From: a virus
IMG/VR virus record: IMGVR_UViG_3300017989_000057
Coordinates: 62,001-126,000 of that record
DNA length: 64,000 bases
Strand: one strand, 5' to 3'
The notes under the pieces were generated by a model. That model was not told the DNA's origin. It made no database searches and saw only the letters and a program-made list of their open reading frames with translations. Positions 1 to 64,000 of the stretch are shown here, one piece after another (the stretch's first letter is position 1; each line of letters opens with the position of its first letter). The position numbers and the translations under genes are program-made.

Positions 1-9
1 GTGATGTAA

Positions 10-3000
10 GTGGCATTTGTACTTGATGTTAATCTCAGAATCCAAGAGATTCTCGGTCTGCAAAAGGTCGAGGCTGCTCTTGGTAAGCTGCAAGGCGCAG
101 TACAAACTGGCGCGGCGGCTGGGGCTGGCGCTGCGGCTGGCGCTGGCGGTGCAAATGCTATGACGAAGGCGGCTAAGACACAAGCTGCTGCCGCGAATAC
201 TCTTGCAGCGGCGCAAAACAATGTAACCTCTTCCACTAACAAAATGAGTGCTGCTCAGGGGAAGGCAGCTTCCAGCACGCAACAAGCCTCTGGTGGAATG
301 AAGAAAGCAGGTCAATCTGCTGAGAGCTTTGCTCATTCAGTTAGAATCGCCGGTAGGCGATATGCTGCGTTTGTTACTGCGACCGCTGCACCGCTTGCTA
401 TCATTGGTGGTCTGACTAAGGCTACGGCATCGGTTATCGAATTTGACACCGCCATGCTGAAGTTACGACAGATTATGGGCCAGACAGAACAGCAGATCGG
501 TGGCACAAGAGAAACAATTCTTGATCTTGCATCGAGCACTGGTACGGCTGCTAGCGAGATTGCTCGTGTCGGTAAGATTTTGGCTCAGGCTGGTCAGCGT
601 GGCGATGTACTAACTGAATCATTAACTGCCTTGTCCAAGGTTCCGCTTACGCCGTCTTTCGAGACCATAGACGCTGCTATCGAAGGTACTATCGCTGCCC
701 TCAACCAGTTTAATAGTGAGGGGCTGACTACAGCCAATGTTCTTGATGTTATGACTGCGCTATCTAACAAGTTTGCTGCATCATCAGAGGATATCGCTAA
801 GGGTGTCGCCCGTGGTGGTGCTGCTTTTGAGGCTATTGGTGGTACATTCCAAGAGTTTGCTTCTGTGTTCACTACAATTCGTCAGGCCACGCGAGAAAGT
901 GCCGAGACGGTCGGTACATTCATGAAGACCATCTCTTCTCGTCTTGCTGATCCGAAAATCGTCAACTTCCTTGAAGGTAAGGGTATCCGCATCTCTGAGG
1001 CTATTGAAGCTGGTAATCCAGTCGAAGCGATTAAGCGGATTGCCGCCACATTAAAAGAAACAGCCAGTATTCAGGATAGAATCGAGATAGGTACCAAGCT
1101 CGGTGGTAGACGACAGATTTCTCGTTTGCTTGCTTTGATCAGCAACATCGACGTACTGGATGAGGCCCTGAAGACTGCTGCCGGATCGAGTGGAGAATTC
1201 GGCAAGATCGCAGAAGAAGGTTTGAAAGGTCTACAAGCGCAACTTAATATCATGGTTCAAGAGTGGAACAAGCTGGTTCAATCATTGGCTGGTCCTGTGT
1301 TTGTTCCATTGATCAAAATGGCTACACAGGCAGGCAAGGCTCTTGCCTATATGGCTGATTTCGCCAAGCCAATTATCCCAGCCCTGACGTATATCGTTGG
1401 ATTTAGCGCTGCATTCAAACTTTTGGCTGTTTCTATCACCAGCGCTGGTAAGGCATTGGCCTTTATGGGCACAGTCGGTCGGACTGTCGGCGGTGGACTT
1501 GCTGCTACTGCTGCTGCCGCTCAGGGTATGGCGCTTGGTGCTGGGGCTGCTGGCGGTGCTGCCGGGGCCACAGCTAGAGAAAGAGTCCAACGACGTTTGG
1601 CTGGTGGCGTTGGGGTGAGCGCTGGTGGCGCTGCTGCTGCCGGGGCTGCGGGCGGGAGACTAACTGGTCTTCGAGGCGCTGCCGCCACCTCGCCAATGGC
1701 TGCTTTGGCTGCATTTGGTGCCATAACTCTCGTAGCTGACAAATTCTCCGACTCTTTAGAAAAAGCTGGTAGTTCAACTGGGGTATTTGCTGCGGAAACC
1801 GCTAAGGCCATCGGTATTATCGGATTGGCTGCTACTGTTCTGTCGGGCAAAGGTCTTGCAGGTGCAATTACAGGCGTTGTAGGAGCACTTGGGTCATTCG
1901 GTGCCGCTCTTGCTGCTGCCGTCGCAGTTTTGGGTGCATTTACATACGCGGCGACCAAAGCTGTTGACATAGACGTACAAGGTATCCTAGATGCGGCTGC
2001 TAAAAAAGTCGGCGAGATACAAGTATCACCTGGGCAACTGGAGACGCAAGAGGGTCTTCAGCAGGTCACAGGAGAAGTGGGCCTGGAGGCTATCAAGGCT
2101 ATTCAAGAATCTGCCGAAAGATATGGAGAGGGGATTAGCGGTTTCTTGGCCAGCACCTATGAACGTGTCAAGAATTTGTTCCAAGGCGAAGGCTTGATGA
2201 CCATCAGCGATGCTGACGCGCAGCAAATGATTGAGGATATTGTCGGCAACAATCCAGAATTGCTCAATCAGGTTCTTCGGTCTGCTATCGAGCAATTTGG
2301 TGCTGGAGGTTTGGAAGCTGGCATCGATCAGATGTTGTCAGAATCCTTTGGTGGCAACGTAGAAGTTGCTGCTCGTATCCGTCAGGCTATGATTAAGCAG
2401 CTTGGCGGCATGGAGCAAATCGCTACCAATATCGAGCAAGTACGGATTGATGCAGAGGTGACCAAACTTGGTAATGCCATTGCCAAGGCTTCGAAAGATT
2501 TCGAGACACTACATGTTCCCGCACAGATTAGTACCGAACTTGGTCTACTGAGTGACGCAGTGGGTAACGCAGCCCGCGCCATTGAGACCAATGTCACTAT
2601 GTTTGATCGGTTGAGTCAAGTTATTGGTCAGGATGTTGGCATCGCAAAACCAGGAACAGAGTTCAGTAGAGAGGCTGTTGAACAATTGGTGCGAACTGGT
2701 GACATAGGCGACCTATTAGACCTGAGCCAGTTCGAAGGGCTGGATGCATTTACTACGGATATGGCCCAAGTCGGCAAGGCTCTTGATGACTTTATGAAAT
2801 CGATTATAAAGAGTAAGGCCAACGCCGATTCACTGCGTTCGTTGTTGAGTGATCCACAGGTTGACCCATTTGATGTGCTGGATGACTATATCGACAAGTT
2901 CATGGCTGAGTACCCAGAGCAGATTCCGCCTGAAGCGGAGGCGGCTTTCAAGGCGGCTGCGGCAGGTTTGGGTCAGCAATTGAAGGGGTTGCTTGTAGAT

Positions 3001-5106
3001 TCTGCTGGCGTAGTTCCTTCTACCGAGGAAGTTCAGAGTGCCTTCGAGTCTGTTCTGGGTAAGCAGCAACCATTCTATGATGCTGCCATTGATGTCTATA
3101 AGACTTGGTTGGATCGACAGATGCAGCAACTCAATCTGGCTCTTTCTGGTGAAGAAACTTTGGCTCAGGTTGATGTTGGTACTGCCGAACTCAGTGATAC
3201 CATTGTGAGAAGTTTGCGGAATGCTCTACAAAATGTCGGCCTTGAGATGGACACGCTTGGGTTTGATATTGGCCTTCAGGACGCCAATGATGTTATGATT
3301 GACTTGGCGCAAAATGGAGACTTGGTAGCACAAGTGCTGCGGGAGTACGAAGGCAGTTACCGCAAACATGCTGAGTTACAGAGACAAGTAGCAGAGGCAC
3401 AGCAAACTGGTGAAGGTGCCAGTCTAGGTCTGCTGAAAGCTTCTAATGAAGCATCGATTGAAGTGCTGAATCTTCAGGTCGCCCTAAGCCAATTGGCGAA
3501 GATCGCACAGCAGGCTCCGCAGGCGTTGTCCGAAAGACAAGAAGAGCAGCGAGAGCTTGGCTATGGCTTCAACGAGGAAGCCGCCGCAAGATTCTCTGAG
3601 CGACTCGAAGATAGCAGCAAGCAAATGTCGGAATTTATCAGTCGGCAACGCCAATTTATCGAAGCTCAAACGGCTATAGATGTTTCCCAAGCATTCGAGG
3701 AACCAGCGGATATTTTTGCGGCAGCATTGCGAGAGAGTGCCTCGGCAGTGCGGGCATTTACCTCGGCTTTGACCACAACCGACTTGCAGAAGGGGCTTGG
3801 TGCTCTTAATGTCAGGACGACTCCAGAAGGTCGTGTATACACAGAACGTGCTCCTGTCCCGGAGGCTCGCCCGACAGAACAGCGGGCCGTAGAAACGCGA
3901 CACCTGCAATCTGCGCTGTTTGGTGGAGATATGGGCCGCGTTATGGAGGCTATGGTCCAGGGTGCTGTTCAGGTGGCTGGTGACAAGTTGCAGAGTCAAC
4001 TCTACCGTGGTGATTACACAGAAGCAGAAGCTACCAAGGAATTCCGCGATAGCATTAAGGACTTCAAGGGCTTCATCTATGATATCCCGAAATTGATTCA
4101 AGATAGTGGCTTGGACCCCACCGAAGTAGCTCGTGCCGCTGCCGATGTACTGAAAGAGCAGGCTGCTGAACCTGGAGTCCGAGAAGTTGAGCACATCGGA
4201 GCTTTGCAGCGATCTGTTGGAGACCTAACCAACAGCCTGAAAACTCTGATCGAACGACCCGAAGTGGCTCGTGAGCCACAGCAGATTATAGAACAACTGC
4301 CAGCTAGCATGTTGCAGATGTTGCAGAATCTAGGACAGCCGGGTATGCCATCGCCAGAAGCAGACGCAGCGCCACGCGCGTTCGAGGATATTTCTGCTTC
4401 AGCGGCGGATATCCAGAGGGCCGCATCTGAGACCCGGATGGCGGCTGACGCTACGGCTCGATCGACCGAAGAGATGAAAACCGCGTCCACGGATATGAGG
4501 ACTGGCGGAACTGATTTGCTGACAGCCAGCAAGGGGATGAGTGAGTCTGTCGGTCAGTTGCAGGCGGTAGCTGACGTTCAGAGAGAAGCCCTATCTGCAC
4601 AACAAGAGGCTGCTGCTGGTAGTGGCGCTGATGGGGAGGGTGCTCGTGAGGCTATCGCCCAGACCACAGAGGCCGTAAATGCTCTTGGCGAAAGAGTCGA
4701 TTCGGTTGCCAAGGCCGTTGACACTCAGACGCAACAGGCAGCAGAATTGGCTGCCGCTGAGAGGGAGAAGCCCCTAGAAGTGGCAGGTCTGGAAGCGAAT
4801 ACCGAAGCGATTGCTTCTAATAATGAAGTCATCAATAAGTCCCAGGAGAGTATGGGTAGTCTCAACGAGGGTATGACAAGAATCGCTGGAGCAATGGAGG
4901 AAGGTGTTGGCATTAACGTTGAGACTATGAGCGATGTCAAGATAGATGTTGCTGGTGTTGGGGAAGCAGCGAAAGAATTTACGGCAGAGTTTGAAGCCGT
5001 AGCGACAAGGGTTGCTAAGGCTGAGATCAACGCCGTGCTCCAGCAGTTGGCTCGTGCGGCTGGTAGCTCGGAAGCTGCGGCTACTTTTGAGAGTGCGGTA
5101 ACTTAA
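10..5106 (+). CDS. Phage tail tape measure protein
   Basis: This 1698-aa protein should set tail length and occupy the tail lumen until DNA ejection. Residues ~110-330 match the TP901-type tape-measure domain: a central F-D-T-A-M segment is followed by repeated A-S-E-I-A and L-A-Q-A-G type helices. Hydrophobic, Gly/Ala-rich stretches lie near residues 120-140, 440-490 and 590-650, and are candidate membrane-inserting segments. The C-terminal third is Glu/Gln/Ala-rich and predicted coiled coil. The start is GTG at 10, directly after an in-frame TAA at 7-9 that probably ends the preceding tail gene. Length and position ahead of tail-tip genes support the call. The family assignment is by composition and motif, not by alignment. 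Confidence 0.9.
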   Translation: MAFVLDVNLRIQEILGLQKVEAALGKLQGAVQTGAAAGAGAAAGAGGANAMTKAAKTQAAAANTLAAAQNNVTSSTNKMSAAQGKAASSTQQASGGMKKAGQSAESFAHSVRIAGRRYAAFVTATAAPLAIIGGLTKATASVIEFDTAMLKLRQIMGQTEQQIGGTRETILDLASSTGTAASEIARVGKILAQAGQRGDVLTESLTALSKVPLTPSFETIDAAIEGTIAALNQFNSEGLTTANVLDVMTALSNKFAASSEDIAKGVARGGAAFEAIGGTFQEFASVFTTIRQATRESAETVGTFMKTISSRLADPKIVNFLEGKGIRISEAIEAGNPVEAIKRIAATLKETASIQDRIEIGTKLGGRRQISRLLALISNIDVLDEALKTAAGSSGEFGKIAEEGLKGLQAQLNIMVQEWNKLVQSLAGPVFVPLIKMATQAGKALAYMADFAKPIIPALTYIVGFSAAFKLLAVSITSAGKALAFMGTVGRTVGGGLAATAAAAQGMALGAGAAGGAAGATARERVQRRLAGGVGVSAGGAAAAGAAGGRLTGLRGAAATSPMAALAAFGAITLVADKFSDSLEKAGSSTGVFAAETAKAIGIIGLAATVLSGKGLAGAITGVVGALGSFGAALAAAVAVLGAFTYAATKAVDIDVQGILDAAAKKVGEIQVSPGQLETQEGLQQVTGEVGLEAIKAIQESAERYGEGISGFLASTYERVKNLFQGEGLMTISDADAQQMIEDIVGNNPELLNQVLRSAIEQFGAGGLEAGIDQMLSESFGGNVEVAARIRQAMIKQLGGMEQIATNIEQVRIDAEVTKLGNAIAKASKDFETLHVPAQISTELGLLSDAVGNAARAIETNVTMFDRLSQVIGQDVGIAKPGTEFSREAVEQLVRTGDIGDLLDLSQFEGLDAFTTDMAQVGKALDDFMKSIIKSKANADSLRSLLSDPQVDPFDVLDDYIDKFMAEYPEQIPPEAEAAFKAAAAGLGQQLKGLLVDSAGVVPSTEEVQSAFESVLGKQQPFYDAAIDVYKTWLDRQMQQLNLALSGEETLAQVDVGTAELSDTIVRSLRNALQNVGLEMDTLGFDIGLQDANDVMIDLAQNGDLVAQVLREYEGSYRKHAELQRQVAEAQQTGEGASLGLLKASNEASIEVLNLQVALSQLAKIAQQAPQALSERQEEQRELGYGFNEEAAARFSERLEDSSKQMSEFISRQRQFIEAQTAIDVSQAFEEPADIFAAALRESASAVRAFTSALTTTDLQKGLGALNVRTTPEGRVYTERAPVPEARPTEQRAVETRHLQSALFGGDMGRVMEAMVQGAVQVAGDKLQSQLYRGDYTEAEATKEFRDSIKDFKGFIYDIPKLIQDSGLDPTEVARAAADVLKEQAAEPGVREVEHIGALQRSVGDLTNSLKTLIERPEVAREPQQIIEQLPASMLQMLQNLGQPGMPSPEADAAPRAFEDISASAADIQRAASETRMAADATARSTEEMKTASTDMRTGGTDLLTASKGMSESVGQLQAVADVQREALSAQQEAAAGSGADGEGAREAIAQTTEAVNALGERVDSVAKAVDTQTQQAAELAAAEREKPLEVAGLEANTEAIASNNEVINKSQESMGSLNEGMTRIAGAMEEGVGINVETMSDVKIDVAGVGEAAKEFTAEFEAVATRVAKAEINAVLQQLARAAGSSEAAATFESAVT

Positions 5107-5120
5107 ATGGGTGATAAATT

Positions 5121-8100
5121 GTGGCATTAAGACATTATGAAGAATATTATGGTGGATGGGTCTGCCCCAATGCGTCAAGTGACGATCAGTGGATAGAATA
5201 TGACTTAACCAGTTTTGGTGTTCCCGCTAGTGCTGTTGTTGAAATTGCTATAGCCCATCCTCGAAATAATACTGAATACTGGGCTGGTGTTCGTTCCAAA
5301 GGGTCAAGCATTGATCGTCGGGTACAAATTGCTGAATCAGAAGGTGAAGGCGATCATATTTGTACCATGTTGGTACAAGCCGACGCAGATAGCCATATTG
5401 AATATTATTCAGACTATTATGCTGAAGATTTTCCATCTGTTATTGCACCAAATTTTACTATAGTTGGTTGGTGGATTGGTTGTCAATATGTTGAAAAATT
5501 TGAGAATTTTACTGCATCATCTGATTCGGTATGGGAAAGTTACGCACTTGATCAATATGGTATTAGTGGTAGTCCTGTAGTAGATATTGCTTTAGCCAAT
5601 AGTAGTGCTAATACAGGCTATAATATTGGTATAAGATCAAGTGGTTCCCAACTAGAAAGACAATTTCATATTAAAGAAGCCGAAGGTGGTGGAGAAACAT
5701 TTTTAAGCATACCTAGTGCGACCAGTGGAAATAATGCTGCTATTGATATTTATGTAGATAATACTCTTGCGTGTTCATATTATTTATTAGGATATTTTGA
5801 AATTGCTCCTGGAAATTTTTCAGAGAGTTTTATTCAATATCCCAAACCTGATTCGCAAAATGAGGAATGGCAAAACTTAGATATAGGAAGTTCCGGTATA
5901 CCTAGTGGTTGTACAGCTAATATTATTGTCAGTCATAACAATAGTGCAAATAGCAACCAGTTTGGTTCAAGATCTACGTCTTCATCTTTAGAACGTATTT
6001 TAAACCTAGATGAATCAGAAACAGATGGTACCACACCTGGTCGTACATGGTGTAGTATGTATGTTAACACCGATGACGATGGTTATATACAATACATGGC
6101 TGAAGATATATCTTATGATGTACAAGTATATTTAGATGGATATTGGAATAATTTTACTAATTCTGATATTCCTTTTATAAAATCAAATTGTATTTCATGT
6201 TTTATACAAGGATTAAATCCTAATGCACATTATATAGAACTTGACACTGATCCTGGTACAATTACAACATCACCCGCAGAAACATGGAATACTTTAGATC
6301 TAACTGCATATGGTGTACCCGCATCATCTGGCAATATGAATATTGTTGCGGAAGTTATAATCAGCAATGAAGATAATGTAAATGGTTATTATGGTGGAGC
6401 TAGATCAACCGATAGTAATTTGGATCGTAAATTTCAATTACACAATGCTTCTAATTATGATGTTGAATCTATTAGTGTTTTAGTTCCTGTTGATATTTCG
6501 GGTGCAATCCAAGTCTACGCAGAACATATCTCTGATATTACTTTTCGACTGGCTGGTTATTGGTGTGGTGGTCACTATATAGAATCTGCCAGTGGTTTTA
6601 ATGCCAGCAGCGGTAGTGTTTGGGAGAATTATGATTTAGGTTCTGATTATGCCAATACTGTTGTGGAAGTATTGGTTGAAAATTTATCGGATATCGCTCA
6701 AAGCGGTGGAGTTAGACAAATTGGTTCATCTCTAAATAGATATTTTGAAATTTGTAAAACTATAGATGGTGTTGAACGTGCTACATTACATGTTAACACT
6801 AGCGGGGTTGGTGGAACTATTCAAGTATATGCTCAAAATACATCTGGTATTCAATTCAATCTGATAGGAAAGTGGGACATACCACCTGGCCAATACAACG
6901 AACGTTTTCATGACGTCGGAACTGTAGGTGAAAATAGTGAATGGTATCCACTGGCAATTAGTGGTGTTACGGAATATGATGTTTGTGAAATTGCTTTAGA
7001 ACATAGAGAAAATGATAGCAGCCGATCTTTAGGTGTGCGTCAAATTGGGTCAACTTTAGATACCAGATATTATGAGTTACGTGAAACAGGCGAAGCTATT
7101 AATGATACATCTTCGAGTATTATTAGAATACACAGCAACATAACCAGTGGCAATTATGCTGAATTTTGGCACGATATTGTAGTTAATCCTCACACTAATA
7201 GACTGGTAGGCTATTGGAATAATTTAAGATTCATCCCAATTATCAAAACATCAACTGTTCCCGCAATAATATTCGGTCATGCCTTTGGATCTTCCATAGA
7301 TCTTTCATATCCAAGTGGTGTAACTTTATATATTGATGGCGCTCAAAAGAAAAGTATTGATTTGTTTATCAATGGGAATGAAGTTTTAAGTAATAATGTT
7401 AATATATTTATTGATGCATATAATACAATAAATACTAATGATAATTATCCTTCTGGCATTCCTATGAATATTCATGGCGCTCAACTAAAAGATATTAATT
7501 TATTTACTTATGGTCTAGATACACATTACACTTCTAATGACTTATATATTTTTGGTATTAATTTTTATGCCACAGATCCAGATTATAGTGTCGGTTATCC
7601 ATCTGGTGTGTCATGTTATATTGAAGGCATTGGTCTTACATCACATAATGATGAATGTAATCTGTTTATCAATAGTAAAAGTTCATCTAATGCATCGAAT
7701 AACTTATACACTCAAGGTATTGATTTCCAATCAAAAATCAGTTCTTTATTTTTGAAAGTTCTGGAACAAACAACTGCATCAATTAATATGTATATTCATA
7801 ATCCTGTTGATCCTGGATCTGGTATTATTAGAGAATCAAATTGTATCTTCTACCTAAGTCGTCGTGATCATTATCCTGTGGTTGGTAATATTACAGAACA
7901 TATTGAGACCATTGATTGGCCAGTCTCATCAACTATTATCACAAACACATCATGGTTACCAATTGTAGGAGCAACAACAACAGTAGGAGATGGCACACTT
8001 CCTATATATAATGATATGGGTGGTGGATTATCATCCCATTTGGGTGGTTATGCACTTGAAGATATAGCTCAAAATCAACAACATGTATGTGGTAGAATAC

Positions 8101-10886
8101 AGGATTATGTTTATCCAGGATCGGGCAGTATCACTGCTGCATTTTGGATGTCTGGCGCAAAAACCGCTGGTAATCAAGTTGATGTAGGATGGTTTTGGCA
8201 TAGCTTGGAATCTTTGCCATCGGGAGATTTTCAATCTCCTGGGTCTACAATACAAGTTCACAGTGTTGGACTAAGAATAGCAGACGGAAATAATATTAAT
8301 GTTTATACAACAGTTAAAGATAAATCATATGATCAAGTTGGGGATGGTAGTGGATGGTGGGGTGGTACCACTCACTGGGGTACTCCAACTGGGTCTGATT
8401 GGTCATGGAATCCAAACGAAAGTGGAACATATCATACATGGAGACAATTCTGGCCGGAACAAAATATTCCGCATGATGATATAGCATTTTTTATTGTTAG
8501 ATCCGAATTTATTCCTAGTGGTATTGACGGAGATGCACCAGATCATATGAAGGTGTATCTTAGTGTTGATGGTCAACCATGGGTATATATCGGTTCTGGA
8601 ATTACTGGACCACCTACCGGAACATTGTATAGTTCTTCAGATCCAAACAATCAATATGCAGAAAATGCCATCGGTGTAAAATTGCGTGCAGTTAATCAGG
8701 ATGGTGGTTTAGCAAATGTCAGTATATCGGTTAATGAAGTTGCTCTTTGGTCAGATTCTAGTAGGTTTACTGAAGACGAATTATTAGGTTTATATAGTAC
8801 AGTAGCTAATTATTATCGTCCACTAAGTGAATATAAACCAACAATATCACCATTACCTACATATATAAATCGTACCATTAGTCCATTTACATATGAACCA
8901 TTTATACCTTCATCTTATTATCAAGGAGAAATATGGTCGGGGTGTTTAGTAACACTTGAGGTTGGTTTGGGAAATTATGGGGAAGATTGTTCTGCATATC
9001 TTCTAGAAGAAATTCCTCCATCTGGATTTCAAGTTCGTGATATTAGTCCATTACAAGTTACCTACCCTTCGCAAGGGTCACGTCCACCAACTAAACAGCA
9101 AATATTCCATGATCCCCAAAGTGGTATAATACAACCATATGAAAATGACTGGGCCAATACATACGGCGCTGCTGTTCGGTGGATTTGTCATCACAATCAT
9201 CCAGAGAAAGACCAGAGACGTTCCCCGAGACCTACCGCAACTTATACCTATAAGCTGTATCCGATTCATCACCTAGATGTTCCTAGAGTGGACGATTTCT
9301 CGTTTAGTGGTAGCGGACTTTTCTTCGGTGGCACGACAGGTAGTGGAGTGTTCACTGTCCTAACTACTGGTGATGTCAGTGGAACCACAAGTGGTTTGAC
9401 AGGCAGCACCGTTATGCAGGGCATGGACATGTATATATCTGGACCACCAACAATTAGTGGAACAGCCAGCCTGTATCTCCGTACACTAGAATCATTTACC
9501 AGTGCCTACATAGGAACAGCCGCTCGCACGCCAAAAATAACAGACTTTATCTATGCCGCTGATGGCGCAGCAGCTATTGAAAGCATGGCCGGTATGGAGT
9601 ATGGCCCACATCTATGCATCAAAGGACCGCTACAATGCACAGAGACATGTAATTTAGTTATATTCGGTCCTGCTGCTGATAATACCGATTTATTTATACA
9701 TGGACATAATGCTTCCAGCACTAGTGGTAATTATCCATCTGGTATGCTTTTGAAAGTTGGAGATGGCCATTTGGTGAAGGTTGGCTCTGGCACTCTATTT
9801 GCACTTGGTCCTGTACCATATTCTGGCAACATGTATATGCATACACGGGCTGGTGCTTTTGAGCCACCTATCGATCTATTTATGACTGGACATGAATGGT
9901 GGCTAGGATCGAGATGGTGCTTCACAAAGGGTCCAGAGTTTACTTGTTCCAGCGGTAATTTTCCGTATCCAGAATTTGATTATCCTATTAATTCTGGTTC
10001 ATTTACTTATCCGTCTGGCGGCAAGAGCCCCGACTTATATATAAAGGGACCGGAATTCATTTGTTCAAGTGGTAGCTTTGATTACCCAGGAGACCCAGAT
10101 GATTTCACCTATCCATACGGTGATCCAAGCCCAACACTCTATATGTGCGCTTCTGAAACAGCTACCGGTACTTGCCCATTATATATCGGGCCTCTTAAAC
10201 ACAACCAATCGTGGACCATCTACCTCAAGACCGAAGACAACGACAAGACTGGTTCGCTCAATCTGTTCATCAACTGTTTCACACCACCATCTGGGTCATC
10301 GGGTGTCAATCAGACATTCAACAACGCCAGACTCTACCTAGAGGCTGCCGACGCCGATTACCCATACACCGCTGGCGGGACAGAAGAGTGGACGCTGTTC
10401 TTGAAGGCCCAAGATGGCAACCTGACCAGCGACGAAGCGTGGACACTATTCCTGAAGTCTGATTTCACGGTACCAGCATCCTGCTCGATGTACATGCGCG
10501 GCCATGCTTCCGGCGAAGCGCCACGCGGGAACGAGATCAGCGACTCCGTAGGATTGGTGTGCAGCGTCAATCCTGACGACCCGACCCGGATCGGCTCCAT
10601 GCCATGCAATGCGCATGGTGACCCGTGGACCCTGTTCTTGAAGTGCGAGCCCGGCTACTTCGGAACGGCCACTCTGTACATGTCGGGAGCCATCCCAGCA
10701 CTGTATTCTGCGTCGGGCAATCTGTTTGTAGAGGGACTCTTTGAACAAGAGACTGGTACAGCACTGCTTTATTTGATGGGCATCTCTGGACTGTTCAATA
10801 ACGGCCCAAGCGGGCTTCACCTGTTCTTAGACGCTGGTACCCTTGTGTATAATACCAGCGGGAACCTGTATACGCACGGGTATTAA
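5121..10886 (+). CDS. Giant repeat-containing tail fibre/tip protein with LamG-like domain
   Basis: This is a 1921-aa structural protein with a GTG start (an upstream in-frame ATG is blocked by a stop). Residues ~1-690 hold six degenerate ~115-aa repeats, each with a signature like G-V-R-S-x-G-S-x-L-x-R followed by an acidic stretch. Residues ~700-920 and ~1400-1920 carry many short beta-strand repeats of the type L-Y-I-x-G or L-F-I-x-G. Between them, residues ~950-1240 look like a concanavalin/LamG jelly roll. Such architectures suggest a virion fibre or carbohydrate-binding appendage (inference). The first ~4 kb is clearly AT-rich, while the last ~700 bp becomes GC-rich, so the gene may be mosaic. 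No enzymatic motif was recognised. Confidence 0.7.
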   Translation: MALRHYEEYYGGWVCPNASSDDQWIEYDLTSFGVPASAVVEIAIAHPRNNTEYWAGVRSKGSSIDRRVQIAESEGEGDHICTMLVQADADSHIEYYSDYYAEDFPSVIAPNFTIVGWWIGCQYVEKFENFTASSDSVWESYALDQYGISGSPVVDIALANSSANTGYNIGIRSSGSQLERQFHIKEAEGGGETFLSIPSATSGNNAAIDIYVDNTLACSYYLLGYFEIAPGNFSESFIQYPKPDSQNEEWQNLDIGSSGIPSGCTANIIVSHNNSANSNQFGSRSTSSSLERILNLDESETDGTTPGRTWCSMYVNTDDDGYIQYMAEDISYDVQVYLDGYWNNFTNSDIPFIKSNCISCFIQGLNPNAHYIELDTDPGTITTSPAETWNTLDLTAYGVPASSGNMNIVAEVIISNEDNVNGYYGGARSTDSNLDRKFQLHNASNYDVESISVLVPVDISGAIQVYAEHISDITFRLAGYWCGGHYIESASGFNASSGSVWENYDLGSDYANTVVEVLVENLSDIAQSGGVRQIGSSLNRYFEICKTIDGVERATLHVNTSGVGGTIQVYAQNTSGIQFNLIGKWDIPPGQYNERFHDVGTVGENSEWYPLAISGVTEYDVCEIALEHRENDSSRSLGVRQIGSTLDTRYYELRETGEAINDTSSSIIRIHSNITSGNYAEFWHDIVVNPHTNRLVGYWNNLRFIPIIKTSTVPAIIFGHAFGSSIDLSYPSGVTLYIDGAQKKSIDLFINGNEVLSNNVNIFIDAYNTINTNDNYPSGIPMNIHGAQLKDINLFTYGLDTHYTSNDLYIFGINFYATDPDYSVGYPSGVSCYIEGIGLTSHNDECNLFINSKSSSNASNNLYTQGIDFQSKISSLFLKVLEQTTASINMYIHNPVDPGSGIIRESNCIFYLSRRDHYPVVGNITEHIETIDWPVSSTIITNTSWLPIVGATTTVGDGTLPIYNDMGGGLSSHLGGYALEDIAQNQQHVCGRIQDYVYPGSGSITAAFWMSGAKTAGNQVDVGWFWHSLESLPSGDFQSPGSTIQVHSVGLRIADGNNINVYTTVKDKSYDQVGDGSGWWGGTTHWGTPTGSDWSWNPNESGTYHTWRQFWPEQNIPHDDIAFFIVRSEFIPSGIDGDAPDHMKVYLSVDGQPWVYIGSGITGPPTGTLYSSSDPNNQYAENAIGVKLRAVNQDGGLANVSISVNEVALWSDSSRFTEDELLGLYSTVANYYRPLSEYKPTISPLPTYINRTISPFTYEPFIPSSYYQGEIWSGCLVTLEVGLGNYGEDCSAYLLEEIPPSGFQVRDISPLQVTYPSQGSRPPTKQQIFHDPQSGIIQPYENDWANTYGAAVRWICHHNHPEKDQRRSPRPTATYTYKLYPIHHLDVPRVDDFSFSGSGLFFGGTTGSGVFTVLTTGDVSGTTSGLTGSTVMQGMDMYISGPPTISGTASLYLRTLESFTSAYIGTAARTPKITDFIYAADGAAAIESMAGMEYGPHLCIKGPLQCTETCNLVIFGPAADNTDLFIHGHNASSTSGNYPSGMLLKVGDGHLVKVGSGTLFALGPVPYSGNMYMHTRAGAFEPPIDLFMTGHEWWLGSRWCFTKGPEFTCSSGNFPYPEFDYPINSGSFTYPSGGKSPDLYIKGPEFICSSGSFDYPGDPDDFTYPYGDPSPTLYMCASETATGTCPLYIGPLKHNQSWTIYLKTEDNDKTGSLNLFINCFTPPSGSSGVNQTFNNARLYLEAADADYPYTAGGTEEWTLFLKAQDGNLTSDEAWTLFLKSDFTVPASCSMYMRGHASGEAPRGNEISDSVGLVCSVNPDDPTRIGSMPCNAHGDPWTLFLKCEPGYFGTATLYMSGAIPALYSASGNLFVEGLFEQETGTALLYLMGISGLFNNGPSGLHLFLDAGTLVYNTSGNLYTHGY

Positions 10887-10897
10887 GGGAGGACAAG

Positions 10898-12643
10898 ATG
10901 GCTTCGGTTGTATATGACAGCAAAGCAATTATTCCAGCACCACTGGTAACGGTGACCAAGGTATACCGTGCTGCGGGTGATGGCGGGAAGCACGGTGTGG
11001 GGTATGAGATTTCGCTGGCAGGAACGCTCCTGCCGTTCCGAGGTTCCCCAAGCGGTAGTTACCCTCTGGGCGACCCATCCAACGCTTTCTGGACGGTTGG
11101 TGGCTATCCACCGGATGAGACATACGTGGGCGGCGATACGCCGTTCGTGCAGCTAGAGCGCAAGCAAGAGGCCCTACGGTGGCTGTTCAGGGAAGATGGT
11201 AAGGTGCTGGAGTGGTACGGCGGTGCCGCTTCCCCGGTCAAGTGTCGTCCGAAAGTCCGATCGATCAATTTCCCAGAAGGGCAATGGGCCGATCGTTGCG
11301 AATATCGGATTGAACTAGAAGCTGAATATCTGACGGGCATTATCGACGAGGACATTTTTGATGCTTCGGGTCTTCAGGATGTGTCGGAAGAATGGCAGTT
11401 CAGCGAAGTGGCAGGACACGAAGGTAAGGTGTTCGAGATTAGCCACGTTGTTAGTGCCAAGGGGTTGTTGACGTTCGACGAAACAACCGGGGATGAGACT
11501 CAGGCTTGGGCCAACGCCAAGGGATGGTGTGATGCACGAGTCGCTGGGACACCAGACAGCACCTTTGTCTCCTACGCGACTGGCTTCACCAATTGGGTTA
11601 ACGGCAGCTACACCAAGAACCTGAATGTGGCGGAACGCGATGGTAGCTATGCTATTACTGAGACGTGGAGAATTCGAGAAGCGGGTCCAGGCGAAGTCGC
11701 TGCGACCTATGTTGAGAAAACATTTACAGTAATCCATCGCACCGAAGATGAGGCTGTCGATGTCAGTTACAATGGAACCATTTACGGTTTACACGATCAA
11801 GAGCGCACTGGGGGATCATCCGCCGTGGCGAACGCGAAGGCGGAAGTTCCGACGAATGCCGCAGCCAAGACTGAGACGGAGACATCGTTGGGCACACTGC
11901 TGGAAGGCTATGTGATACCAACGTCGCCGACTCAGAAGAACGTTACGGTTAACGAAAAAGACGCAGTTGTCACCTTCAGCTTTAGCTGGTCTGCTGGTGA
12001 AGATGCTGATTACACACAGGGTAATGAGGCTACCTTATCCTACAATGCTAGAGATGGTGTCTACACTCTTTCGCTCAGTGTTGATATCGAAGGCAAGGGG
12101 GATACGAAAACAGCACGGCTCAATAATGCTAGAAGCAATATCCCATCAGATACCGACGCCAGAACACTAGCTCAGACCTTGATCGGATCGCAAAAGCCCG
12201 CTGGTGTTACCTTTACTGGTACCCATATAGCCAAAACGAGTGCGTTGAACGAAACAAGGGGGACATCTCGGACGGCGTGGACCTGGACAGACAAGGACGA
12301 GAACAATGTCGATATTGTCGTCGATATTGCATATCCACAAATTATGGCAGCAAAGTTGTTTATTCCTGGCCGAATAGCTGGCCCAATCATTCAGCGGATC
12401 AACACAGCTACCGCCCAACAGATTAGTGTAAGCTATCGTTCCGAGGGGCATGGGTCAACAAAGCCTGATACTGATACGGTTGCTGATACCATGGATGCAG
12501 CAGGGGGTGTACCGTATGGTCCTCTGATCAGTCCGTGGTATCCTGGGTCATACATTCTAGAGAGTGATCATGAAGTGTGGAATCCCACAACTGGTAAATA
12601 CTCTCGTACTAGGGTGCATACGGTAACGGAGAGTGGATCGTAA
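10898..12643 (+). CDS. Probable tail tip/baseplate protein
   Basis: This 581-aa protein is preceded by a strong ribosome binding site (GGGAGGA, 11 nt after the previous stop). The N-terminal ~200 residues are rich in Trp, Gly and aromatic residues. Residues ~280-560 contain two or three weakly repeated ~110-aa units with V-x-V-S-Y and S-x-S-W strands followed by an acidic or Thr-rich turn and an A-x-A-K-A type helix. It overlaps the next gene by one base (TAATG), so the two are probably translated together. The position just after the tape measure and fibre genes points to the distal tail. I do not recognise a named family. Confidence 0.6.
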   Translation: MASVVYDSKAIIPAPLVTVTKVYRAAGDGGKHGVGYEISLAGTLLPFRGSPSGSYPLGDPSNAFWTVGGYPPDETYVGGDTPFVQLERKQEALRWLFREDGKVLEWYGGAASPVKCRPKVRSINFPEGQWADRCEYRIELEAEYLTGIIDEDIFDASGLQDVSEEWQFSEVAGHEGKVFEISHVVSAKGLLTFDETTGDETQAWANAKGWCDARVAGTPDSTFVSYATGFTNWVNGSYTKNLNVAERDGSYAITETWRIREAGPGEVAATYVEKTFTVIHRTEDEAVDVSYNGTIYGLHDQERTGGSSAVANAKAEVPTNAAAKTETETSLGTLLEGYVIPTSPTQKNVTVNEKDAVVTFSFSWSAGEDADYTQGNEATLSYNARDGVYTLSLSVDIEGKGDTKTARLNNARSNIPSDTDARTLAQTLIGSQKPAGVTFTGTHIAKTSALNETRGTSRTAWTWTDKDENNVDIVVDIAYPQIMAAKLFIPGRIAGPIIQRINTATAQQISVSYRSEGHGSTKPDTDTVADTMDAAGGVPYGPLISPWYPGSYILESDHEVWNPTTGKYSRTRVHTVTESGS

Positions 12644-15045
12644 TGGCTACTGTAATATATGATGATACATGGGGTGCTCGAACAACCAAGGTGTTCGGCT
12701 GTTCTTTCAAGAGCATTACTGCGCAGATGGGTTTCAATAGCCAACCCATTGTGTTTACCGTTACAGTTGTCGAGGAAGAGGATCAGGATTTTACTCTGGA
12801 CCAGTATGATGTGCGATCTGCTCAGTATGTTGCTTTTGGTGAATTGAGTATTATTGGTATTGTTCAATCTTGGGAAAAAACAACTACTGATCCGGCTGGC
12901 ACAGGTATTTATGTGGTTCGCTTGACAGATTGTCGGACTGTCTTAGATGCCGCCCATATTTCTAATGTGTATGTTGATGATGGCGACCCAGAGGTATCAC
13001 TTATTGGTGGTAATAATATTTTTGTTCCCACCAAGACTGATGAATCCACATCTACTAGTAATCGAGAACAAGATAGTGGAAGACCGTTCGCCGATATTAT
13101 AGATCGTGTTGAGGCAGCTACATTAGAGTATGGTAACAATACTTTTGAAGTAGACATGACAGCACTCAAGGATTTGACCAATCTGCGCGGCGAGGGTGTT
13201 GAGGAATACTACATCGAAGGTGAAGTCCGTTCGTTGGTTTCCGTGATCACCGAGTTCTGCAATGCTGTAGGTGCAGAATGGTGGGTTGAATCTCGTCGCA
13301 AGAGTGTTGTTGATGACACCATTGTTATTGAAATCCAGGTAATTCGTAGACTAGATGGTATTGGTAATCCGCTCGCGCTTGATATGGATGAGCTTGCAGC
13401 GCTACACGAAGGCCATATCATTCGTCGTAAAGATGGATATGAAAATACTGATACCACCACTCATCAGGTTGTTTGGGGTGGTGTGAAGAGAAAGCTGCAC
13501 CAAGTCCACGGTGTCGATATCAAACAGTTTTGGGGATTTAATTCTGTCGGACAACCACTATCTTCTCCTGCTTATACTATTCCCGGAGAGCCTTCTTCCC
13601 GACGATTTGACACGACAACAGAACAAATGACGGATGCTCTTAATGGTGATCTCAATGATTCTATGGATGCTGACCAGTTGGCGGCACTCAAAAGATATAT
13701 CAATGATTATTGGGGTAAACGCTTCTATGTCCCGCTGAGCAAGAGCGTGATGTCTGATGCTGGTCAAGACCTTGCCAATTATCCAGAAATTATTCCAGCA
13801 GGATGGTGGGAAGGTAGTCTGCATCCTATTGGTACACAACTTTTTGAGCCTGACGTAATGTTGAAAATGACAACCGAAGATGGTCGATGGGGGCCATTTG
13901 TTCACTTATCAAATTTGGTGCTATATGGGTCTGGCACGGTTGAATCTCCACGACAGGCTAAGTATGTGACTTGGGGTGGTGTTGTTCGTAACTCAAGTAA
14001 TTTGATATCCCACAACGATGAAGCATATATGAAATGTACTCTGGAGCAATATGGCCGATACGTAATTATTGTTCTACCGGTAGCCCTAACCAGAAGTTAT
14101 ATTGATCCCGATACAGGAGACGTAAATTCTGCGATTGATGTCAGACACGAAAGTTTGTTTAATGCATGGCTCCCACTGATGGATCGTGGTGTTCATTATG
14201 GCCCATGGAGTAATACTTCGTTAACCAGAAGTAGAGTGCCTTCTCCTGGTCGTGCTGAAGTTTCGGTTGACAAGGATTTGGTCCCATGGACCTTCGGTGT
14301 CCGTGGTATGTTGCATACTACGGCTATGAATCAGTTGACTGATATGGCGGCTCAGAAAATTGATACAATGCCAGGGCTATCAGTTATCAATACTGGGCAA
14401 CTTGAGGTAGCAGGTGTCCCACAAGTTAATATAGGGCAAGCGATAGGTCTTGGTGGTAGTATCACCGAAATCTTTATCCGCTTTGATGCCAACGGTGTCA
14501 CCACCAGGTATGTGATGAATCTGTATACCAGAGAACTTGGTGAATTCAAACGGAAACGCCAGGAAGAACGGGAAAAGGATCAGGAGCAGGACGAGAAAGA
14601 ACCAGAGGATGACTATCCAGAAGATAAGGACGATATGGAGCAACCACCAGAGCCAGAATCGGCTCCAGAGACCGAAGAGGTTGAACAGCTTGAAGGCCCA
14701 GATGATGGTACAAGGAGATATGTTTATCAAAAACCCGAAGGTGGGTTGGGAATTATTTCAGTTAAAGAGGGTGGTCCTTTTTATTCTGTTAGACGTTTAA
14801 ATTATCAAGATATTGATCCAGATAGTTTTGCTGGTGGTATTGATATAACTGGATCATATTTTTTAGCAGAATGGAATAGCGTAAGGAATTTAGCAGAACC
14901 AGATACTAGTCCAGGATTATTACCTGTTGGTACAAAGGTAACTGTTAGCATTTTTGCAGAAAGCGAAACTGGACCATTTATTCCGTACATAGAACAAACT
15001 CCACAAGTTTTTTCTCCTCCACCTACTGAAAATGGAGAGGATTAA
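12643..15045 (+). CDS. Probable baseplate hub/tail protein with charged C-terminal linker
   Basis: This 800-aa protein starts in a TAATG overlap with the gene before it. The N-terminal region (~1-260) alternates beta strands with acidic turns. Residues ~270-330 carry a W-G-G-V-K-R-K stretch seen in hub-like tail proteins. Residues ~630-690 form a highly charged low-complexity linker dominated by Glu, Asp, Lys, Arg and Pro. The final ~100 residues are again globular. Genes of this size downstream of the tape measure in siphophages commonly encode the tail hub, but no lysozyme or peptidase motif is visible, so the function rests on position. The end of the gene is AT-richer than its start. Confidence 0.55.
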   Translation: MATVIYDDTWGARTTKVFGCSFKSITAQMGFNSQPIVFTVTVVEEEDQDFTLDQYDVRSAQYVAFGELSIIGIVQSWEKTTTDPAGTGIYVVRLTDCRTVLDAAHISNVYVDDGDPEVSLIGGNNIFVPTKTDESTSTSNREQDSGRPFADIIDRVEAATLEYGNNTFEVDMTALKDLTNLRGEGVEEYYIEGEVRSLVSVITEFCNAVGAEWWVESRRKSVVDDTIVIEIQVIRRLDGIGNPLALDMDELAALHEGHIIRRKDGYENTDTTTHQVVWGGVKRKLHQVHGVDIKQFWGFNSVGQPLSSPAYTIPGEPSSRRFDTTTEQMTDALNGDLNDSMDADQLAALKRYINDYWGKRFYVPLSKSVMSDAGQDLANYPEIIPAGWWEGSLHPIGTQLFEPDVMLKMTTEDGRWGPFVHLSNLVLYGSGTVESPRQAKYVTWGGVVRNSSNLISHNDEAYMKCTLEQYGRYVIIVLPVALTRSYIDPDTGDVNSAIDVRHESLFNAWLPLMDRGVHYGPWSNTSLTRSRVPSPGRAEVSVDKDLVPWTFGVRGMLHTTAMNQLTDMAAQKIDTMPGLSVINTGQLEVAGVPQVNIGQAIGLGGSITEIFIRFDANGVTTRYVMNLYTRELGEFKRKRQEEREKDQEQDEKEPEDDYPEDKDDMEQPPEPESAPETEEVEQLEGPDDGTRRYVYQKPEGGLGIISVKEGGPFYSVRRLNYQDIDPDSFAGGIDITGSYFLAEWNSVRNLAEPDTSPGLLPVGTKVTVSIFAESETGPFIPYIEQTPQVFSPPPTENGED

Positions 15046-15046
15046 A

Positions 15047-16837
15047 ATGTCTATAGGCGATATTCGTCAAAATAAATTAATGAGTTTAGCTGCACATGGT
15101 TACAATCCTTTTCAGCCCGATTTGGGGATTATGTGTGGTGGATATCCAGGGCCGCTATATCCTAATCCAACTACATTAATATATCCTGGTTTTGATCCAT
15201 ATTTGTATATTAATCCGACACCCACAATTTATACTCCAGATATCGATTATACTGGATTGGGTGTAGGTAATCCAGGCATAGATTATAAAAATCCTGGACA
15301 TATATTGGGTTTGTTGGATACGTTTAGTAGAATGTCCTATGGCATAGCTATGTGGAATAATATTTATGCTGGTAATGATATAGATGGTGGATTTAGTCCT
15401 GTAGTGAATATTGAGATACCATTTATCGACATGGAAAATGAAGATGGAACTTATTTAAAAACTTCTGATATATATCCCAGCTTGTCGGAGATACCAACAG
15501 ATTGGGTCAATAGTTTTGAAATATTATCTAATGGTAGAGTTGTACCTGATCCAAGACCTTTGTCTGCTTTTGTTACTTATCCAGCTAATTTACCATCTTT
15601 TACAACAATTGATGAAGATCAGTTTTATCGTTTGTTTAACAATAAAACTGTTTTGTCATACATAGGTATGCCACAATACTTGAGAGAAGTAATTGCTAAT
15701 ATGTATGAATATGCCAGGACAATGGATGAGCAAGTAGAATTACCTTTCACTATACCTGATGAGGAAGCAGCCGATTTTAATTTTTATAGTGATCAAGCAA
15801 GTTGGCATACTGATCTTCCAGAAAATTATAAAGGTGAAAGAAATTCTAAGGGAAAAATGTTTATTCAATGTAAATCTTTAGATCCCACAAATGCATTAAA
15901 AGTATTAACTGGATCAGATGAGTACCACGATGGTGATGGCGAATTAAATGATTATAGATCATTAACAGAATTAAACTCAGTAGTAAATTTATTACCAGCA
16001 CAAATGGTCGGTGCTCAATTCTGGACAGATACCAAGGGATATATGGAATCATTTTCTCCAATTGGTGGATGGTCATATTATGTTGGTCCTGAAACAGGTC
16101 GCACCTTTACTTATACTTCATATATGATTGTAGATTTTGTTATTAATGTGTCAGATTTACCCATAAATTTTGATGATCCAGAATCAGGAGAAGTAACAAT
16201 CAACGGAGAAGCTATTATCCGTAGTCCTATAAGTGATCCAACTAGTTATTATTATACAGAAAGTTCAACATGGTTTTTTTCCCCAGCCCATGTTCCACCA
16301 CACGATCCAATAGAATATAACAATTATGAGTATGGATGTGGTCAATCTCTTAAAAAAACTGCTAGAATTAATATGTCTATGAAAAATAAATTTGGATGGG
16401 ACAGTAGATGGTTAGGAAATGAATTATCAGAAGATCAACATAGTGAATTTGACGAATTTGAAGATGTAGCTACTGAAGGTGGCATTGTTCCTGGTGTTGG
16501 TTTCATAACATGTGATCAAAGCGATTTGATTGTTCCGTTTGATTATACTTTTGTATTAGCTGCCGGTTGTACAGCTATACGTCTGAGAGCTTATCTTCAA
16601 AATCGTCACTCGATAGATATGATACCAGCACCATTGTTTAATCCATTCAGTCCTGGACCTTATTCTCCAGGTCCGGGTATAACATACATAATAACTAATA
16701 GTGGGCCAATTGGTGACCCTGATTCTGTTCCTAATAACCTGGTATCATCAAATATAGAATTTTCTTTTTCGGTTGTGGGGACTAATATGAATAATTTATC
16801 ATATGAATTTTCTATTGGTGGTAGTGATATTGAATAA
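15047..16837 (+). CDS. Virion-associated protein of unknown function
   Basis: This 596-aa protein takes its start from ATG 15047, because GGAGAGG lies at the right distance. An in-frame ATG 15 nt upstream has no such site and would overlap the previous gene. The N-terminus (~20-90) is strikingly rich in Pro, Tyr, Asn and Gly, with repeated Y-P-N-P and Y-T-P-D type motifs. The remainder is probably beta-rich. The codons are strongly AT-biased compared with genes before 14 kb. It lies within the tail gene run and shares its stop with the next gene region (TAATG). I do not recognise the family. Confidence 0.6.
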   Translation: MSIGDIRQNKLMSLAAHGYNPFQPDLGIMCGGYPGPLYPNPTTLIYPGFDPYLYINPTPTIYTPDIDYTGLGVGNPGIDYKNPGHILGLLDTFSRMSYGIAMWNNIYAGNDIDGGFSPVVNIEIPFIDMENEDGTYLKTSDIYPSLSEIPTDWVNSFEILSNGRVVPDPRPLSAFVTYPANLPSFTTIDEDQFYRLFNNKTVLSYIGMPQYLREVIANMYEYARTMDEQVELPFTIPDEEAADFNFYSDQASWHTDLPENYKGERNSKGKMFIQCKSLDPTNALKVLTGSDEYHDGDGELNDYRSLTELNSVVNLLPAQMVGAQFWTDTKGYMESFSPIGGWSYYVGPETGRTFTYTSYMIVDFVINVSDLPINFDDPESGEVTINGEAIIRSPISDPTSYYYTESSTWFFSPAHVPPHDPIEYNNYEYGCGQSLKKTARINMSMKNKFGWDSRWLGNELSEDQHSEFDEFEDVATEGGIVPGVGFITCDQSDLIVPFDYTFVLAAGCTAIRLRAYLQNRHSIDMIPAPLFNPFSPGPYSPGPGITYIITNSGPIGDPDSVPNNLVSSNIEFSFSVVGTNMNNLSYEFSIGGSDIE

Positions 16838-16851
16838 TGGTGGGAGGAAAA

Positions 16852-17487
16852 ATGGCGACTTTGCAGTTGTATGCTGGTGAAAACACATTAGTATCTACCG
16901 GTTCTGGTTTGGGATTCTTCGGGGACAATGGTTTTGGTTCACCGATAACTATTGGTGACTACAATGGTCGTACTTTTGTGACTAATTCTGATGGTACAAT
17001 AGAAGGTTTTGAGTGTAACAACAATAGGTATAGCGGTGTATCTGGTATTATTCATGGCCAGATTGGTTCTGGGATTCTGCTTCAAAAATTGCCAAATGAA
17101 CTAGCAACTGTGAATATTAGATTCACACATGATTCTGCGGTGTATTGTCAGAATGCAAAGTTGTGGGTATTCGATGGCAGTTTTAATGGTATAACAGCTA
17201 GAAAAGAACAACCAGCAGAAAATCTAACATTTTATGCTGCTGAAATACGGCACCGTAGTAGACTCCAATCAGAAACTAGTGTTTATAGTGATTCAACATG
17301 GTCGAATGTGAGTGCTTCTGGTTCAAATTATATCGGATTGGTGAATTCGCCCGGCAGAAATGGTGTGAGACTAGGTGGTTTTGAGGAATTAAGCACTCAA
17401 CATGATTGGTATGTCGCTTTGACTTGTACTCCCACCCAACTCGGTGATAAACAATTTGGCATGACTTTCGAGATGGAATATCTGTAG
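16852..17487 (+). CDS. Small structural protein, paralogue A (AT-rich copy)
   Basis: This 211-aa protein starts at ATG 16852, supported by GGGAGG four bases upstream and by the matching start of the paralogue near 21.1 kb. An ATG at 16837 lacks a site. It shares with that paralogue an N-terminal Y-A-G, a central S-G-L-G-F-F-G, an N-I-R-F-T strand and a C-terminal H-D-W-Y-V ... E-Y-L ending. It is probably a beta-sandwich virion protein, possibly a fibre or decoration component (inference). Its base composition is much more AT-rich than the paralogue's, so the copies diverged or arrived separately. Confidence 0.6.
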   Translation: MATLQLYAGENTLVSTGSGLGFFGDNGFGSPITIGDYNGRTFVTNSDGTIEGFECNNNRYSGVSGIIHGQIGSGILLQKLPNELATVNIRFTHDSAVYCQNAKLWVFDGSFNGITARKEQPAENLTFYAAEIRHRSRLQSETSVYSDSTWSNVSASGSNYIGLVNSPGRNGVRLGGFEELSTQHDWYVALTCTPTQLGDKQFGMTFEMEYL

Positions 17488-17498
17488 GGGTTAGTATT

Positions 17499-20400
17499 AT
17501 GCGTATGTATACTATGCATTTTGGTATGGGGATGGAACATACTAAGATGTTTCGTGATCAGGCTCGTGGTAACTTACCTTACTCTTTTGTGGGATGGCAA
17601 AGTGGTGTAGGTGCTGTGGATGAAGCATATGCAGAAAATTGCCAAATTGTTTCTCACAAAGAGATCTTTGATAGATATGGTGTTACCGGTGGTCATGGGG
17701 CTTATTGTTTAGAAACATGGACGCATTCAAATACGAGCCGTAAAGCAGGCTATTCGTGTATGTTGCATACTGGAGGCAATGGTGCTGTTAATGCTGAACC
17801 TGGGTCAATTCGTGCATTTTATTTAAAATTTGATTTTATGTATACGCATGAATTAGGTGGAGATGTTATTGTTCTTCAACGTAGTCAAATTTTAGGAACA
17901 AAAGAATCTCGTGATCTAACAATAAGTTTGGTTGATGGTTATCTTCAAGTACAAGGTATTAAACATATTACACAGCCCGATACTAATCCTCCATCGTATA
18001 TGAAGACAGCATGGTTGGCAAGAGAAGATGGGCGATTTGGTACTATTCAGCTTGAGCCAAATAAGTGGCACGAAATTCAGGTATTCATAAATCCAGCGCA
18101 AGGATGGGATACAAGTGAAGTAGGACCAGACCCAATAGGTCTAGGATATTATGTTGTTGATGTGTTTATGCCATTTTTCTCTGCATATGAAATCAATCCG
18201 AATACCCCACCATTATTATACGGTGCTGAGAGTTCTAATCCTGAGTATCCATTACAAATGGATCAATGGCCAGCCAATGGTCACCCACAATTTCCGAATA
18301 CTATGCTGCCTGGTGACGATCAAACAGTTTGGCCACCGGCGAATTACGCCAGTGGACAATATTTCTATCCGGCCAATCTTGGTTTGGTTTACGTGTGGGT
18401 TAATGGCAAGCTGGATATTCAACATACAACCAATATGTTTAACGAACAATCGTCACAAGGATGGTTAGGAGAAAATGTATCACAAAAGGTTTACTTAGGT
18501 TACACTGTTGCTGGCTCAAACGAAAACAACAATCGGACTGCAAGATTTTTCTTTGATAATATCATTTACAATGATATCCGTGATCCGTCTCAATCGTATC
18601 CATCCAAAATTTTTGATCCTATGTATTCATCCCACGCCAGTCTTGAATGGAATCCTAAGTATAGCTTGAAATTTACTGCTATGGAGATAGACCCAGAATA
18701 TTGGGACTATGATGCCTATGGTATTCCGAATGGACGTAAACACAACACATGGATGCCAGAATACCCTCGTGGTGCTCTCGTTCCAAGTGGTGATCCATAT
18801 TGGGTAGCCGCACCAAATAGATTTGGTGCACCAACCAATGGTATGATACCTCACGGAACGAAACTGACTGTGGTTCATCTTGACTGGGATGGTGAATTGC
18901 AAGATTATATCGTTCAAGACGGAAACCGAAATTTATATCCAGATTATGAGATAGATTATGGCTATCAACATATACACCCGAACGAGAGCAATCCATTCTA
19001 TGTCAATCAGGATGATCCGCGACTGCGCTCTAACAATTCTGGGAATAAAGCATTATTCTATCTAAAAAGACCACCTGCTGCGTCTGGCAAACAACCCATG
19101 GCGGGTGGTTACGGTCTAGGCGGTGTTAAGAATTATGTTCCAAATATCAATGCAGACATCGGTGAAACATCGTTGCCAGTGATTTATCGCATCTGGACAT
19201 GTGTTCAGGATCATGTGATAGGTGCGTCTGAACCAATTGATCATCAGCATCACATGATACGTGTACCATCTGGTGTTAGCGGTCATGTTGATTATATCTC
19301 AGATCATTGGTGTCCTGGTGATCGTGGAGCGAGAGCATACCATAATGGTACTGCTAGTAATAACAATGGTTATTCTATGGCTGATTGGCCATACAACCCC
19401 GTAACTGGCGAACCATGGACGTGGGATGATCTTGATGCTATTCAAGTAGGTGTATCTCACGAATGGCACAAAGGAAGTAATCGTGTGCTCACATATACTA
19501 TGTTTGTTGTAGTAGAACATGCTAGCCCAATTGATCCAGAAGTAAGTATATTGGGGACTAATCTTATTGAGTGGGCCGTTGCGGATGACATACCATTTTT
19601 CATGCAAAAGAAAGCTATGTACCAACCAGGCTGGAGATTCTATGATGTAGGTTCTAATTATCGATACTACAACAGATGGGATATCAGTCCTGCTTTTGCA
19701 ATTAATAGGTCTAATCGTCAATCTACTGATGGAGAAGCAACTATTACAAATCCACAATATAGCGGTACGATTGATTATGAATACAAGATTCGGTATATCA
19801 ATGGTGAAGTAATTCAGGGGGCCAATTATCGTAAGTTTGACGAATATTTCCCAAAAGTTTGGGTCTACACAATTGATAATATTATTCCAGACAATCCAAT
19901 GCGTAATCCCTTCAGGGGAGAAGTTATAACAGACGCCAATGGTGATTATTTCACGTTCTTAACATATCCTGTTCTTGAATGGAATACTAAACGATATCCT
20001 ACTGATCATGATCTTTCTCCACTTGATAGATATCCTTATGTTCACTATGACTATAATACTCTATATGTGATTCCTCTACATACACACAATGTAGCTACAT
20101 CGATTGATCCAGATGAAGTTCATAGAACCTGGACCGACCCTAATACGCCACCAGCAATTAGTGGTTCGCTTGGTAATACATGGAAAATCAATAAACAACA
20201 GAATGCTTTTAACTTTCAGATTGACCCAGATAGTTACTTTAAAACATTCAGTCCATCATCTGTCATGAATCACATGGTTACACATCCAAACGAAAATATT
20301 GACACTACATATCCAGTTTCTCGTACTGGCCATGATTATTACTTCCAGGCACCAGATTTAGCATCCGGGTCTGTTATGCAAACTATCCTATTGACTGATA

Positions 20401-21011
20401 AGCTCGGTGTACCAGAAGAAGGTATTGATCATGAATTGTATGATGCCCACATCGGTCTTTATCAAACTACTGTTAATCAAGCTATCAATGATACGGGCGA
20501 GGGTAGATTTGATTTCTATAGTGGCAACCCTGGTGCCGATACCTTCATTTCAGGATACACTTTTGGGCCAGACGGAACAGCAGGGTGGCATCTGAATGAA
20601 GCCAATATTACTATCCCATCAGGTACCCGTCAAGTAAGATTTATGTTCACCGCTATCAGGAACACGGTTGGGCCGAAGTCTCCGGGAGGGACTCTGGGTG
20701 GAACTTCCAATTTCGCGGCTTTCGACGAGCCATTTTTCATAATTAACATGGGGTCAGGTTACTTTGGAAACAGCTACCATCCAGCAGACACAAATCAGGA
20801 TAGTCGGATTGGTTCCAGGGAATTGGCTCAGTATATTGGCATGTGGCAGAGTGGAATTCTCCCGATGGGTGTAGCGAAGGACTATCTTACCAGAGCCGAA
20901 CGTATTTGGCAGAGTGGATATTCTACATTTTTTGGTGATCCTTCTGGTGGAAGATACACTGACCACGGTGGCTCCAAACCAGAGAGATGGATGGGTTCAG
21001 GTTACGTTTAA
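17499..21011 (+). CDS. LamG-like tail protein with C-terminal EF-hand/dockerin-like motif
   Basis: This is a 1170-aa protein with AGGGG 8 nt upstream of its ATG. Residues ~60-370 resemble a concanavalin A/laminin G jelly roll, with K-W-H-E-I-Q-V and V-W-V-N-G-K strands typical of such sugar-binding domains. The middle is Trp, Tyr and Pro-rich without a recognised fold. The C-terminus has a canonical 12-residue calcium loop at residues 1097-1108 (D-T-N-Q-D-S-R-I-G-S-R-E), then E-L-x-x-Y-I-x-x-W and a second helix ending in I-W-Q-S-G. This pattern is known from dockerin-like tails of bacterial secreted proteins. It is probably a receptor- or polysaccharide-binding appendage. Confidence 0.65.
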   Translation: MRMYTMHFGMGMEHTKMFRDQARGNLPYSFVGWQSGVGAVDEAYAENCQIVSHKEIFDRYGVTGGHGAYCLETWTHSNTSRKAGYSCMLHTGGNGAVNAEPGSIRAFYLKFDFMYTHELGGDVIVLQRSQILGTKESRDLTISLVDGYLQVQGIKHITQPDTNPPSYMKTAWLAREDGRFGTIQLEPNKWHEIQVFINPAQGWDTSEVGPDPIGLGYYVVDVFMPFFSAYEINPNTPPLLYGAESSNPEYPLQMDQWPANGHPQFPNTMLPGDDQTVWPPANYASGQYFYPANLGLVYVWVNGKLDIQHTTNMFNEQSSQGWLGENVSQKVYLGYTVAGSNENNNRTARFFFDNIIYNDIRDPSQSYPSKIFDPMYSSHASLEWNPKYSLKFTAMEIDPEYWDYDAYGIPNGRKHNTWMPEYPRGALVPSGDPYWVAAPNRFGAPTNGMIPHGTKLTVVHLDWDGELQDYIVQDGNRNLYPDYEIDYGYQHIHPNESNPFYVNQDDPRLRSNNSGNKALFYLKRPPAASGKQPMAGGYGLGGVKNYVPNINADIGETSLPVIYRIWTCVQDHVIGASEPIDHQHHMIRVPSGVSGHVDYISDHWCPGDRGARAYHNGTASNNNGYSMADWPYNPVTGEPWTWDDLDAIQVGVSHEWHKGSNRVLTYTMFVVVEHASPIDPEVSILGTNLIEWAVADDIPFFMQKKAMYQPGWRFYDVGSNYRYYNRWDISPAFAINRSNRQSTDGEATITNPQYSGTIDYEYKIRYINGEVIQGANYRKFDEYFPKVWVYTIDNIIPDNPMRNPFRGEVITDANGDYFTFLTYPVLEWNTKRYPTDHDLSPLDRYPYVHYDYNTLYVIPLHTHNVATSIDPDEVHRTWTDPNTPPAISGSLGNTWKINKQQNAFNFQIDPDSYFKTFSPSSVMNHMVTHPNENIDTTYPVSRTGHDYYFQAPDLASGSVMQTILLTDKLGVPEEGIDHELYDAHIGLYQTTVNQAINDTGEGRFDFYSGNPGADTFISGYTFGPDGTAGWHLNEANITIPSGTRQVRFMFTAIRNTVGPKSPGGTLGGTSNFAAFDEPFFIINMGSGYFGNSYHPADTNQDSRIGSRELAQYIGMWQSGILPMGVAKDYLTRAERIWQSGYSTFFGDPSGGRYTDHGGSKPERWMGSGYV

Positions 21012-21052
21012 GAAATAAAGTGGGATTCAAGGTCCATTTCTTGGGCTGTTGG

Positions 21053-21060
21053 TGTATAAT
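21053..21060 (+). promoter_or_regulatory. Promoter-like -10 site
   Basis: A perfect TATAAT (21055-21060) lies in the ~100-bp gap ahead of the second ~210-aa structural paralogue, about 53 nt upstream of its start. No good -35 hexamer is present at 16-18 bp, so the site would need a phage activator, or the match is chance. The isolated position before a gene with its own terminator supports a monocistronic unit. Confidence 0.35.
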
Positions 21061-21113
21061 AGAGTGGATGAAGTGTAGGCTTTTGAAAAACGAAATGGGA
21101 GGGGGTGAAAGAC

Positions 21114-21755
21114 ATGGCAGCAGCGATTAACTTCTATGCAGGGCAAGGTGGTGGAACCTGGGTCGATCTGAATTCGTCTGGTCTAGGCTTTTTCGGTGCA
21201 TCGTTTGGAACTTCGGTTCAAGTCGGGGAGTATCAGGATAGCACCTACATCAGCGCGAGTGACGGTAGTGCCCCAGCGGGTCCAGAAGCCACGAACTGCA
21301 AGTATGACACTGTGACTTCCGGTGTGATCATCGATGGTGCGGAAGCAGTCGTTCCGTCAGCGGTGGCGATCAACTCTGGTACGCTGAACATCCGTTTCAC
21401 GTTTGATACGGCTGTGAAGACCCAGAATTGTCAGCTTCGCATTTTTGACCGCTCTAATATCAACAATGGCGCTGAAGGTGTAACGACTCAGGTGCTTCAG
21501 GTGTGTAACGGTGGTTCTGGTGTTAGTTCCAGTGGTACAGCGCTTGCTCCGGGTAGCCATCCTGGATGGATTGCACCATCTGGTTCTGGCGTCACGGTGC
21601 CTTTGCTGAGCAGTCCAGGTGAGAGTGGCTTGAGTCCGTCTGGTACGGATACTCAGGACGATCGTCACGACTGGTACGTTTGCATTTCGGCTACGCCGTT
21701 GAGTATCGGTTCGAAGGAGAACTTCGGACTGTACGTCCAGCTTGAGTATCTGTAA
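21114..21755 (+). CDS. Small structural protein, paralogue B (GC-rich copy)
   Basis: This 213-aa paralogue of the 16.9-kb gene shares the Y-A-G, S-G-L-G-F-F-G, L-N-I-R-F-T and H-D-W-Y-V ... E-Y-L landmarks. ATG 21114 is chosen over an in-frame GTG at 21105, because GGGAGGGGGTG precedes it at a good distance and the start then matches the paralogue. The codons are GC-rich, unlike paralogue A. The gene is bracketed by a TATAAT upstream and a strong intrinsic terminator downstream. This suggests separate and possibly high expression, as expected for an abundant virion component (inference). The exact role is unknown. Confidence 0.65.
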   Translation: MAAAINFYAGQGGGTWVDLNSSGLGFFGASFGTSVQVGEYQDSTYISASDGSAPAGPEATNCKYDTVTSGVIIDGAEAVVPSAVAINSGTLNIRFTFDTAVKTQNCQLRIFDRSNINNGAEGVTTQVLQVCNGGSGVSSSGTALAPGSHPGWIAPSGSGVTVPLLSSPGESGLSPSGTDTQDDRHDWYVCISATPLSIGSKENFGLYVQLEYL

Positions 21756-21779
21756 TCCACAGTCAGCAACGAATCAGGG

Positions 21780-21826
21780 GGGGGCGTTCCGTGACCCGAC
21801 GCGGATAGCCCCCTTTTCTCTTTCTT
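21780..21826 (+). terminator. Rho-independent terminator
   Basis: GGGGGC (21780-21785) pairs with GCCCCC (21808-21813), and the loop can pair further through CCG/CGG. The stem is followed by TTTTCTCTTTCTT. It lies 25 nt after the stop of structural paralogue B and ahead of the small nuclease gene. Confidence 0.8.
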
Positions 21827-21835
21827 GGGTGACCT

Positions 21836-22153
21836 ATGTGGCAAAAAACAACAGGACTTGACGGAGAGATTTACGATTCAAAATCTGAAGCCGACGTGGC
21901 AGATTGGCTTCTTGTCAACGATATCGAATATGTGCCGCACAAACGACTACCAAAACCGAGCCGTAGTATCTGTGACTTTTATCTACCTGAATACGATTTG
22001 TGGGTCGAATATGATGGGTTGATGGAGGTTCGTGCGGACAACAAGTTGGAACGAAAAAAGGCATTCTATGAGAAACACGGGTTGAAATTCTTGGTCATTA
22101 CCAGAGATCATTGGCAAAGAGACTTACTGGAGCGGATAGAACTAGGAGGATAG
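21836..22153 (+). CDS. Small PD-(D/E)XK-type endonuclease
   Basis: This is a 105-aa protein. After an N-terminal helix with S-K-S-E-A-D, the core reads C-D-F-Y-L-P, ten residues, then W-V-E-Y-D-G. This is the D ... E-x-(D) arrangement of compact restriction-fold nucleases related to Vsr/DUF559 proteins. A helix with L-E-R-K-K-A-F-Y-E-K and a final strand L-K-F-L-V-I-T complete the fold. A similar fold occurs in the gene at 50.35-50.71 kb. It starts just after the terminator, so its transcription may depend on read-through. A DNA-processing or mobile-endonuclease role is inferred. Confidence 0.6.
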   Translation: MWQKTTGLDGEIYDSKSEADVADWLLVNDIEYVPHKRLPKPSRSICDFYLPEYDLWVEYDGLMEVRADNKLERKKAFYEKHGLKFLVITRDHWQRDLLERIELGG

Positions 22154-22154
22154 A

Positions 22155-22511
22155 ATGACGAAGAAACAAAATACCTTATATGGTGTTGTTGGTCTATTCA
22201 TAGGTATCTTCGGAGGTATTGTCGGCACAGCATTCTCTATGGGGGCTGAAAAACAACGAGTTCAGGATGCAATTACGGCCACAAACGTTCGTATCACCAA
22301 CATGGAGGAAAAACAAGATGCCCATGAAACGGATGTCGAAAACGAAATGGACCGCTATGCTGAAATCATAGCGGCCCACATGACTCAATTACAAGAGAAT
22401 ATCGCCCGCCTCAATAATACTGTTGGCGATTTGCGCACTGATGTCCATGTGCTAAAAGCACTGATGGAACGAATGGAGATTGATCTGAAAGCAAGGAGCG
22501 CTCCAGACTAA
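22155..22511 (+). CDS. Membrane-anchored coiled-coil protein
   Basis: This 118-aa protein has AGGAGG 7 nt upstream of its ATG. Residues ~9-30 form one Gly/Ile/Phe-rich membrane segment near the N-terminus. The remaining ~85 residues are a charged heptad-patterned coiled coil. Small proteins of this build occur among phage lysis accessory and virion-associated proteins, but nothing here decides between them. The gene converges with the long minus-strand operon: its stop overlaps the opposing stop by 4 bp, and a 10-bp perfect palindrome (22495-22504) lies at the junction. Confidence 0.55.
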   Translation: MTKKQNTLYGVVGLFIGIFGGIVGTAFSMGAEKQRVQDAITATNVRITNMEEKQDAHETDVENEMDRYAEIIAAHMTQLQENIARLNNTVGDLRTDVHVLKALMERMEIDLKARSAPD

Positions 22512-22981
22512 CACCACCGGTACATCACTTCAATGGCACGACGCAACAGGGTGCTGAGGACACACGCCTCGCCCTTGCTGATAGCGTGCTGTACCACAGT
22601 CTTCTCTTCCCCTCGCTTAACGCTCAGGTAGATACGGAACCTTCCGTGCTCGTCCTTCCCGAAGTACAACACAGCATTCCCGCTCTGGTTGGAGTGGAAC
22701 AACCCCTTATGCTTGCCCTTCGATGCATCAAACGGGCCAATACCATCTTGGAGTCCCACCAGGACTGCCAAAAGCTCGCCGATATCAGCATCGCCCAGCT
22801 TGAAGCGAATCTTGTTGTCCCAGTCGAAACGGGCGTTATTGTCGTCGTCCTTGCCCTTCTGGTTCGCCATCTCCAGGAAGACGCAATCCTTTTTTGACCC
22901 CAGGTTCCACTGGGACGCAGCGCCGTTTCCGTCACCCTTCGCCTTGTAGAGCACAAAGCCCTTGCTGAATTCCTCAGCCAT
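22508..22981 (-). CDS. Possible PC4/Whirly-like ssDNA-binding protein
   Basis: This 157-aa protein is the last gene of the minus-strand run. It starts in a TAATG overlap with the gene before it, with GGGAG as ribosome site. Alternating strands, a K-I-R-F-K-L-G-D-A-D-I-G-E-L-L motif in the centre and an L-F-H segment recall nucleic-acid-binding proteins of the PC4/Whirly type. That likeness is from general pattern only. The neighbour upstream resembles a strand-annealing protein, which would fit a recombination pair. Alternatively it is an unrelated conserved phage protein. Confidence 0.45.
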   Translation of the reverse strand: MAEEFSKGFVLYKAKGDGNGAASQWNLGSKKDCVFLEMANQKGKDDDNNARFDWDNKIRFKLGDADIGELLAVLVGLQDGIGPFDASKGKHKGLFHSNQSGNAVLYFGKDEHGRFRIYLSVKRGEEKTVVQHAISKGEACVLSTLLRRAIEVMYRWC

Positions 22982-23889
22982 TACTCGTCTCCCTTCTGTT
23001 CCTTCATCTTCCGCATCTCTGTTGCGGCAGCAAGCGCGTCCTCGTAGGACAACGATTGCAGATTGACATCACCCGTTTGGTCGTTGAGTTCGTATTCGAT
23101 TCCGAGTCCATCCAACACGTCCGAAATCTTGAAGCCGTGGCGGTCAGATATCAGACGAATCATGCTGATCTGGCTGGTGTGGATCGGACCACCCTTTTGG
23201 ATATCCGCAGCGGTCGCTACGGTCTTGCTCACCTCTTCAGCAGCCACTACACGCCGCAGACACAGGGCGTTGCGATACATCCTGCCTTTGGCCCGTGTGT
23301 CGGCCATAGCCACCAGATACGTGGCGTAGTCCTCAAAGCAGTTCTCGCTGTGTGCGTCGGCCAGGGCTTCGAATCGCTTCTCCCTGCCTTCGGGGGTTAG
23401 AAATACACCCCACGCTTTTGCACATGCGCGGAATCGGTTGTCCTCGGTAGGCGCAGCAAGCAGATCGCAGCCTTCCTCGATCAGTTCCCCGACGAGTTCG
23501 CCCGCGACACGCCTGAGCCCTTCGACCCGTGGATTCTGCCCATCCACTTCATCTTCCAGGAACTTCCCCAGCACATACTGAGTCCATCCCGGATCGCTTG
23601 GTGTTGGAGGATCAAGCTTTTCCGGCTGAGGTTCACCAGTGTCGGCCCCCTCATCTGTTGTGTCAGGCCCAACGGCAACGCCCACATCGTCATCTTCCTC
23701 AACAGAAGATAGAATGGCAAGACCTTCCTCGCCCTTTTTGTGGGCCTGAAGCTTGGCAAGCAACTCTGGTCGCTTGAGCTTTTTGCCGTCTGTGTCCAAC
23801 AACTGCTCTTCCGTATAGCCGAGAGCCAATAGTGCATCCTTGAGTTCTTTCTTCCCCATCCGAGTTGGTGGTTTCGTCTCAGTCGTCAT
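22981..23889 (-). CDS. Putative single-strand annealing/recombination protein with SAP/HeH-like N-terminus
   Basis: This is a 302-aa protein. Residues ~10-50 form a helix-extended-helix/SAP-like unit (K-K-E-L-K-D-A-L-L and L-L-A-K-L). An acidic Pro/Asp/Glu linker runs to ~100. A core follows with F-R-A-C-A-K-A, D-A-H-S-E-N and M-A-D-T-R-A-K-x-R-x-x-R-N-A, a pattern seen in Rad52/Erf-type annealing proteins. A final ~60-aa helical domain begins T-S-Q-I-S-M-I-R-L-I. The start has GGAG upstream and overlaps the preceding gene. The annealing role is inferred. No recombination partner other than RecA (51-52 kb) was identified. Confidence 0.45.
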   Translation of the reverse strand: MTTETKPPTRMGKKELKDALLALGYTEEQLLDTDGKKLKRPELLAKLQAHKKGEEGLAILSSVEEDDDVGVAVGPDTTDEGADTGEPQPEKLDPPTPSDPGWTQYVLGKFLEDEVDGQNPRVEGLRRVAGELVGELIEEGCDLLAAPTEDNRFRACAKAWGVFLTPEGREKRFEALADAHSENCFEDYATYLVAMADTRAKGRMYRNALCLRRVVAAEEVSKTVATAADIQKGGPIHTSQISMIRLISDRHGFKISDVLDGLGIEYELNDQTGDVNLQSLSYEDALAAATEMRKMKEQKGDE

Positions 23890-24475
23890 TCTTCATCTCC
23901 GTTAACACAAACTTCGACAGTGCTTCGGCATCGCAGTCGGGGATTACCTCAGAACAAACCTTGATGCCAAATTCTTCTTCAATCAGTTCCATGTGAGACT
24001 CGTGTCTCACAATGACTCGTACCCTTGGGTCACAAAATGCAGGTTCCAGTTCTGCGGGTTCAATGTGTGATTTGCCGATGAATTCTGGATCGAAAGCATA
24101 GTGATAAACGATCGGTGCATTGCTGGCCAACGCCTCGATTGTAGTTCCAATACTTGTTGCGATGAGTGGATAGTGATGCCATCTGACCAGATCGGAAACA
24201 CCGAAAACTGGGCATAGAGGCGGTAGACATGAGGGGATCAGGTGTTGAGTGAAGATGCAAATGTCGAGACCCGCATATGTTTTACATAGTCGGTTGATTG
24301 AATTGAGCCCCAAGTATGTTAAATGAGACACCGCTAGGTGGTTGAAAACAAACCCGACCAGTGCTTGATCATCATCTAGCTTGAGACCAAGCTTAGCCAT
24401 TTCTTCGGCAGCACTTGCCTTTCTTTGGACGGCTTCCTTGTGCTTGATGTTTTTCTGCTTTTTTTTCTTAGCCAT
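23879..24475 (-). CDS. Glycosyltransferase-like protein (single GT-B-type domain)
   Basis: This 198-aa protein starts at ATG 24475, because GAGGTG precedes it and the resulting N-terminus is the basic M-A-K-K-K-K stretch. A longer frame upstream lacks a site and lies in the previous gene. Residues ~100-190 contain A-T-S-I-G-T-T-I-E-A-L-A-S-N-A-P-I-V followed by I-P-D-C-D, typical of the nucleotide-sugar half of GT-B enzymes. At half normal size it lacks a clear acceptor domain, so it may work with a partner or be degenerate. It is the last gene of the glycosyltransferase series. Confidence 0.55.
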   Translation of the reverse strand: MAKKKKQKNIKHKEAVQRKASAAEEMAKLGLKLDDDQALVGFVFNHLAVSHLTYLGLNSINRLCKTYAGLDICIFTQHLIPSCLPPLCPVFGVSDLVRWHHYPLIATSIGTTIEALASNAPIVYHYAFDPEFIGKSHIEPAELEPAFCDPRVRVIVRHESHMELIEEEFGIKVCSEVIPDCDAEALSKFVLTEMKNDD

Positions 24476-25238
24476 TCGGAGCACCTCTGCGCTGAGCCGC
24501 CATTTGCTTTGCTGCCGTCTCACACTGAGCAATAGATTGTTTAGTTGCTGCGTCTAGTTCACAAACGATATTGTGGTGTAGTGGTGCTGGTATGTGATAG
24601 ATTAACCCAATTTCTGATATCCGAAGTAGCATGTCGTAATCGTCTCGAATTGGCATCTGAGCATTGAAACCGTTTTTGAGTTTAGGGAATAGTTGTGGAC
24701 GCATCAGAAAGTTTCGGTCATAGGGGAATCCAGCCAAGAGTCTTTGCATGTCAAAAGAGCATCGGAACACTCTCTCTACTCTGCCATCGGGATGATGGTT
24801 ATCGCAATCGCTCACGACACATGCAACTGATGGTTGTGTGCTGCAAACTCTAATCGCCTGTGCAATTTTGTCTGGTGCGTACCAGCTTGTTGGGTCCATG
24901 AAACCAAACAGGGTAACACCCTGCCACTTCATTTGTAGTGCAACGTTCAGTGTGTCACCAATGGTGCTGAGTCTCTTTCGGAATATTTTGACCGGTGTCC
25001 CATCAAGCTCACCGTCAAATTGCGGCGGCATTCCTGTTTGTTCGTCGATGGTGACAGGTTCGGCACCGAGCAATTTGCACAATACATCATAGGTGCCGTC
25101 TGTGCTGTCATTGTCTCCGACGATGATCTGATTGGCCGGGCGGATACCCTTGCTTACTGATCGCAAGGCACGTTCGATTGTTTTGGCGTTATTGTGGGTT
25201 GCAATCACTACTGTTACGTTTTCTTTGTCTTTTATCAT
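24468..25238 (-). CDS. Family 2 (GT-A) glycosyltransferase
   Basis: This 256-aa protein starts at ATG 25238, in a classic ATGA overlap with the preceding stop. A GTG further upstream is less likely. The N-terminal strand V-T-V-V-I-A-T-H-N-N-A, the G-D-N-D-S-T-D-G-T motif and a central M-D-P-T-S-W (metal-binding position) are characteristic of GT2 enzymes. R-D-D-Y-D near residue 205 is the probable catalytic-base region. It should transfer a sugar from a nucleotide donor. Neither donor nor acceptor can be read from the sequence. Confidence 0.85.
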   Translation of the reverse strand: MIKDKENVTVVIATHNNAKTIERALRSVSKGIRPANQIIVGDNDSTDGTYDVLCKLLGAEPVTIDEQTGMPPQFDGELDGTPVKIFRKRLSTIGDTLNVALQMKWQGVTLFGFMDPTSWYAPDKIAQAIRVCSTQPSVACVVSDCDNHHPDGRVERVFRCSFDMQRLLAGFPYDRNFLMRPQLFPKLKNGFNAQMPIRDDYDMLLRISEIGLIYHIPAPLHHNIVCELDAATKQSIAQCETAAKQMAAQRRGAPNG

Positions 25239-25999
25239 ATCAACCAACAATCCGTGCAAAACCACGTAAGTCCCATCTCCGTCTCAGCTTCTTCTTTCCT
25301 CAACTGTGTCATGAATGGTTCCGCCTGGGGAGAAGTCATTAGTGCTCGATAGGGTGCGGTGATAAATAAACCATAATGAAGTTGAAGAGGTGCTATCGCG
25401 GTAGTTCCTATGGTAAATGGGAATGACCAATGGATTACGCGACTTGGTACGTGCTGAACCATTTTAGCAAAAATCTGGAAATTTCTGAGTGCATTGCCAG
25501 CCGGAATTGCCATGAAAAACGGAGACTTCACTTGCTTGGACAGCCTGCGGATCGTATCACCTCGCTGGTCAATCGATTCATGTAATGCACTGCTGTCAAC
25601 CACAATTTCTACCGGCTGCTTTTTGGTTTTGAGATACTGTAGTGCGAGGTTCTGTCTTGCCCCAAAGCCGGTTACATCCATGATGATAACTTTGCCGGTG
25701 TATGGCACATACCAATCCTCATCTAGCGTTTTTCGCAAATCGTCGATGGTGTTTCTACCTTCATCGAAGAATACCAGAAGGTCCATTTTGAGAGCCCGTT
25801 CCTCAATGACTTTCTGGTACAACTTACCCAAATCTGTGGTGTTCTGTTTTTTAGCCCACTTGTGGCTCCGACACATTCGGCAGTATCCCGGAGCGAATGC
25901 CTTGCCATCCTTGATGGCGCATAGTTGGTGTAGAGTACACCCCTTGCCCCGATCATCTTTGTGTAAAAAACAACAGCCTTCACATCCGGTTGTTATCAT
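25235..25999 (-). CDS. Cys-rich N-terminal protein in glycosyltransferase operon
   Basis: This 254-aa protein has an N-terminal ~45 residues dense in cysteines (G-C-E-G-C-C, G-C-T-L-H, L-C-A, Y-C-R-M-C-R-S), a likely zinc or Fe-S site. The C-terminal ~180 residues alternate strands and helices (V-I-I-M-D-V-T-G, V-E-I-V-V-D-S), resembling a GT-A fold but without a clear D-x-D motif. It overlaps both neighbours by ATGA junctions, so it is co-translated with a GT2 enzyme and a methyltransferase-like protein. A glycosyltransferase-like or regulatory role is possible. I do not recognise the family. Confidence 0.5.
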   Translation of the reverse strand: MITTGCEGCCFLHKDDRGKGCTLHQLCAIKDGKAFAPGYCRMCRSHKWAKKQNTTDLGKLYQKVIEERALKMDLLVFFDEGRNTIDDLRKTLDEDWYVPYTGKVIIMDVTGFGARQNLALQYLKTKKQPVEIVVDSSALHESIDQRGDTIRRLSKQVKSPFFMAIPAGNALRNFQIFAKMVQHVPSRVIHWSFPFTIGTTAIAPLQLHYGLFITAPYRALMTSPQAEPFMTQLRKEEAETEMGLTWFCTDCWLI

Positions 26000-26466
26000 T
26001 TCACCGCCTCGACATAAATGGCCACACCCTCGTATCTCTTAACAGAAATGGTCAGCCCAACCTCCTGTAGAACATCGAGCAGCGTAGCGGCGTCCATGAT
26101 CGATAGACGAGAATCGCCAGCCTCTTGGGTACCAAGTACCATCTGCGAGAACTCTTGTAGATTGAACTGCCCTTGAGCAAATGCTTTGGCGATAGCATGA
26201 CAGTCTGGCATCAGAATCTTCAGCGTACCGCCAGCGGCTAGTTTTTGTGCCCAGTTGGCCAAAGCTGGCTGTACTGCGTTGGTCGGTAGGTATTCGATAC
26301 AATCCAAAGCAATGATTTCTTCGACCGTGTTGTCTTCGGTCAACCAATCAAGTGTTTGGATGTCTCCCTGTCGGTATAGGTCCGGTGGTATTTGGCCCGG
26401 AGGCAGACGATCGATGTTGACGTATCCCGACCGAATATCGTTGCCACATCCTAGGTTTAATCGCAT
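25996..26466 (-). CDS. SAM-dependent methyltransferase-like protein
   Basis: This is a 156-aa protein. The start at 26466 is supported by GGAG six bases upstream and puts L-N-L-G-C-G, the class I methyltransferase motif I, at the N-terminus. Y-V-N-I-D-R-L follows as the acidic-loop strand, and G-G-T-L-K-I-L-M-P-D as a later core strand. It is shorter than typical (~200 aa) and resembles the small predicted methyltransferases found among glycan genes. It ends in an ATGA overlap with the Cys-rich gene. Confidence 0.65.
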   Translation of the reverse strand: MRLNLGCGNDIRSGYVNIDRLPPGQIPPDLYRQGDIQTLDWLTEDNTVEEIIALDCIEYLPTNAVQPALANWAQKLAAGGTLKILMPDCHAIAKAFAQGQFNLQEFSQMVLGTQEAGDSRLSIMDAATLLDVLQEVGLTISVKRYEGVAIYVEAVK

Positions 26467-26478
26467 AACTTTCTCCAA

Positions 26479-26652
26479 TTAAATACGTTTCCATGTTTTC
26501 CTATTAACAATATTTTTGATAGTTGGTTGCTGAACTTCAAACATCGATGCCAATTTTCGTTGTGAATATTGTTTTTGCCCAGAAGATAATATCAATGCAT
26601 ATAATCTTCGTATCTCTAGAACTTGTTTTTCTGTATTAAATCCTATACCCAT
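26479..26652 (-). CDS. Free-standing 57-aa helix-turn-helix protein related to HNH homing endonuclease tails
   Basis: This short gene lies in the gap between a glycosyltransferase and the methyltransferase-like gene. It starts ATG 26652, overlaps the preceding gene by 10 bp and ends TAA at 26479. The product reads E-I-R-R-L-Y-A ... Y-S-Q-R-K-L-A-S-M-F-E-V-Q-Q-P-T-I then I-V-N-R-K-T-W-K. This is the same layout as the C-terminal DNA-binding tails of the HNH proteins at 55.5 and 57 kb (I-V-N-R-K-K-W and I-K-R-R-K-L-W-K). No HNH domain is attached. The gene is strongly AT-rich against GC-balanced neighbours. It is probably a remnant or a minimal descendant of a homing endonuclease. Confidence 0.7.
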   Translation of the reverse strand: MGIGFNTEKQVLEIRRLYALILSSGQKQYSQRKLASMFEVQQPTIKNIVNRKTWKRI

Positions 26653-27662
26653 CTACCTGCGGGGCATCTAGCCACTTTCCAAAATGCCTCATTCCATTCG
26701 TCAAGAAAACGTTGCTGACCGAATGTTTCCAGCACAGTTTTTCTACCGGCAGCGCCAATCTCACGGGCCATATCCTGGTCCGCGATCAACTCCTGTAGCC
26801 GCTCTTTCATGGTGACCGGATCGTTTGTGATAAAACCATTCACCCCATCTTCGATGAATTCAGGGATTGATGTTGTCGCTGTTGTGACAATAGGACAACC
26901 CACAGACATCGCTTCCAGCAGAGAGAATGGGCAAGACGACCAAAGGGTGGTGTTCAAGAACACGGATGCGTGGCGGTAAAGTTCCCGTAAGTGATCAGCG
27001 CTATCAGCCATCTTTGAGAAGCCGGGTGTTTCTCCCCACGGGTTGACTTCGAGCCCCTGTGTGACTTCTTTCCATAGGGAAAATCCACATATCCTGTCAC
27101 GATTGATGTAATCCCAAACGGCGGTCATCACCTTGCCGTCTCCACCGATCCATCCATCCCAGTAGTCTGTGTCAATGCCGTGATGAATGATTTGCACGTC
27201 CGGGTCGTTGACATCATGGAACCATGCCCCAACCGAGAATCTGGCCACGAAGATGTTGTGATCGCATTTGAGGTGACCGATTCGCTCTGTTGTGGTATCG
27301 TCCCAGTCAGGCCACGGAAGCGTGTGTTCCATTTGTAGCAATGGACAGCTAAGTTGGGCTGCAATCTGAGACATAATGGGATAGTGATCAACCCTGTTCT
27401 GCGACAACACCAAGTCGAATGCCAAATCTGTTTTGAGTTGCTGTGGTATATCTCTGCCACTCAACACAAAGAAGTTGGGCGGCATTGGTCTTTCCTTGAC
27501 ATCCCACGGGTGGAATTTTGGATGATTGAGCATAAAGAAGTTGTGCCCTGTTCTGGCCAGCGTGGCGCTATAGGCTTCGTGATTATTCGCGTACAGGATA
27601 TTCAAGGGACGGCTTTCGTCCCTATTGATGCTTCTCAGTGCAGTTGAAAGTGGTGCTGCCAT
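26643..27662 (-). CDS. Family 4-like (GT-B) glycosyltransferase
   Basis: This 339-aa protein has GGAGG ahead of its ATG, which follows the previous stop directly. The C-terminal Rossmann half holds S-L-L-E-A-M-S-V-G-C-P-I-V and E-F-I-E-D-G-V-N-G-F, the E-x7-E region that binds the nucleotide sugar in retaining GT4 enzymes. I-I-H-H-G-I-D-T near residue 160 is also typical. The N-terminal acceptor half is shorter than in bacterial relatives. The substrate is unknown. It is part of a run of three adjacent GT-B genes. Confidence 0.85.
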   Translation of the reverse strand: MAAPLSTALRSINRDESRPLNILYANNHEAYSATLARTGHNFFMLNHPKFHPWDVKERPMPPNFFVLSGRDIPQQLKTDLAFDLVLSQNRVDHYPIMSQIAAQLSCPLLQMEHTLPWPDWDDTTTERIGHLKCDHNIFVARFSVGAWFHDVNDPDVQIIHHGIDTDYWDGWIGGDGKVMTAVWDYINRDRICGFSLWKEVTQGLEVNPWGETPGFSKMADSADHLRELYRHASVFLNTTLWSSCPFSLLEAMSVGCPIVTTATTSIPEFIEDGVNGFITNDPVTMKERLQELIADQDMAREIGAAGRKTVLETFGQQRFLDEWNEAFWKVARCPAGRWV

Positions 27663-28841
27663 TTATGCCTCCAGGAGTTCTCTTGCTATCGCACCTACTC
27701 GTTGGTAACTGAAGTTGGCAGCGCGTTCGCGGGCCGCTTTCTGCCGTCGATCTATCGATTCCTCATTCCATTCTTTGTAGGCTTGCCTCATGCAGTGGAT
27801 CAGGTGTTCCATGTCTGGATCGAACCATAGTTCGTCGCCAGTGTAAAGGTCTGGGAAACTGTCTGTGTGTCCGAAACATGGCGTCAGTTGTCCTCTGACC
27901 AACCAGCCACAATCAATCTCACCCGGCCACTTGAATCTGCGGGTCTCTGGTTCCCAGTATTCCGCAGCCTGTGGATACGTCAATTCCGGGAATGATCCCC
28001 AGTTGCTAAGTATTACTGGATTGCCAAACCCCATTGCGTCATGCGCCGGAATGCCCCAGGCTTCACCATGGCTCGCCAAAACGAAAACGTCGCAAGCTAC
28101 GTGAAGTTGATCAAGCTTCTGATCCGGCAGGAAATCGGTGATACAAGCTACGGGTGGATAGTACGGATGTCGGACATATGTGTGCAACGACTTTTTCACG
28201 TCGTCGATTGTTGACCGCAACAATTCGGTTGCTTCATCCGGGGATTTGCCAGGGACGCTGGTTTTGATGACGAGTGCCACATCGTCCCTGAGACTGAATG
28301 CTGTGTAGAACGCCCTCAAGACCGCTACCAGATTCTTGCGACGAGTCATCTCTCCGACCACATAAAACACGCACTTGTTTTTGAGCTTCTTGACTTCCAG
28401 CGGTGGAGGGGGATTGTCAAATCTAGTCGTGTCACAAGCACATGGGAAAATCTTAACTGGCACAGAGACATTGCTATCCTTCACTGCTTGGGCATTCTGT
28501 ATCGATGGCACCCATATTTCGTCCATCAGATTACAACAGTGTCCCCAATTCGACCTGCTAAAGTGGGTCGTTTCCCAGTCGAACATGCCTATGTTTCTAA
28601 CACCAGCCTTGTATTCGAACTGGTGCGGCAATACGTGCTGAACGACAACATCCACGTTGTCGGTTGTTTTACGTTCAAGGTGCTCAACTCTCTTGGCCAG
28701 TTCATGGTTGCTATGCGGAGACAGTTTGATAGCTCTCGCTACGACATCTATACCACCAGCTTCCATGGCGAGCATGTTATGAATAGCTTGGTTGGCATAG
28801 CCGGTACCATCACGATATACAGACAGGTATGCTACCTTCAT
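27663..28841 (-). CDS. Family 4-like (GT-B) glycosyltransferase
   Basis: This 392-aa protein begins in a TAATG overlap with the intein-containing glycosyltransferase gene. The N-terminus M-K-V-A-Y-L-S-V-Y-R-D-G-T-G-Y matches the glycine-rich acceptor-domain loop. The C-terminal half has V-F-V-L-A-S-H-G-E-A-W-G-I-P, then A-M-G-F-G-N-P-V-I-L, the donor-binding region. Y-V-V-G-E-M-T-R-R-K-N-L marks the start of the second Rossmann domain. Its size is normal for the family. Donor and acceptor are unknown. Confidence 0.87.
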   Translation of the reverse strand: MKVAYLSVYRDGTGYANQAIHNMLAMEAGGIDVVARAIKLSPHSNHELAKRVEHLERKTTDNVDVVVQHVLPHQFEYKAGVRNIGMFDWETTHFSRSNWGHCCNLMDEIWVPSIQNAQAVKDSNVSVPVKIFPCACDTTRFDNPPPPLEVKKLKNKCVFYVVGEMTRRKNLVAVLRAFYTAFSLRDDVALVIKTSVPGKSPDEATELLRSTIDDVKKSLHTYVRHPYYPPVACITDFLPDQKLDQLHVACDVFVLASHGEAWGIPAHDAMGFGNPVILSNWGSFPELTYPQAAEYWEPETRRFKWPGEIDCGWLVRGQLTPCFGHTDSFPDLYTGDELWFDPDMEHLIHCMRQAYKEWNEESIDRRQKAARERAANFSYQRVGAIARELLEA

Positions 28842-31720
28842 TATATCACCGTCACGTTTACTTGGTCCAGGGTCTCGCGTTTCAGGGATGCCAAGCGTTT
28901 TTCTTCGACGGCATTCGCCTGTTGTACCATCCCAACGAAGTGATCGACAAAATCTTTTCGGTTAAATGGGACACGTCGATCGCCAACGGTTTTTGAACCA
29001 CTATTTAGGGACTTGAGCCATTCACCAGCAAAGTGGGTGCGCAGCATGTCGGGGCGATTCCACACTTTGCCGATCACCCAATTGACAAATTCGCTATTGT
29101 TCATGTCGTTGCTTGGTGGTACTAAATTGGGATGATGGGCACGCGAGGTTGGGCACAGCCAAGTTGTTTGCTGATCCTTGATGGCGGTTTCACGTATGAC
29201 TTGACCCCAGATAGCAGCAGTCCTCTCCCACCCACGACGACGCATCGGCTGGTCTTGTCCGTAGGTCGGGACCGCTTCCTCGATGTACGCCCTGGTCTGC
29301 CTTGCTTTTTCGTCTCGCACAGCTTCACTTTGTTTAAGGAATCGATCCAGCTTGCTAACAAAATCGGTGTTGCTTGGCAGTGCTCGTCTTTGCTCCGTTT
29401 CGATAATGGCTTCCCAGAAGAATCTCTCAACCTCGATCGGGATCGCTGTTGGACTATCCAGATGATCTTCCATCGCCGAGTAGCGGACAGCCATTGTTGG
29501 CACACCACACGCCTGGGCTTCTGTCAGCGGCATTCCCCACCCCTCGCAGATGGAATACTGGACATACAGGTCGAACGTCTTCATAATATCAGCCAAGACG
29601 TTACGAGGACATGAATGGTTGGCGTTGGGCGGATGCGCTGCTAGCTTGCCACACTTACGACACACCATCATTTCGCCAGAGAAGAAAGATGGATAGGCAG
29701 TCTGGCAATTGCTGCACAGATAGGTCATGATTACCTTGTTCCCGATTTTGAAGTCTCGGATAGCTTTGCCGATGTCATACCCAACATCCGGGTAGCTGGT
29801 GTGCAAATACAGGAAAGTGCGTCGCGCCAGGTCTACATGCCCCTTGCTTTTCGATTGGTGCAACCACTTGCCGAAAGCCTCGATCAGATCGTAATACAGC
29901 TTACGTTTTTGGTTTCTCATGACCGTACCCACAATTAACGATGTGGGATCGATACCGAGCCGAGCCTTGTGTTGCCGTTTGTCCTCTGGTGGCTTGAACA
30001 TTTCGAGATCGGCACCTGGGGATGCGATTGTGACCAGATCGGTGCCACGTCTACCAGTTCGCTTCAGAAGGTCCATTCCATATTCGGAGTACGTAAGGAT
30101 GCGGTCGCACTGACGATATGAGTCCAGCCATAATTCTCGTTGTGGTTCACCGTCAATAGTCGGCATCCAGATAAATGAGAAATTCTGACGGAAAGGCGAA
30201 CGCAGAACAAATTCGTCCATCCACCAGTCTCGAATTCCGCAGTTATGTACAGCAAATCCTGTCACATAGCTATTATCATTTTCTACTTCTAAATTATATA
30301 CTTGACCTCTGTATGGTTCTGTTCTTACTCTTCGAATTGGAACAATAATGTAATTCTCATTTATCCATCCGACACTCCCTTTGTCTATCCATTTGGGGTT
30401 ATCCGATTTTCTCGAAGGTAATTCAAAATGTTTGGTAATAAACCCATGAGCAATACGTGCGTATTGTCCATAACATTCAATTTCAAATGATGTGGGCTTA
30501 TTAAGTTTTCTGGCAATAGATGTTTTTACACCCAATCTTGCAAATAATTGTCTGATTTGTCTTGCTAACACATTGGAGACAGTAGAACAAGAAACTGTAT
30601 CACTTTTATAACACCCATCTCCTTTTATATATCCACTAAGGAACTCTTCTAGGAATTTATCTCGTTGGGTAGTATACACAAATTCTGGTATATGTTTTTC
30701 GCGCGCATTTTCACCAAACCAATTTTTGAACAATTCTTCAAGTAATACAGAGTTGAATCTTACATTTGAACAATTCTTGTTAGTGAATACTTGACCGTCT
30801 ATTTTGAAATATTTTGACATCAATCGTAAAACATCTTCTATATATTCTTTCTCATTTACATTAAAAGAAAACTGCACACCCCTTCCTGAACCAGAACCTT
30901 CGGCACAATAATAACCTAGTAATCTACCAAAATCGCTTGAATACTGTATAAATTCAGGTATGCCGTTATCCCTTTCAAAGTTTTCATGACCTACTGGATA
31001 AGCAAATCCATCCTTGGTTATAAATTGCTTCAAAAAATGAGTAATTGAAATGTCTTGAGATGTCCAAACATTCGGCCTATATATAGGAATCAATACGTAG
31101 TCGCCTTGGCACAGGTCTTTCGCTTCTACAAATTCAGCATCTTCGGTGTTGTATCTCGACTGTATATCTCTTTGTTTCCATGTGCGTTTTTTGCTTTTTA
31201 TGGCTAGAATGGGATGGTTGGGCGTAAACGTATAACACTGATTGTCATTATGTGGGTATATTTTCACCACAATGCCATTGTGTTGACTGCGCATGGTACG
31301 AATAACTCGACATTCTTTCCCAGTGTGAGAAATAACCGTGTCACCTACACTGATATCTTCGATATTTCTAACACCGTTTGGCGTTTCGACTTTTGTTTCA
31401 GGAGGAACACAAACAATGTCAGGCTTGAAGTCCAGGCACACATCGTCGAATCGCCATTCGCCAAATTGGTTGGTCTGTTGCGACATGTACTTCTGCATTG
31501 CTTGCTGATTACTGCGAGCAGGTGCTACTGGATAAAACTTCCACGGCACTTGTTGACAACGTGGGTCGTCATCGTGGGCATAGCTTCCGAGTTCAGCAAT
31601 TTCGAACTCACCTGTGGCATGTAGTCGTTTGATCACCTCATGCCAATAGGTACTAAAACCAGTGGCGAGGAAGTTTGCTTCACCGATGAACAAAACGCGA
31701 CGTTTGCGGTCAGATTCCAT
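28841..31720 (-). CDS. GT-B glycosyltransferase interrupted by an intein
   Basis: This is a 959-aa precursor. ATG 31720 is chosen because GGAG lies five bases upstream; a GTG two codons earlier does not fit. Residues 104-493 are an intein, and splicing would give a 569-aa enzyme joined ...P-D-I-V/C-G-I-R-D-W-W-M-D.... The extein carries I-G-E-A-N-F-L-A-T-G-F at the N-terminus and C-E-G-W-G-M-P-L-T-E (E-x7-E) in the donor domain. Between these lies a four-cysteine zinc ribbon (C-S-N-C ... C-R-K-C). The insertion is next to the conserved W-W-M-D segment. Its neighbours are other glycosyltransferases. Confidence 0.9.
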   Translation of the reverse strand: MESDRKRRVLFIGEANFLATGFSTYWHEVIKRLHATGEFEIAELGSYAHDDDPRCQQVPWKFYPVAPARSNQQAMQKYMSQQTNQFGEWRFDDVCLDFKPDIVCVPPETKVETPNGVRNIEDISVGDTVISHTGKECRVIRTMRSQHNGIVVKIYPHNDNQCYTFTPNHPILAIKSKKRTWKQRDIQSRYNTEDAEFVEAKDLCQGDYVLIPIYRPNVWTSQDISITHFLKQFITKDGFAYPVGHENFERDNGIPEFIQYSSDFGRLLGYYCAEGSGSGRGVQFSFNVNEKEYIEDVLRLMSKYFKIDGQVFTNKNCSNVRFNSVLLEELFKNWFGENAREKHIPEFVYTTQRDKFLEEFLSGYIKGDGCYKSDTVSCSTVSNVLARQIRQLFARLGVKTSIARKLNKPTSFEIECYGQYARIAHGFITKHFELPSRKSDNPKWIDKGSVGWINENYIIVPIRRVRTEPYRGQVYNLEVENDNSYVTGFAVHNCGIRDWWMDEFVLRSPFRQNFSFIWMPTIDGEPQRELWLDSYRQCDRILTYSEYGMDLLKRTGRRGTDLVTIASPGADLEMFKPPEDKRQHKARLGIDPTSLIVGTVMRNQKRKLYYDLIEAFGKWLHQSKSKGHVDLARRTFLYLHTSYPDVGYDIGKAIRDFKIGNKVIMTYLCSNCQTAYPSFFSGEMMVCRKCGKLAAHPPNANHSCPRNVLADIMKTFDLYVQYSICEGWGMPLTEAQACGVPTMAVRYSAMEDHLDSPTAIPIEVERFFWEAIIETEQRRALPSNTDFVSKLDRFLKQSEAVRDEKARQTRAYIEEAVPTYGQDQPMRRRGWERTAAIWGQVIRETAIKDQQTTWLCPTSRAHHPNLVPPSNDMNNSEFVNWVIGKVWNRPDMLRTHFAGEWLKSLNSGSKTVGDRRVPFNRKDFVDHFVGMVQQANAVEEKRLASLKRETLDQVNVTVI
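30242..31411 (-). other. Full-length intein with LAGLIDADG homing endonuclease
   Basis: The 390-residue element begins with Cys (C-V-P-P-E-T-K-V, block A) and has T-F-T-P-N-H-P as block B, with the T-x-x-H layout. It ends S-Y-V-T-G-F-A-V-H-N followed by extein Cys (block G with His-Asn/Cys), so all residues for class 1 splicing are present. Two dodecapeptide motifs, L-L-G-Y-Y-C-A-E-G and F-L-S-G-Y-I-K-G-D-G, carry acidic catalytic residues at matching positions. This implies an intact endonuclease. The DNA is much more AT-rich than the flanking extein, consistent with recent arrival. Confidence 0.95.
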
Positions 31721-32297
31721 AACCACTCCGTGACAGTTTGGGTCTCAGGCTTTTGGCCCTCGAATACCGTTGCTTCCGACTCAGGCCGAGATTATCAGAA
31801 GTCCCGCTGAACTTTGCCTGAAGAAAGGCCCGATCCTCCGCAGTCAAATCGCCAGAGGACAAAAGGTCATCAAGAACAGAAAACGGTTCTGACTCTCGCG
31901 TTGGCTCTTGAAATAGCATGTGCCAAGATTCCGCGAAGATGAGTGATCGTAGATGGGCAAGCGTGTTTAGGGTGATATTGAGTTCTTGACATATCTCACG
32001 CTCTGTATTGCCAGCGGCCAAGAGCATTTCGACTTTGTGTACCTGCTTTTTAACTCTACGCGGAGCAGACGCGGCGCACATCGCATCTAGGGCGGCGTTG
32101 CGCATTGTGTTGGCTATGGCCACAATGGCGTATGCCTGAAAATTGCGGTGATCATGTCCATCCCTGCTGATTTCTGCTAATGTAAGATGCCCGACTTGGA
32201 TGTAGTCTTCCTCATCGGCACAATTGCTGGGATAAACAGTCGCAATTTTTTTCGCCAAACAGGCAATGAATTGGTTTAGCGACTGCTTACGTTTCAT
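31710..32297 (-). CDS. Sigma-70-like factor (region 2 and C-terminal helix-turn-helix)
   Basis: This is a 195-aa protein. Residues ~25-75 resemble sigma region 2: an acidic D-E-E-D-Y-I-Q-V-G, then an F-Q-A-Y-A-I-V-A-I-A-N-T-M-R helix. Residues ~85-120 contain a helix-turn-helix-like unit (E-R-E-I-C-Q-E-L-N-I-T). The C-terminus is basic. It is smaller than an ECF sigma and lacks a textbook region 4, so it may be a divergent sigma or another DNA-binding regulator. It sits between SSB and the glycosyltransferases and could direct phage-specific transcription. Confidence 0.5.
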   Translation of the reverse strand: MKRKQSLNQFIACLAKKIATVYPSNCADEEDYIQVGHLTLAEISRDGHDHRNFQAYAIVAIANTMRNAALDAMCAASAPRRVKKQVHKVEMLLAAGNTEREICQELNITLNTLAHLRSLIFAESWHMLFQEPTRESEPFSVLDDLLSSGDLTAEDRAFLQAKFSGTSDNLGLSRKQRYSRAKSLRPKLSRSGYGI

Positions 32298-32310
32298 TCA
32301 CGGACACTTC

Positions 32311-32727
32311 CTAGAACGGGATGTCGTCATCACCACCAGCCGGTGGTTCTGCCGGGGAAGTCGTAGCGCCCGCTGGCTGCGGTTCACTCTTCTTTTTCCC
32401 GTTCTTTTCGCACAACTGGAAATCGCGGAGAGTGATCGAGAACGAAACCCTCTTCTGGCCGTCCTTCTCCCACGAATCCTGCTTCATGTACCCACACACA
32501 TAGATCGGCTGGCCCTTCTTGACGAGTTCTGCCATCCGGTCAGCGCGAGCACCCCAGACCTGAGCACGGAGGAAGCAAGGTTCCTGTTGCCACTTCTTGT
32601 CCTTGTCCTGGTAGCTCCGGTTGAAGGCCAAGCTGACGGTACATACCGCCGTATTGTTCTGTCCGACGTAACGTAGCTCCGGGTCTGCCGTCGCAACACC
32701 AACACCAAATACACCGAGTTCTGCCAT
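32311..32727 (-). CDS. ssb: Single-stranded DNA-binding protein
   Basis: This is a 138-aa OB-fold protein. The start at 32727 is set by AAGGTG six bases upstream. Residues ~5-105 hold the SSB fold, with D-P-E-L-R-Y-V near strand 1, V-C-T-V-S-L-A-F-N and V-W-G-A-R-A-D-R-M-A. A Pro/Glu/Ala linker leads to the D-D-D-I-P-F tip, which in bacterial SSBs binds primase, exonucleases and other replisome partners. A promoter-like element (GGAACAA/GTATAAT) ends about 41 nt upstream, so it may begin its own transcript. Confidence 0.95.
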   Translation of the reverse strand: MAELGVFGVGVATADPELRYVGQNNTAVCTVSLAFNRSYQDKDKKWQQEPCFLRAQVWGARADRMAELVKKGQPIYVCGYMKQDSWEKDGQKRVSFSITLRDFQLCEKNGKKKSEPQPAGATTSPAEPPAGGDDDIPF

Positions 32728-32768
32728 TTTCTTCACCTTTCGTGTTTAGAGATCAGTCCACTCTTCTT

Positions 32769-32797
32769 ATTATACGTCCAAGTCGAGTGTTTGTTCC
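32769..32797 (-). promoter_or_regulatory. Promoter-like element, copy A (ahead of ssb)
   Basis: Read on the minus strand, GGAACAA (32797-32791) and GTATAAT (32775-32769) are separated by exactly 15 bp. The layout equals a GGAACA -35, a 17-bp spacer and a TATAAT -10. The site lies in the noncoding gap after the polymerase C-half and leaves a ~40-nt leader before ssb. Two other copies with identical spacing occur at 34.66 and 54.50 kb. Confidence 0.6.
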
Positions 32798-32802
32798 ACA
32801 GA

Positions 32803-34650
32803 TTACATCAATTTTTGTATGTCGCGGATAATAAAACTGCCGTTCTTCTTCTGCCCGTAAATCAGACAGATCAAGTCATCCTTGCAAAATGCTTTCAGTC
32901 GTTCAAATACGTCAGGAAAAACAACCGCATGGTCGATTGAATAGGTCGAGTCGGATAGGGTCAAAAAGCACATCGGCTGACCCGGATTGCTTCCACGCTT
33001 GGTTTTTGTGTGCTTGACACCATCGATGATAGCACAAACTGCGATATCTTCGTTGTTGGGTGCCTTGGCAATCTCTAAGCAGGTGTGAGTCGCTAGACTG
33101 TCATCAGCGTCGTCTGCGGGAGAACACGACAGAGCTATCCCCAGGAAGTGCTTTTCTGCTGCCGCACTAGCCGTATTGCTGTCATCGAGGGGTGTTTCCA
33201 ACATCGCTGCTTTGGCCGCTACTATTCTTCGTCGGGCATCGTTATTGCATGGTGGCTTCACTACCACATCTTGGTACCCATTCTGAACCATCAACTCTTC
33301 GATCTGTTTCTTGGTGCGATCCCCCAGAGTGTCCAGCCAAGCCTGCTTTTCTTCTGGGGACGTGTACACGAATTTACTGTCCCCGTCCACGATACCGTCG
33401 AACGCAGAACCGGCTTGGTCGAGATACCCGACCGCTGCGGCCACCAGTTCTTTCTTGACCATTTGGCCCATCGTCTTCGTTTTTTCGCCGGGGGGCTGGG
33501 CCATCTGAACTAGAATCTCTTGGGTGGTCATAGCACCCTGTTGTAACTGGTCGAAAAAGTACACTTTCTCTTTATTTGTCAATCCTTTGACTTCAACTTT
33601 CTTGCCGGTGGCGTCGTGTGCGGTGGTGCCAAGAATGACTTCTAATTCTCGGACCATCTCGCTGCGACCCATTCCGTAGCAATCACAGGCCCCCGATTTG
33701 ATCAGGGCAATCCCAACATTCCTGTGGAAGTCTGGAACGGCTGCGAGGAAGCTGGCCCAAGTCTTCAGAGAGCCCGCTCCTGGCGTTGTAGAAGCCGCTG
33801 AGACGATCTTCTCGATGGCTGAGGCTCCGACACCCCTGACGTGCGCCAGGCCGAATGCTACGCCTTTCTGTGGTTCCTCGGTCATCTGGAAGTGGATGTT
33901 TCCACGGCGGATATCCGGGGGCAGAATGTCTACGCCGAACAGTCGGGCATCCTGTACCAGTTTATAAATTTCTTCCTTGGGATCACCTTTGTACTGGGAG
34001 TAGGTGAGGTAGCTGGTGAAAAATTCGTGTGGGAAGTGGCACTTTAACCACGCGGTTTGGTAGGCGATCATCCCGTAGCTGACGGCATGGCTTTTGTTAA
34101 ACGAGTATCTCTGGCATTTTTCGATCCAGCCGAAGATTTCTTCTGCCACACCACGGGCAATATTCCCGTGCTCCTGAGCACCTTTGACGAATTTGTTCTT
34201 CAGCTTTGCCATGAGTTCCGGCTTTTTCTTGCCGATGGCCTTCCGAAGTTCGTCGGCACTCTCGGGGCTGAAACCAGCGATATCTGTGGCGATACGGATG
34301 GCCTGCTCTTGGTAGACGAGGCAACCGTATGTGGGCTGGAGAATCGGCTTTAGAGATGGGTGTAGGTAGGATGGTTGCTTGCGACCGAATTTGATGTCAA
34401 CGTAGTCTTGTGTCATCCCGGCCTCAAGTGGACCTGGACGGAGAAGGGCTGTGAGCGCAGCAAGTTCCTCTAGGCTATCAGGTCGGACTCTCTTGGCCCA
34501 ATCCTGACCCAGTTTTTTTTCCAACTGGAAAACGCCCACCGTGTGGCCACCAGCGATCAGTCGCCATACAGCAGGACAATCCAGAGGGATATCGTTGATA
34601 CTAAATTTACCCTTCTCGACATTGCACTTGCAATTGGTGAACTCGATCAT
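32803..34650 (-). CDS. dnaE: DNA polymerase III alpha subunit, C-terminal half (fingers, HhH, OB)
   Basis: This 615-aa protein begins where bacterial DnaE enters the fingers region: I-P-L-D-C-P, V-G-V-F-Q-L-E, L-R-P-G-P-L-E-A-G-M, Y-G-C-L-V-Y-Q-E-Q-A and Y-S-F-N-K-S-H-A-V-S-Y-G are all hallmark blocks. A helix-hairpin-helix region follows near 265-310 and an OB-fold near 530-610. It has none of the palm aspartates; these lie in the gene at 43.1-45.4 kb. ATG 34650 is the first possible start, since an in-frame TGA lies six bases upstream. It follows a TATAAT by only five bases, so its mRNA could be nearly leaderless. It must pair with the N-half to polymerise DNA. Confidence 0.93.
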   Translation of the reverse strand: MIEFTNCKCNVEKGKFSINDIPLDCPAVWRLIAGGHTVGVFQLEKKLGQDWAKRVRPDSLEELAALTALLRPGPLEAGMTQDYVDIKFGRKQPSYLHPSLKPILQPTYGCLVYQEQAIRIATDIAGFSPESADELRKAIGKKKPELMAKLKNKFVKGAQEHGNIARGVAEEIFGWIEKCQRYSFNKSHAVSYGMIAYQTAWLKCHFPHEFFTSYLTYSQYKGDPKEEIYKLVQDARLFGVDILPPDIRRGNIHFQMTEEPQKGVAFGLAHVRGVGASAIEKIVSAASTTPGAGSLKTWASFLAAVPDFHRNVGIALIKSGACDCYGMGRSEMVRELEVILGTTAHDATGKKVEVKGLTNKEKVYFFDQLQQGAMTTQEILVQMAQPPGEKTKTMGQMVKKELVAAAVGYLDQAGSAFDGIVDGDSKFVYTSPEEKQAWLDTLGDRTKKQIEELMVQNGYQDVVVKPPCNNDARRRIVAAKAAMLETPLDDSNTASAAAEKHFLGIALSCSPADDADDSLATHTCLEIAKAPNNEDIAVCAIIDGVKHTKTKRGSNPGQPMCFLTLSDSTYSIDHAVVFPDVFERLKAFCKDDLICLIYGQKKNGSFIIRDIQKLM

Positions 34651-34655
34651 ACCTC

Positions 34656-34684
34656 ATTATACCTCTAAGTCGGTCAGTTGTTCC
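34656..34684 (-). promoter_or_regulatory. Promoter-like element, copy B (ahead of polymerase C-half)
   Basis: On the minus strand this has GGAACAA (34684-34678), 15 bp, then GTATAAT (34662-34656). It shares a further A-C-T-T-x-G-A stretch in the spacer with copy A. It lies in the 40-bp gap between a glycosyltransferase gene and the polymerase C-half. Only GAGGT separates the -10 from the ATG, so initiation here would give a leaderless or near-leaderless message. Confidence 0.55.
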
Positions 34685-34690
34685 ACAAAA

Positions 34691-35518
34691 TCAGAAATTT
34701 TCGTACGCGCGTGCGATTGCTGCAAGGATGCCACCGATCTGTGGGGACATGGCCGATAACTGTCGGAACAGAGGTGTCTTGACAGCGGCCAAGATTTCTG
34801 GCTTATGGTTCCGATAACCTTTGGCACCCTGGAGTCCCCTGATGCCACCACATTCGGCCAGCCGAATATGCGTTCCATGATGGTTTGATGTTGCCAACGA
34901 GGGCCAGTATGTTTCCGATAGGTTGGCTGGTGGTTCCCCAAGGCTTGATTCCAAGACCATGTGCAGTAGGAGTTGTTCGTTGAAGCCCTGTTCAGGAAGG
35001 CGAATTTGACCGGCCTTGAGCATTGGGCGATACTTGTTAATCATGGGCCGCATCGCTGCGAACCATTCTCTTGGCTTGATGACATGGATGCCGCTCATCC
35101 GTCTCGGCCCGGCCTGCGGCGGTCTGATGAAATTACTGTACGGGATTCCTAGCTGGTCACAATGTGCGAGATGCTGATCCATGTACGGTGGAGTCTCAAC
35201 ATAGGTTGCCATATCGACATCGCCGATAGACATGCAGTCGTACTGTTCGAAGGCTGGCTCGAAGGTTAACCACCGGAGGCATTTGATTGTATTGGCGTCC
35301 GTATGTGTGTATTCTGGAAAGGCTCGCTCTCGCACCTCGAAGTTGCCCGACAGCAAAGTGAGCATCTGGCGGATGTTGTCTGCCAATGCTACGTCAAGCA
35401 GCACAAGCTTGTGGGCTTTTGGGTATGCTCTGTTGAGGAAATACAGGAACCATGGGACATATTTTTGATATGGCCGGTTGGCTACTGTCATGAAGCACAT
35501 CTTGCTTTCATCAGGCAT
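34691..35518 (-). CDS. GT-A-type glycosyltransferase-like protein
   Basis: This 275-aa protein has GGGGGA ahead of its ATG and overlaps the epimerase gene by 8 bp. C-M-S-I-G-D-V-D-M near residue 95 gives the D-x-D metal/nucleotide-sugar motif in its usual hydrophobic setting. H-K-L-V-L-L-D-V-A-L upstream fits a GT-A Rossmann strand. G-I-H-V-I-K-P-R-E-W resembles the acceptor-loop region of GT8/GT32-like enzymes. It is adjacent to a sugar epimerase and a second D-x-D glycosyltransferase. Confidence 0.65.
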   Translation of the reverse strand: MPDESKMCFMTVANRPYQKYVPWFLYFLNRAYPKAHKLVLLDVALADNIRQMLTLLSGNFEVRERAFPEYTHTDANTIKCLRWLTFEPAFEQYDCMSIGDVDMATYVETPPYMDQHLAHCDQLGIPYSNFIRPPQAGPRRMSGIHVIKPREWFAAMRPMINKYRPMLKAGQIRLPEQGFNEQLLLHMVLESSLGEPPANLSETYWPSLATSNHHGTHIRLAECGGIRGLQGAKGYRNHKPEILAAVKTPLFRQLSAMSPQIGGILAAIARAYENF

Positions 35519-36452
35519 TGGTTGTCCCCCTGTAATAATCTATGGCTCGTCGCATTCCCTCTTCGAAGCTGACAATGGGTTGGTATCCAAGCAGGGATTG
35601 TGCTAGTTGTATGTCGGCGCATGAATGCTTGATGTCTCCGGGGCGTTCTTCTGTGTAGTCCGCAATTCGCTGCATACCAAGTAGATCACAAATGATATCT
35701 ATGACACGATTGACCGTGATCTGCCCACCACATGCAACGTTAACCGCTTCGCCGTGCGTCTCTTGTGCCATCATGGCGAGGATGTTGCCTATTACAACAT
35801 TGTCTATGTATGTGAAGTCTCGTGTTTGCTCGCCATCTCCGTAGACTGTTGGTGCTTGTCCTCGGAGTAGTAGGGTAACAAACGCAGGGATGGCTGCTGC
35901 GTATTGACTGTTGGGGTCTTGTCTTTCGCCGAAAACATTGAAGTACCTCAGAGATACTGTCTGCAACCCATAGCACTCGTAGAACGCTTTGCAATATCGT
36001 TCTCCGGTGTACTTTTGTACCGCGTATGGGCTGAGTGGCATTGGACAAATGCCTTCGTGCTTGGGCGATTCTACCGTATCTCCGTATGCCGAACTGCTAC
36101 CCGCATAAATGAATCTTTTGGCCCCACACCATTTGGCTGCTTTGAGCATATTGAATGTTCCGTTGATATTCACTGCGTGACTGGGATTGGGATTGTCTAC
36201 TGACTTCGGAACAGATGGGATGGCCGCTTGGTGGAAGACATATTCGACCCCTTCGCACGCAATTTCGCACTGCTTCGGATCGCAAATGTCTCCATAGATG
36301 AAAGCTATTTGTTCTCGTACATCTTCTAGGTTGGTAAAATCGCCGGTAGAGAGATCATCTAGCACCCGCACCGTATGTCCATCCTGGAGTAGTCTATGGA
36401 CCAGATGCGATCCTATAAAACCGGCACCGCCCGTAACCAGCGTTACTGCCAT
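35511..36452 (-). CDS. NAD-dependent sugar-nucleotide epimerase/dehydratase (extended SDR)
   Basis: This 313-aa protein starts in a TAATG overlap. The N-terminal T-G-G-A-G-F-I-G-S-H is the NAD-binding loop. S-S-S-A-Y-G and Y-A-V-Q-K supply the catalytic Ser/Thr and Tyr-x3-Lys. R-Y-F-N-V-F-G and G-D-G-E-Q-T-R-D-F-T-Y-I-D-N are typical of UDP-glucose/UDP-N-acetylglucosamine 4-epimerases and related enzymes. All catalytic residues are present. It probably supplies an epimerised UDP-sugar to the nearby glycosyltransferases; the exact sugar is not determinable. Confidence 0.92.
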   Translation of the reverse strand: MAVTLVTGGAGFIGSHLVHRLLQDGHTVRVLDDLSTGDFTNLEDVREQIAFIYGDICDPKQCEIACEGVEYVFHQAAIPSVPKSVDNPNPSHAVNINGTFNMLKAAKWCGAKRFIYAGSSSAYGDTVESPKHEGICPMPLSPYAVQKYTGERYCKAFYECYGLQTVSLRYFNVFGERQDPNSQYAAAIPAFVTLLLRGQAPTVYGDGEQTRDFTYIDNVVIGNILAMMAQETHGEAVNVACGGQITVNRVIDIICDLLGMQRIADYTEERPGDIKHSCADIQLAQSLLGYQPIVSFEEGMRRAIDYYRGTTNA

Positions 36453-37192
36453 TAGCTTCCCACCGCCCTTCTGAACATTTGTCCGAGCAGAGATGGAGCT
36501 TCGAGCAGTTGTTGACGATTCATCCGCAGAACTGGGCTATTGTATTGCCTGAACATTTCGTGGAATAACATGCAGCCATATGCGTCGTTGCCGCAATACT
36601 TATCTATCGGTTCTTTCCCGTCGAACCTAAATGCTTCCCACGAGGCGATTGGCATCAGCAGCCGATGGTCGAGATGATGGTACTTGCGCCCCTTGACAGC
36701 TTGTCTGACCGTACCCGGACCCAGCGACCCCCACTTGAAGATGTGTCCAGGTGGATGGAGACTCAAAGCGTACTCAATCAGAGATACGGCTTTGGTGATC
36801 GTCGCACCGCCTTTGGTGGACAAAAGGAATCCGCTTTCTGGCTGCCCCGGAGGGAGTGTCGGTGATGCTGTGGCGACCAAATCGATTTCCCCCTGCAAGA
36901 GATCGGCCAATGGCTTGAGGCTTCTGAACAGTATCAGGTCGCTGTCCAGCCAGATGCCGCCGTGTTCTCTAAGCAGCATGTATCTCAGGAAGTTGGACTT
37001 GTTGTTGATTTGAGCTATCTGGAAAAAGCTCTCTGGGATGCTGGGTAGAAACTGCCTTACGTTCTCTGTGGTTACAATATTGATTTCAAAATCCTCTCCA
37101 CAATGCTTGCGGATAGTTTCCCAGCATAGCTGTATGTATGCTGGTGCTTCTGTCCGTCCTGGCGGATTGTCCCAGTATAGCCAAATATGCAT
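36452..37192 (-). CDS. D-x-D glycosyltransferase (GT32/capsular polysaccharide type)
   Basis: This 246-aa protein has AGGAG upstream of its ATG. N-F-L-R-Y-M-L-L-R-E-H-G-G-I-W-L-D-S-D is the signature of the glycosyltransferase sugar-binding region shared by GT32 enzymes and capsular polysaccharide synthesis proteins, with D-S-D as metal ligand. The N-terminal M-H-I-W-L-Y-W matches the usual first strand. It overlaps the epimerase start by one base, suggesting coupled synthesis of donor maker and user. Confidence 0.85.
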   Translation of the reverse strand: MHIWLYWDNPPGRTEAPAYIQLCWETIRKHCGEDFEINIVTTENVRQFLPSIPESFFQIAQINNKSNFLRYMLLREHGGIWLDSDLILFRSLKPLADLLQGEIDLVATASPTLPPGQPESGFLLSTKGGATITKAVSLIEYALSLHPPGHIFKWGSLGPGTVRQAVKGRKYHHLDHRLLMPIASWEAFRFDGKEPIDKYCGNDAYGCMLFHEMFRQYNSPVLRMNRQQLLEAPSLLGQMFRRAVGS

Positions 37193-37201
37193 TCTCTTCT
37201 C

Positions 37202-37777
37202 CTAACTGACTACCGAAAACAGCACCATGTGTCTGTGGTCCCCCATATAGACATGGACGTTGTTGATGCCCTCGGCCTTTATTCGCTCTCGAAGTTCCTT
37301 TTCTTTGTGCTGCTGCGAAGGACTTTTCCTTACGTCGAAATCAACAAAGGTGGCTTTAACCTTCCTGTATTCACCCGTATCTAATAGGTCGCTGATAATA
37401 TCGCATTCGCTACCTTCGCAATTCAACTTCAAGAACACTTCGTCATCTTCCGACATGTTCTCTCGGAACCAATCTGACGCCTTGACAAAACGACATCGCG
37501 TCACACGAGGCTCCGGGTTGCAGGTTGTTTGATAGTCGGCGTGTACTGTACCCCCTTGACTGCCTTCGTTGTGCAAGTCCATCTCACACTCACTTGACCA
37601 TAGACCGACCTTGACAATCGTCACCTTCGGGTTGGTTCCGAACTTGCGATCCAAGATATCGTGACACAAGGGCGATGGGTCAAATCCGAAGATGTGATCC
37701 ACCTTGAATCTGGGTCTAAGTAGAAGTTCGATTGTCTGCCCATGATGGGCACCTATGTCCAGAAAGATACGCTTCAT
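37202..37777 (-). CDS. FkbM-family methyltransferase
   Basis: This 191-aa protein starts at 37777, supported by GGAGGAAG. It opens with R-I-F-L-D-I-G-A-H-H-G-Q-T, the SAM-binding motif I of FkbM proteins. F-G-F-D-P-S-P is motif II, and V-F-L-K-L-N-C-E-G-S-E-C the conserved strand-4 block (normally K-I-D-x-E-G). FkbM enzymes methylate sugar hydroxyls in capsules and glycolipids, and the setting among glycosyltransferases agrees. In the conserved K-x-D-x-E-G the Asp is replaced by Asn here, which could alter activity. Confidence 0.8.
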   Translation of the reverse strand: MKRIFLDIGAHHGQTIELLLRPRFKVDHIFGFDPSPLCHDILDRKFGTNPKVTIVKVGLWSSECEMDLHNEGSQGGTVHADYQTTCNPEPRVTRCRFVKASDWFRENMSEDDEVFLKLNCEGSECDIISDLLDTGEYRKVKATFVDFDVRKSPSQQHKEKELRERIKAEGINNVHVYMGDHRHMVLFSVVS

Positions 37778-37778
37778 T

Positions 37779-38624
37779 CTACTTCCTCCAGTCTGTGTAA
37801 ACAAAGCGGGCCAAAAAACAATCGTCGTGGATGTGGAAGGCGAATTTCAGTTTCGGGAGTAATCCTGTGACCCTCAATTGTTTGAGTGCAAATTCATGAT
37901 TGGAAGGAACACCTTGCCGCAGAAAGGTACCAAGATTGTCGTACAAATCGCCGAACTTGTCCATAATTTCAGAGCCGCCGAAGAACCAATAGTCTGCCAG
38001 TGCCGGGTAATGTGGGTCATGTGGGTATCCAATATGAACATGCCTGAGTGTTGGATCATTCTTCTTGTTCCATCCGTGGAAGAACCAATCTTCGTGTCTG
38101 ATACCATGCCCATTTGGAAGCTTCATGACACACCAGTTGGATGCATAGAAGTGGTTCGGGTCAAACTTGCTGAAATAGACATCCACCATCCATGCAACAT
38201 CGAAGCGGCCAATCATTACCATGTCGTATCGAAAGCCATGTTCCTCTTCGTATTGCCGTTTGAGGTGCATACACTTTTGAACGCTGTACCATCGGGCGGC
38301 GGTAATCTGAGTTTTGGATGTTTCGCCATCCGGGTAACCTACGTCCACCTTGCCCCCAACGAAACTGAATTTGGGGTCTGGTTCAAAGATCGCTGCCTTG
38401 GGTTGGTAAGCATCCCTTAGTTCTTGCTCCACTTGGACACTTGGGGTGTGCATGAAAACATCCACCTGATCATTCTTGCTAAATAGATGTCGTTGATAGT
38501 GTTCTAGCCCCTTGGTCCATTCCACCGGAGTTCTTTTGCCGTTATGTCCGTTCCACATTTGGCCACCCACGACCTTCTTGCCTGGGTGCATTGCCATTCC
38601 ACTCAAACAAAGTGCGACTCTCAT
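37779..38624 (-). CDS. Glycosyltransferase-like protein with R-F-D motif
   Basis: This 281-aa protein has AGGAGG ahead of its ATG. The N-terminus M-R-V-A-L-C-L-S-G and the central Y-D-M-V-M-I-G-R-F-D-V-A-W place it with predicted GT-A-like proteins in capsule and LPS clusters that carry R-x-D instead of D-x-D. Many aromatic and His residues follow (H-P-G-K-K, H-I-G-Y-P-H-D-P-H-Y). The fold assignment is by pattern. It is flanked by two methyltransferase genes. Confidence 0.55.
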   Translation of the reverse strand: MRVALCLSGMAMHPGKKVVGGQMWNGHNGKRTPVEWTKGLEHYQRHLFSKNDQVDVFMHTPSVQVEQELRDAYQPKAAIFEPDPKFSFVGGKVDVGYPDGETSKTQITAARWYSVQKCMHLKRQYEEEHGFRYDMVMIGRFDVAWMVDVYFSKFDPNHFYASNWCVMKLPNGHGIRHEDWFFHGWNKKNDPTLRHVHIGYPHDPHYPALADYWFFGGSEIMDKFGDLYDNLGTFLRQGVPSNHEFALKQLRVTGLLPKLKFAFHIHDDCFLARFVYTDWRK

Positions 38625-38633
38625 GCGATCCTC

Positions 38634-39200
38634 CTACTCCAAGACGCGGACTATCTTGCGCTCTTCGCCAGATGGTGTATGATCGACAAATGGTACAATT
38701 TCACAGCGACGACCGAATGCTGCTACCCATTCGTTGAACGCTCGCTGTTCATGATCATCATACTGAGCATCGTGTTTGTAGAACCATTCGTCGAAGACGA
38801 TGATCGTGCCCTCGACGATGTAGTCGTTCAAGGCCCACAACACCTCTTTGGCAGAGCTATAGAGGTCAGAATCAACGTGCAATAACGCAATTGGTTGTGC
38901 TACTTTGAGATGGTCTGGCAATGTATCCGAAAACCATCCGGCGTAGAACTTTACATTTGGAACATTGGGGATAACACCGTTGGTCGAAAAGTATTCTGGT
39001 GGAACCACAACGACCCCGTGCTTGTCTATCCAAGCCTCTGGTAGTCCCACGAATGAGTCAAACCCAAATACCTGGAATGAATCATCTAGTGTCTGTCGTA
39101 TAACCCTGATTGTCTCACCACGACAAACACCAAATTCCAAGACGTGCTTGTACCTGCTATCCAACAACGTTAGTCCATGCTGTAGGCTAGAGCGTATCAC
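38634..39200 (-). CDS. TylF/macrocin O-methyltransferase-like protein
   Basis: This class I methyltransferase is ~188 aa. L-E-F-G-V-C-R-G-E-T is motif I, F-G-F-D-S-F-V-G-L-P-E-A-W is the hallmark second block, and L-H-V-D-S-D-L-Y-S-S with V-F-D-E-W-F gives the metal-dependent catalytic Asp pair known in TylF/MycF. The start is uncertain: GTG 39200 has AGGTG five bases upstream, while a TTG at 39227 would add nine residues. It overlaps the sulfotransferase-like gene. It probably methylates a sugar hydroxyl. Confidence 0.8.
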   Translation of the reverse strand: MIRSSLQHGLTLLDSRYKHVLEFGVCRGETIRVIRQTLDDSFQVFGFDSFVGLPEAWIDKHGVVVVPPEYFSTNGVIPNVPNVKFYAGWFSDTLPDHLKVAQPIALLHVDSDLYSSAKEVLWALNDYIVEGTIIVFDEWFYKHDAQYDDHEQRAFNEWVAAFGRRCEIVPFVDHTPSGEERKIVRVLE

Positions 39201-39855
39201 GGCCACACCTTTCTTTGTATGTTTCAAACAACTGGCTGAAACTAGCCAGAAATTCCTGGTCCTCCGTTGAGACTTCGAATGGTTGGTTGTTTAGAGGGTG
39301 CCAGCCCACTGTTTTAGTTACTGGGTCCAGAGATTTTCTTTTCCATCCCAACCGTTGCTGAACACTGTCCAAAACAACTTCCTGATCCTGTTGCATCTGT
39401 TCGTATGTGATAGTCCAATCTGCGTATGTTAACCAAAACATGTTGGTCAATAGCCACAGTTCGGGTGGCGTTGCTAATTGATCTTGTATCCAACTTCTCC
39501 TGGGTTGAGATACGATCTTGTCGTCGAAGTAGATTTTGCATTTACCAATCACTCTTGGCATCTTCCTGTATGGCGTTCGGATGAAATCCGAGAAGTCAGC
39601 CAGCTTGATACCATTACGTTCTCTCATTCTGAACACAGACATCAAAACAGGTTGTATGCTGCGACTACAGTGGAGGATGTGAGCACGCTTATAATGCTCT
39701 CGTATCTCTGTGTCGAACTTGTGGCCACCAAACATATCCATATACTTGGTATACGGAGTGACAAAACTATCGAAGATAGTTCTAAGCACCCAATGTGTTC
39801 CACTGCGTGGGTGAGTCACTAGCCGCAATCTGTCTTTCTTAAATTTCCGTGCCAC
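39187..39855 (-). CDS. Sulfotransferase-like protein
   Basis: This 222-aa protein has a GTG start with GGAGG upstream, inside the last codons of the preceding gene. V-T-H-P-R-S-G-T-H-W-V-L at residues 13-24 matches the 5'-phosphosulfate-binding loop of PAPS-dependent sulfotransferases. H-C-S-R-S-I-Q-P-V-L-M-S around 60-72 fits the 3'-phosphate-binding helix. The family normally has ~250-300 residues. If active it would sulfate a glycan made by the cluster, an unusual modification for a phage. A related P-loop-like protein without sulfotransfer is possible. Confidence 0.7.
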   Translation of the reverse strand: MARKFKKDRLRLVTHPRSGTHWVLRTIFDSFVTPYTKYMDMFGGHKFDTEIREHYKRAHILHCSRSIQPVLMSVFRMRERNGIKLADFSDFIRTPYRKMPRVIGKCKIYFDDKIVSQPRRSWIQDQLATPPELWLLTNMFWLTYADWTITYEQMQQDQEVVLDSVQQRLGWKRKSLDPVTKTVGWHPLNNQPFEVSTEDQEFLASFSQLFETYKERCGRDTL

Positions 39856-41425
39856 TGTTTTCCTCCAAGAGATTGTGCAACATCAACTTACCAAGGTGGA
39901 ACAACATCTCGGCGTATGGTTGGTGATGCAATGCTGCGATATTTAGATATATCAGTGCTGTCAACACCTTGACCTTGTGACAATCATAATGATGCCGTGT
40001 CAAATATCGTTGTAACCATGTTTCACAATCGATGAGAATTTGTCGCCTCAGAAAATCGAAGTTGACTGTAGTTCCATCGATATCTATTTCGTATAAACCA
40101 CGGTGGATAATGCCGTGAGAAACTATCAGGCCATGCCACAGTTTTGCCAGATCGTAGTATATGTCGCCATAGTCACTGAGTCCACCAAAGTTCTGTCGCC
40201 AGTCGAGCAAGCTGAAGGCACTGCCTGTGTCGATCGTGTTCTCGAAGTGGAGATCACCATGAAAGCGAACCGGAATACCTTCGGATATCCATGTCCAATC
40301 GACATGTTCCAGCAACTCTGCCGCAGATGGTACATTCACTCCGTTAATGCACTGCGCCGAATCCTCGTATCCGAATCGGTCGAAATAAGCCTGCACTCGT
40401 TGAATGGTTTTGTCTTGGTAGAATTTGCGGTATGCCTCTCTTACCTCCACAGTCAATAATTGTCTATCACCCCATAGTCCCTCCAGCCACGCCAAAAACT
40501 CTTTGAACCGCAGCATGGTAACTGTGTCGGATAGCACCCTACCCTCAACCATAGGATAACAATACATGTTGGCGGTGCTGCCCTCAATTTCGGGGACGTA
40601 TCCATCGAGCGAAGTCTTGGCCCTGGCAACTCTTTGAGCAATGAAATCCCGATCTGTTGAGAACTTCACCACCCTACCATTGCAGAACCATATATGCTCC
40701 TGAGCCTTCGGTAGAATATTGGGATCATCTTCTGTCCCGAACACCTGATTAGCGTACGACAGGGCCTCTACTGTCCCTGTATCGTACCATGTGAACTTGA
40801 CACCCTTGACCGACTGTTGCTTGACCATCGAAGCCAGGGCAAATGACTCCCCCTGGTTCGTCGTGCCCTCTTGGAGCGCTCTATCCATAGCCGCCCAGAA
40901 GGCTTTGTAGTCGTTGACGCCGCAGATGCCAATGTACGCCTTCGCCTCTGGGTGGACCCCCTTTTCCCCCAAGTCCTTGACAACGGTATCATCCCACGAG
41001 TCAGCTACGACAGAACGATAATCGTTACCAGCCCGAATGTCTGCATATCCTATCCAGTCATGATCGGGGCGAGGGATACTTTCTGTGACGATAGCGTCGT
41101 TGGTAAAGAAGATGAATGGACATTGCAACACATCTCGGTAGTCGCATAAATCTGCGGTTAGACCTTTTCGGTTAGCCCAGATGAATGTGAAATTGCGATC
41201 TGGGTATGCTAGCGTGAGAAACTCTTGGACCAATTCCCCCTTGTGTCCCAGGTCGATGATGAGTTCCACATCTGGCGGAAACTTCTCGACAATGTAGGAA
41301 ATAATTGGACGGTTGGCCACAGGAACCAATGTCTTGTTAACATGGTCACAGTGGTTTCCCAATCGAGAACCTACTCCAGCGGTTGGAACTAGAACTTTGT
41401 ACGACTTATTTTCTTCCGTAGTCAT
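39839..41425 (-). CDS. Sugar nucleotidyltransferase fused to aminoglycoside/choline kinase-like domain
   Basis: This is a 528-aa bifunctional protein. Residues ~8-230 form an NTP-transferase domain: P-T-A-G-V-G-S-R-L-G is the nucleotide-binding loop, followed by K-T-L-V-P-V, and F-F-T-N-D-A supplies the Asp. Residues ~250-520 form a kinase fold with R-F-H-G-D-L-H-F-E-N-T (catalytic loop H-G-D-x3-N) and L-L-D-W-R-Q (the metal-binding Asp). The layout recalls LicC/LicA-type phosphorylation and activation of a small alcohol or sugar on one chain. AAGGGTG precedes the ATG. It would feed an activated precursor to the cluster. Confidence 0.85.
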   Translation of the reverse strand: MTTEENKSYKVLVPTAGVGSRLGNHCDHVNKTLVPVANRPIISYIVEKFPPDVELIIDLGHKGELVQEFLTLAYPDRNFTFIWANRKGLTADLCDYRDVLQCPFIFFTNDAIVTESIPRPDHDWIGYADIRAGNDYRSVVADSWDDTVVKDLGEKGVHPEAKAYIGICGVNDYKAFWAAMDRALQEGTTNQGESFALASMVKQQSVKGVKFTWYDTGTVEALSYANQVFGTEDDPNILPKAQEHIWFCNGRVVKFSTDRDFIAQRVARAKTSLDGYVPEIEGSTANMYCYPMVEGRVLSDTVTMLRFKEFLAWLEGLWGDRQLLTVEVREAYRKFYQDKTIQRVQAYFDRFGYEDSAQCINGVNVPSAAELLEHVDWTWISEGIPVRFHGDLHFENTIDTGSAFSLLDWRQNFGGLSDYGDIYYDLAKLWHGLIVSHGIIHRGLYEIDIDGTTVNFDFLRRQILIDCETWLQRYLTRHHYDCHKVKVLTALIYLNIAALHHQPYAEMLFHLGKLMLHNLLEENSGTEI

Positions 41426-41753
41426 CGCTCACCCTTATAACATCGTCTTGCTCTGGAGTAGACGCTTCTAGATAAATAGTATCAGTTATCCCATACATAC
41501 GGTGTGTTCTGCCTGCGGGAATTGTATAATGTTCTCCTGGCATTAATTGTATATCTTCCCAGATAGAATCTGAACCAGAAAAATTAGTAGTAACGATTAG
41601 TATTCCACTTATTACTATAATAGTCTCGGTTTTGCGTTCATGATATTGTAAACTACAACGATTTCCAGCTTTCATAAATAAGCGCTTTACCATATAATTA
41701 TTATTTACTTCTAACATTTCTTCCCTACCCCATGGCTTTTCAACGACTTTCAT
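41406..41753 (-). CDS. Cupin, mannose-6-phosphate isomerase type II-like
   Basis: This 115-aa protein starts at 41753, supported by GGAGGGGG; an earlier in-frame start would sit inside the previous gene. V-E-K-P-W-G-R-E-E opens the domain as in the C-terminal cupin of phosphomannose isomerase/GDP-mannose pyrophosphorylase. L-Q-Y-H-E-R-K-T-E-T and P-A-G-R-T-H-R-M hold the metal ligands. It lies between an aldolase-like gene and the nucleotidyltransferase fusion, so it may isomerise or epimerise a sugar phosphate. The DNA is AT-richer than its neighbours. Confidence 0.8.
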   Translation of the reverse strand: MKVVEKPWGREEMLEVNNNYMVKRLFMKAGNRCSLQYHERKTETIIVISGILIVTTNFSGSDSIWEDIQLMPGEHYTIPAGRTHRMYGITDTIYLEASTPEQDDVIRVSDDYGRK

Positions 41754-42756
41754 TATCCCCCTCCAAAGCAAAAAGGTAGTGTTCGATGACCTTGGTTACT
41801 TCGTGGATAATTCCTTCGCGGACACTGATCTCTTTGGATAGCTGGTCGGCAAGTTCCTTGTATGCCGGTCCATTGAAGTGATAGTGTCCCGCAACGAGTA
41901 CGACCAACATCTGTTGTAGGGCATGGGACGCATTGACCCACTTTTTCCATCGGCCACCTTCGGTTACCTCATCGACAAATGGCTGTGTGTCTATCCCATA
42001 TAGCAATGCCTGGGAAAGAATGTAGTTTGTCTGCACCACCCCAAGTTGCGGAGCTATGTTGACAGCATCTACAATCCCACGCCGTAGTTCTAGTTGTTCG
42101 CGGCTCAGATAATCGGCATTGTGTTCCTTGAGCTTGACCCCACACCCAGAGATTGCCCGATACATCTCGCCGACAGCATTGGCGTCAAATGTTCCTGTGT
42201 TGTGTGCTTCTCTGACGAGACTACCTGTTTGCACGACGTAGAAGACAGGGGTGGCGACCTGTTGGCACGCACGGACCCCAGCGACTATCTTGCCTGTGTC
42301 GGTCTCTGTGACGCCCACATTCTCATCGGTGCCGATCTCGAACATGACATTCGGGTTGATACCCAGAGCGAATTGCATCAACTCGGTTGTGAGGCGTATC
42401 TTCTGATCGTGTTCAACCTGCATGTGGCACAGGTCTAAATGAATCAAATCAAAACCGTTCTCCAAATCACACCGGATGGTCCGTCGTGTTTGATCCAGGT
42501 CGTGTTCGGGTTTCAGTCCGAATCCAGGCCCACAATGGTCTCGGCATATTACAACGTTAGCTTGCGGATATGATCTGCGCAAATGATCAATATACTCTGT
42601 GTATTGTGGGGTCGTGAATACGTATCCATGATCAGCGTCTACCTGATTGCGCGAACAGATGAGCATTAGTTGTACGCCAAACTTGTGGGAATAGCGAAAA
42701 ACCGCTTCGATGACTTCATTGCTCATTGGCCCGCACGCCAGACTAGATGTCAACAT
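41740..42756 (-). CDS. GatZ/KbaZ-like (tagatose-bisphosphate aldolase subunit) TIM-barrel protein
   Basis: This is a 338-aa protein with GGGGATGG before its ATG. L-M-L-I-C-S-R-N-Q-V-D, then V-V-I-C-R-D-H-C-G-P-G, then L-I-H-L-D-L-C-H and M-F-E-I-G-T-D-E-N-V follow the order of conserved barrel strands in GatZ/KbaZ, the companion subunit of class II tagatose-1,6-bisphosphate aldolase. Size agrees (~400 aa in bacteria, somewhat shorter here). No GatY/KbaY-type catalytic aldolase is seen in the window. Given the HAD, kinase/nucleotidyltransferase and cupin neighbours, it may instead act on a sugar phosphate in a biosynthetic route. Confidence 0.75.
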   Translation of the reverse strand: MLTSSLACGPMSNEVIEAVFRYSHKFGVQLMLICSRNQVDADHGYVFTTPQYTEYIDHLRRSYPQANVVICRDHCGPGFGLKPEHDLDQTRRTIRCDLENGFDLIHLDLCHMQVEHDQKIRLTTELMQFALGINPNVMFEIGTDENVGVTETDTGKIVAGVRACQQVATPVFYVVQTGSLVREAHNTGTFDANAVGEMYRAISGCGVKLKEHNADYLSREQLELRRGIVDAVNIAPQLGVVQTNYILSQALLYGIDTQPFVDEVTEGGRWKKWVNASHALQQMLVVLVAGHYHFNGPAYKELADQLSKEISVREGIIHEVTKVIEHYLFALEGDNESR

Positions 42757-43117
42757 TTTCCATCCCCTTGTTTCGCTCGATGTTCACACACGCAGCCGTT
42801 TTACCCTTCCGGCCCGGTTTCACATCGTTAATAACCACACGCTGTCCTCTGGGTAAGTCCATAATCAGATGGTGATAGTAAAGCCCCGCTTCTCCTATCT
42901 GTTGTTCAGTCAGTTGTCGCAGACTCTCTGGCCGTCCCGTGGTCAGAACGACCGTATAGCCTTTGTAGGCCCACTGTTTGAACGCCTCTCTGGCCCCAGG
43001 CAGTAACTCACATGGGTTGGTCAGTATTTCAGCTATATCCCCGTGGTGCTTGAAAACGCAACCATCCAGATCGCAAAATACGGTCTTGATATATACAGCA
43101 TGATCAATCTGTGACAT
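42743..43117 (-). CDS. HAD-family phosphatase
   Basis: This 124-aa protein starts at 43117, supported by GAAGGA, and overlaps the polymerase N-half by 15 bp. V-F-C-D-L-D-G-C-V carries the nucleophile and acid aspartates (D-x-D), V-V-L-T-T-G-R-P-E-S the motif II Thr, a Lys lies in the G-R-K-G-K stretch, and V-V-I-N-D the last acidic motif. It resembles small phosphatases (KdsC/LcbF-like) in sugar-activation gene sets. It probably removes phosphate from an intermediate made by the adjacent aldolase-like enzyme. It is the first gene of the cassette lying between the two polymerase halves. Confidence 0.85.
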   Translation of the reverse strand: MSQIDHAVYIKTVFCDLDGCVFKHHGDIAEILTNPCELLPGAREAFKQWAYKGYTVVLTTGRPESLRQLTEQQIGEAGLYYHHLIMDLPRGQRVVINDVKPGRKGKTAACVNIERNKGMENVDI

Positions 43118-45443
43118 CGACCAATCCTTCGTCAAGAACCTCATCTTCGTCGGTGCCGTTTATCAAGTCCTGCGCTTTCCAGAGCTTGTCCAGGGCAACT
43201 ACTCCCAGGAAGTCAAACTTAACGGCACCCATATCCTCTGCATTGTACATCTCCAGACCCACCACGCGATCCTTATTTCGTGCATCATAGGCCAGCGGCA
43301 TAAATTCGACAATGGGTCTATCTGCGATGACGACTCCAGCCGCGTGCTTGGACTGAGATTTCTTGGTGCCCTCAATTCGCATGGCTTGATCAAACAACGG
43401 CTTAAACCACTCATACGCATCCTGGACCTGTTCCACATTGTGAACAGCCCACTGTAGAATGCCGTAGTCGTCACCCTGTTCGGCCCGTGCCTGCCGCAAC
43501 TCATCTGCGATGCTGGCTTCGTCGGGTATATACTGCGTTATGTCATTGCATAGGTCGTGCGGTGTCATGTTGATGTCGTCAGCGTCCTTACCCTCTTTCA
43601 CAGCCTTGACCTTCATCAAATGTCTGACTGTATCTGGGTGAGCCCGAAATACTTCCTTGAGAGCCGCTTTGCCTTGTAGGCGACCGAAGGTGATCATTTG
43701 GGCGACATATTCCTCTCCCCATCGTTCTTTGAGGTAGGCGATGACTTCGTTGCGGAACACAACTCCGATGTCGGTGTCGATATCCGGGAGGCTGATGTGT
43801 TCGTCATGGGTTTTGACCTTGCGGCTGACATCCAATTCGTCGCGGCCCGCCAGAGTCAGACCCAGCCCATAAGCCAAGTGTGAGTTCGATGGGTTTTCTG
43901 CTGGCTTGTCCTGGATCATATCGTACAGATACATCCACATACGAGGATTCTTCTCGTCGATCCATTCCACCTCTTCCCTCATCATGTCTGTGAATTCGAC
44001 CTTCCCCTGCTTCATCCGTCTGGCTAGGTGCGTAGCCACCGCCTTCCGCTCGGCATCTGTGTCACGAGTATGCAACATCTCAAAGTTGTCGGACATCCAT
44101 GACATGAAATCCGTCTGCCCGACATCAAAGTGGGGAGGGATATTCCTGCTCATATTGTAGAATCGTTCAAAGTACAGCCCGTATTCGATTGGATCGATGC
44201 CTGTAATTCCCGTCAGATAGTTGACCAGTGAGCCAGCACCAGAACCTCGCCCCTTACCTCGGGGGCCATTCCTTTCGTCCACAAAGCGGCACGCATCCCA
44301 CACGATAAGAAAGTAGTCAGCCAGTCCGGCTTCCATGATGACAATGAGTTCCCTCTGTAGGCGTTCCCAATAGGTTCGCTTCTGCTGTGCGTCGAGATGT
44401 GCCAATTTCGTCTTAGCACCCTCGATACATAGGTGTTTTAGATATTCATTCGAATCGAGGCCAAGGGTCTTTGACTCTTCGTTGGTGAAAATCGGGAGAT
44501 AAGGATTGTGGCCCAGAGATGAATATTCGATCTGATCAGCAATGTCTAGTGTGGTCTGTAGTTCTGCCTCGGTGAAGTGTTTTCTCATCTCGTCATAGGA
44601 CGGGATGTAGTACCTATCCGAAACCATGAAATCCATAACGTCGCCGGTCTGTTGCAGTTTGCGCTCCTGCTCTTCTTTGGTCGTGTGTAGCTGTGCATAC
44701 AACAAGAGTCTCTGGTCCTCAGCCTCTTGTTGCTTGCAATAGTGTGCATCGATGGTGGCTACGGTTGGTACTCCCGTTTCTTCACTGAGTTCCCGCAGAC
44801 ACTCGACGACCAGCGTTTGAATACCCATACCTTCATCTTGTAGCTCAAGATAATAGTTGCCCTTGCCGAATGTGGCTAGGTGCTTGTGGATGATAGCTTT
44901 GCCAACGTCCTTCCAGTTGGGTCGCAGATACTTCCTTGCCCCGCTGGCGTTGCCATTCCTGCCTGCTATGATTGCTGTACGAAAATCTGTAAACAATGCC
45001 ATCGGCAATTCGCCTGCGATACATGCGGTGAGGAAAATCAGATTGCCACGCTTGGCAAACGGGGCAATACCAGCGAGGTGGATACGTGGTCTGCGGTAGA
45101 AATAATCTGGTCTATTTGATTCGCTGACCAGAGCCATCAGGTCTTTGATTCCCTGATCGTTTCTGGCGAGAACAATTAGGTGGTGTCGCCTGTTGTTGTC
45201 AGAGTTCTTGATATCTGCCTCTTTTTCGCAGACATACATTTCACACCCGATAATGGGTTTGACTTTCTTTTTCTTGGCAGCATCATAGAAGACTTTCATG
45301 CCAGCAATATTGCCGTGGTCAGTCAGTGCGCACGCCGGTAACCCAAGCTCGGCACATCGGGCCACAATGTCCTTGGGCGAACAGAGTCCGTCCAATAGAC
45401 TGTAGAAACTGTGAACATGAAGGGGCGCATATGTCTTACTCAT
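43104..45443 (-). CDS. dnaE: DNA polymerase III alpha subunit, N-terminal half (PHP and palm)
   Basis: This is a 779-aa protein with GGAGG before its ATG. The PHP domain keeps all expected metal ligands: H9-x-H11, D42-H43, E68, H87/H88, C141 and D232-x-H234. An intact PHP suggests proofreading exonuclease activity. The palm has G-R-G-S-G-A-G-S near 399 and the catalytic aspartates D556 and D558 (P-D-I-D-T-D), with D744 in K-F-D-F-L-G. The chain stops 35 residues later in an acidic tail, before the fingers. Those are encoded separately at 32.8-34.65 kb. No split-intein sequence is seen at either break. Confidence 0.95.
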   Translation of the reverse strand: MSKTYAPLHVHSFYSLLDGLCSPKDIVARCAELGLPACALTDHGNIAGMKVFYDAAKKKKVKPIIGCEMYVCEKEADIKNSDNNRRHHLIVLARNDQGIKDLMALVSESNRPDYFYRRPRIHLAGIAPFAKRGNLIFLTACIAGELPMALFTDFRTAIIAGRNGNASGARKYLRPNWKDVGKAIIHKHLATFGKGNYYLELQDEGMGIQTLVVECLRELSEETGVPTVATIDAHYCKQQEAEDQRLLLYAQLHTTKEEQERKLQQTGDVMDFMVSDRYYIPSYDEMRKHFTEAELQTTLDIADQIEYSSLGHNPYLPIFTNEESKTLGLDSNEYLKHLCIEGAKTKLAHLDAQQKRTYWERLQRELIVIMEAGLADYFLIVWDACRFVDERNGPRGKGRGSGAGSLVNYLTGITGIDPIEYGLYFERFYNMSRNIPPHFDVGQTDFMSWMSDNFEMLHTRDTDAERKAVATHLARRMKQGKVEFTDMMREEVEWIDEKNPRMWMYLYDMIQDKPAENPSNSHLAYGLGLTLAGRDELDVSRKVKTHDEHISLPDIDTDIGVVFRNEVIAYLKERWGEEYVAQMITFGRLQGKAALKEVFRAHPDTVRHLMKVKAVKEGKDADDINMTPHDLCNDITQYIPDEASIADELRQARAEQGDDYGILQWAVHNVEQVQDAYEWFKPLFDQAMRIEGTKKSQSKHAAGVVIADRPIVEFMPLAYDARNKDRVVGLEMYNAEDMGAVKFDFLGVVALDKLWKAQDLINGTDEDEVLDEGLVDVTD

Positions 45444-45444
45444 C

Positions 45445-46392
45445 TTATGCCTCCGCTGGTTGACCGAGAGCTAACTGGCTTTCGCAATCCAGATTAGCGT
45501 AACGATCCTCTACGTATTCGCCGCCTAGTGTGTGTAGATCGCTCCACACACGGTGGCAGACGCCGTTTTTGTTGAAGTTACACATTCGGCAAGTCCACCA
45601 ACGATTACGTCTCATCAGGGTATCCTGTCGGATGGTTGTAAAGAAGCGGTGGAGTGCCGCTATTGTCATAGCAACATCTTCCTGGGACAAAGCAATGGTG
45701 ACGGGGCCACCGTCATTGGTATAATAGAAGGTAATCAATATGTTTTTGTACTTTGGATAGAGGAAGTATGCTGCCAAGTGGTACAACCTCGGCTGAACCT
45801 CCCTCATAAGCAAAGCTTCGTCGATGGGCTGTTGAGTGTAGAAATCTTTCCTGCTGCCTGTTTTCCAGTCTACAATCTCGATGGTATCGGCGTCAATCTC
45901 GTGTACAAGGTCGATAAAACCACGCACGGTGAACTGGTGCAGTTTGCCATCTTTGTCGAGGCATTGCCATTCGTCGCCCGGCATTTCAAGCGCAAACCAC
46001 CGCTCGGCGTCAACCACATTGGGCAATTGATATGGATTGTAATATGGATCAGCCAACACTGTTTCTAGGGCGACCCGGCACTTCTTGAAGTCAGCCGCTT
46101 CTTTGAAGTCACCCGTATCTTTGTCTATGCGGGTGGTTACTTTGCGAATTTCGATATCTGATTTAGCCGTCAGTTCATCCCACGCTCTATTGAGCAACCA
46201 CATCGGGTCAACGTTCGTCTTGCCTCGCTTGCGCAGCTTAATCATCCACTCCAGAGCTTGGTGAACGATGCTCCCCTGGAGTGCCGCCTTGCCCGCTCTC
46301 GATTCCATGCCAAGAATATACTGCATGAAATACGAGAAGGGGCAATGGTTGTACAACCCAATTGCACTAGCGCTGCATTTAACTACCCGCAT
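45445..46392 (-). CDS. Cas4/RecB-type PD-(D/E)XK nuclease with Fe-S cysteines
   Basis: This 315-aa protein starts at ATG 46392, chosen because GGGGAAGG precedes it; a longer frame upstream has no site and overlaps the previous gene. Motifs run in family order: S-A-I-G-L-Y-N-H-C-P-F near the N-terminus, G-S-I-V-H-Q-A-L-E, R-G-F-I-D-L-V (Asp), E-I-V-D-W-K-T-G (D-x-K) and a Gln-containing helix Q-P-R-L-Y. C-R-M-C-N-F-N-K-N-G-V-C adds three cysteines that, with the N-terminal one, can hold a 4Fe-4S cluster as in Cas4/AddB. It lies one base upstream of the polymerase gene, so a DNA-end processing role is likely. Confidence 0.85.
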   Translation of the reverse strand: MRVVKCSASAIGLYNHCPFSYFMQYILGMESRAGKAALQGSIVHQALEWMIKLRKRGKTNVDPMWLLNRAWDELTAKSDIEIRKVTTRIDKDTGDFKEAADFKKCRVALETVLADPYYNPYQLPNVVDAERWFALEMPGDEWQCLDKDGKLHQFTVRGFIDLVHEIDADTIEIVDWKTGSRKDFYTQQPIDEALLMREVQPRLYHLAAYFLYPKYKNILITFYYTNDGGPVTIALSQEDVAMTIAALHRFFTTIRQDTLMRRNRWWTCRMCNFNKNGVCHRVWSDLHTLGGEYVEDRYANLDCESQLALGQPAEA

Positions 46393-46780
46393 TGTCCTTC
46401 CCCTGCCGATTACGGTGAGCAAACCATTCCTTGACTCGCGGGGTGATGTCGTCCAAATCATCTCTGCCGCACTCCTGGAAATGCATGATAGAATTGGCGT
46501 TGAAAACCACCGCCGCCAGATGGTCTTCGTCGGTTTCCCCTCGTTCAAAAGCGGCTACGTGCCTTTTCAGACTCGCCAAGAACCGACTGAACGGCATTCC
46601 CTTCGCCCAGTTCCACTCGTCGTACTTTTTCGCACCGCCGCCATAGTGCAGGGCAACTCGTTGTTCTGCCAGCGGTGGTATTAAGTCAAACCGTGGTTTC
46701 CCATCATCGGTGTCACGAACTGCTCCACCATCGAAATTCTGTCGCTCCCCAGAATCTTTGATTTCAAACTGCTTCGCCAT
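46379..46780 (-). CDS. dATP/dGTP diphosphohydrolase-like protein (DUF5664)
   Basis: This 133-aa protein has GGAG before its ATG. D-G-K-P-R-F-D-L-I-P-P, then G-A-K-K-Y-D-E-W-N-W-A-K-G-M-P-F-S-R and H-L-A-A-V-V-F-N-A form the conserved helices of the phage family named after dATP/dGTP diphosphohydrolase. Such enzymes shape purine dNTP pools. Some relatives act in phages with 2-aminoadenine DNA, but no PurZ or DatZ homologue is visible here. It overlaps primase and nuclease genes. Confidence 0.75.
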   Translation of the reverse strand: MAKQFEIKDSGERQNFDGGAVRDTDDGKPRFDLIPPLAEQRVALHYGGGAKKYDEWNWAKGMPFSRFLASLKRHVAAFERGETDEDHLAAVVFNANSIMHFQECGRDDLDDITPRVKEWFAHRNRQGKDNAGS

Positions 46781-47936
46781 CTACGTTCTCCACTGCGTAA
46801 CCGTCAGAGAGCATTGCTGCTCTCGACGCCTTTTCCAGAATAGGACCAATCTTTGCCGCAATATCATCGGCAAACATATCACCAACATCGTTCACGGTAT
46901 CCGGTGTCACACAGAACACGCGAAAATAGTGAGTCAAGTCTCTCTCCAGTTTCCTCATTGCTTCCTGACCAGCCTCATCGTTGTCGAATGTGCAAACAAC
47001 CGTTAGCGCCCCAGCATTCTGGAGCATCAGTCGTTGCTGCTTTGACATATTGAGACCCAACAGGGCAACACTGTTCCGAATGCCAGCCGCTTCGTATGCC
47101 CACACGTCTCCCGGCCCTTCACACAGAATGGCCGTGCCAGTTTTGCTTATGAATGGCTTGGCATACCATAGATTGTACAGACACAATTCACCACGGAAAT
47201 CCTTAGAGTGCTTCCATTTGGTGTACACACCACCATACTGCGGATCAGGGCACGATGGCCGTTCTGGATGGTGATGCATACCGCACTTTGTACACTTATC
47301 GTAGATACTTCTCCCCGACCACCCCATTACGTATCGCCCAGTCGCATCCAAAATCGGGAAGAAAGCCCTTTTGTACATTGGCTTCCCCTTGGTGTTGCAA
47401 AACGATACATGATAGCGAGCTATGATTTCAGGCGAAACACCACGGTTCGGGTAGTATACCTGATCGGCTTTTAGGTGTGGCAGCATGGTAGCCAACGGGA
47501 CACCTTGTCCCTGCGTGGCAGATTGTTTTTTGCGGTGTTGCTTTATGATCTTCGCAATCTCTATATCTTGAGCGGTCGCCGCATCTCCACTACACTGTTC
47601 GAGCCCCAATACTTGGACCACGAAGTTTACGGCTTGCTTGAAGCCCCACTCTTTTCCTGTCTTGCGGGTCATGGCACCACGCACAAGCCCGAAAACACTG
47701 CTCGACGGACCAGTAATGGGGTCGCAATGACACCCTCTGGTTTTACACTGCCAATGGCTGGACCGGATAGCCCAGAACATAGCCCTCTGATTGTCCCCCT
47801 CGTGGACGGGACAAGCGGCCTGTAGATAATCGTGCCGTTCAACGTAGTCGATACCGAGTGCGTCGAACACTTCGGTTATTCTCTCGCAGGCACGAGCCTG
47901 GATGAACGGAATGTCTTTGGAGCTAAACCGCCTCAT
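46764..47936 (-). CDS. dnaG: DnaG-type DNA primase
   Basis: This is a 390-aa protein. The zinc site uses C42, H45, C64 and C69 or C71 (A-C-P-V-H ... W-Q-C-K-T-R-G-C-H-C). The primase core follows, with Y-H-V-S-F and F-F-P-I-L-D. Toprim motifs I-L-C-E-G-P-G-D-V-W-A (Glu) and T-F-D-N-D-E-A-G (D-x-D) are in the C-terminal half. It is about two thirds the length of bacterial DnaG and lacks the C-terminal helicase-binding domain, as in many phage primases. It overlaps the helicase gene by 14 bp. Confidence 0.92.
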   Translation of the reverse strand: MRRFSSKDIPFIQARACERITEVFDALGIDYVERHDYLQAACPVHEGDNQRAMFWAIRSSHWQCKTRGCHCDPITGPSSSVFGLVRGAMTRKTGKEWGFKQAVNFVVQVLGLEQCSGDAATAQDIEIAKIIKQHRKKQSATQGQGVPLATMLPHLKADQVYYPNRGVSPEIIARYHVSFCNTKGKPMYKRAFFPILDATGRYVMGWSGRSIYDKCTKCGMHHHPERPSCPDPQYGGVYTKWKHSKDFRGELCLYNLWYAKPFISKTGTAILCEGPGDVWAYEAAGIRNSVALLGLNMSKQQRLMLQNAGALTVVCTFDNDEAGQEAMRKLERDLTHYFRVFCVTPDTVNDVGDMFADDIAAKIGPILEKASRAAMLSDGYAVENVDGEAV

Positions 47937-49365
47937 TCGCCTGATTCTCCAAAGCCGATTGTGTCACCATCGAGAATGGTTTTCCCTCAGACAGCTTGCC
48001 CACTTCAAGCTTGTCTACAACATTGATGTATTCGCCGCTTTCCATGCCAGCACCGAATCTGGTATCCGTGACCACCAATTTCTTGGTACCGTTCGACGGC
48101 GGGTCTTCGTTGAGTTCAGTCTGAATCTTTTTCTTGAGAATTGTGAAATTGGAACACAACCACACAATTCTATCAGACCCGGAGACCACTTCGGCCCCTT
48201 CTTTTTCAACGCCATCTCTGTTAAGCTGCACTGTTGCCAACACGGGGAGTTTGAACTTCACGGCAAAGTTGTGCAGAGCAGTAACAAGGAAACCAAGCAA
48301 CTGATATTCTTGTAGGTTGTTTTTGAATCCACCGTCATCCATCAGCTTCAGATAGTCATAAACAATGAGACACGGCTTAGCCGCCCCACTACTGGTGAAT
48401 CCCACGGTCTTGGACAACCATCTTCTAGCAATGGACATGATGGCGTGTGGAGCTAGACCGGCCACCGAGAAGTGATCGATGGGAAGTCCCTCAATGTGCT
48501 CTTGGCAACCCCAGATAGCTTCCGATTCATGAGGGTTACCAGCAAACTGACCCGTTTCCACATGGTTCAAATCTACGCCCGACACCAAAGAGGTGAGGCG
48601 ATGCAATTGGGTATCGCTTGTAAGCTCCGTGTCTAGATACAGTACCGGAATACCATTCTCCGCAACATTGCGTGCTACGTTAATACAGAAGAACGACTTA
48701 CCCTGTTTGGGGCGTGCCCCTACAACGTTCACCGTGGCCGGTCTTAAGCCGCCGCCTATTGCCGTATCCCACGCTGGAAACCCGGTTGGTAGTCCGATGA
48801 TGTCTTGTGGGGTTTCGGATAATGCCGCCATCACATTCTTGAATCTTTGTCCCAGAGAGACTACGCCTGCGCCTTGAGATACAATTTGGCCGGTGAACTC
48901 AAATATCGGTTCTTCGATTTGACCGATGATGGTATCTACATCTTCTGCGCCGGTGACTTTCCTGAGATTGTTCTGTACTGCTTTTGCTGCAAGGTAACCA
49001 CGGCGAGCTAATGATAGCTTGTAAACTGCGACGACAAGTGATCGAACGTTATCTTTGGACGAACCCACCTCTTCAACGACGGCATCGAGGTACTCAGAGT
49101 GCTTGCCGCCGCTGACAAAATCGTTGTGTCCTAGCACTTTAGCCGCTGTTTGTATATTGGGAATGTCGAACGTTTTGGCATCTTCATGGTGTACCAAGTG
49201 AGATAGGATGTTGAATAATTCTTGGTTGCAAGGCCAATAGAAGTCCTTGACACCAAGGATGTCTTCAACCTCAAAGAAACAGTCGGCACCATGCGTGGTT
49301 ATCCCGGCTAGGACTGCACGCTCCATGCCCGCATCTTGTAGAATTGCGTTTGCCTTTGCGCCCAT
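47923..49365 (-). CDS. dnaB: DnaB-family replicative helicase
   Basis: This is a 480-aa protein. The all-helical N-terminal domain (~1-120) is followed by a RecA-type core with Walker A G-A-R-P-K-Q-G-K-S at 216-224, Y-L-D-T-E-L after the next strand, Walker B C-L-I-V-Y-D-Y-L-K and the DNA-loop block L-A-T-V-Q-L-N-R-D-G. The C-terminal arginine-finger region is also present. It begins in a TAATG overlap with a zinc-ribbon protein gene and is followed by primase, the usual phage replisome pairing. Confidence 0.95.
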   Translation of the reverse strand: MGAKANAILQDAGMERAVLAGITTHGADCFFEVEDILGVKDFYWPCNQELFNILSHLVHHEDAKTFDIPNIQTAAKVLGHNDFVSGGKHSEYLDAVVEEVGSSKDNVRSLVVAVYKLSLARRGYLAAKAVQNNLRKVTGAEDVDTIIGQIEEPIFEFTGQIVSQGAGVVSLGQRFKNVMAALSETPQDIIGLPTGFPAWDTAIGGGLRPATVNVVGARPKQGKSFFCINVARNVAENGIPVLYLDTELTSDTQLHRLTSLVSGVDLNHVETGQFAGNPHESEAIWGCQEHIEGLPIDHFSVAGLAPHAIMSIARRWLSKTVGFTSSGAAKPCLIVYDYLKLMDDGGFKNNLQEYQLLGFLVTALHNFAVKFKLPVLATVQLNRDGVEKEGAEVVSGSDRIVWLCSNFTILKKKIQTELNEDPPSNGTKKLVVTDTRFGAGMESGEYINVVDKLEVGKLSEGKPFSMVTQSALENQANEAV

Positions 49366-49946
49366 TAAGAGAACCTACTCTTCTTTTCCTTGAGACACGA
49401 AGGACACTTCTGTCCCATCTCACCACTTTGACGATCAGATTCGAACTGTTCTCCGCATTCGTTGCACTTGACCTTGTATTTGCGCGCGGCTTTGCGACCC
49501 AGTTGGGCTTTGTTCCTCTGTGCTTTCTCGGCCTTCGCCTTGTTCTTTTCCACCTCATCCGGGTCAGGCTCGTTGGTAATCAATCGAGTGCCACCGGTTT
49601 CCTTCTGCACCGCCGTTTTCTTATTATCGTCCAACTGGAGTGTCGGATCATCTTCTTCGGCGGTGGTTTTCTTCTTCTTTTTCTTCCCACTCCCCTTGGG
49701 ACGACCTCGCTTCTTTTTCTTCGGCTCAGGTTCGACAGTGGTTGATTGAACCACGGTTTCCCCCTCCGGGAGAATCTCGGAAGCGATAGCGACTATCTGC
49801 TGTAGAACTTCATGGGCCTTCCGCACTTCTCCAGGTCGTTCGACCGGCAAGGGCAGGGCAGTGCCCGTCAGCCGTTCATACCCCTCACAGACCTTTTCCC
49901 AGTCACCTTCTTTAATTCCCTCTTCGATGTATTCGAGTGGACTCAT
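49365..49946 (-). CDS. AT-hook-like and zinc-ribbon protein
   Basis: This is a 193-aa protein. After a short helical N-terminus, residues ~74-95 carry a Lys-rich stretch with the K-R-G-R-P-K-G AT-hook core. A charged linker follows, and the final ~40 residues contain C-N-E-C-G ... C-P-S-C, a zinc ribbon. This suggests minor-groove DNA binding near the helicase. ATGA overlap upstream and TAATG downstream lock it between a helical protein and DnaB. A helicase-loading or transcription role is possible but not shown. Confidence 0.6.
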   Translation of the reverse strand: MSPLEYIEEGIKEGDWEKVCEGYERLTGTALPLPVERPGEVRKAHEVLQQIVAIASEILPEGETVVQSTTVEPEPKKKKRGRPKGSGKKKKKKTTAEEDDPTLQLDDNKKTAVQKETGGTRLITNEPDPDEVEKNKAKAEKAQRNKAQLGRKAARKYKVKCNECGEQFESDRQSGEMGQKCPSCLKEKKSRFS

Positions 49947-50362
49947 CGGTTGCTCCCTTCATTGTATCTCGCACGGACTAAGCCGCCGATGCTCTGTCCC
50001 ACCAGTTCTATCCGACGAGCGAGATATTGTATCCGCTCTAGCCTCAGTTCAGCCTGTCGTACCCATTGGTTCAGCTTCGGGCGATCATCTCCGAGCAAAC
50101 GGTTCATCACCTGACCGGCCCACTTGATGAATGTCTGACACTCATTGGCTTTCTGTTGCAGGAACAAGGCATATTGGGCCAGGAGGACCGTATCCTCAGA
50201 TAGCTGGACCGACGATCTTTCTCTAAGTGCGTCTCTCGTAAACTCAAGGATAGCTTCGATCTCTGTATTGGACGGTTGATGCTGTGGCAATCCAAGTGCC
50301 ACAATCCACTTATCAAGCTGGTCTCTGTATGCCGTTGTTTCATCGCTCAGTTTACTCATCAT
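49943..50362 (-). CDS. Helical phage protein of unknown function
   Basis: This 139-aa protein is predicted almost entirely helical (repeated Leu/Glu/Arg/Gln heptads, for example E-L-R-L-E-R-I-Q-Y-L). It starts at one of two adjacent ATGs (50362 or 50359) overlapping the end of the small nuclease gene. Position just before the AT-hook protein and helicase suggests a replication accessory. No family was recognised. Confidence 0.5.
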   Translation of the reverse strand: MMSKLSDETTAYRDQLDKWIVALGLPQHQPSNTEIEAILEFTRDALRERSSVQLSEDTVLLAQYALFLQQKANECQTFIKWAGQVMNRLLGDDRPKLNQWVRQAELRLERIQYLARRIELVGQSIGGLVRARYNEGSNR

Positions 50363-50711
50363 AAATCTCGACAAGCCGGAATCCGTTCAGTTCGCACCAG
50401 TCCCGCTTCCTCTGGTCGGTATCTTGCTGATTGTGAAAATCTACTTTGGTCTTGTGGAAGTGTGGTACGTGTTCGGTGTGCTGTCGTCCATGACATTCAA
50501 CCACCAAATCCAGCGACGGGATAAAAAAGTCCAATATGAATCCATCGCCCGGTACTCGCACTTCCTCGAAAATCATGTCGTGGGGGTACTCAGCCACCAA
50601 TCGCTGTCCCACCTCATACTGAAATTGCGACTTCGATTTCCCTTTGGTTCGAAGCCGCTTATTGCTTAGGCGTAGCTTAGCGGTGCCACCCTTGAGTAGT
50701 CGTACTTCCAT
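50352..50711 (-). CDS. Vsr/DUF559-like PD-(D/E)XK endonuclease
   Basis: This 119-aa protein starts at ATG 50711, chosen because GGTG lies five bases upstream and it sits directly after the deaminase stop. A basic N-terminus precedes the core F-I-L-D-F-F-I-P ... L-V-V-E-C-H-G-R-Q-H, the D ... E-x-x arrangement of Vsr-fold nucleases. R-D-W-C-E-L-N-G-F-R-L-V-E-I closes the domain. The gene at 21.8 kb has the same fold. It may process recombination intermediates or act as a free-standing nicking enzyme. Confidence 0.7.
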   Translation of the reverse strand: MEVRLLKGGTAKLRLSNKRLRTKGKSKSQFQYEVGQRLVAEYPHDMIFEEVRVPGDGFILDFFIPSLDLVVECHGRQHTEHVPHFHKTKVDFHNQQDTDQRKRDWCELNGFRLVEIYDE

Positions 50712-50712
50712 G

Positions 50713-51267
50713 TCACACCGGAATATCTTGGCCGTTGAATCTTGTTGTGACTCCAACAACTCCATCATACAAGTCGCACTGCACTCCAGCCTCATGTAAT
50801 ACGTCCCATGCATCAGTAATAGACTTCACCCAGGTAGTGTGTGCCGATGCAAGCGCCATCAGTTGGGCGTGACCTACCACCCTGATTACACCGCCTTGAA
50901 CAATCGCTTTGGCACATTCCGAACATGCATAGAATGGGCAGTATAGTGTTGCACCATGCACTACCTTTCCGTGTCGGGCTGCGTTGAAGATTGCTCCGTT
51001 TTCTGCATGAACAACCAGCCGATACTTGGTCTCTTTGTCTGTCAGACGCTTTTCGGTTTCGGCGACACCGGTCGGGAAACGATTAACCCCATACGTTAAC
51101 ACATTCCCGTCTCTGCCGATTAAGACAGCGCCATTTTTTGTACTCGGATCGGGACTGGTTTCGTTGGCATGTTGATATGCCTCACTCAACAGCCTTCGGT
51201 CGGTCTCGCTCGTTGTTAGCGTTAGGGGGCGAGGCAACCATTCCAACCCTTTTCGGATATCACTCAT
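50713..51267 (-). CDS. Deoxycytidylate deaminase-like enzyme
   Basis: This 184-aa protein starts at 51267, supported by AGGAAAAGGAAG. H87-A-E89 and C115-x-x-C118 (within P-F-Y-A-C-S-E-C) are the zinc ligands and proton shuttle of dCMP/cytidine deaminases. N-G-A-V-L-I-G and Y-G-V-N-R-F-P precede them as usual. It should convert dCMP to dUMP for thymidylate synthesis, matching the RNR and diphosphohydrolase genes nearby. No thymidylate synthase is in the window. Confidence 0.85.
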   Translation of the reverse strand: MSDIRKGLEWLPRPLTLTTSETDRRLLSEAYQHANETSPDPSTKNGAVLIGRDGNVLTYGVNRFPTGVAETEKRLTDKETKYRLVVHAENGAIFNAARHGKVVHGATLYCPFYACSECAKAIVQGGVIRVVGHAQLMALASAHTTWVKSITDAWDVLHEAGVQCDLYDGVVGVTTRFNGQDIPV

Positions 51268-52309
51268 CTTCCTTTTCCTGCGGGAGCACAACGTCCCTTA
51301 TCTCCGCTTCAAGCTGTTTCAGCTTGTCCGGGTGCTCTTTGAGGAAATTCGACAACCGAGCAAGCCCCTGGAATTTTGGTGGGTCACCTTCCCCGGCGAA
51401 CATTGGGATTGAATACCATGCACCCGCCTTTTCAATCAACCCCAAATTTTCGGCTGTGATTACGATATCCTTGACCACATCGATTCCTATGCCGTATCGC
51501 AACGGGAGGACGCATGGCAACAGCGGTCTTCCCATTGCTGATGATTGCACTGTGATGTGCATATCATGTCCATCGGGTGCGTTTGTTTCTGTGTTCCTTT
51601 CCCACTGTTGGGTCCAGGTAACTTTCAGCCAGACAGAACATGCATACTGAACAGCTACGCCACCCTTTTCGACGTACTTTGGGCCGCGTGGTTCACGGTT
51701 GCTCATCATCTGAGAGATGAAAATCAAAATCACGTCTTGTGCATCGACCATCTGTTGTGCCCGCCTGAAGAACGCGGACAACAACTTAGCTGGACCAGCC
51801 ATGTCTTTGCTGGAGCCGATCTGTTCTTCCTGTTCTGTCATTGTCGAAAGTGCGGCGATACTGTCAACAACAATGACCGCCTTCTTTTGTGTCTTGGCGA
51901 TACGTTCGATGATATTCAGATAGTCTTCGGCAGTGAGCGGCTTGTCTATTTGATGGGGTACAACCTGGAGTTTCGCTGGGTCTAATCCCTGGATAGTCGC
52001 CAGCAGTGCAGGGGTACATCTCTTTTCGATGTTGATGTAGAATGTCGGACGCTCTAGTATCTGGGCGTTTTTGAGTAGTTCGAGGCAAAGTGTTGTCTTG
52101 CCGCTTTTCGGTTTCCCCGTGATAAGACATATCGTGCCATCCGGGATTCCACCGCTGAGCGCAATATCCAGAGATAACGGGGTGTTTAACACACCTCTGG
52201 ATCGTGGCGGCAGTGCTTCGGACGCTGGTGCTATAATGCCGTCGCCGTGCATACGTGTTAGAAAAGCATCTAATGATTCACTGTCTATCTTGGGTTTCCT
52301 CTTAGCCAT
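51260..52309 (-). CDS. recA: RecA/UvsX-type recombinase
   Basis: This 349-aa protein has GGGAAG before its ATG. Walker A G-K-P-K-S-G-K-T-T is at 65-73, Walker B V-I-V-V-D-S-I-A-A follows, and I-F-I-S-Q-M-M-S-N-R-E-P-R-G-P is the L2 DNA-binding region with the conserved Gln. G-G-V-A-V-Q-Y-A marks the next block. The order and length match phage recombinases. It performs strand exchange in recombination-dependent replication. The acidic C-terminus resembles bacterial RecA. Confidence 0.93.
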   Translation of the reverse strand: MAKRKPKIDSESLDAFLTRMHGDGIIAPASEALPPRSRGVLNTPLSLDIALSGGIPDGTICLITGKPKSGKTTLCLELLKNAQILERPTFYINIEKRCTPALLATIQGLDPAKLQVVPHQIDKPLTAEDYLNIIERIAKTQKKAVIVVDSIAALSTMTEQEEQIGSSKDMAGPAKLLSAFFRRAQQMVDAQDVILIFISQMMSNREPRGPKYVEKGGVAVQYACSVWLKVTWTQQWERNTETNAPDGHDMHITVQSSAMGRPLLPCVLPLRYGIGIDVVKDIVITAENLGLIEKAGAWYSIPMFAGEGDPPKFQGLARLSNFLKEHPDKLKQLEAEIRDVVLPQEKEDE

Positions 52310-52772
52310 TCTCTGCTTCCCTCACCTTTGCTAACCTAGTCTTTTCTCCAGTGTCAACAAAGATGGCATTCTTTTTGGGATCAATCGGTGCTTGTGGCTG
52401 TTTTGTTGCTAGCGATGCACGATGTTCCTTGAGGTTTGCAAGGCGACCACGAGTCCATCGAACAACTTTGTCTTTTGTCTTCTTGGCCACCAATGCTTTA
52501 ACGCGGTATTCTTTGATAACCTGGACCAATGCTGTTTGTGTCAAGGTGTCAGACAGGTCTAGCTCTTTGCCGAGATTAGCAACGCCCCTAACCTCTCGTT
52601 TGTACTTCGGTGCCCAGTAACTTTGATCTGACCAAAATCTAGGACCGATTTTGGGATTGGTGTTGAGGCACACCAATTCGATGATGTAATCACGGAATGC
52701 CACATACAGCCCCGGAGTAGTTGGGGATGCGTAGGGGTGCTTTTCGCTTTGTGGTTGGTGCCTTGCTGCCAT
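52302..52772 (-). CDS. Basic phage protein of unknown function upstream of recA
   Basis: This 156-aa protein starts in a TAATG overlap and overlaps recA by 8 bp. An N-terminal aromatic-rich part (F-R-D-Y-I-I-E-L-V, R-F-W-S-D-Q-S-Y-W) is followed by a Lys/Arg-rich helical part (V-K-A-L-V-A-K-K-T-K-D-K-V-V-R-W). Co-translation with RecA suggests a nucleic-acid-binding or recombination role. I do not recognise the family. Confidence 0.5.
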   Translation of the reverse strand: MAARHQPQSEKHPYASPTTPGLYVAFRDYIIELVCLNTNPKIGPRFWSDQSYWAPKYKREVRGVANLGKELDLSDTLTQTALVQVIKEYRVKALVAKKTKDKVVRWTRGRLANLKEHRASLATKQPQAPIDPKKNAIFVDTGEKTRLAKVREAENG

Positions 52773-53197
52773 TAACCATTCTGTATCAAAAGAAAACCAG
52801 CACTTTCCACAGTTCTTTCCTCGGTGAAAGAATGGTCAAACCTGGGTTGTCTATACCAAGCAACGTTGACCTTGCTTCCGTCGTAATAGCCTACACCGAT
52901 GTAGTTGTACTGTGGGCCACCCCAAACGGCGTGTTGCTTCTGGCCGAAGAAGTATCCCTTCTGGCCCGGTGGCATCTTGATGTCTATCCCTCTTGGACCT
53001 TGGAGTCGCAGGCCAGTTATAGTAATCCCCTCGTTTGCTTCCAGCCATTGTGCAAGTCGAGCCCAGGCGTGCCTCTGGTTGGGACGATCATCTTGGATCA
53101 CCGTCCGACCATCGGATAACGATGCCAAGAATCGCATCTTTGGTGTATACGGAACTGTGGTGAACGATACCAGATTGTCGTTAACTGTTTCACTCAT
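52772..53197 (-). CDS. Phage protein of unknown function
   Basis: This 141-aa protein has AGGAGA near its ATG. It is predicted beta-rich, with a Gly/Tyr-rich segment (G-P-Q-Y-N-Y-I-G-V-G-Y-Y) and a helix A-W-A-R-L-A-Q-W-L-E-A near residue 50. The stop overlaps the next start (TAATG). Its place in the recombination gene run is the only functional clue. Confidence 0.45.
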   Translation of the reverse strand: MSETVNDNLVSFTTVPYTPKMRFLASLSDGRTVIQDDRPNQRHAWARLAQWLEANEGITITGLRLQGPRGIDIKMPPGQKGYFFGQKQHAVWGGPQYNYIGVGYYDGSKVNVAWYRQPRFDHSFTEERTVESAGFLLIQNG

Positions 53198-53528
53198 TCT
53201 CCTGTCCTTTCTTGCGGTCTCCGTAGGGAGAACGATTCAACTGTTCATCAGCCCTCATGGATTCGCTAGGGGTCATTGCGTGGACACCCTTGCCAATGTC
53301 AAGAGCCCTATTGCGATCTGTGGGCTTGACACACAGCACTCGGTCGCTCATGTTGTCGGCGACTGGCTGTTCGGGTGTTTCAGCAACATCTCCAGCCACG
53401 AATGCATCGAATTTGGCACTCGCGGTATCCAAGAAAGCTTGCCGTGTCTTGGTTGTCCTGCGACCCAAATTCACCGTTGAACTTTCCAGGAACGCCAAAA
53501 AGTCTGCCTTGAATTCATCGAAAGTCAT
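53190..53528 (-). CDS. Small phage protein of unknown function
   Basis: This 112-aa protein has GGAG before its ATG. A helical N-terminus (F-K-A-D-F-L-A-F-L-E) is followed by an acidic, probably unstructured second half with charged residues. It overlaps both neighbours. No family was recognised. Confidence 0.4.
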   Translation of the reverse strand: MTFDEFKADFLAFLESSTVNLGRRTTKTRQAFLDTASAKFDAFVAGDVAETPEQPVADNMSDRVLCVKPTDRNRALDIGKGVHAMTPSESMRADEQLNRSPYGDRKKGQENE

Positions 53529-53826
53529 TTCGAAATCTCCGTTGCGCCAAGAGGTATGGTGTCCTGTTCTTGCTGCGTAGGAAGGTGGTGTACTGCTGAT
53601 AACACTCCTGGCTACATGTTCTCAGCCTCCAAAATAATCCGCCACGTTCTCTGTCCCGCTTGTGAATGTTGTCGTTGGTATCCAGTGGGTTGAACAAGTC
53701 ACCGTCGTTGGAAGCGAGGACAAGATATCTCTCGCCCGACCATCGTGCCAACACATCGAAGTCTGGCTGGACACCCTTCTCTATTTCGTGCGGTGTCCCG
53801 TTGATGTCAACGACGATTACTTTCAT
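53515..53826 (-). CDS. Small phage protein of unknown function
   Basis: This 103-aa protein starts at ATG 53826, supported by GGAAG; three extra codons upstream are possible. It begins M-K-V-I-V-V-D-I-N-G-T-P-H and has a basic Arg-rich C-terminus containing C-S-Q-E-C. It follows a zinc-ribbon gene by overlap. No family was recognised. Confidence 0.4.
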   Translation of the reverse strand: MKVIVVDINGTPHEIEKGVQPDFDVLARWSGERYLVLASNDGDLFNPLDTNDNIHKRDRERGGLFWRLRTCSQECYQQYTTFLRSKNRTPYLLAQRRFRNDFR

Positions 53827-54155
53827 TTCTTCCATGCCTTGAACAACACGTCGGCCTCTGGGGCACCAGTATCGTCGTCTGATATGTCAAATGCCATGTC
53901 GTCACTTGGGGCACCGGGATAGAGCTGTCCTGGCACCTGCTGGACATAGGAAAAGCCATTGCACAACCCACACTTGACCGCCACCCTGGTCAAAACCTGG
54001 GCCTGCGTATCGCCCTTGATACTCGCCAGTTGCAGACACAACAGAGTTGTGCCGCAGTCGGCGCAATCAAGATTCACGATTCCCTCGTTTGCCAAACCCT
54101 TCAGTTCTCGGTCACGGCCATCGGTCTGTCCAGTGCGAATTTCCGACTTGTCCAT
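53823..54155 (-). CDS. Small zinc-ribbon protein
   Basis: This 110-aa protein has C-A-D-C near residue 31 and C-G-L-C near residue 62, forming a four-cysteine zinc site. The tail is acidic (D-I-S-D-D-D). It is coupled to the FmdB-like zinc-ribbon gene by a one-base overlap, so the two may form a nucleic-acid-binding set downstream of the third promoter-like element. Confidence 0.5.
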   Translation of the reverse strand: MDKSEIRTGQTDGRDRELKGLANEGIVNLDCADCGTTLLCLQLASIKGDTQAQVLTRVAVKCGLCNGFSYVQQVPGQLYPGAPSDDMAFDISDDDTGAPEADVLFKAWKK

Positions 54156-54496
54156 CAGTCCACCCTTCCTTCCTTAATGTATCTCTCTGGATTTTTCAGC
54201 ACATCTTTGTTGACTGGGCCATCTCTCCAGGGAGGCATCTCACCTTTATTCTTTCCCTCGCCAAGCCTATCAACTTTCTTGGGGGTCATACGCTGCTTCT
54301 TTGTTGTCCCGCCGCCCCTGTTGCCACGACACGGCGTTTCTGTCCCCTTGATGATGACAGCAGCACCACAGCAGATCAGCTTGACCAACTTTGGTTCGTG
54401 GCACTCAGGGCATTCTACGAGCGGTTCCGCCGACATGGCGTGAAACGCCTCAAACCCATGACCACACGCTTCGCACTCGTATTCGTAGGTCGGCAT
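54155..54496 (-). CDS. FmdB-like zinc-ribbon protein
   Basis: This 113-aa protein begins M-P-T-Y-E-Y-E-C-E-A-C-G-H, and with C-P-E-C near residue 34 it forms the FmdB-type zinc ribbon, a small domain common in bacteria and phages. The remainder is basic and low in structure. Its ATG is only five bases (AAGGT) after a perfect TATAAT, the same geometry as the polymerase C-half. It may therefore be translated from a leaderless message or coupled to the previous gene. Confidence 0.75.
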   Translation of the reverse strand: MPTYEYECEACGHGFEAFHAMSAEPLVECPECHEPKLVKLICCGAAVIIKGTETPCRGNRGGGTTKKQRMTPKKVDRLGEGKNKGEMPPWRDGPVNKDVLKNPERYIKEGRVD

Positions 54497-54501
54497 ACCT
54501 T

Positions 54502-54530
54502 ATTATACCTCCGAACGTGGCTTTTGTTCC
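54502..54530 (-). promoter_or_regulatory. Promoter-like element, copy C (ahead of fmdB-like gene)
   Basis: On the minus strand this has GGAACAA (54530-54524), 15 bp, then GTATAAT (54508-54502), the same spacing as the copies at 32.8 and 34.7 kb. Here the element overlaps the last codons of the membrane-protein gene, so part of its sequence is also coding. The 5-bp A-A-G-G-T between -10 and ATG nearly matches copy B. Confidence 0.5.
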
Positions 54531-55084
54531 GCGAAAGTTCCTTTTTTCTTAGCAAAGTATCCAAGATTTTGACGGTCCTTCTCGGTGAACGGACCACCGT
54601 TGGATAACTCGGCCTTCAGTTGCTCTTTAATGGCCTGTACAGCTTCCGGTGAACGTTTTCCAACCTTCTGAACCGCACAGGTTAAGAGGGTAAGCAGATT
54701 GCCACGCTTCATGAACGCTCGGACCAGCAGGAAACCAGCCCCAATGAAGATCAGGGCCATCACCCCAGTTCCAGCCACAACCCAACCAGCACCACCGTAA
54801 TTGATAGTATCCGCCTGCACGCTTTTTCTCCAGACGGACAATTCCTCAGCAAGCTGCGTCGTCTGCTCAATCTTGTTGTTGATTTCGTCTACCTGATCGG
54901 CTACTACAGTGTTGTCGGCTTTCTGGTCAACGATCTTCTCAAGCTGCCCCATATCATTACGGATACCCTGAATCTCCGTCTTGACGGCTTCGGGTGCTAC
55001 GCACCCTGGCCTGACGCAAAAGAGTAGGGCTAGGATCGCCGCCGCAAGTCCTTGCGATGCTGTTTTCGTTTTTGCTTGGAACAT
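54503..55084 (-). CDS. Membrane protein with coiled-coil region
   Basis: This is a 193-aa protein. Residues ~10-28 form an N-terminal hydrophobic segment ending near R-P-G-C, possibly a signal or weak lipobox. Residues ~30-90 are a periplasmic-type coiled coil. Residues ~98-125 form a strong membrane segment (G-V-M-A-L-I-F-I-G-A-G-F-L-L-V), followed by a basic cytoplasmic tail. The start lies inside the RNase H gene. The layout recalls spanin-like or holin-accessory proteins, but no lysis gene is adjacent. Function unknown. Confidence 0.55.
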   Translation of the reverse strand: MFQAKTKTASQGLAAAILALLFCVRPGCVAPEAVKTEIQGIRNDMGQLEKIVDQKADNTVVADQVDEINNKIEQTTQLAEELSVWRKSVQADTINYGGAGWVVAGTGVMALIFIGAGFLLVRAFMKRGNLLTLLTCAVQKVGKRSPEAVQAIKEQLKAELSNGGPFTEKDRQNLGYFAKKKGTFAEQKPRSEV

Positions 55085-55488
55085 TTTCCATTTCTCCTTT
55101 CAAACACCTCGTTTACCAAGGCATCTGCTCGTTTATTGTCTTTACGAGGCACCCACTTGATCGTGTGGTCTTCTAGTTGCTCTAACAACTCCAATACACG
55201 ATCTCTATGTCTCTTGAGTTCTGGTTTGTTGACCTTGAACACCTTGGTAACTTGCTTCACAACAAGCTGGCTATCTCCAATGATATGCAGGATGTCGGCT
55301 CCAGCCTTGAGACTACCTTGTAGACCAGCTATCAACGCACGATATTCGGCGATGTTGGACGTGCCTGTACCGCACGTCCTATGACCAGATGCTATTACTT
55401 CTGTTTCGTTTTCCGAATCAACAAGTAACCAGCCATACCCCATTACCCCTTGTCTTATACCCCCATCGAAATAAAGTGTTGCTTCCAT
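55030..55488 (-). CDS. rnhA: Ribonuclease HI
   Basis: This 152-aa protein has all four catalytic acids: D8 (Y-F-D-G-G), E48 (N-I-A-E-Y-R-A-L), D72 (I-I-G-D-S-Q-L-V) and D122 (K-R-A-D-A-L). It should remove RNA from RNA-DNA hybrids such as Okazaki primers. The C-terminus is extended by a Lys/Arg-rich tail that overlaps the next gene. The ATG forms a TAATG with the homing endonuclease stop, so the endonuclease is inserted directly before it. Confidence 0.92.
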   Translation of the reverse strand: MEATLYFDGGIRQGVMGYGWLLVDSENETEVIASGHRTCGTGTSNIAEYRALIAGLQGSLKAGADILHIIGDSQLVVKQVTKVFKVNKPELKRHRDRVLELLEQLEDHTIKWVPRKDNKRADALVNEVFERRNGKCSKQKRKQHRKDLRRRS

Positions 55489-56006
55489 TAAATATCACCC
55501 TTCGTCGAAATCCATTTTTTTCTGTTAACAATATCACTTATGTGAGATTGATGTACTCCAAACTTTGTAGCGATTTGTTGTTGTGTATATGTGCCACTAG
55601 AATAGAGTTGTCGTATACAAATTGCCTGTTTGGGAGATAATTTTCTTTGCCCACTTTTCCATGATGTGCCATAGACAATTTTATCATGCTCATTACTAGA
55701 TTGTGTTCCCCATCTTAAATTATCAGCAGCATCATTTGTTCGTACCCCATCCTTATGGCATACTTGTCCATTGGGGGGTCTAACACCGTGAAAAGCTTCA
55801 CAGACTAATGATGCAATTGTTTTAGGCTTTTTCTTTAACATAATTTTGCGATAGCCGGTATGTTTTTTGTCAATTTGTGGTTTCATTAAATGCCATTTAT
55901 TACTTATGTGGCTATTTTTACCTCTTGTCCAGTATGATCTAATATTGCCAAGACTAGATACTTGATATCCTGGAAAACCAACCACATTTTTCCATTGTTC
56001 GGTCAA
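55488..56006 (-). CDS. HNH homing endonuclease (NUMOD4-HNH-HTH)
   Basis: This is a 172-aa protein with a TTG start in a TTGA overlap with the nuclease gene. W-K-N-V-V-G-F-P-G-Y-Q-V-S-S-L-G-N-I-R is the NUMOD4 motif. V-C-H-K-D-G ... N-L-R-W-G-T is the HNH core with its zinc/magnesium His residues. The C-terminal Y-T-Q-Q-Q-I-A-T-K-F-G-V ... V-N-R-K-K-W is a helix-turn-helix for DNA contact. The DNA is much more AT-rich than RNase H or the nuclease on either side, indicating mobility. It is inserted exactly between two genes without disrupting either. Confidence 0.9.
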   Translation of the reverse strand: MTEQWKNVVGFPGYQVSSLGNIRSYWTRGKNSHISNKWHLMKPQIDKKHTGYRKIMLKKKPKTIASLVCEAFHGVRPPNGQVCHKDGVRTNDAADNLRWGTQSSNEHDKIVYGTSWKSGQRKLSPKQAICIRQLYSSGTYTQQQIATKFGVHQSHISDIVNRKKWISTKGDI

Positions 56007-56959
56007 AACGGAGTTTCCCCCTCTCCGACTTCAGTCTTTGCACCTTCACACATATCTCTGAAGAAACATCTCGTACACGCATGTTCGTTGTCAGTCCTCT
56101 GGAAATAAGCTGGATTGTCTTTGTTTTCGAACGCCTCAGTGAGCAGCGGATATTCACTGCGGATGATACCCGCTTGTCTTTTCATGTGCTGCATGGTCAC
56201 ATCCAGATGCGGGGTTGCCCGTTCTCCAAGGTCTGCGTAGGCTGCTAGATACACAGGAATGATCACGATATCATCCGGCTTCTTTGCCCATCCTTGCTTC
56301 AATGCGTACATGGCATAGGTTGTGAGTTGGTCTATTACCGAATCACTCACTTTGCCAGTTTTCCAATCCAGCAGATATATCTTGCCTTGGTATCTGAACC
56401 CGCAGTCTATCTTTACCGTTACTTCTTCACCGGTATCAAATGTAAACTTCTGGAAATCCTCGATGGTCAGCCAATCTTCTTTCTTGAGTTCTTGCATGAT
56501 TTTGAATAGTGGCATATCATAGAATGCCTTTAGCGATCTCAGAACCTTCTGTTTGTATGAATCTAATCGGGCTGGGTCTATCTCTTCCTGATAGAAATGT
56601 TCTGCTAGGTTCACACTCTGCTTAGGGCTTACTTCCCACCTGCGATCCTTTGACTGCTTCCAGCCCTTCCGAAGTCTTTGAATGGCATCTTCTTGCGATT
56701 CCTTTAGTGTTTTCCATTCACCGGTTTCTCTGCCGGATTTGATGATTTCTTCTATTACGTCGTGGACCACGGAACCCACAAACATGGGGAGATTTGTCAT
56801 GTTCTTGAGCATATAAGCTCGACGTTTCTCTTGGGGTGCAGAATTCAACCATCCAAGCCAGGCCAGAAAATAAGTCAGATAGTATTTCCATCCACATTCA
56901 CGCAAGCATTTGACCCTTGATTCACTCCACGCATAAGTCTGTTTTATTTCACTCATCAT
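56003..56959 (-). CDS. RecB/Cas4-like PD-(D/E)XK nuclease
   Basis: This 318-aa protein starts at ATG 56959 (or the adjacent ATG 56956), supported by AAAGG; a longer frame overlaps the homing endonuclease. S-E-S-R-V-K-C-L-R-E-C near the N-terminus, G-S-V-V-H-D-V-I-E-E, I-D-C-G-F-R (Asp), L-L-D-W-K-T-G (D-x-K) and the Q-L-T-T-Y-A-M-Y helix are in family order. C-T-R-C-F-F-R-D-M-C completes an Fe-S-type cysteine set. It is the second such nuclease in the window (the other is at 45.4 kb). Homing endonuclease genes abut both its ends. Confidence 0.85.
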   Translation of the reverse strand: MMSEIKQTYAWSESRVKCLRECGWKYYLTYFLAWLGWLNSAPQEKRRAYMLKNMTNLPMFVGSVVHDVIEEIIKSGRETGEWKTLKESQEDAIQRLRKGWKQSKDRRWEVSPKQSVNLAEHFYQEEIDPARLDSYKQKVLRSLKAFYDMPLFKIMQELKKEDWLTIEDFQKFTFDTGEEVTVKIDCGFRYQGKIYLLDWKTGKVSDSVIDQLTTYAMYALKQGWAKKPDDIVIIPVYLAAYADLGERATPHLDVTMQHMKRQAGIIRSEYPLLTEAFENKDNPAYFQRTDNEHACTRCFFRDMCEGAKTEVGEGETPF

Positions 56960-57491
56960 TGTGACCTTTCCACAGCTTACGTCGCTTGATGGCACTAATG
57001 GTAGATTGAACAACATTAAATTTTCTGGCTATAGACACCTGGGTATGCGTCTTCAAAAGTTTCCTGATTTCAGTTACGTCTCTAGCCGTCAATTTGCTAC
57101 AACCATGTTCTTCTCCGCTCGCAGGATTCTTGGGGCACACTGATCTTCCGTGTCTGACAATATCTGCTTTATTATCAAGATTGTCCCCCCACGCAAGATT
57201 ACCAACATGATTATTATGTGGATTGCCATCCAAGTGTCTTATCTCCGGTTTTCCAACGGGTGGAGGACCTATAAAAGCTCTAGCGACCAGACGATGAATT
57301 CGTTTATTTACCTTATGGTTAAACCCATCGTACATAGATACCATTAAATATCCCTTTGAGGTTTTCCATGGACGGAGAATACGACCCACAACTGCACCAC
57401 CATAACGGCCTATCCTTCGGACTCTGCCGCAATCCGAAACTTCATATATGCCCTCGTATCCCACTACTGGCTTCCAAGTTTCCCTAGTCAC
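56949..57491 (-). CDS. HNH homing endonuclease (NUMOD4-HNH-HTH)
   Basis: This 180-aa protein starts at GTG 57491, giving M-T-R-E-T-W-K-P-V-V-G-Y, which parallels the other HNH protein's start; a GTG six codons earlier is possible. NUMOD4 (W-K-P-V-V-G-Y-E-G-I-Y-E-V-S-D) is followed by an HNH core with I-R-H-L-D-G-N-P-H-N-N and N-L-A-W-G. A C-terminal helix-turn-helix ends in I-K-R-R-K-L-W-K. It overlaps both neighbours by a few bases. It is related to, but clearly diverged from, the HNH gene on the other side of the nuclease. Confidence 0.9.
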   Translation of the reverse strand: MTRETWKPVVGYEGIYEVSDCGRVRRIGRYGGAVVGRILRPWKTSKGYLMVSMYDGFNHKVNKRIHRLVARAFIGPPPVGKPEIRHLDGNPHNNHVGNLAWGDNLDNKADIVRHGRSVCPKNPASGEEHGCSKLTARDVTEIRKLLKTHTQVSIARKFNVVQSTISAIKRRKLWKGHNDE

Positions 57492-58677
57492 CTTTTTGCA
57501 ACCTTTCACCGATACCGTCTCTGTTGATGTAATATGTTCTGTCCCAAAATGGGAAGAATTCTGGTGAAAAACGAGTGATGCTTCCCTTGATATCCTGTTG
57601 CAAGGTTACGATACAGAATCCAACGTGGGCCGCTAGTTTTCGCTTACGCATAAACCGCGTTTGATCCTGAGTGCAACCAGCCTGAACACAGTGGACGTTG
57701 CGGGGGAAGCAATACTCCTGCTTGTGGTAGTGGCCTATGATGCAAACCGCTGGCTTCTCTCCACCCTGGAACGACTCGACCAGCTTTTGGCTGGCGTATG
57801 AAAACGCATACGAGCTACCACCTCCAGCGTGAATCACCTTGACGATGGCTTTCCCTTGCGGTGCCCTCAGTTCAAAGTCGGCCTCCATATAGCCCATATA
57901 GATCAAGTCGTTGCGACCCTGCGCCTGAGCTTCTAGCATGAGGAAGCGACCAAATTCGATTCCTTCCCTCTGTTGGAACCAACCTTCGTGATCGTCGCCG
58001 TCAACGAAGTAGGTGTTGATTCCTGGACGCGAAGGCCAATTGTCGATAGCATACTGGCACTGGTCGGCAATGCCGTGGGCCAGAAGTTCATGTGTGTTGA
58101 AACGGCATTCGCCGTCGATATAGTTGCCTGGGCAGAAGACAGTCGTGATGCCTCTTTTGGCAAACTCATCGTATGCTGCGTTGAGGACATCTAGTCTTTC
58201 TGCCTTGCTGCATAGGTGCATGTCGGCAACTACGCCGAATGAGATCGGCTTATCGTGGAAGTGATTTTCAAAAATAATACCCTGACCAGCTTGCTCTGCG
58301 GATTTGCCAAGCTGGATGGAACTGCCTCGCCGCATGATGATGTAGCCGCGCTCTTCCATGTCCTGGATAACCGCCAGCACATCTTCCTCGGTCGAATGCA
58401 TCTGCTCAGCGACCTTGGCTGCCGTTGTCTGCTTCTTGATCCGCCTTGCCACCTCTGACCTAAACAACGGATCACCTGGATCAATGCCGACCTGGGGGAT
58501 TCCAGCCATAATGGTTTCTGCCTGAGTGATCAGCTTCCTGGCCTTCCAGATCGTTACCCCCAGTTCCTTCGCCACTTCTTCCCGAAGTGTCCCAGTGCTG
58601 CCTGCTCGGTTATGTAGTCGAATGAGCCTGATTACTTCCTGAGTCTGTTCGTCTAGTTGGGGCTTCGCATTAGCCAT
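57484..58677 (-). CDS. Metallophosphoesterase with N-terminal winged-helix domains
   Basis: This is a 397-aa protein. Residues ~10-145 hold two helix-turn-helix units (L-R-E-E-V-A-K-E-L-G-V-T, A-A-K-V-A-E-Q-M-H-S-T) ending in a Y-I-I-M-R-R-G-S wing. The C-terminal part is a calcineurin-like phosphoesterase with V-V-A-D-M-H, C-P-G-N-Y-I-D-G, V-D-G-D-D-H-E and I-I-G-H-Y-H. The usual G-D in motif II is G-N here, and the usual G-N-H in motif III is G-D-D-H, a swap of metal-site residues. AAGGTGG precedes the ATG. It may be a DNA-guided nuclease or phosphatase. Confidence 0.8.
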   Translation of the reverse strand: MANAKPQLDEQTQEVIRLIRLHNRAGSTGTLREEVAKELGVTIWKARKLITQAETIMAGIPQVGIDPGDPLFRSEVARRIKKQTTAAKVAEQMHSTEEDVLAVIQDMEERGYIIMRRGSSIQLGKSAEQAGQGIIFENHFHDKPISFGVVADMHLCSKAERLDVLNAAYDEFAKRGITTVFCPGNYIDGECRFNTHELLAHGIADQCQYAIDNWPSRPGINTYFVDGDDHEGWFQQREGIEFGRFLMLEAQAQGRNDLIYMGYMEADFELRAPQGKAIVKVIHAGGGSSYAFSYASQKLVESFQGGEKPAVCIIGHYHKQEYCFPRNVHCVQAGCTQDQTRFMRKRKLAAHVGFCIVTLQQDIKGSITRFSPEFFPFWDRTYYINRDGIGERLQKGD

Positions 58678-60459
58678 TTAGCTACCACCTTTCGTTATCT
58701 CACACACACCACTCGGGCAATCGTTAACCGCCGCTTCCTCTTCCATTTGTCCCAAGTGTTGTTTTGCTTCCGCTAAGGGCAACGGGATCAATGGTGACTC
58801 GCCCTTGCTGCCATCCCGGTACACTGTGATTCCCTTGAGTTCTGCTATGTACTGTCTCATCTCCTGAGACAATTGATCGACAGAATAATCTGTTGGAAGA
58901 TTGATTGTCTTGGATATAGAATTATCGATATGTCTCTGGCATACCGCCTGCATGGCCAGATGTGCGCCTGGTTCTATGTCGTGGGCACCCTGGAAGTGTT
59001 TGGTTGATCTCTTGGCTTCCAAGAACCGCTTCAGTAGCGGATGAACAACCACCTCGACAGCCCTGTCTCTTTCCTCGTCCTTATGCATATCTTTGTGCTT
59101 ATTGAATCGCCTCTCGTAAACTGGTTGGAATAGCGGCTCAATACCTGATGAGCAACCTGCCACGATTGATATTGTTCCGGTGGGTGCGATTGTTAACAAA
59201 GCACAATTACGAATACCATGTTCTCTGATCAGCCGATGATGCCTGCGGGGCAGGCACTTTTTTACGAATCCTGTTTTGACGTGCTGATCTATATCGAATG
59301 CATGGAATGGACCCTTCTCTATCGCCAAAGTGATGCTTGCATGGTAGGCTTGTTTCTTGACAAAATCCATCACCTTGTCTACGATTTCTCTCGCATCTTC
59401 GCTCGAATACTTCAGACCCAATTCTAGCAGCATATCGTGGAGCCGCATTACACCGAGACCGATTCGACGATACTTCTGGCAGGTTTCCTGAATAATTGAC
59501 ATCGGATAGTTATTCTGGTCGAGCACGTCATCCAGGAACCTTACACTCATCGCCACGGTTTCTTCGAGTAAATCCCAGTCTATCTTTCCATCGATTATAT
59601 GGGTATGAAGATTGACCGCACCAAGGCAGCAACAATCATACGGTGGCATCCAAATCTCACCACACGGATTGGTGCTTACCAGATCATGGCGGTAAGAAAT
59701 GGTGTTCATGGCATTAGCAAGACCGATGTTCAACACCCCTGGGTCTCCACTCTCCCACGCATTGTGGACAATCTTATCCCAGATGTCTTTCGCTGCAATC
59801 CTGCCACGCTCTTCGCCTTGCCATCTGAATACCACCTCATCTTCTTCGTCGAGCAACTTCAGAAAGGCGTCATCGATACAAACAGATATGTTGGCGTTAT
59901 TGAGTTCCCCTTTGTCTAGTTTCGCTTCTAGGAATTCCATAAGGTCTGGGTGATCGTAGCGGAGACAAAACATTAGCGCCGATCTACGACCGCCGCCCTC
60001 ACGCAATTCATTGCAGACAGCGTTGATGGCTCGCATGAGACTAACCGCGCCGGTAGCTTCACCGCCAGTACTACGGATGAGACTACCTCTTGGACGTACT
60101 CGTGAAAAGTTAATCCCGACACCGCCACCGGTACCGGAGATAATTGTAACTGCTCGTAGTGCATCGCCCCACCCCTCTCTGGAATCCAGGTCGTCCGTCC
60201 ACACAAAACAGTTCAACATCTGCCCTCTTGGTCGTCCTGCCCCACGCCATATTCGTCCACCAGGAGAGAAACGATTTGTTTGCAAAATCTCCAGAAATCT
60301 GGTAAAGTATTCGTCACGTTTCGTCCCCATCTCGGCATCCGAAATTGATCTTGCGACCCGCTCACAAGCTTGTCCGAATGTTTCTTCTACGTGAATAGCA
60401 TATCTATCCTGAAAAATTTGCAAAGCAAATCCCTCTGGATTGTATACTGGCACACTCAC
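58678..60459 (-). CDS. nrdJ: Class II (adenosylcobalamin-dependent) ribonucleotide reductase
   Basis: This 593-aa protein has a GTG start with GGGAGAGG upstream. S-P-G-G-R-I-W, M-L-N-C-F-V (redox Cys), G-G-G-V-G-I-N-F-S, S-T-N-P-C-G-E-I (catalytic N-x-C-x-E), I-A-P-T-G-T-I-S and a C-terminal C-P-S-G-V-C pair match the B12-dependent reductases. No small radical subunit gene is nearby, as expected for class II. It makes dNTPs for phage replication independently of oxygen. It depends on host or environmental cobalamin, so the host probably imports or makes B12. Confidence 0.92.
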   Translation of the reverse strand: MSVPVYNPEGFALQIFQDRYAIHVEETFGQACERVARSISDAEMGTKRDEYFTRFLEILQTNRFSPGGRIWRGAGRPRGQMLNCFVWTDDLDSREGWGDALRAVTIISGTGGGVGINFSRVRPRGSLIRSTGGEATGAVSLMRAINAVCNELREGGGRRSALMFCLRYDHPDLMEFLEAKLDKGELNNANISVCIDDAFLKLLDEEDEVVFRWQGEERGRIAAKDIWDKIVHNAWESGDPGVLNIGLANAMNTISYRHDLVSTNPCGEIWMPPYDCCCLGAVNLHTHIIDGKIDWDLLEETVAMSVRFLDDVLDQNNYPMSIIQETCQKYRRIGLGVMRLHDMLLELGLKYSSEDAREIVDKVMDFVKKQAYHASITLAIEKGPFHAFDIDQHVKTGFVKKCLPRRHHRLIREHGIRNCALLTIAPTGTISIVAGCSSGIEPLFQPVYERRFNKHKDMHKDEERDRAVEVVVHPLLKRFLEAKRSTKHFQGAHDIEPGAHLAMQAVCQRHIDNSISKTINLPTDYSVDQLSQEMRQYIAELKGITVYRDGSKGESPLIPLPLAEAKQHLGQMEEEAAVNDCPSGVCEITKGGS

Positions 60460-61094
60460 GAAACCTCTCCCCCTTTTATTTGCATACTCCCGGCCCCACC
60501 GGGAGCTTCAAACGTTGGCTGATCTGTGCCGGGTTGTTGTGCAAGATATGACGCGACCAATTTCCTGAACGGCTCTATGAAATGGCTACGATATTGTTGT
60601 TGGGCAGCATATGAACGAGAATCGGCGATTCGCAAAGCGAACCAATTGTCGATATTGGTTGGGCCTACCTCCGCTATGAATTTGCGTATTGTTTTTTCTT
60701 TGGCGGCGATACTAACATCATACATATGCATTGTAACCAGACGGACCACCTTGTCTATTAAATCAGGTGATGCTTGCCACTCAGCCAGCTTGATTTCTGC
60801 GATGTTTGCAGATTCTATGGCGTGGCCTGGGAAGCGAGGCAGGGAAGGATCATCCATTGGTTGTACGCAGCATTTGCCAAGGTCATGGAACAGGCCCGAC
60901 AACAAAGTGATGGGGTTCTTGGGCGTAACCAAGTCGATGACAGACATCGTGTGTTCCCAAACCGATTGGCCATTCCGTTGCATAATCAGACGGCTAGCCT
61001 CTAATTCTGGAAACTCCCCATCCGGGGTAGCCCAGTAATCACTCGGCAAGCCTGAAGCTTGCATCCCACGGATGACTTCATCTACTTTGCTCAT
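60456..61094 (-). CDS. HD-domain phosphohydrolase
   Basis: This is a 212-aa protein. S-V-W-E-H-T-M-S-V, L-F-H-D-L-G-K, P-G-H-A-I-E-S-A and a later Asp in the I-A-D-S-R helix supply the H ... HD ... D metal site. The spacing resembles HD domains fused to tRNA nucleotidyltransferases more than dNTP triphosphohydrolases. ATGA overlap with the protease gene and GTGA overlap with the RNR gene make it a translational link. A nucleotide phosphatase role beside RNR is plausible but unproven. Confidence 0.8.
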   Translation of the reverse strand: MSKVDEVIRGMQASGLPSDYWATPDGEFPELEASRLIMQRNGQSVWEHTMSVIDLVTPKNPITLLSGLFHDLGKCCVQPMDDPSLPRFPGHAIESANIAEIKLAEWQASPDLIDKVVRLVTMHMYDVSIAAKEKTIRKFIAEVGPTNIDNWFALRIADSRSYAAQQQYRSHFIEPFRKLVASYLAQQPGTDQPTFEAPGGAGSMQIKGGEVS

Positions 61095-61978
61095 GGACAG
61101 GTTACCGCATTTTGGTCAATGAAATCCCTTGCGACTCCGACCGAAATTGCGTGTGCTAGGTGCGGAACAATCTGGCCATTACAAGCTATAGCGACACGGA
61201 ACGGAATACCTATCATATAATAGTGGCCATCGTATTTCTTAAACAATCCACCCCCACTTGATCCTGGAGTGATTTGTGCCGTGTTGCCGTAAATGACCCA
61301 TTCCTTTTCCCCATTGTTGCCAGTGATGATTTGTGATATAATGCCGGTAGTTGGTGATGGAGCATTACCAAGTTGGCAGCCAATTGCGAAGATTTCATCG
61401 AAGACACGTACCTGGCTGAGCATATCGTCGTCTGCGATTTTAGCAACGGAGAACTCGTGTTTCGAACGAAAAGATAATAGTGCCAAATCATACCGCATGT
61501 CTTCGGCGATCACTGTCGCATTGTGTGGGAACCAATCTCGTTCTGTGTGGTTAAAGGCAATGACGCCGCAACCAGTATCGATCCTTTCGGACTTTACCTT
61601 GCCGGTAATTGAATCAACCCCACGCAAAATAGTAATGAATCTACTGTAGGTGACATGGGCGTTGGTGAGTACCAGATACTCACACAATCCATCTGTATCC
61701 GTTTCAAGGCGATCGATAATGGTCCCCGAACCACTGCCTTGGCGAGTCTGCACGAAAACCGTGGTGTCTCGCATTTCCCTCTGTTTCAGTTCAATCTCAT
61801 CGACTACTGGTGGTAGAACCTTCTTCTCTGTTGTTTCTTCAACTGTTACCTCTGCCGCCTCGACTACTGTGGTTTCTTGTGTATGATTTTCACCACTCCA
61901 GTTCGGGGTCATGGCTACCATACCGATACAGAAAAAAAACATCACGATTGAGACGAAGCAGGCGTTCCATTTACACAT
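61091..61978 (-). CDS. Secreted or membrane-anchored trypsin-like serine protease
   Basis: This 295-aa protein starts at ATG 61978, supported by GGGGAG; a longer frame crosses the hairpin upstream. Residues ~8-23 form a hydrophobic signal or anchor. An acidic Thr/Glu linker leads to a chymotrypsin fold with catalytic H108 (L-T-N-A-H-V), D164 (Y-D-L-A-L-L) and S241 (P-G-S-S-G-G). All three catalytic residues are intact. The signal implies action outside the cytoplasm, which is unusual for a gene in the replication run. It follows a lipoprotein gene. Confidence 0.85.
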   Translation of the reverse strand: MCKWNACFVSIVMFFFCIGMVAMTPNWSGENHTQETTVVEAAEVTVEETTEKKVLPPVVDEIELKQREMRDTTVFVQTRQGSGSGTIIDRLETDTDGLCEYLVLTNAHVTYSRFITILRGVDSITGKVKSERIDTGCGVIAFNHTERDWFPHNATVIAEDMRYDLALLSFRSKHEFSVAKIADDDMLSQVRVFDEIFAIGCQLGNAPSPTTGIISQIITGNNGEKEWVIYGNTAQITPGSSGGGLFKKYDGHYYMIGIPFRVAIACNGQIVPHLAHAISVGVARDFIDQNAVTCP

Positions 61979-61999
61979 AACTCTAACTCCCCTCGGGAA

Positions 62000-62035
62000 A
62001 AGAAAGCGGGGTGACCCCCGACCGAGAGCCACCCC
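62000..62035 (-). terminator. Hairpin between lipoprotein and protease genes
   Basis: On the minus strand, GGGGTG (62035-62030) pairs with CACCCC (62013-62008) around a 16-nt loop and is followed by G-C then CTTTCTTTTC. It lies just after the lipoprotein stop and before the protease start. It could act as a partial terminator that lowers downstream transcription. The T-run is weak. Confidence 0.5.
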
Positions 62036-62050
62036 ACACGTTTTGTCGCA

Positions 62051-62500
62051 TTATCCGGCGAATTCTTCCACGGCTTCGAGTGCGCCCTCGATAGCCGATG
62101 ATATCAGGGCTGCGATCAATTCCTGGTCCTCTGTGATATTAAGTTCCGCCGATCGGAGATATCGCTCAATCACATCGATGATGGTTAAACCGTAGACTTG
62201 ATACTTCTGTGGGAGCTTTACACTCACCAGATTCCTCGCGCCAGTAAAGTCTGGCTGACCGGGCACCGCCAAAAGGTCTCTCAGGGCCACCAAGTACCCC
62301 TTGACAACCTCCACATCCTCCGCTGGCATCTTCGCCTCGGTCAAGGCGATTCGAGTCGCCAGCTTGGAGAACATATTGATGTCGGCCTTTAGTCGAGGAA
62401 CATTGTCCTGCCACCTGCCGCCGCCACCGAACGTAGCACAACCCGTCATAGGTAGCGATATCGCCACCAACAATACCGAAACGATCCACCACTTGCTCAT
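62051..62500 (-). CDS. Phage lipoprotein
   Basis: This 149-aa protein has GGAAGGTGG before its ATG. A short basic start, a hydrophobic core (W-I-V-S-V-L-L-V-A-I-S-L) and P-M-T-G-C form a good signal peptidase II lipobox, so the mature protein starts at Cys21 with a lipid anchor. The rest is helical (A-L-I-S-S-A-I-E-G-A-L-E-A-V-E). Phage lipoproteins often block superinfection or act as outer spanins. Neither is proven here. A Gram-negative-type envelope is suggested but not required. Confidence 0.75.
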   Translation of the reverse strand: MSKWWIVSVLLVAISLPMTGCATFGGGGRWQDNVPRLKADINMFSKLATRIALTEAKMPAEDVEVVKGYLVALRDLLAVPGQPDFTGARNLVSVKLPQKYQVYGLTIIDVIERYLRSAELNITEDQELIAALISSAIEGALEAVEEFAG

Positions 62501-62546
62501 TTTTCCACCTTCCTATTCATCAGGAGACCAACAGACCCGTTAAAGG

Positions 62547-62576
62547 TTTATACACCGTGGACCGATCACTCTGATC
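62547..62576 (-). promoter_or_regulatory. Possible promoter/operator ahead of lipoprotein gene
   Basis: The 13-bp perfect inverted repeat GATCA-CTC-TGATC (62564-62576) lies 11 bp upstream of a minus-strand TATAAA (62552-62547), about where a -35 site would be. The gap is one of the few noncoding stretches of the minus strand. A repressor or activator site is possible. No -35 hexamer is evident. Confidence 0.3.
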
Positions 62577-62892
62577 AATCTCTTTGCCATCTTTCACGAC
62601 GCCGATCTTTGGCTTGTTTGTTTTCGTTTCCCTCTTTTTGACGACCATACTTCCATGTGCGCTTTGGACGCCGGGGGCCACCCTGCTTCACAGCCGAACG
62701 ATCGACCTGATAGCATTCACTACACTCGACTCTTCCAATCTTTGGATTCGTGTGGACTTCTCTACACTTCCCATGACATCGCAACTGGTGCCCACCGCCA
62801 CAGGCACACAAGTCAATCCCAAGCAACCTCTTCAGTCGCTCAATCTTTTTCTGTTCTCTCTTCTTTTTGTTGCGACCTCTCTCGTTCGCCAT
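62575..62892 (-). CDS. Small basic zinc-finger-like protein
   Basis: This 105-aa protein has AGGAG upstream. The N-terminus is extremely Lys/Arg-rich. The centre has C-A-C-G-G-G-H ... C-H-G-K-C and C-S-E-C, able to bind one or two zinc ions. The C-terminus is again basic. It is probably a nucleic-acid-binding protein located between sigma factor and lipoprotein genes. No named family was recognised. Confidence 0.55.
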   Translation of the reverse strand: MANERGRNKKKREQKKIERLKRLLGIDLCACGGGHQLRCHGKCREVHTNPKIGRVECSECYQVDRSAVKQGGPRRPKRTWKYGRQKEGNENKQAKDRRRERWQRD

Positions 62893-62895
62893 GAC

Positions 62896-63408
62896 TTACT
62901 CCTGCTCCGTTTCGCACTTCTGCCTCATCTTGTCGATCGCCCTACCCTTGATGCGGCAGATCGTGGAAGGGACAACGCCCTGATCTTGGGATACTTCTCT
63001 CATTGTCTTTTCGTCAAAGAACAACCCGGCTATGACTGCACGTTCCTCTTCTGTCAGGCACGCCATCAGTTCTTCTACCATGATGCGTGTATCCACATCG
63101 GTGTTCGGGCCAGCTATGCTCGACATCGCATCCAGCGACATAATCTGGATGCGCTTGGCTCTGTTCTCCACATTTCTCATGTGTCGGAAGATTCCGCTCA
63201 GACGGCCATGGAAAAATGTGATGAATGACCCGCTGCGCCTGTAGCAGATCATACACCTGAGTAATTCTTCCTCGGCTTGGGCTTTCAATTCCTCATTTTG
63301 TGTGTCGTCTATCCCGATTTGGAAAGCTAGCTTGTGAATCAGCGGAGCATACTGACGACGGGCCAGATCAAAGTATGCTTTAGTGATGCGACGTTGCCGT
63401 TTCATCAT
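62896..63408 (-). CDS. Sigma-70 family RNA polymerase sigma factor
   Basis: This 170-aa protein starts at ATG 63408, in an ATGA overlap with the clpP-like stop (the adjacent ATG 63405 is also possible). A far longer in-frame extension lies wholly inside clpP and is not expected to be real. Residues ~5-95 resemble region 2 with conserved helices and F-F-H-G-R-L-S-G-I-F-R. Residues ~115-165 are a clear region 4: L-T-E-E-E-R-A-V-I-A-G-L-F-F, then M-R-E-V-S-Q-D-Q-G-V-V-P-S-T-I-C-R-I. It may direct the phage-type promoters seen upstream of three genes. Confidence 0.8.
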   Translation of the reverse strand: MMKRQRRITKAYFDLARRQYAPLIHKLAFQIGIDDTQNEELKAQAEEELLRCMICYRRSGSFITFFHGRLSGIFRHMRNVENRAKRIQIMSLDAMSSIAGPNTDVDTRIMVEELMACLTEEERAVIAGLFFDEKTMREVSQDQGVVPSTICRIKGRAIDKMRQKCETEQE

Positions 63409-63983
63409 TTCCCAAATCCTTTGCTTACCGCCTGTTCCATGCGTGGTGTCCAGATGCCATCGATCATGCCGACCTTCACAGCCTGCTGCGGTGACATCCA
63501 CTTGGTTTCGCTCATTAGCTGTAGCAACTGCTTCGTGGTGACCTTCATTCTCCTGGCAAGAGCAGCCACCTTTCTCTTGTAGTCCTCTTCGAGATACCCC
63601 GTCATCTGGCCATGTCTTTCTATCGAATCTGGGGAACTCTGAATAATCACTGAATGCAACATCATAGACGAGTTGGGCGTTGCGTATCGATGCCCCTTTG
63701 CTCCGAAGGCAGCGATCATTGCGGCCATCGAATGACTCTGGCCGCGAACAATCGTGTGGATAGGACACCGACATGCCAGCATTTGATCGATGATGGCATA
63801 CCCAGAGGCGAGACATCCACCTGGGCTGTTAATGTACATATACACCGGCTCTTTGCGCAAAGAGAATAGTTGTAGGTAGCTACAGATGTGTGTGGATGCT
63901 ATTTCGTTGATTTCACCTACGACCAACAGCCTCCGCGTTCTGACCATGAACTCTTCGACTATCTCATCCAACTGGATCGGCAT
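63405..63983 (-). CDS. clpP: ClpP-family serine protease
   Basis: This is a 192-aa protein. I-N-S-P-G-G is the oxyanion-loop motif, G-Q-S-H-S-M carries the nucleophile S85, and M-M-L-H holds H110. The catalytic Asp expected in the segment before M-S-P-Q-Q-A appears to be Thr160 (S-E-T-K-W-M-S), so the triad is non-canonical. In many phages ClpP-like enzymes mature the capsid, but this gene lies far from any head gene. It could instead adjust host proteolysis. The start is ATG 63983, without a strong ribosome site in view. Confidence 0.88.
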   Translation of the reverse strand: MPIQLDEIVEEFMVRTRRLLVVGEINEIASTHICSYLQLFSLRKEPVYMYINSPGGCLASGYAIIDQMLACRCPIHTIVRGQSHSMAAMIAAFGAKGHRYATPNSSMMLHSVIIQSSPDSIERHGQMTGYLEEDYKRKVAALARRMKVTTKQLLQLMSETKWMSPQQAVKVGMIDGIWTPRMEQAVSKGFGK

Positions 63984-64000
63984 AGCTAGTTCTGGCTCGA

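Follow-up and report, generated by a model that had tools for sequence, protein, structure and literature searches.

A candidate mobile intein in a predicted GT-B glycosyltransferase of an uncultured tailed phage, with further insertion sites in the same gene family

The glycosyltransferase gene and its insert

The window, i.e., the whole 64,000-nucleotide stretch of DNA that was analysed, comprised bases 62001-126000 of the 160,681-base record G000. The gene set of G000 included a tail tape-measure protein, SSB, DnaB, a UvsX-like recombinase, a ribonucleotide reductase (RNR), and a Pol III-type polymerase, and was therefore that of a tailed phage. The terminase of one relative was only remotely related to those of cultured phages (Bacillus phage Slash, 27%). 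The intein-bearing gene was one of three consecutive glycosyltransferase genes, with nucleotide-sugar enzymes adjoining (Pfam). Its start was overlapped by a 195-aa ORF (window 31710-32297, minus strand) that was sigma-factor-like by eye and had no Pfam match.

The ORF was open through the insert (Table 1). Translation probably starts at the ATG at 31718-31720 rather than at the GTG at 31726: relatives aligned from the ATG at 31720, and a GGAG lay five bases upstream. Counted from this ATG the precursor was 959 aa long, and the joined exteins came to 569 aa, the remainder given in the preliminary description and the length found in most close relatives. That description had also placed a 390-aa intein at 30242-31411, which was exact to the base and needed no correction. 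The comparison with intein-free homologues that it had proposed, made with full-length genes in the same frame (L008-L011, L018 and others), showed an exact insertion. The intein was AT-rich against its host gene, as had been described (GC 0.358 vs. 0.507; third codon positions 0.27 vs. 0.55).

Table 1. Features of the glycosyltransferase gene and its intein, in window coordinates.
Feature	Position	Strand	Basis
Precursor ORF, predicted GT-B/GT4-like glycosyltransferase with intein	28841..31726	(-)	Open through insert; Pfam
N-extein, 103 aa, ends FKPDIV	31412..31720	(-)	Aligned with intein-free homologues
Intein, 390 aa, putative class 1, with LAGLIDADG endonuclease	30242..31411	(-)	Motifs, Pfam, predicted fold
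Cys1, block A nucleophile	31409..31411	(-)	Invariant in alignment of six inteins
Block B, T63-P-N-H66 (TxxH)	31214..31225	(-)	T63, H66 invariant in six-intein alignment
Endonuclease block C, LLGYYCAEG, acid E171	30896..30922	(-)	Aligned with PI-PkoII
Endonuclease block D, KHIP	30686..30697	(-)	Aligned with PI-PkoII KRIPEF
Endonuclease block E, LSGYIKGDG, acid D265	30614..30640	(-)	D265, G266 invariant in six-intein alignment
24-nt in-frame deletion point, second endonuclease subdomain	30494..30495	(-)	Versus G001 and G002 inteins
Block F with Asp379 (VYNLEVENDNSY)	30266..30301	(-)	D379 invariant in six-intein alignment
Block G, V-H-N, then Cys+1 (30239-30241)	30239..30250	(-)	H389, N390 invariant
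C-extein, 466 aa plus stop, begins CGIRDWWMDEF	28841..30241	(-)	
Zinc-ribbon-like insert, CxxC...CxxC	29651..29716	(-)	Four Cys invariant in 8 intein-free homologues
EX7E motif E-GWGMPLT-E plus preceding Cys; empty site d	29519..29548	(-)	MshA profile alignment

The insert ran from Cys1 through His389-Asn390 and was followed by Cys+1. Each element of a class 1 intein was present (Cys1, TxxH, the block F Asp, His-Asn, and the +1 nucleophile), and Cys1, Thr63, His66, Asp379, His389, and Asn390 were invariant in all six inteins of the glycosyltransferase family that were aligned. The two LAGLIDADG motifs each kept an acidic residue, and the sequence alignment with PI-PkoII spanned endonuclease blocks C, D, and E. 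Pfam matched LAGLIDADG_3 at 43.7 bits (cut-off 22.5); Intein_splicing, Hint_2, and Hom_end matched more weakly, the first two below their cut-offs. Foldseek matched the predicted structure (pLDDT 82.8) to TliVMA, PI-PkoII, and PI-SceI with E-values of 7e-21 to 1e-17, TliVMA and PI-SceI being the matches for the Hint fold. From its motifs the insert is thus read as a full-length intein of class 1 that would splice and, through a LAGLIDADG endonuclease with two motifs, may also cut.

The preliminary description had called the intein apparently intact. This was borne out for the splice residues and the LAGLIDADG motifs; the endonuclease, however, was eight residues shorter than in both close relatives. 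The missing residues (24 nt, in frame) followed block H and were retained in G001 and G002, so the loss is derived in G000; it sits between two CAC triplets. In the G000 model the deletion shortened the loop of a beta-hairpin (strands 298-302 and 308-314), which could weaken DNA recognition. With these residues gone, present cutting activity is uncertain and the intein may no longer home.

The extein matched Glycos_transf_1 at 31.5 bits (cut-off 26.4), and PHROG called the host enzyme a glycosyltransferase. The model of an intein-free homologue (L011, pLDDT 77) had a GT-B fold and matched MshA and 3oy2 with E-values of about 1e-14, and in the profile alignment the EX7E motif of the host enzyme was aligned with the ESFGLVAME stretch of MshA. 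The host is accordingly predicted to be a GT-B, GT4-like glycosyltransferase. The Pfam match and the start of the C-extein agreed with the preliminary assignment to a GT-B enzyme, with the insertion beside a W-W-M-D block. The zinc-ribbon-like insert is a mark of the family; the eight intein-free homologues compared were 38-73% identical to the first.

The C-extein had no matches in cultured phages; a more distant family member matched cultured-phage glycosyltransferases of only about 23% identity. A PDB sequence search with the N-domain, which holds the insertion site (site a below), gave nothing usable. From predicted strand ends, sites a, b, and c would lie near the acceptor cleft. No thymidylate-synthase-like enzyme, which would bear on a role in DNA glycosylation, was found in nine of the viruses. 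Some glycosyltransferase relatives that lacked an intein came from contigs assigned to Phycisphaerales, Verrucomicrobiales, and SAR202 genome bins (L098-L101), a weak hint at hosts; these contigs are possibly mis-binned phage.

Inteins across the gene family and in other genes

Leaving out G003, a near-copy of G002, 12 inteins were counted in the glycosyltransferase family; they occupied five positions and were spread over 11 distinct gene copies. Site a, DIV^C(G/S)IRDWWM, was occupied in G000, G001, G002 (and G003), and L093 (L006 and L093 being among the loci); site a2, two residues downstream, in L125; site b, FWM^CEF, in L012; and site c, NFTF^CAMPTIDGEP, in L005. Site d, QYS(I/V)^CEG(W/F/A/Y)G, lies directly before the first Glu of EX7E. 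It was empty in G000 and held another intein lineage in G001, G011, G012, G013, and L121 (loci L014, L015, L016, L017, and L121), so that a single G001 gene carried two inteins (a and d). These further sites and the eight-residue deletion went beyond the preliminary description.

Occupancy was patchy, with many close relatives lacking any intein. The preliminary description had supposed a homing target conserved in other phages, and this was upheld: the C(G/S)IRDWWM block was present and empty in many relatives (site a was empty in L011, L012, L015-L019, L085 and others), and site a also held an intein in a glycosyltransferase that was only distantly related (about 39-55% identical). The site-d inteins formed one clade and their host genes did not (AU p 0.006); that lineage has therefore spread too, or was lost many times. 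Judged from these comparisons, inteins gather in this gene family, a hot spot that appears to have been entered by several intein lineages.

An exclusive clade of site-a inteins was rejected (p 0.0003) because the L093 intein grouped with the a2 intein of L125; sites a plus a2 as a single clade were not rejected (p 0.25).

Eleven related records contained 36 intein junctions (checked by script). By host these were: DnaE (9), the glycosyltransferase described here (9), RNR (5), TerL (4), GDP-mannose dehydratase (3), RecA (2), DnaB (2), RNA ligase (1), and a metallophosphatase-like protein (1), the last named by eye and having no Pfam match. The 160-kb genome of G001 (IMGVR_UViG_3300014914_000003; L060-L063, L014) held 11 inteins in 8 ORFs; RNR, the C-terminal DnaE ORF, and the glycosyltransferase had two apiece. 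GDP-mannose 4,6-dehydratase had two intein sites (L077 5010-8234, L069 1099-3243), both in one G015 gene. Four intein models found no intein in G000 besides that at 30242-31411. A free-standing LAGLIDADG endonuclease gene was present in the relative G014 (L076 2028-2831).

In G000 the Pol III alpha (DnaE-type) polymerase was encoded in two pieces, ORFs on the minus strand at window 43104-45443 and 32803-34650 with about 8.5 kb between them. The break fell after the third catalytic Asp block (KFDFLG) and recurred in relatives (L061/L062, L066, L085); no split intein was found at the ends of the two ORFs. Several inteins of the DnaE C-terminal ORF (L062, L066, L068, L075) seemed by eye to have an endonuclease of HNH type rather than LAGLIDADG. 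The DnaE intein of L067 (173 aa) seemingly had no endonuclease, so large and mini forms would occur at one DnaE site.

A wider search with the intein alignment found unrelated viral glycosyltransferases with an intein inside an EX7E-type motif: L128 (EDGTPNP^CLE), L141 (EGFSVPT^CE), and L198 (PETS^CLALIE). In another unrelated viral glycosyltransferase (L136) the intein was in a linker region. Two nucleotide-sugar enzymes, L138 and L145, were also intein hosts. L124 resembled a GT-A enzyme by eye only, and Pfam named only its intein.

Transfer of the intein and competing readings

The G000 and G001 inteins were 95.4% identical in nucleotides (third positions 0.92, dN 0.025, dS 0.139), vs. 77.8% for the exteins, where third positions were near saturation (0.49). 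Across nine flanking or extein segments, third-position identity between G000 and G001 was 0.41-0.68. The intein was far more alike than all surrounding genes compared and therefore moved long after the two phages separated. These identities are taken to mean that it either passed from one of the G000 and G001 lineages to the other or reached each of them from a third. Recent homing, as suggested in the preliminary description from base composition, gained its support here; the GC contrast alone was weak evidence, because inteins in this family were almost always more AT-rich than the host gene. The extein GC3 of relatives was often about 0.2-0.4, and the GC3 of the intein would fit a lower-GC source such as these.

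The high-identity tract ended at most ~6 bp left and 27 bp right of the intein. A long co-conversion tract around the G000/G001 intein was sought and not found; textbook co-conversion tracts are longer than this. A shared tract that ends near the intein borders would be expected from homing, though these tracts are short. The signature points to mobility and would not identify the enzyme behind the transfer.

On the favoured reading, to which a probability of roughly 0.88 was assigned, an uncultured tailed phage carries a mobile, bifunctional intein of class 1 in its GT-B glycosyltransferase, a member of a gene family that is an intein hot spot. The gene would be translated from the ATG as one 959-aa precursor. 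Cys1, TxxH, the block F Asp, His-Asn, and Cys+1 would then splice the protein in the standard way, with a 569-aa glycosyltransferase and a free intein of 390 aa as products. During co-infection the LAGLIDADG domain would cut intein-free alleles at the DNA for FKPDIV/C(G/S)IRDWWM, and repair would copy the intein into the cut allele. Cutting is thus the presumed driver of transfer. Invasion at five positions may have arisen because conserved catalytic blocks offer conserved DNA targets together with strong selection for exact splicing.

It is possible, if doubtful, that the G000 intein still splices but carries a dead endonuclease, having come by homing or recombination and now being just carried along. 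The in-frame deletion in the second endonuclease subdomain, which neither close relative has, and the short co-conversion are in keeping with this, as is endonuclease decay in relatives: Gln replaces the catalytic acid in the site-b intein of L012, and the L017 intein at site d has a truncated first motif. G000 nevertheless retains block D and both LAGLIDADG motifs, acids included, and the dN/dS of about 0.18 for the intein in G000 vs. G001 agrees with constraint still acting on its whole length.

Conditional splicing, responsive to redox, zinc, or temperature, could time glycosyltransferase activity during infection. All sites are in conserved blocks and site d abuts EX7E, so that no activity would be expected before splicing; unrelated viruses have the hot spot again in this enzyme class; and conditional splicing has been documented in other inteins (reviewed in PMC5050341). 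Against these points, many close relatives have no intein, conserved DNA as a homing target accounts for the positions without regulation, and no sensor feature was found. This regulatory role is unlikely. An equally improbable broader version would make phage glycosylation enzymes a general intein-host class, their motifs (above all EX7E) homing hot spots, and splicing a switch by which some phages keep the glycosyltransferase inactive until a set point of infection.

Slightly less probable again is that the transfer seen between G000 and G001 came about by general phage recombination and not by homing. Tailed phages recombine freely, and the two glycosyltransferase genes were sisters in the extein tree. 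Recombination of this kind would have carried flanks too, yet the high-identity tract stops within ~30 bp of the intein borders, and several sites with several intein lineages in one gene favour targeted invasion. A broken gene, with the glycosyltransferase inactivated by the insert, or an assembly artefact that fuses two genomes could produce the sharp GC step at each border but can practically be dismissed, as there was no stop or frameshift, the borders were exact and in frame, the splice residues were conserved, and it is contradicted by independent contigs that have the same architecture but other extein DNA.

Comparison with known systems

The mechanism proposed is ordinary and the intein belongs to a known family; what could not be found reported were the host-enzyme class and the density of sites. 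No earlier report of a glycosyltransferase as an intein host was found in the open-access literature (a search that was not exhaustive, with InBase and subscription papers outside its scope). In this one gene, several lineages of intein, alleles with and without an insert, and endonucleases in decay together make a natural test set, and new inteins can be drawn from the clade, in which one 160-kb genome holds as many as 11.

PI-SceI (Sce VMA), PI-PkoII (KOD pol), and TliVMA have in common with the G000 intein the Hint fold, a nested two-motif LAGLIDADG endonuclease, Cys1, TxxH, the block F Asp, and His-Asn/Cys+1. The G000 intein differs in its glycosyltransferase host and its eight-residue deletion, and identity was only 11-16% in full-length structural alignments. 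Related intein sequences occur in cultured large tailed phages, among them the RNR intein of Tenacibaculum phages PTm1/PTm5; among the 40 matches listed identity was 29% at best, and no gene was annotated as a glycosyltransferase. For a phage intein in a nucleotide enzyme, that of CL131, splicing has been shown (PMC6293099). The spliced host enzyme is predicted to share the GT-B fold and EX7E with MshA (3c48/3c4q) and the chlorella virus 3oy2, from which it differs in identity (13-16%), its conserved zinc-ribbon-like insert, and its inteins.

A close parallel is TerL of mycobacteriophages, where one gene has many intein sites in catalytic motifs, patchy occupancy, and evidence of transfer (Kelley et al. 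2016, PMC5050341), as the glycosyltransferase gene does here. Every intein-bearing protein of the mycobacteriophages binds nucleic acid (PMC5050341), which accords with the preliminary statement that inteins sit mostly in replication and nucleotide enzymes, whereas the host described here is a carbohydrate enzyme. Inteins in glycosyltransferases speak against a general rule that would place phage inteins in nucleic-acid-binding proteins. Intein position has so far been explained by the role of the host (nucleic-acid or ATP binding, possible regulation) or by a conserved DNA target; the five positions, together with the EX7E-type hits elsewhere, favour target conservation and selection for exact excision over a link to nucleic acid.
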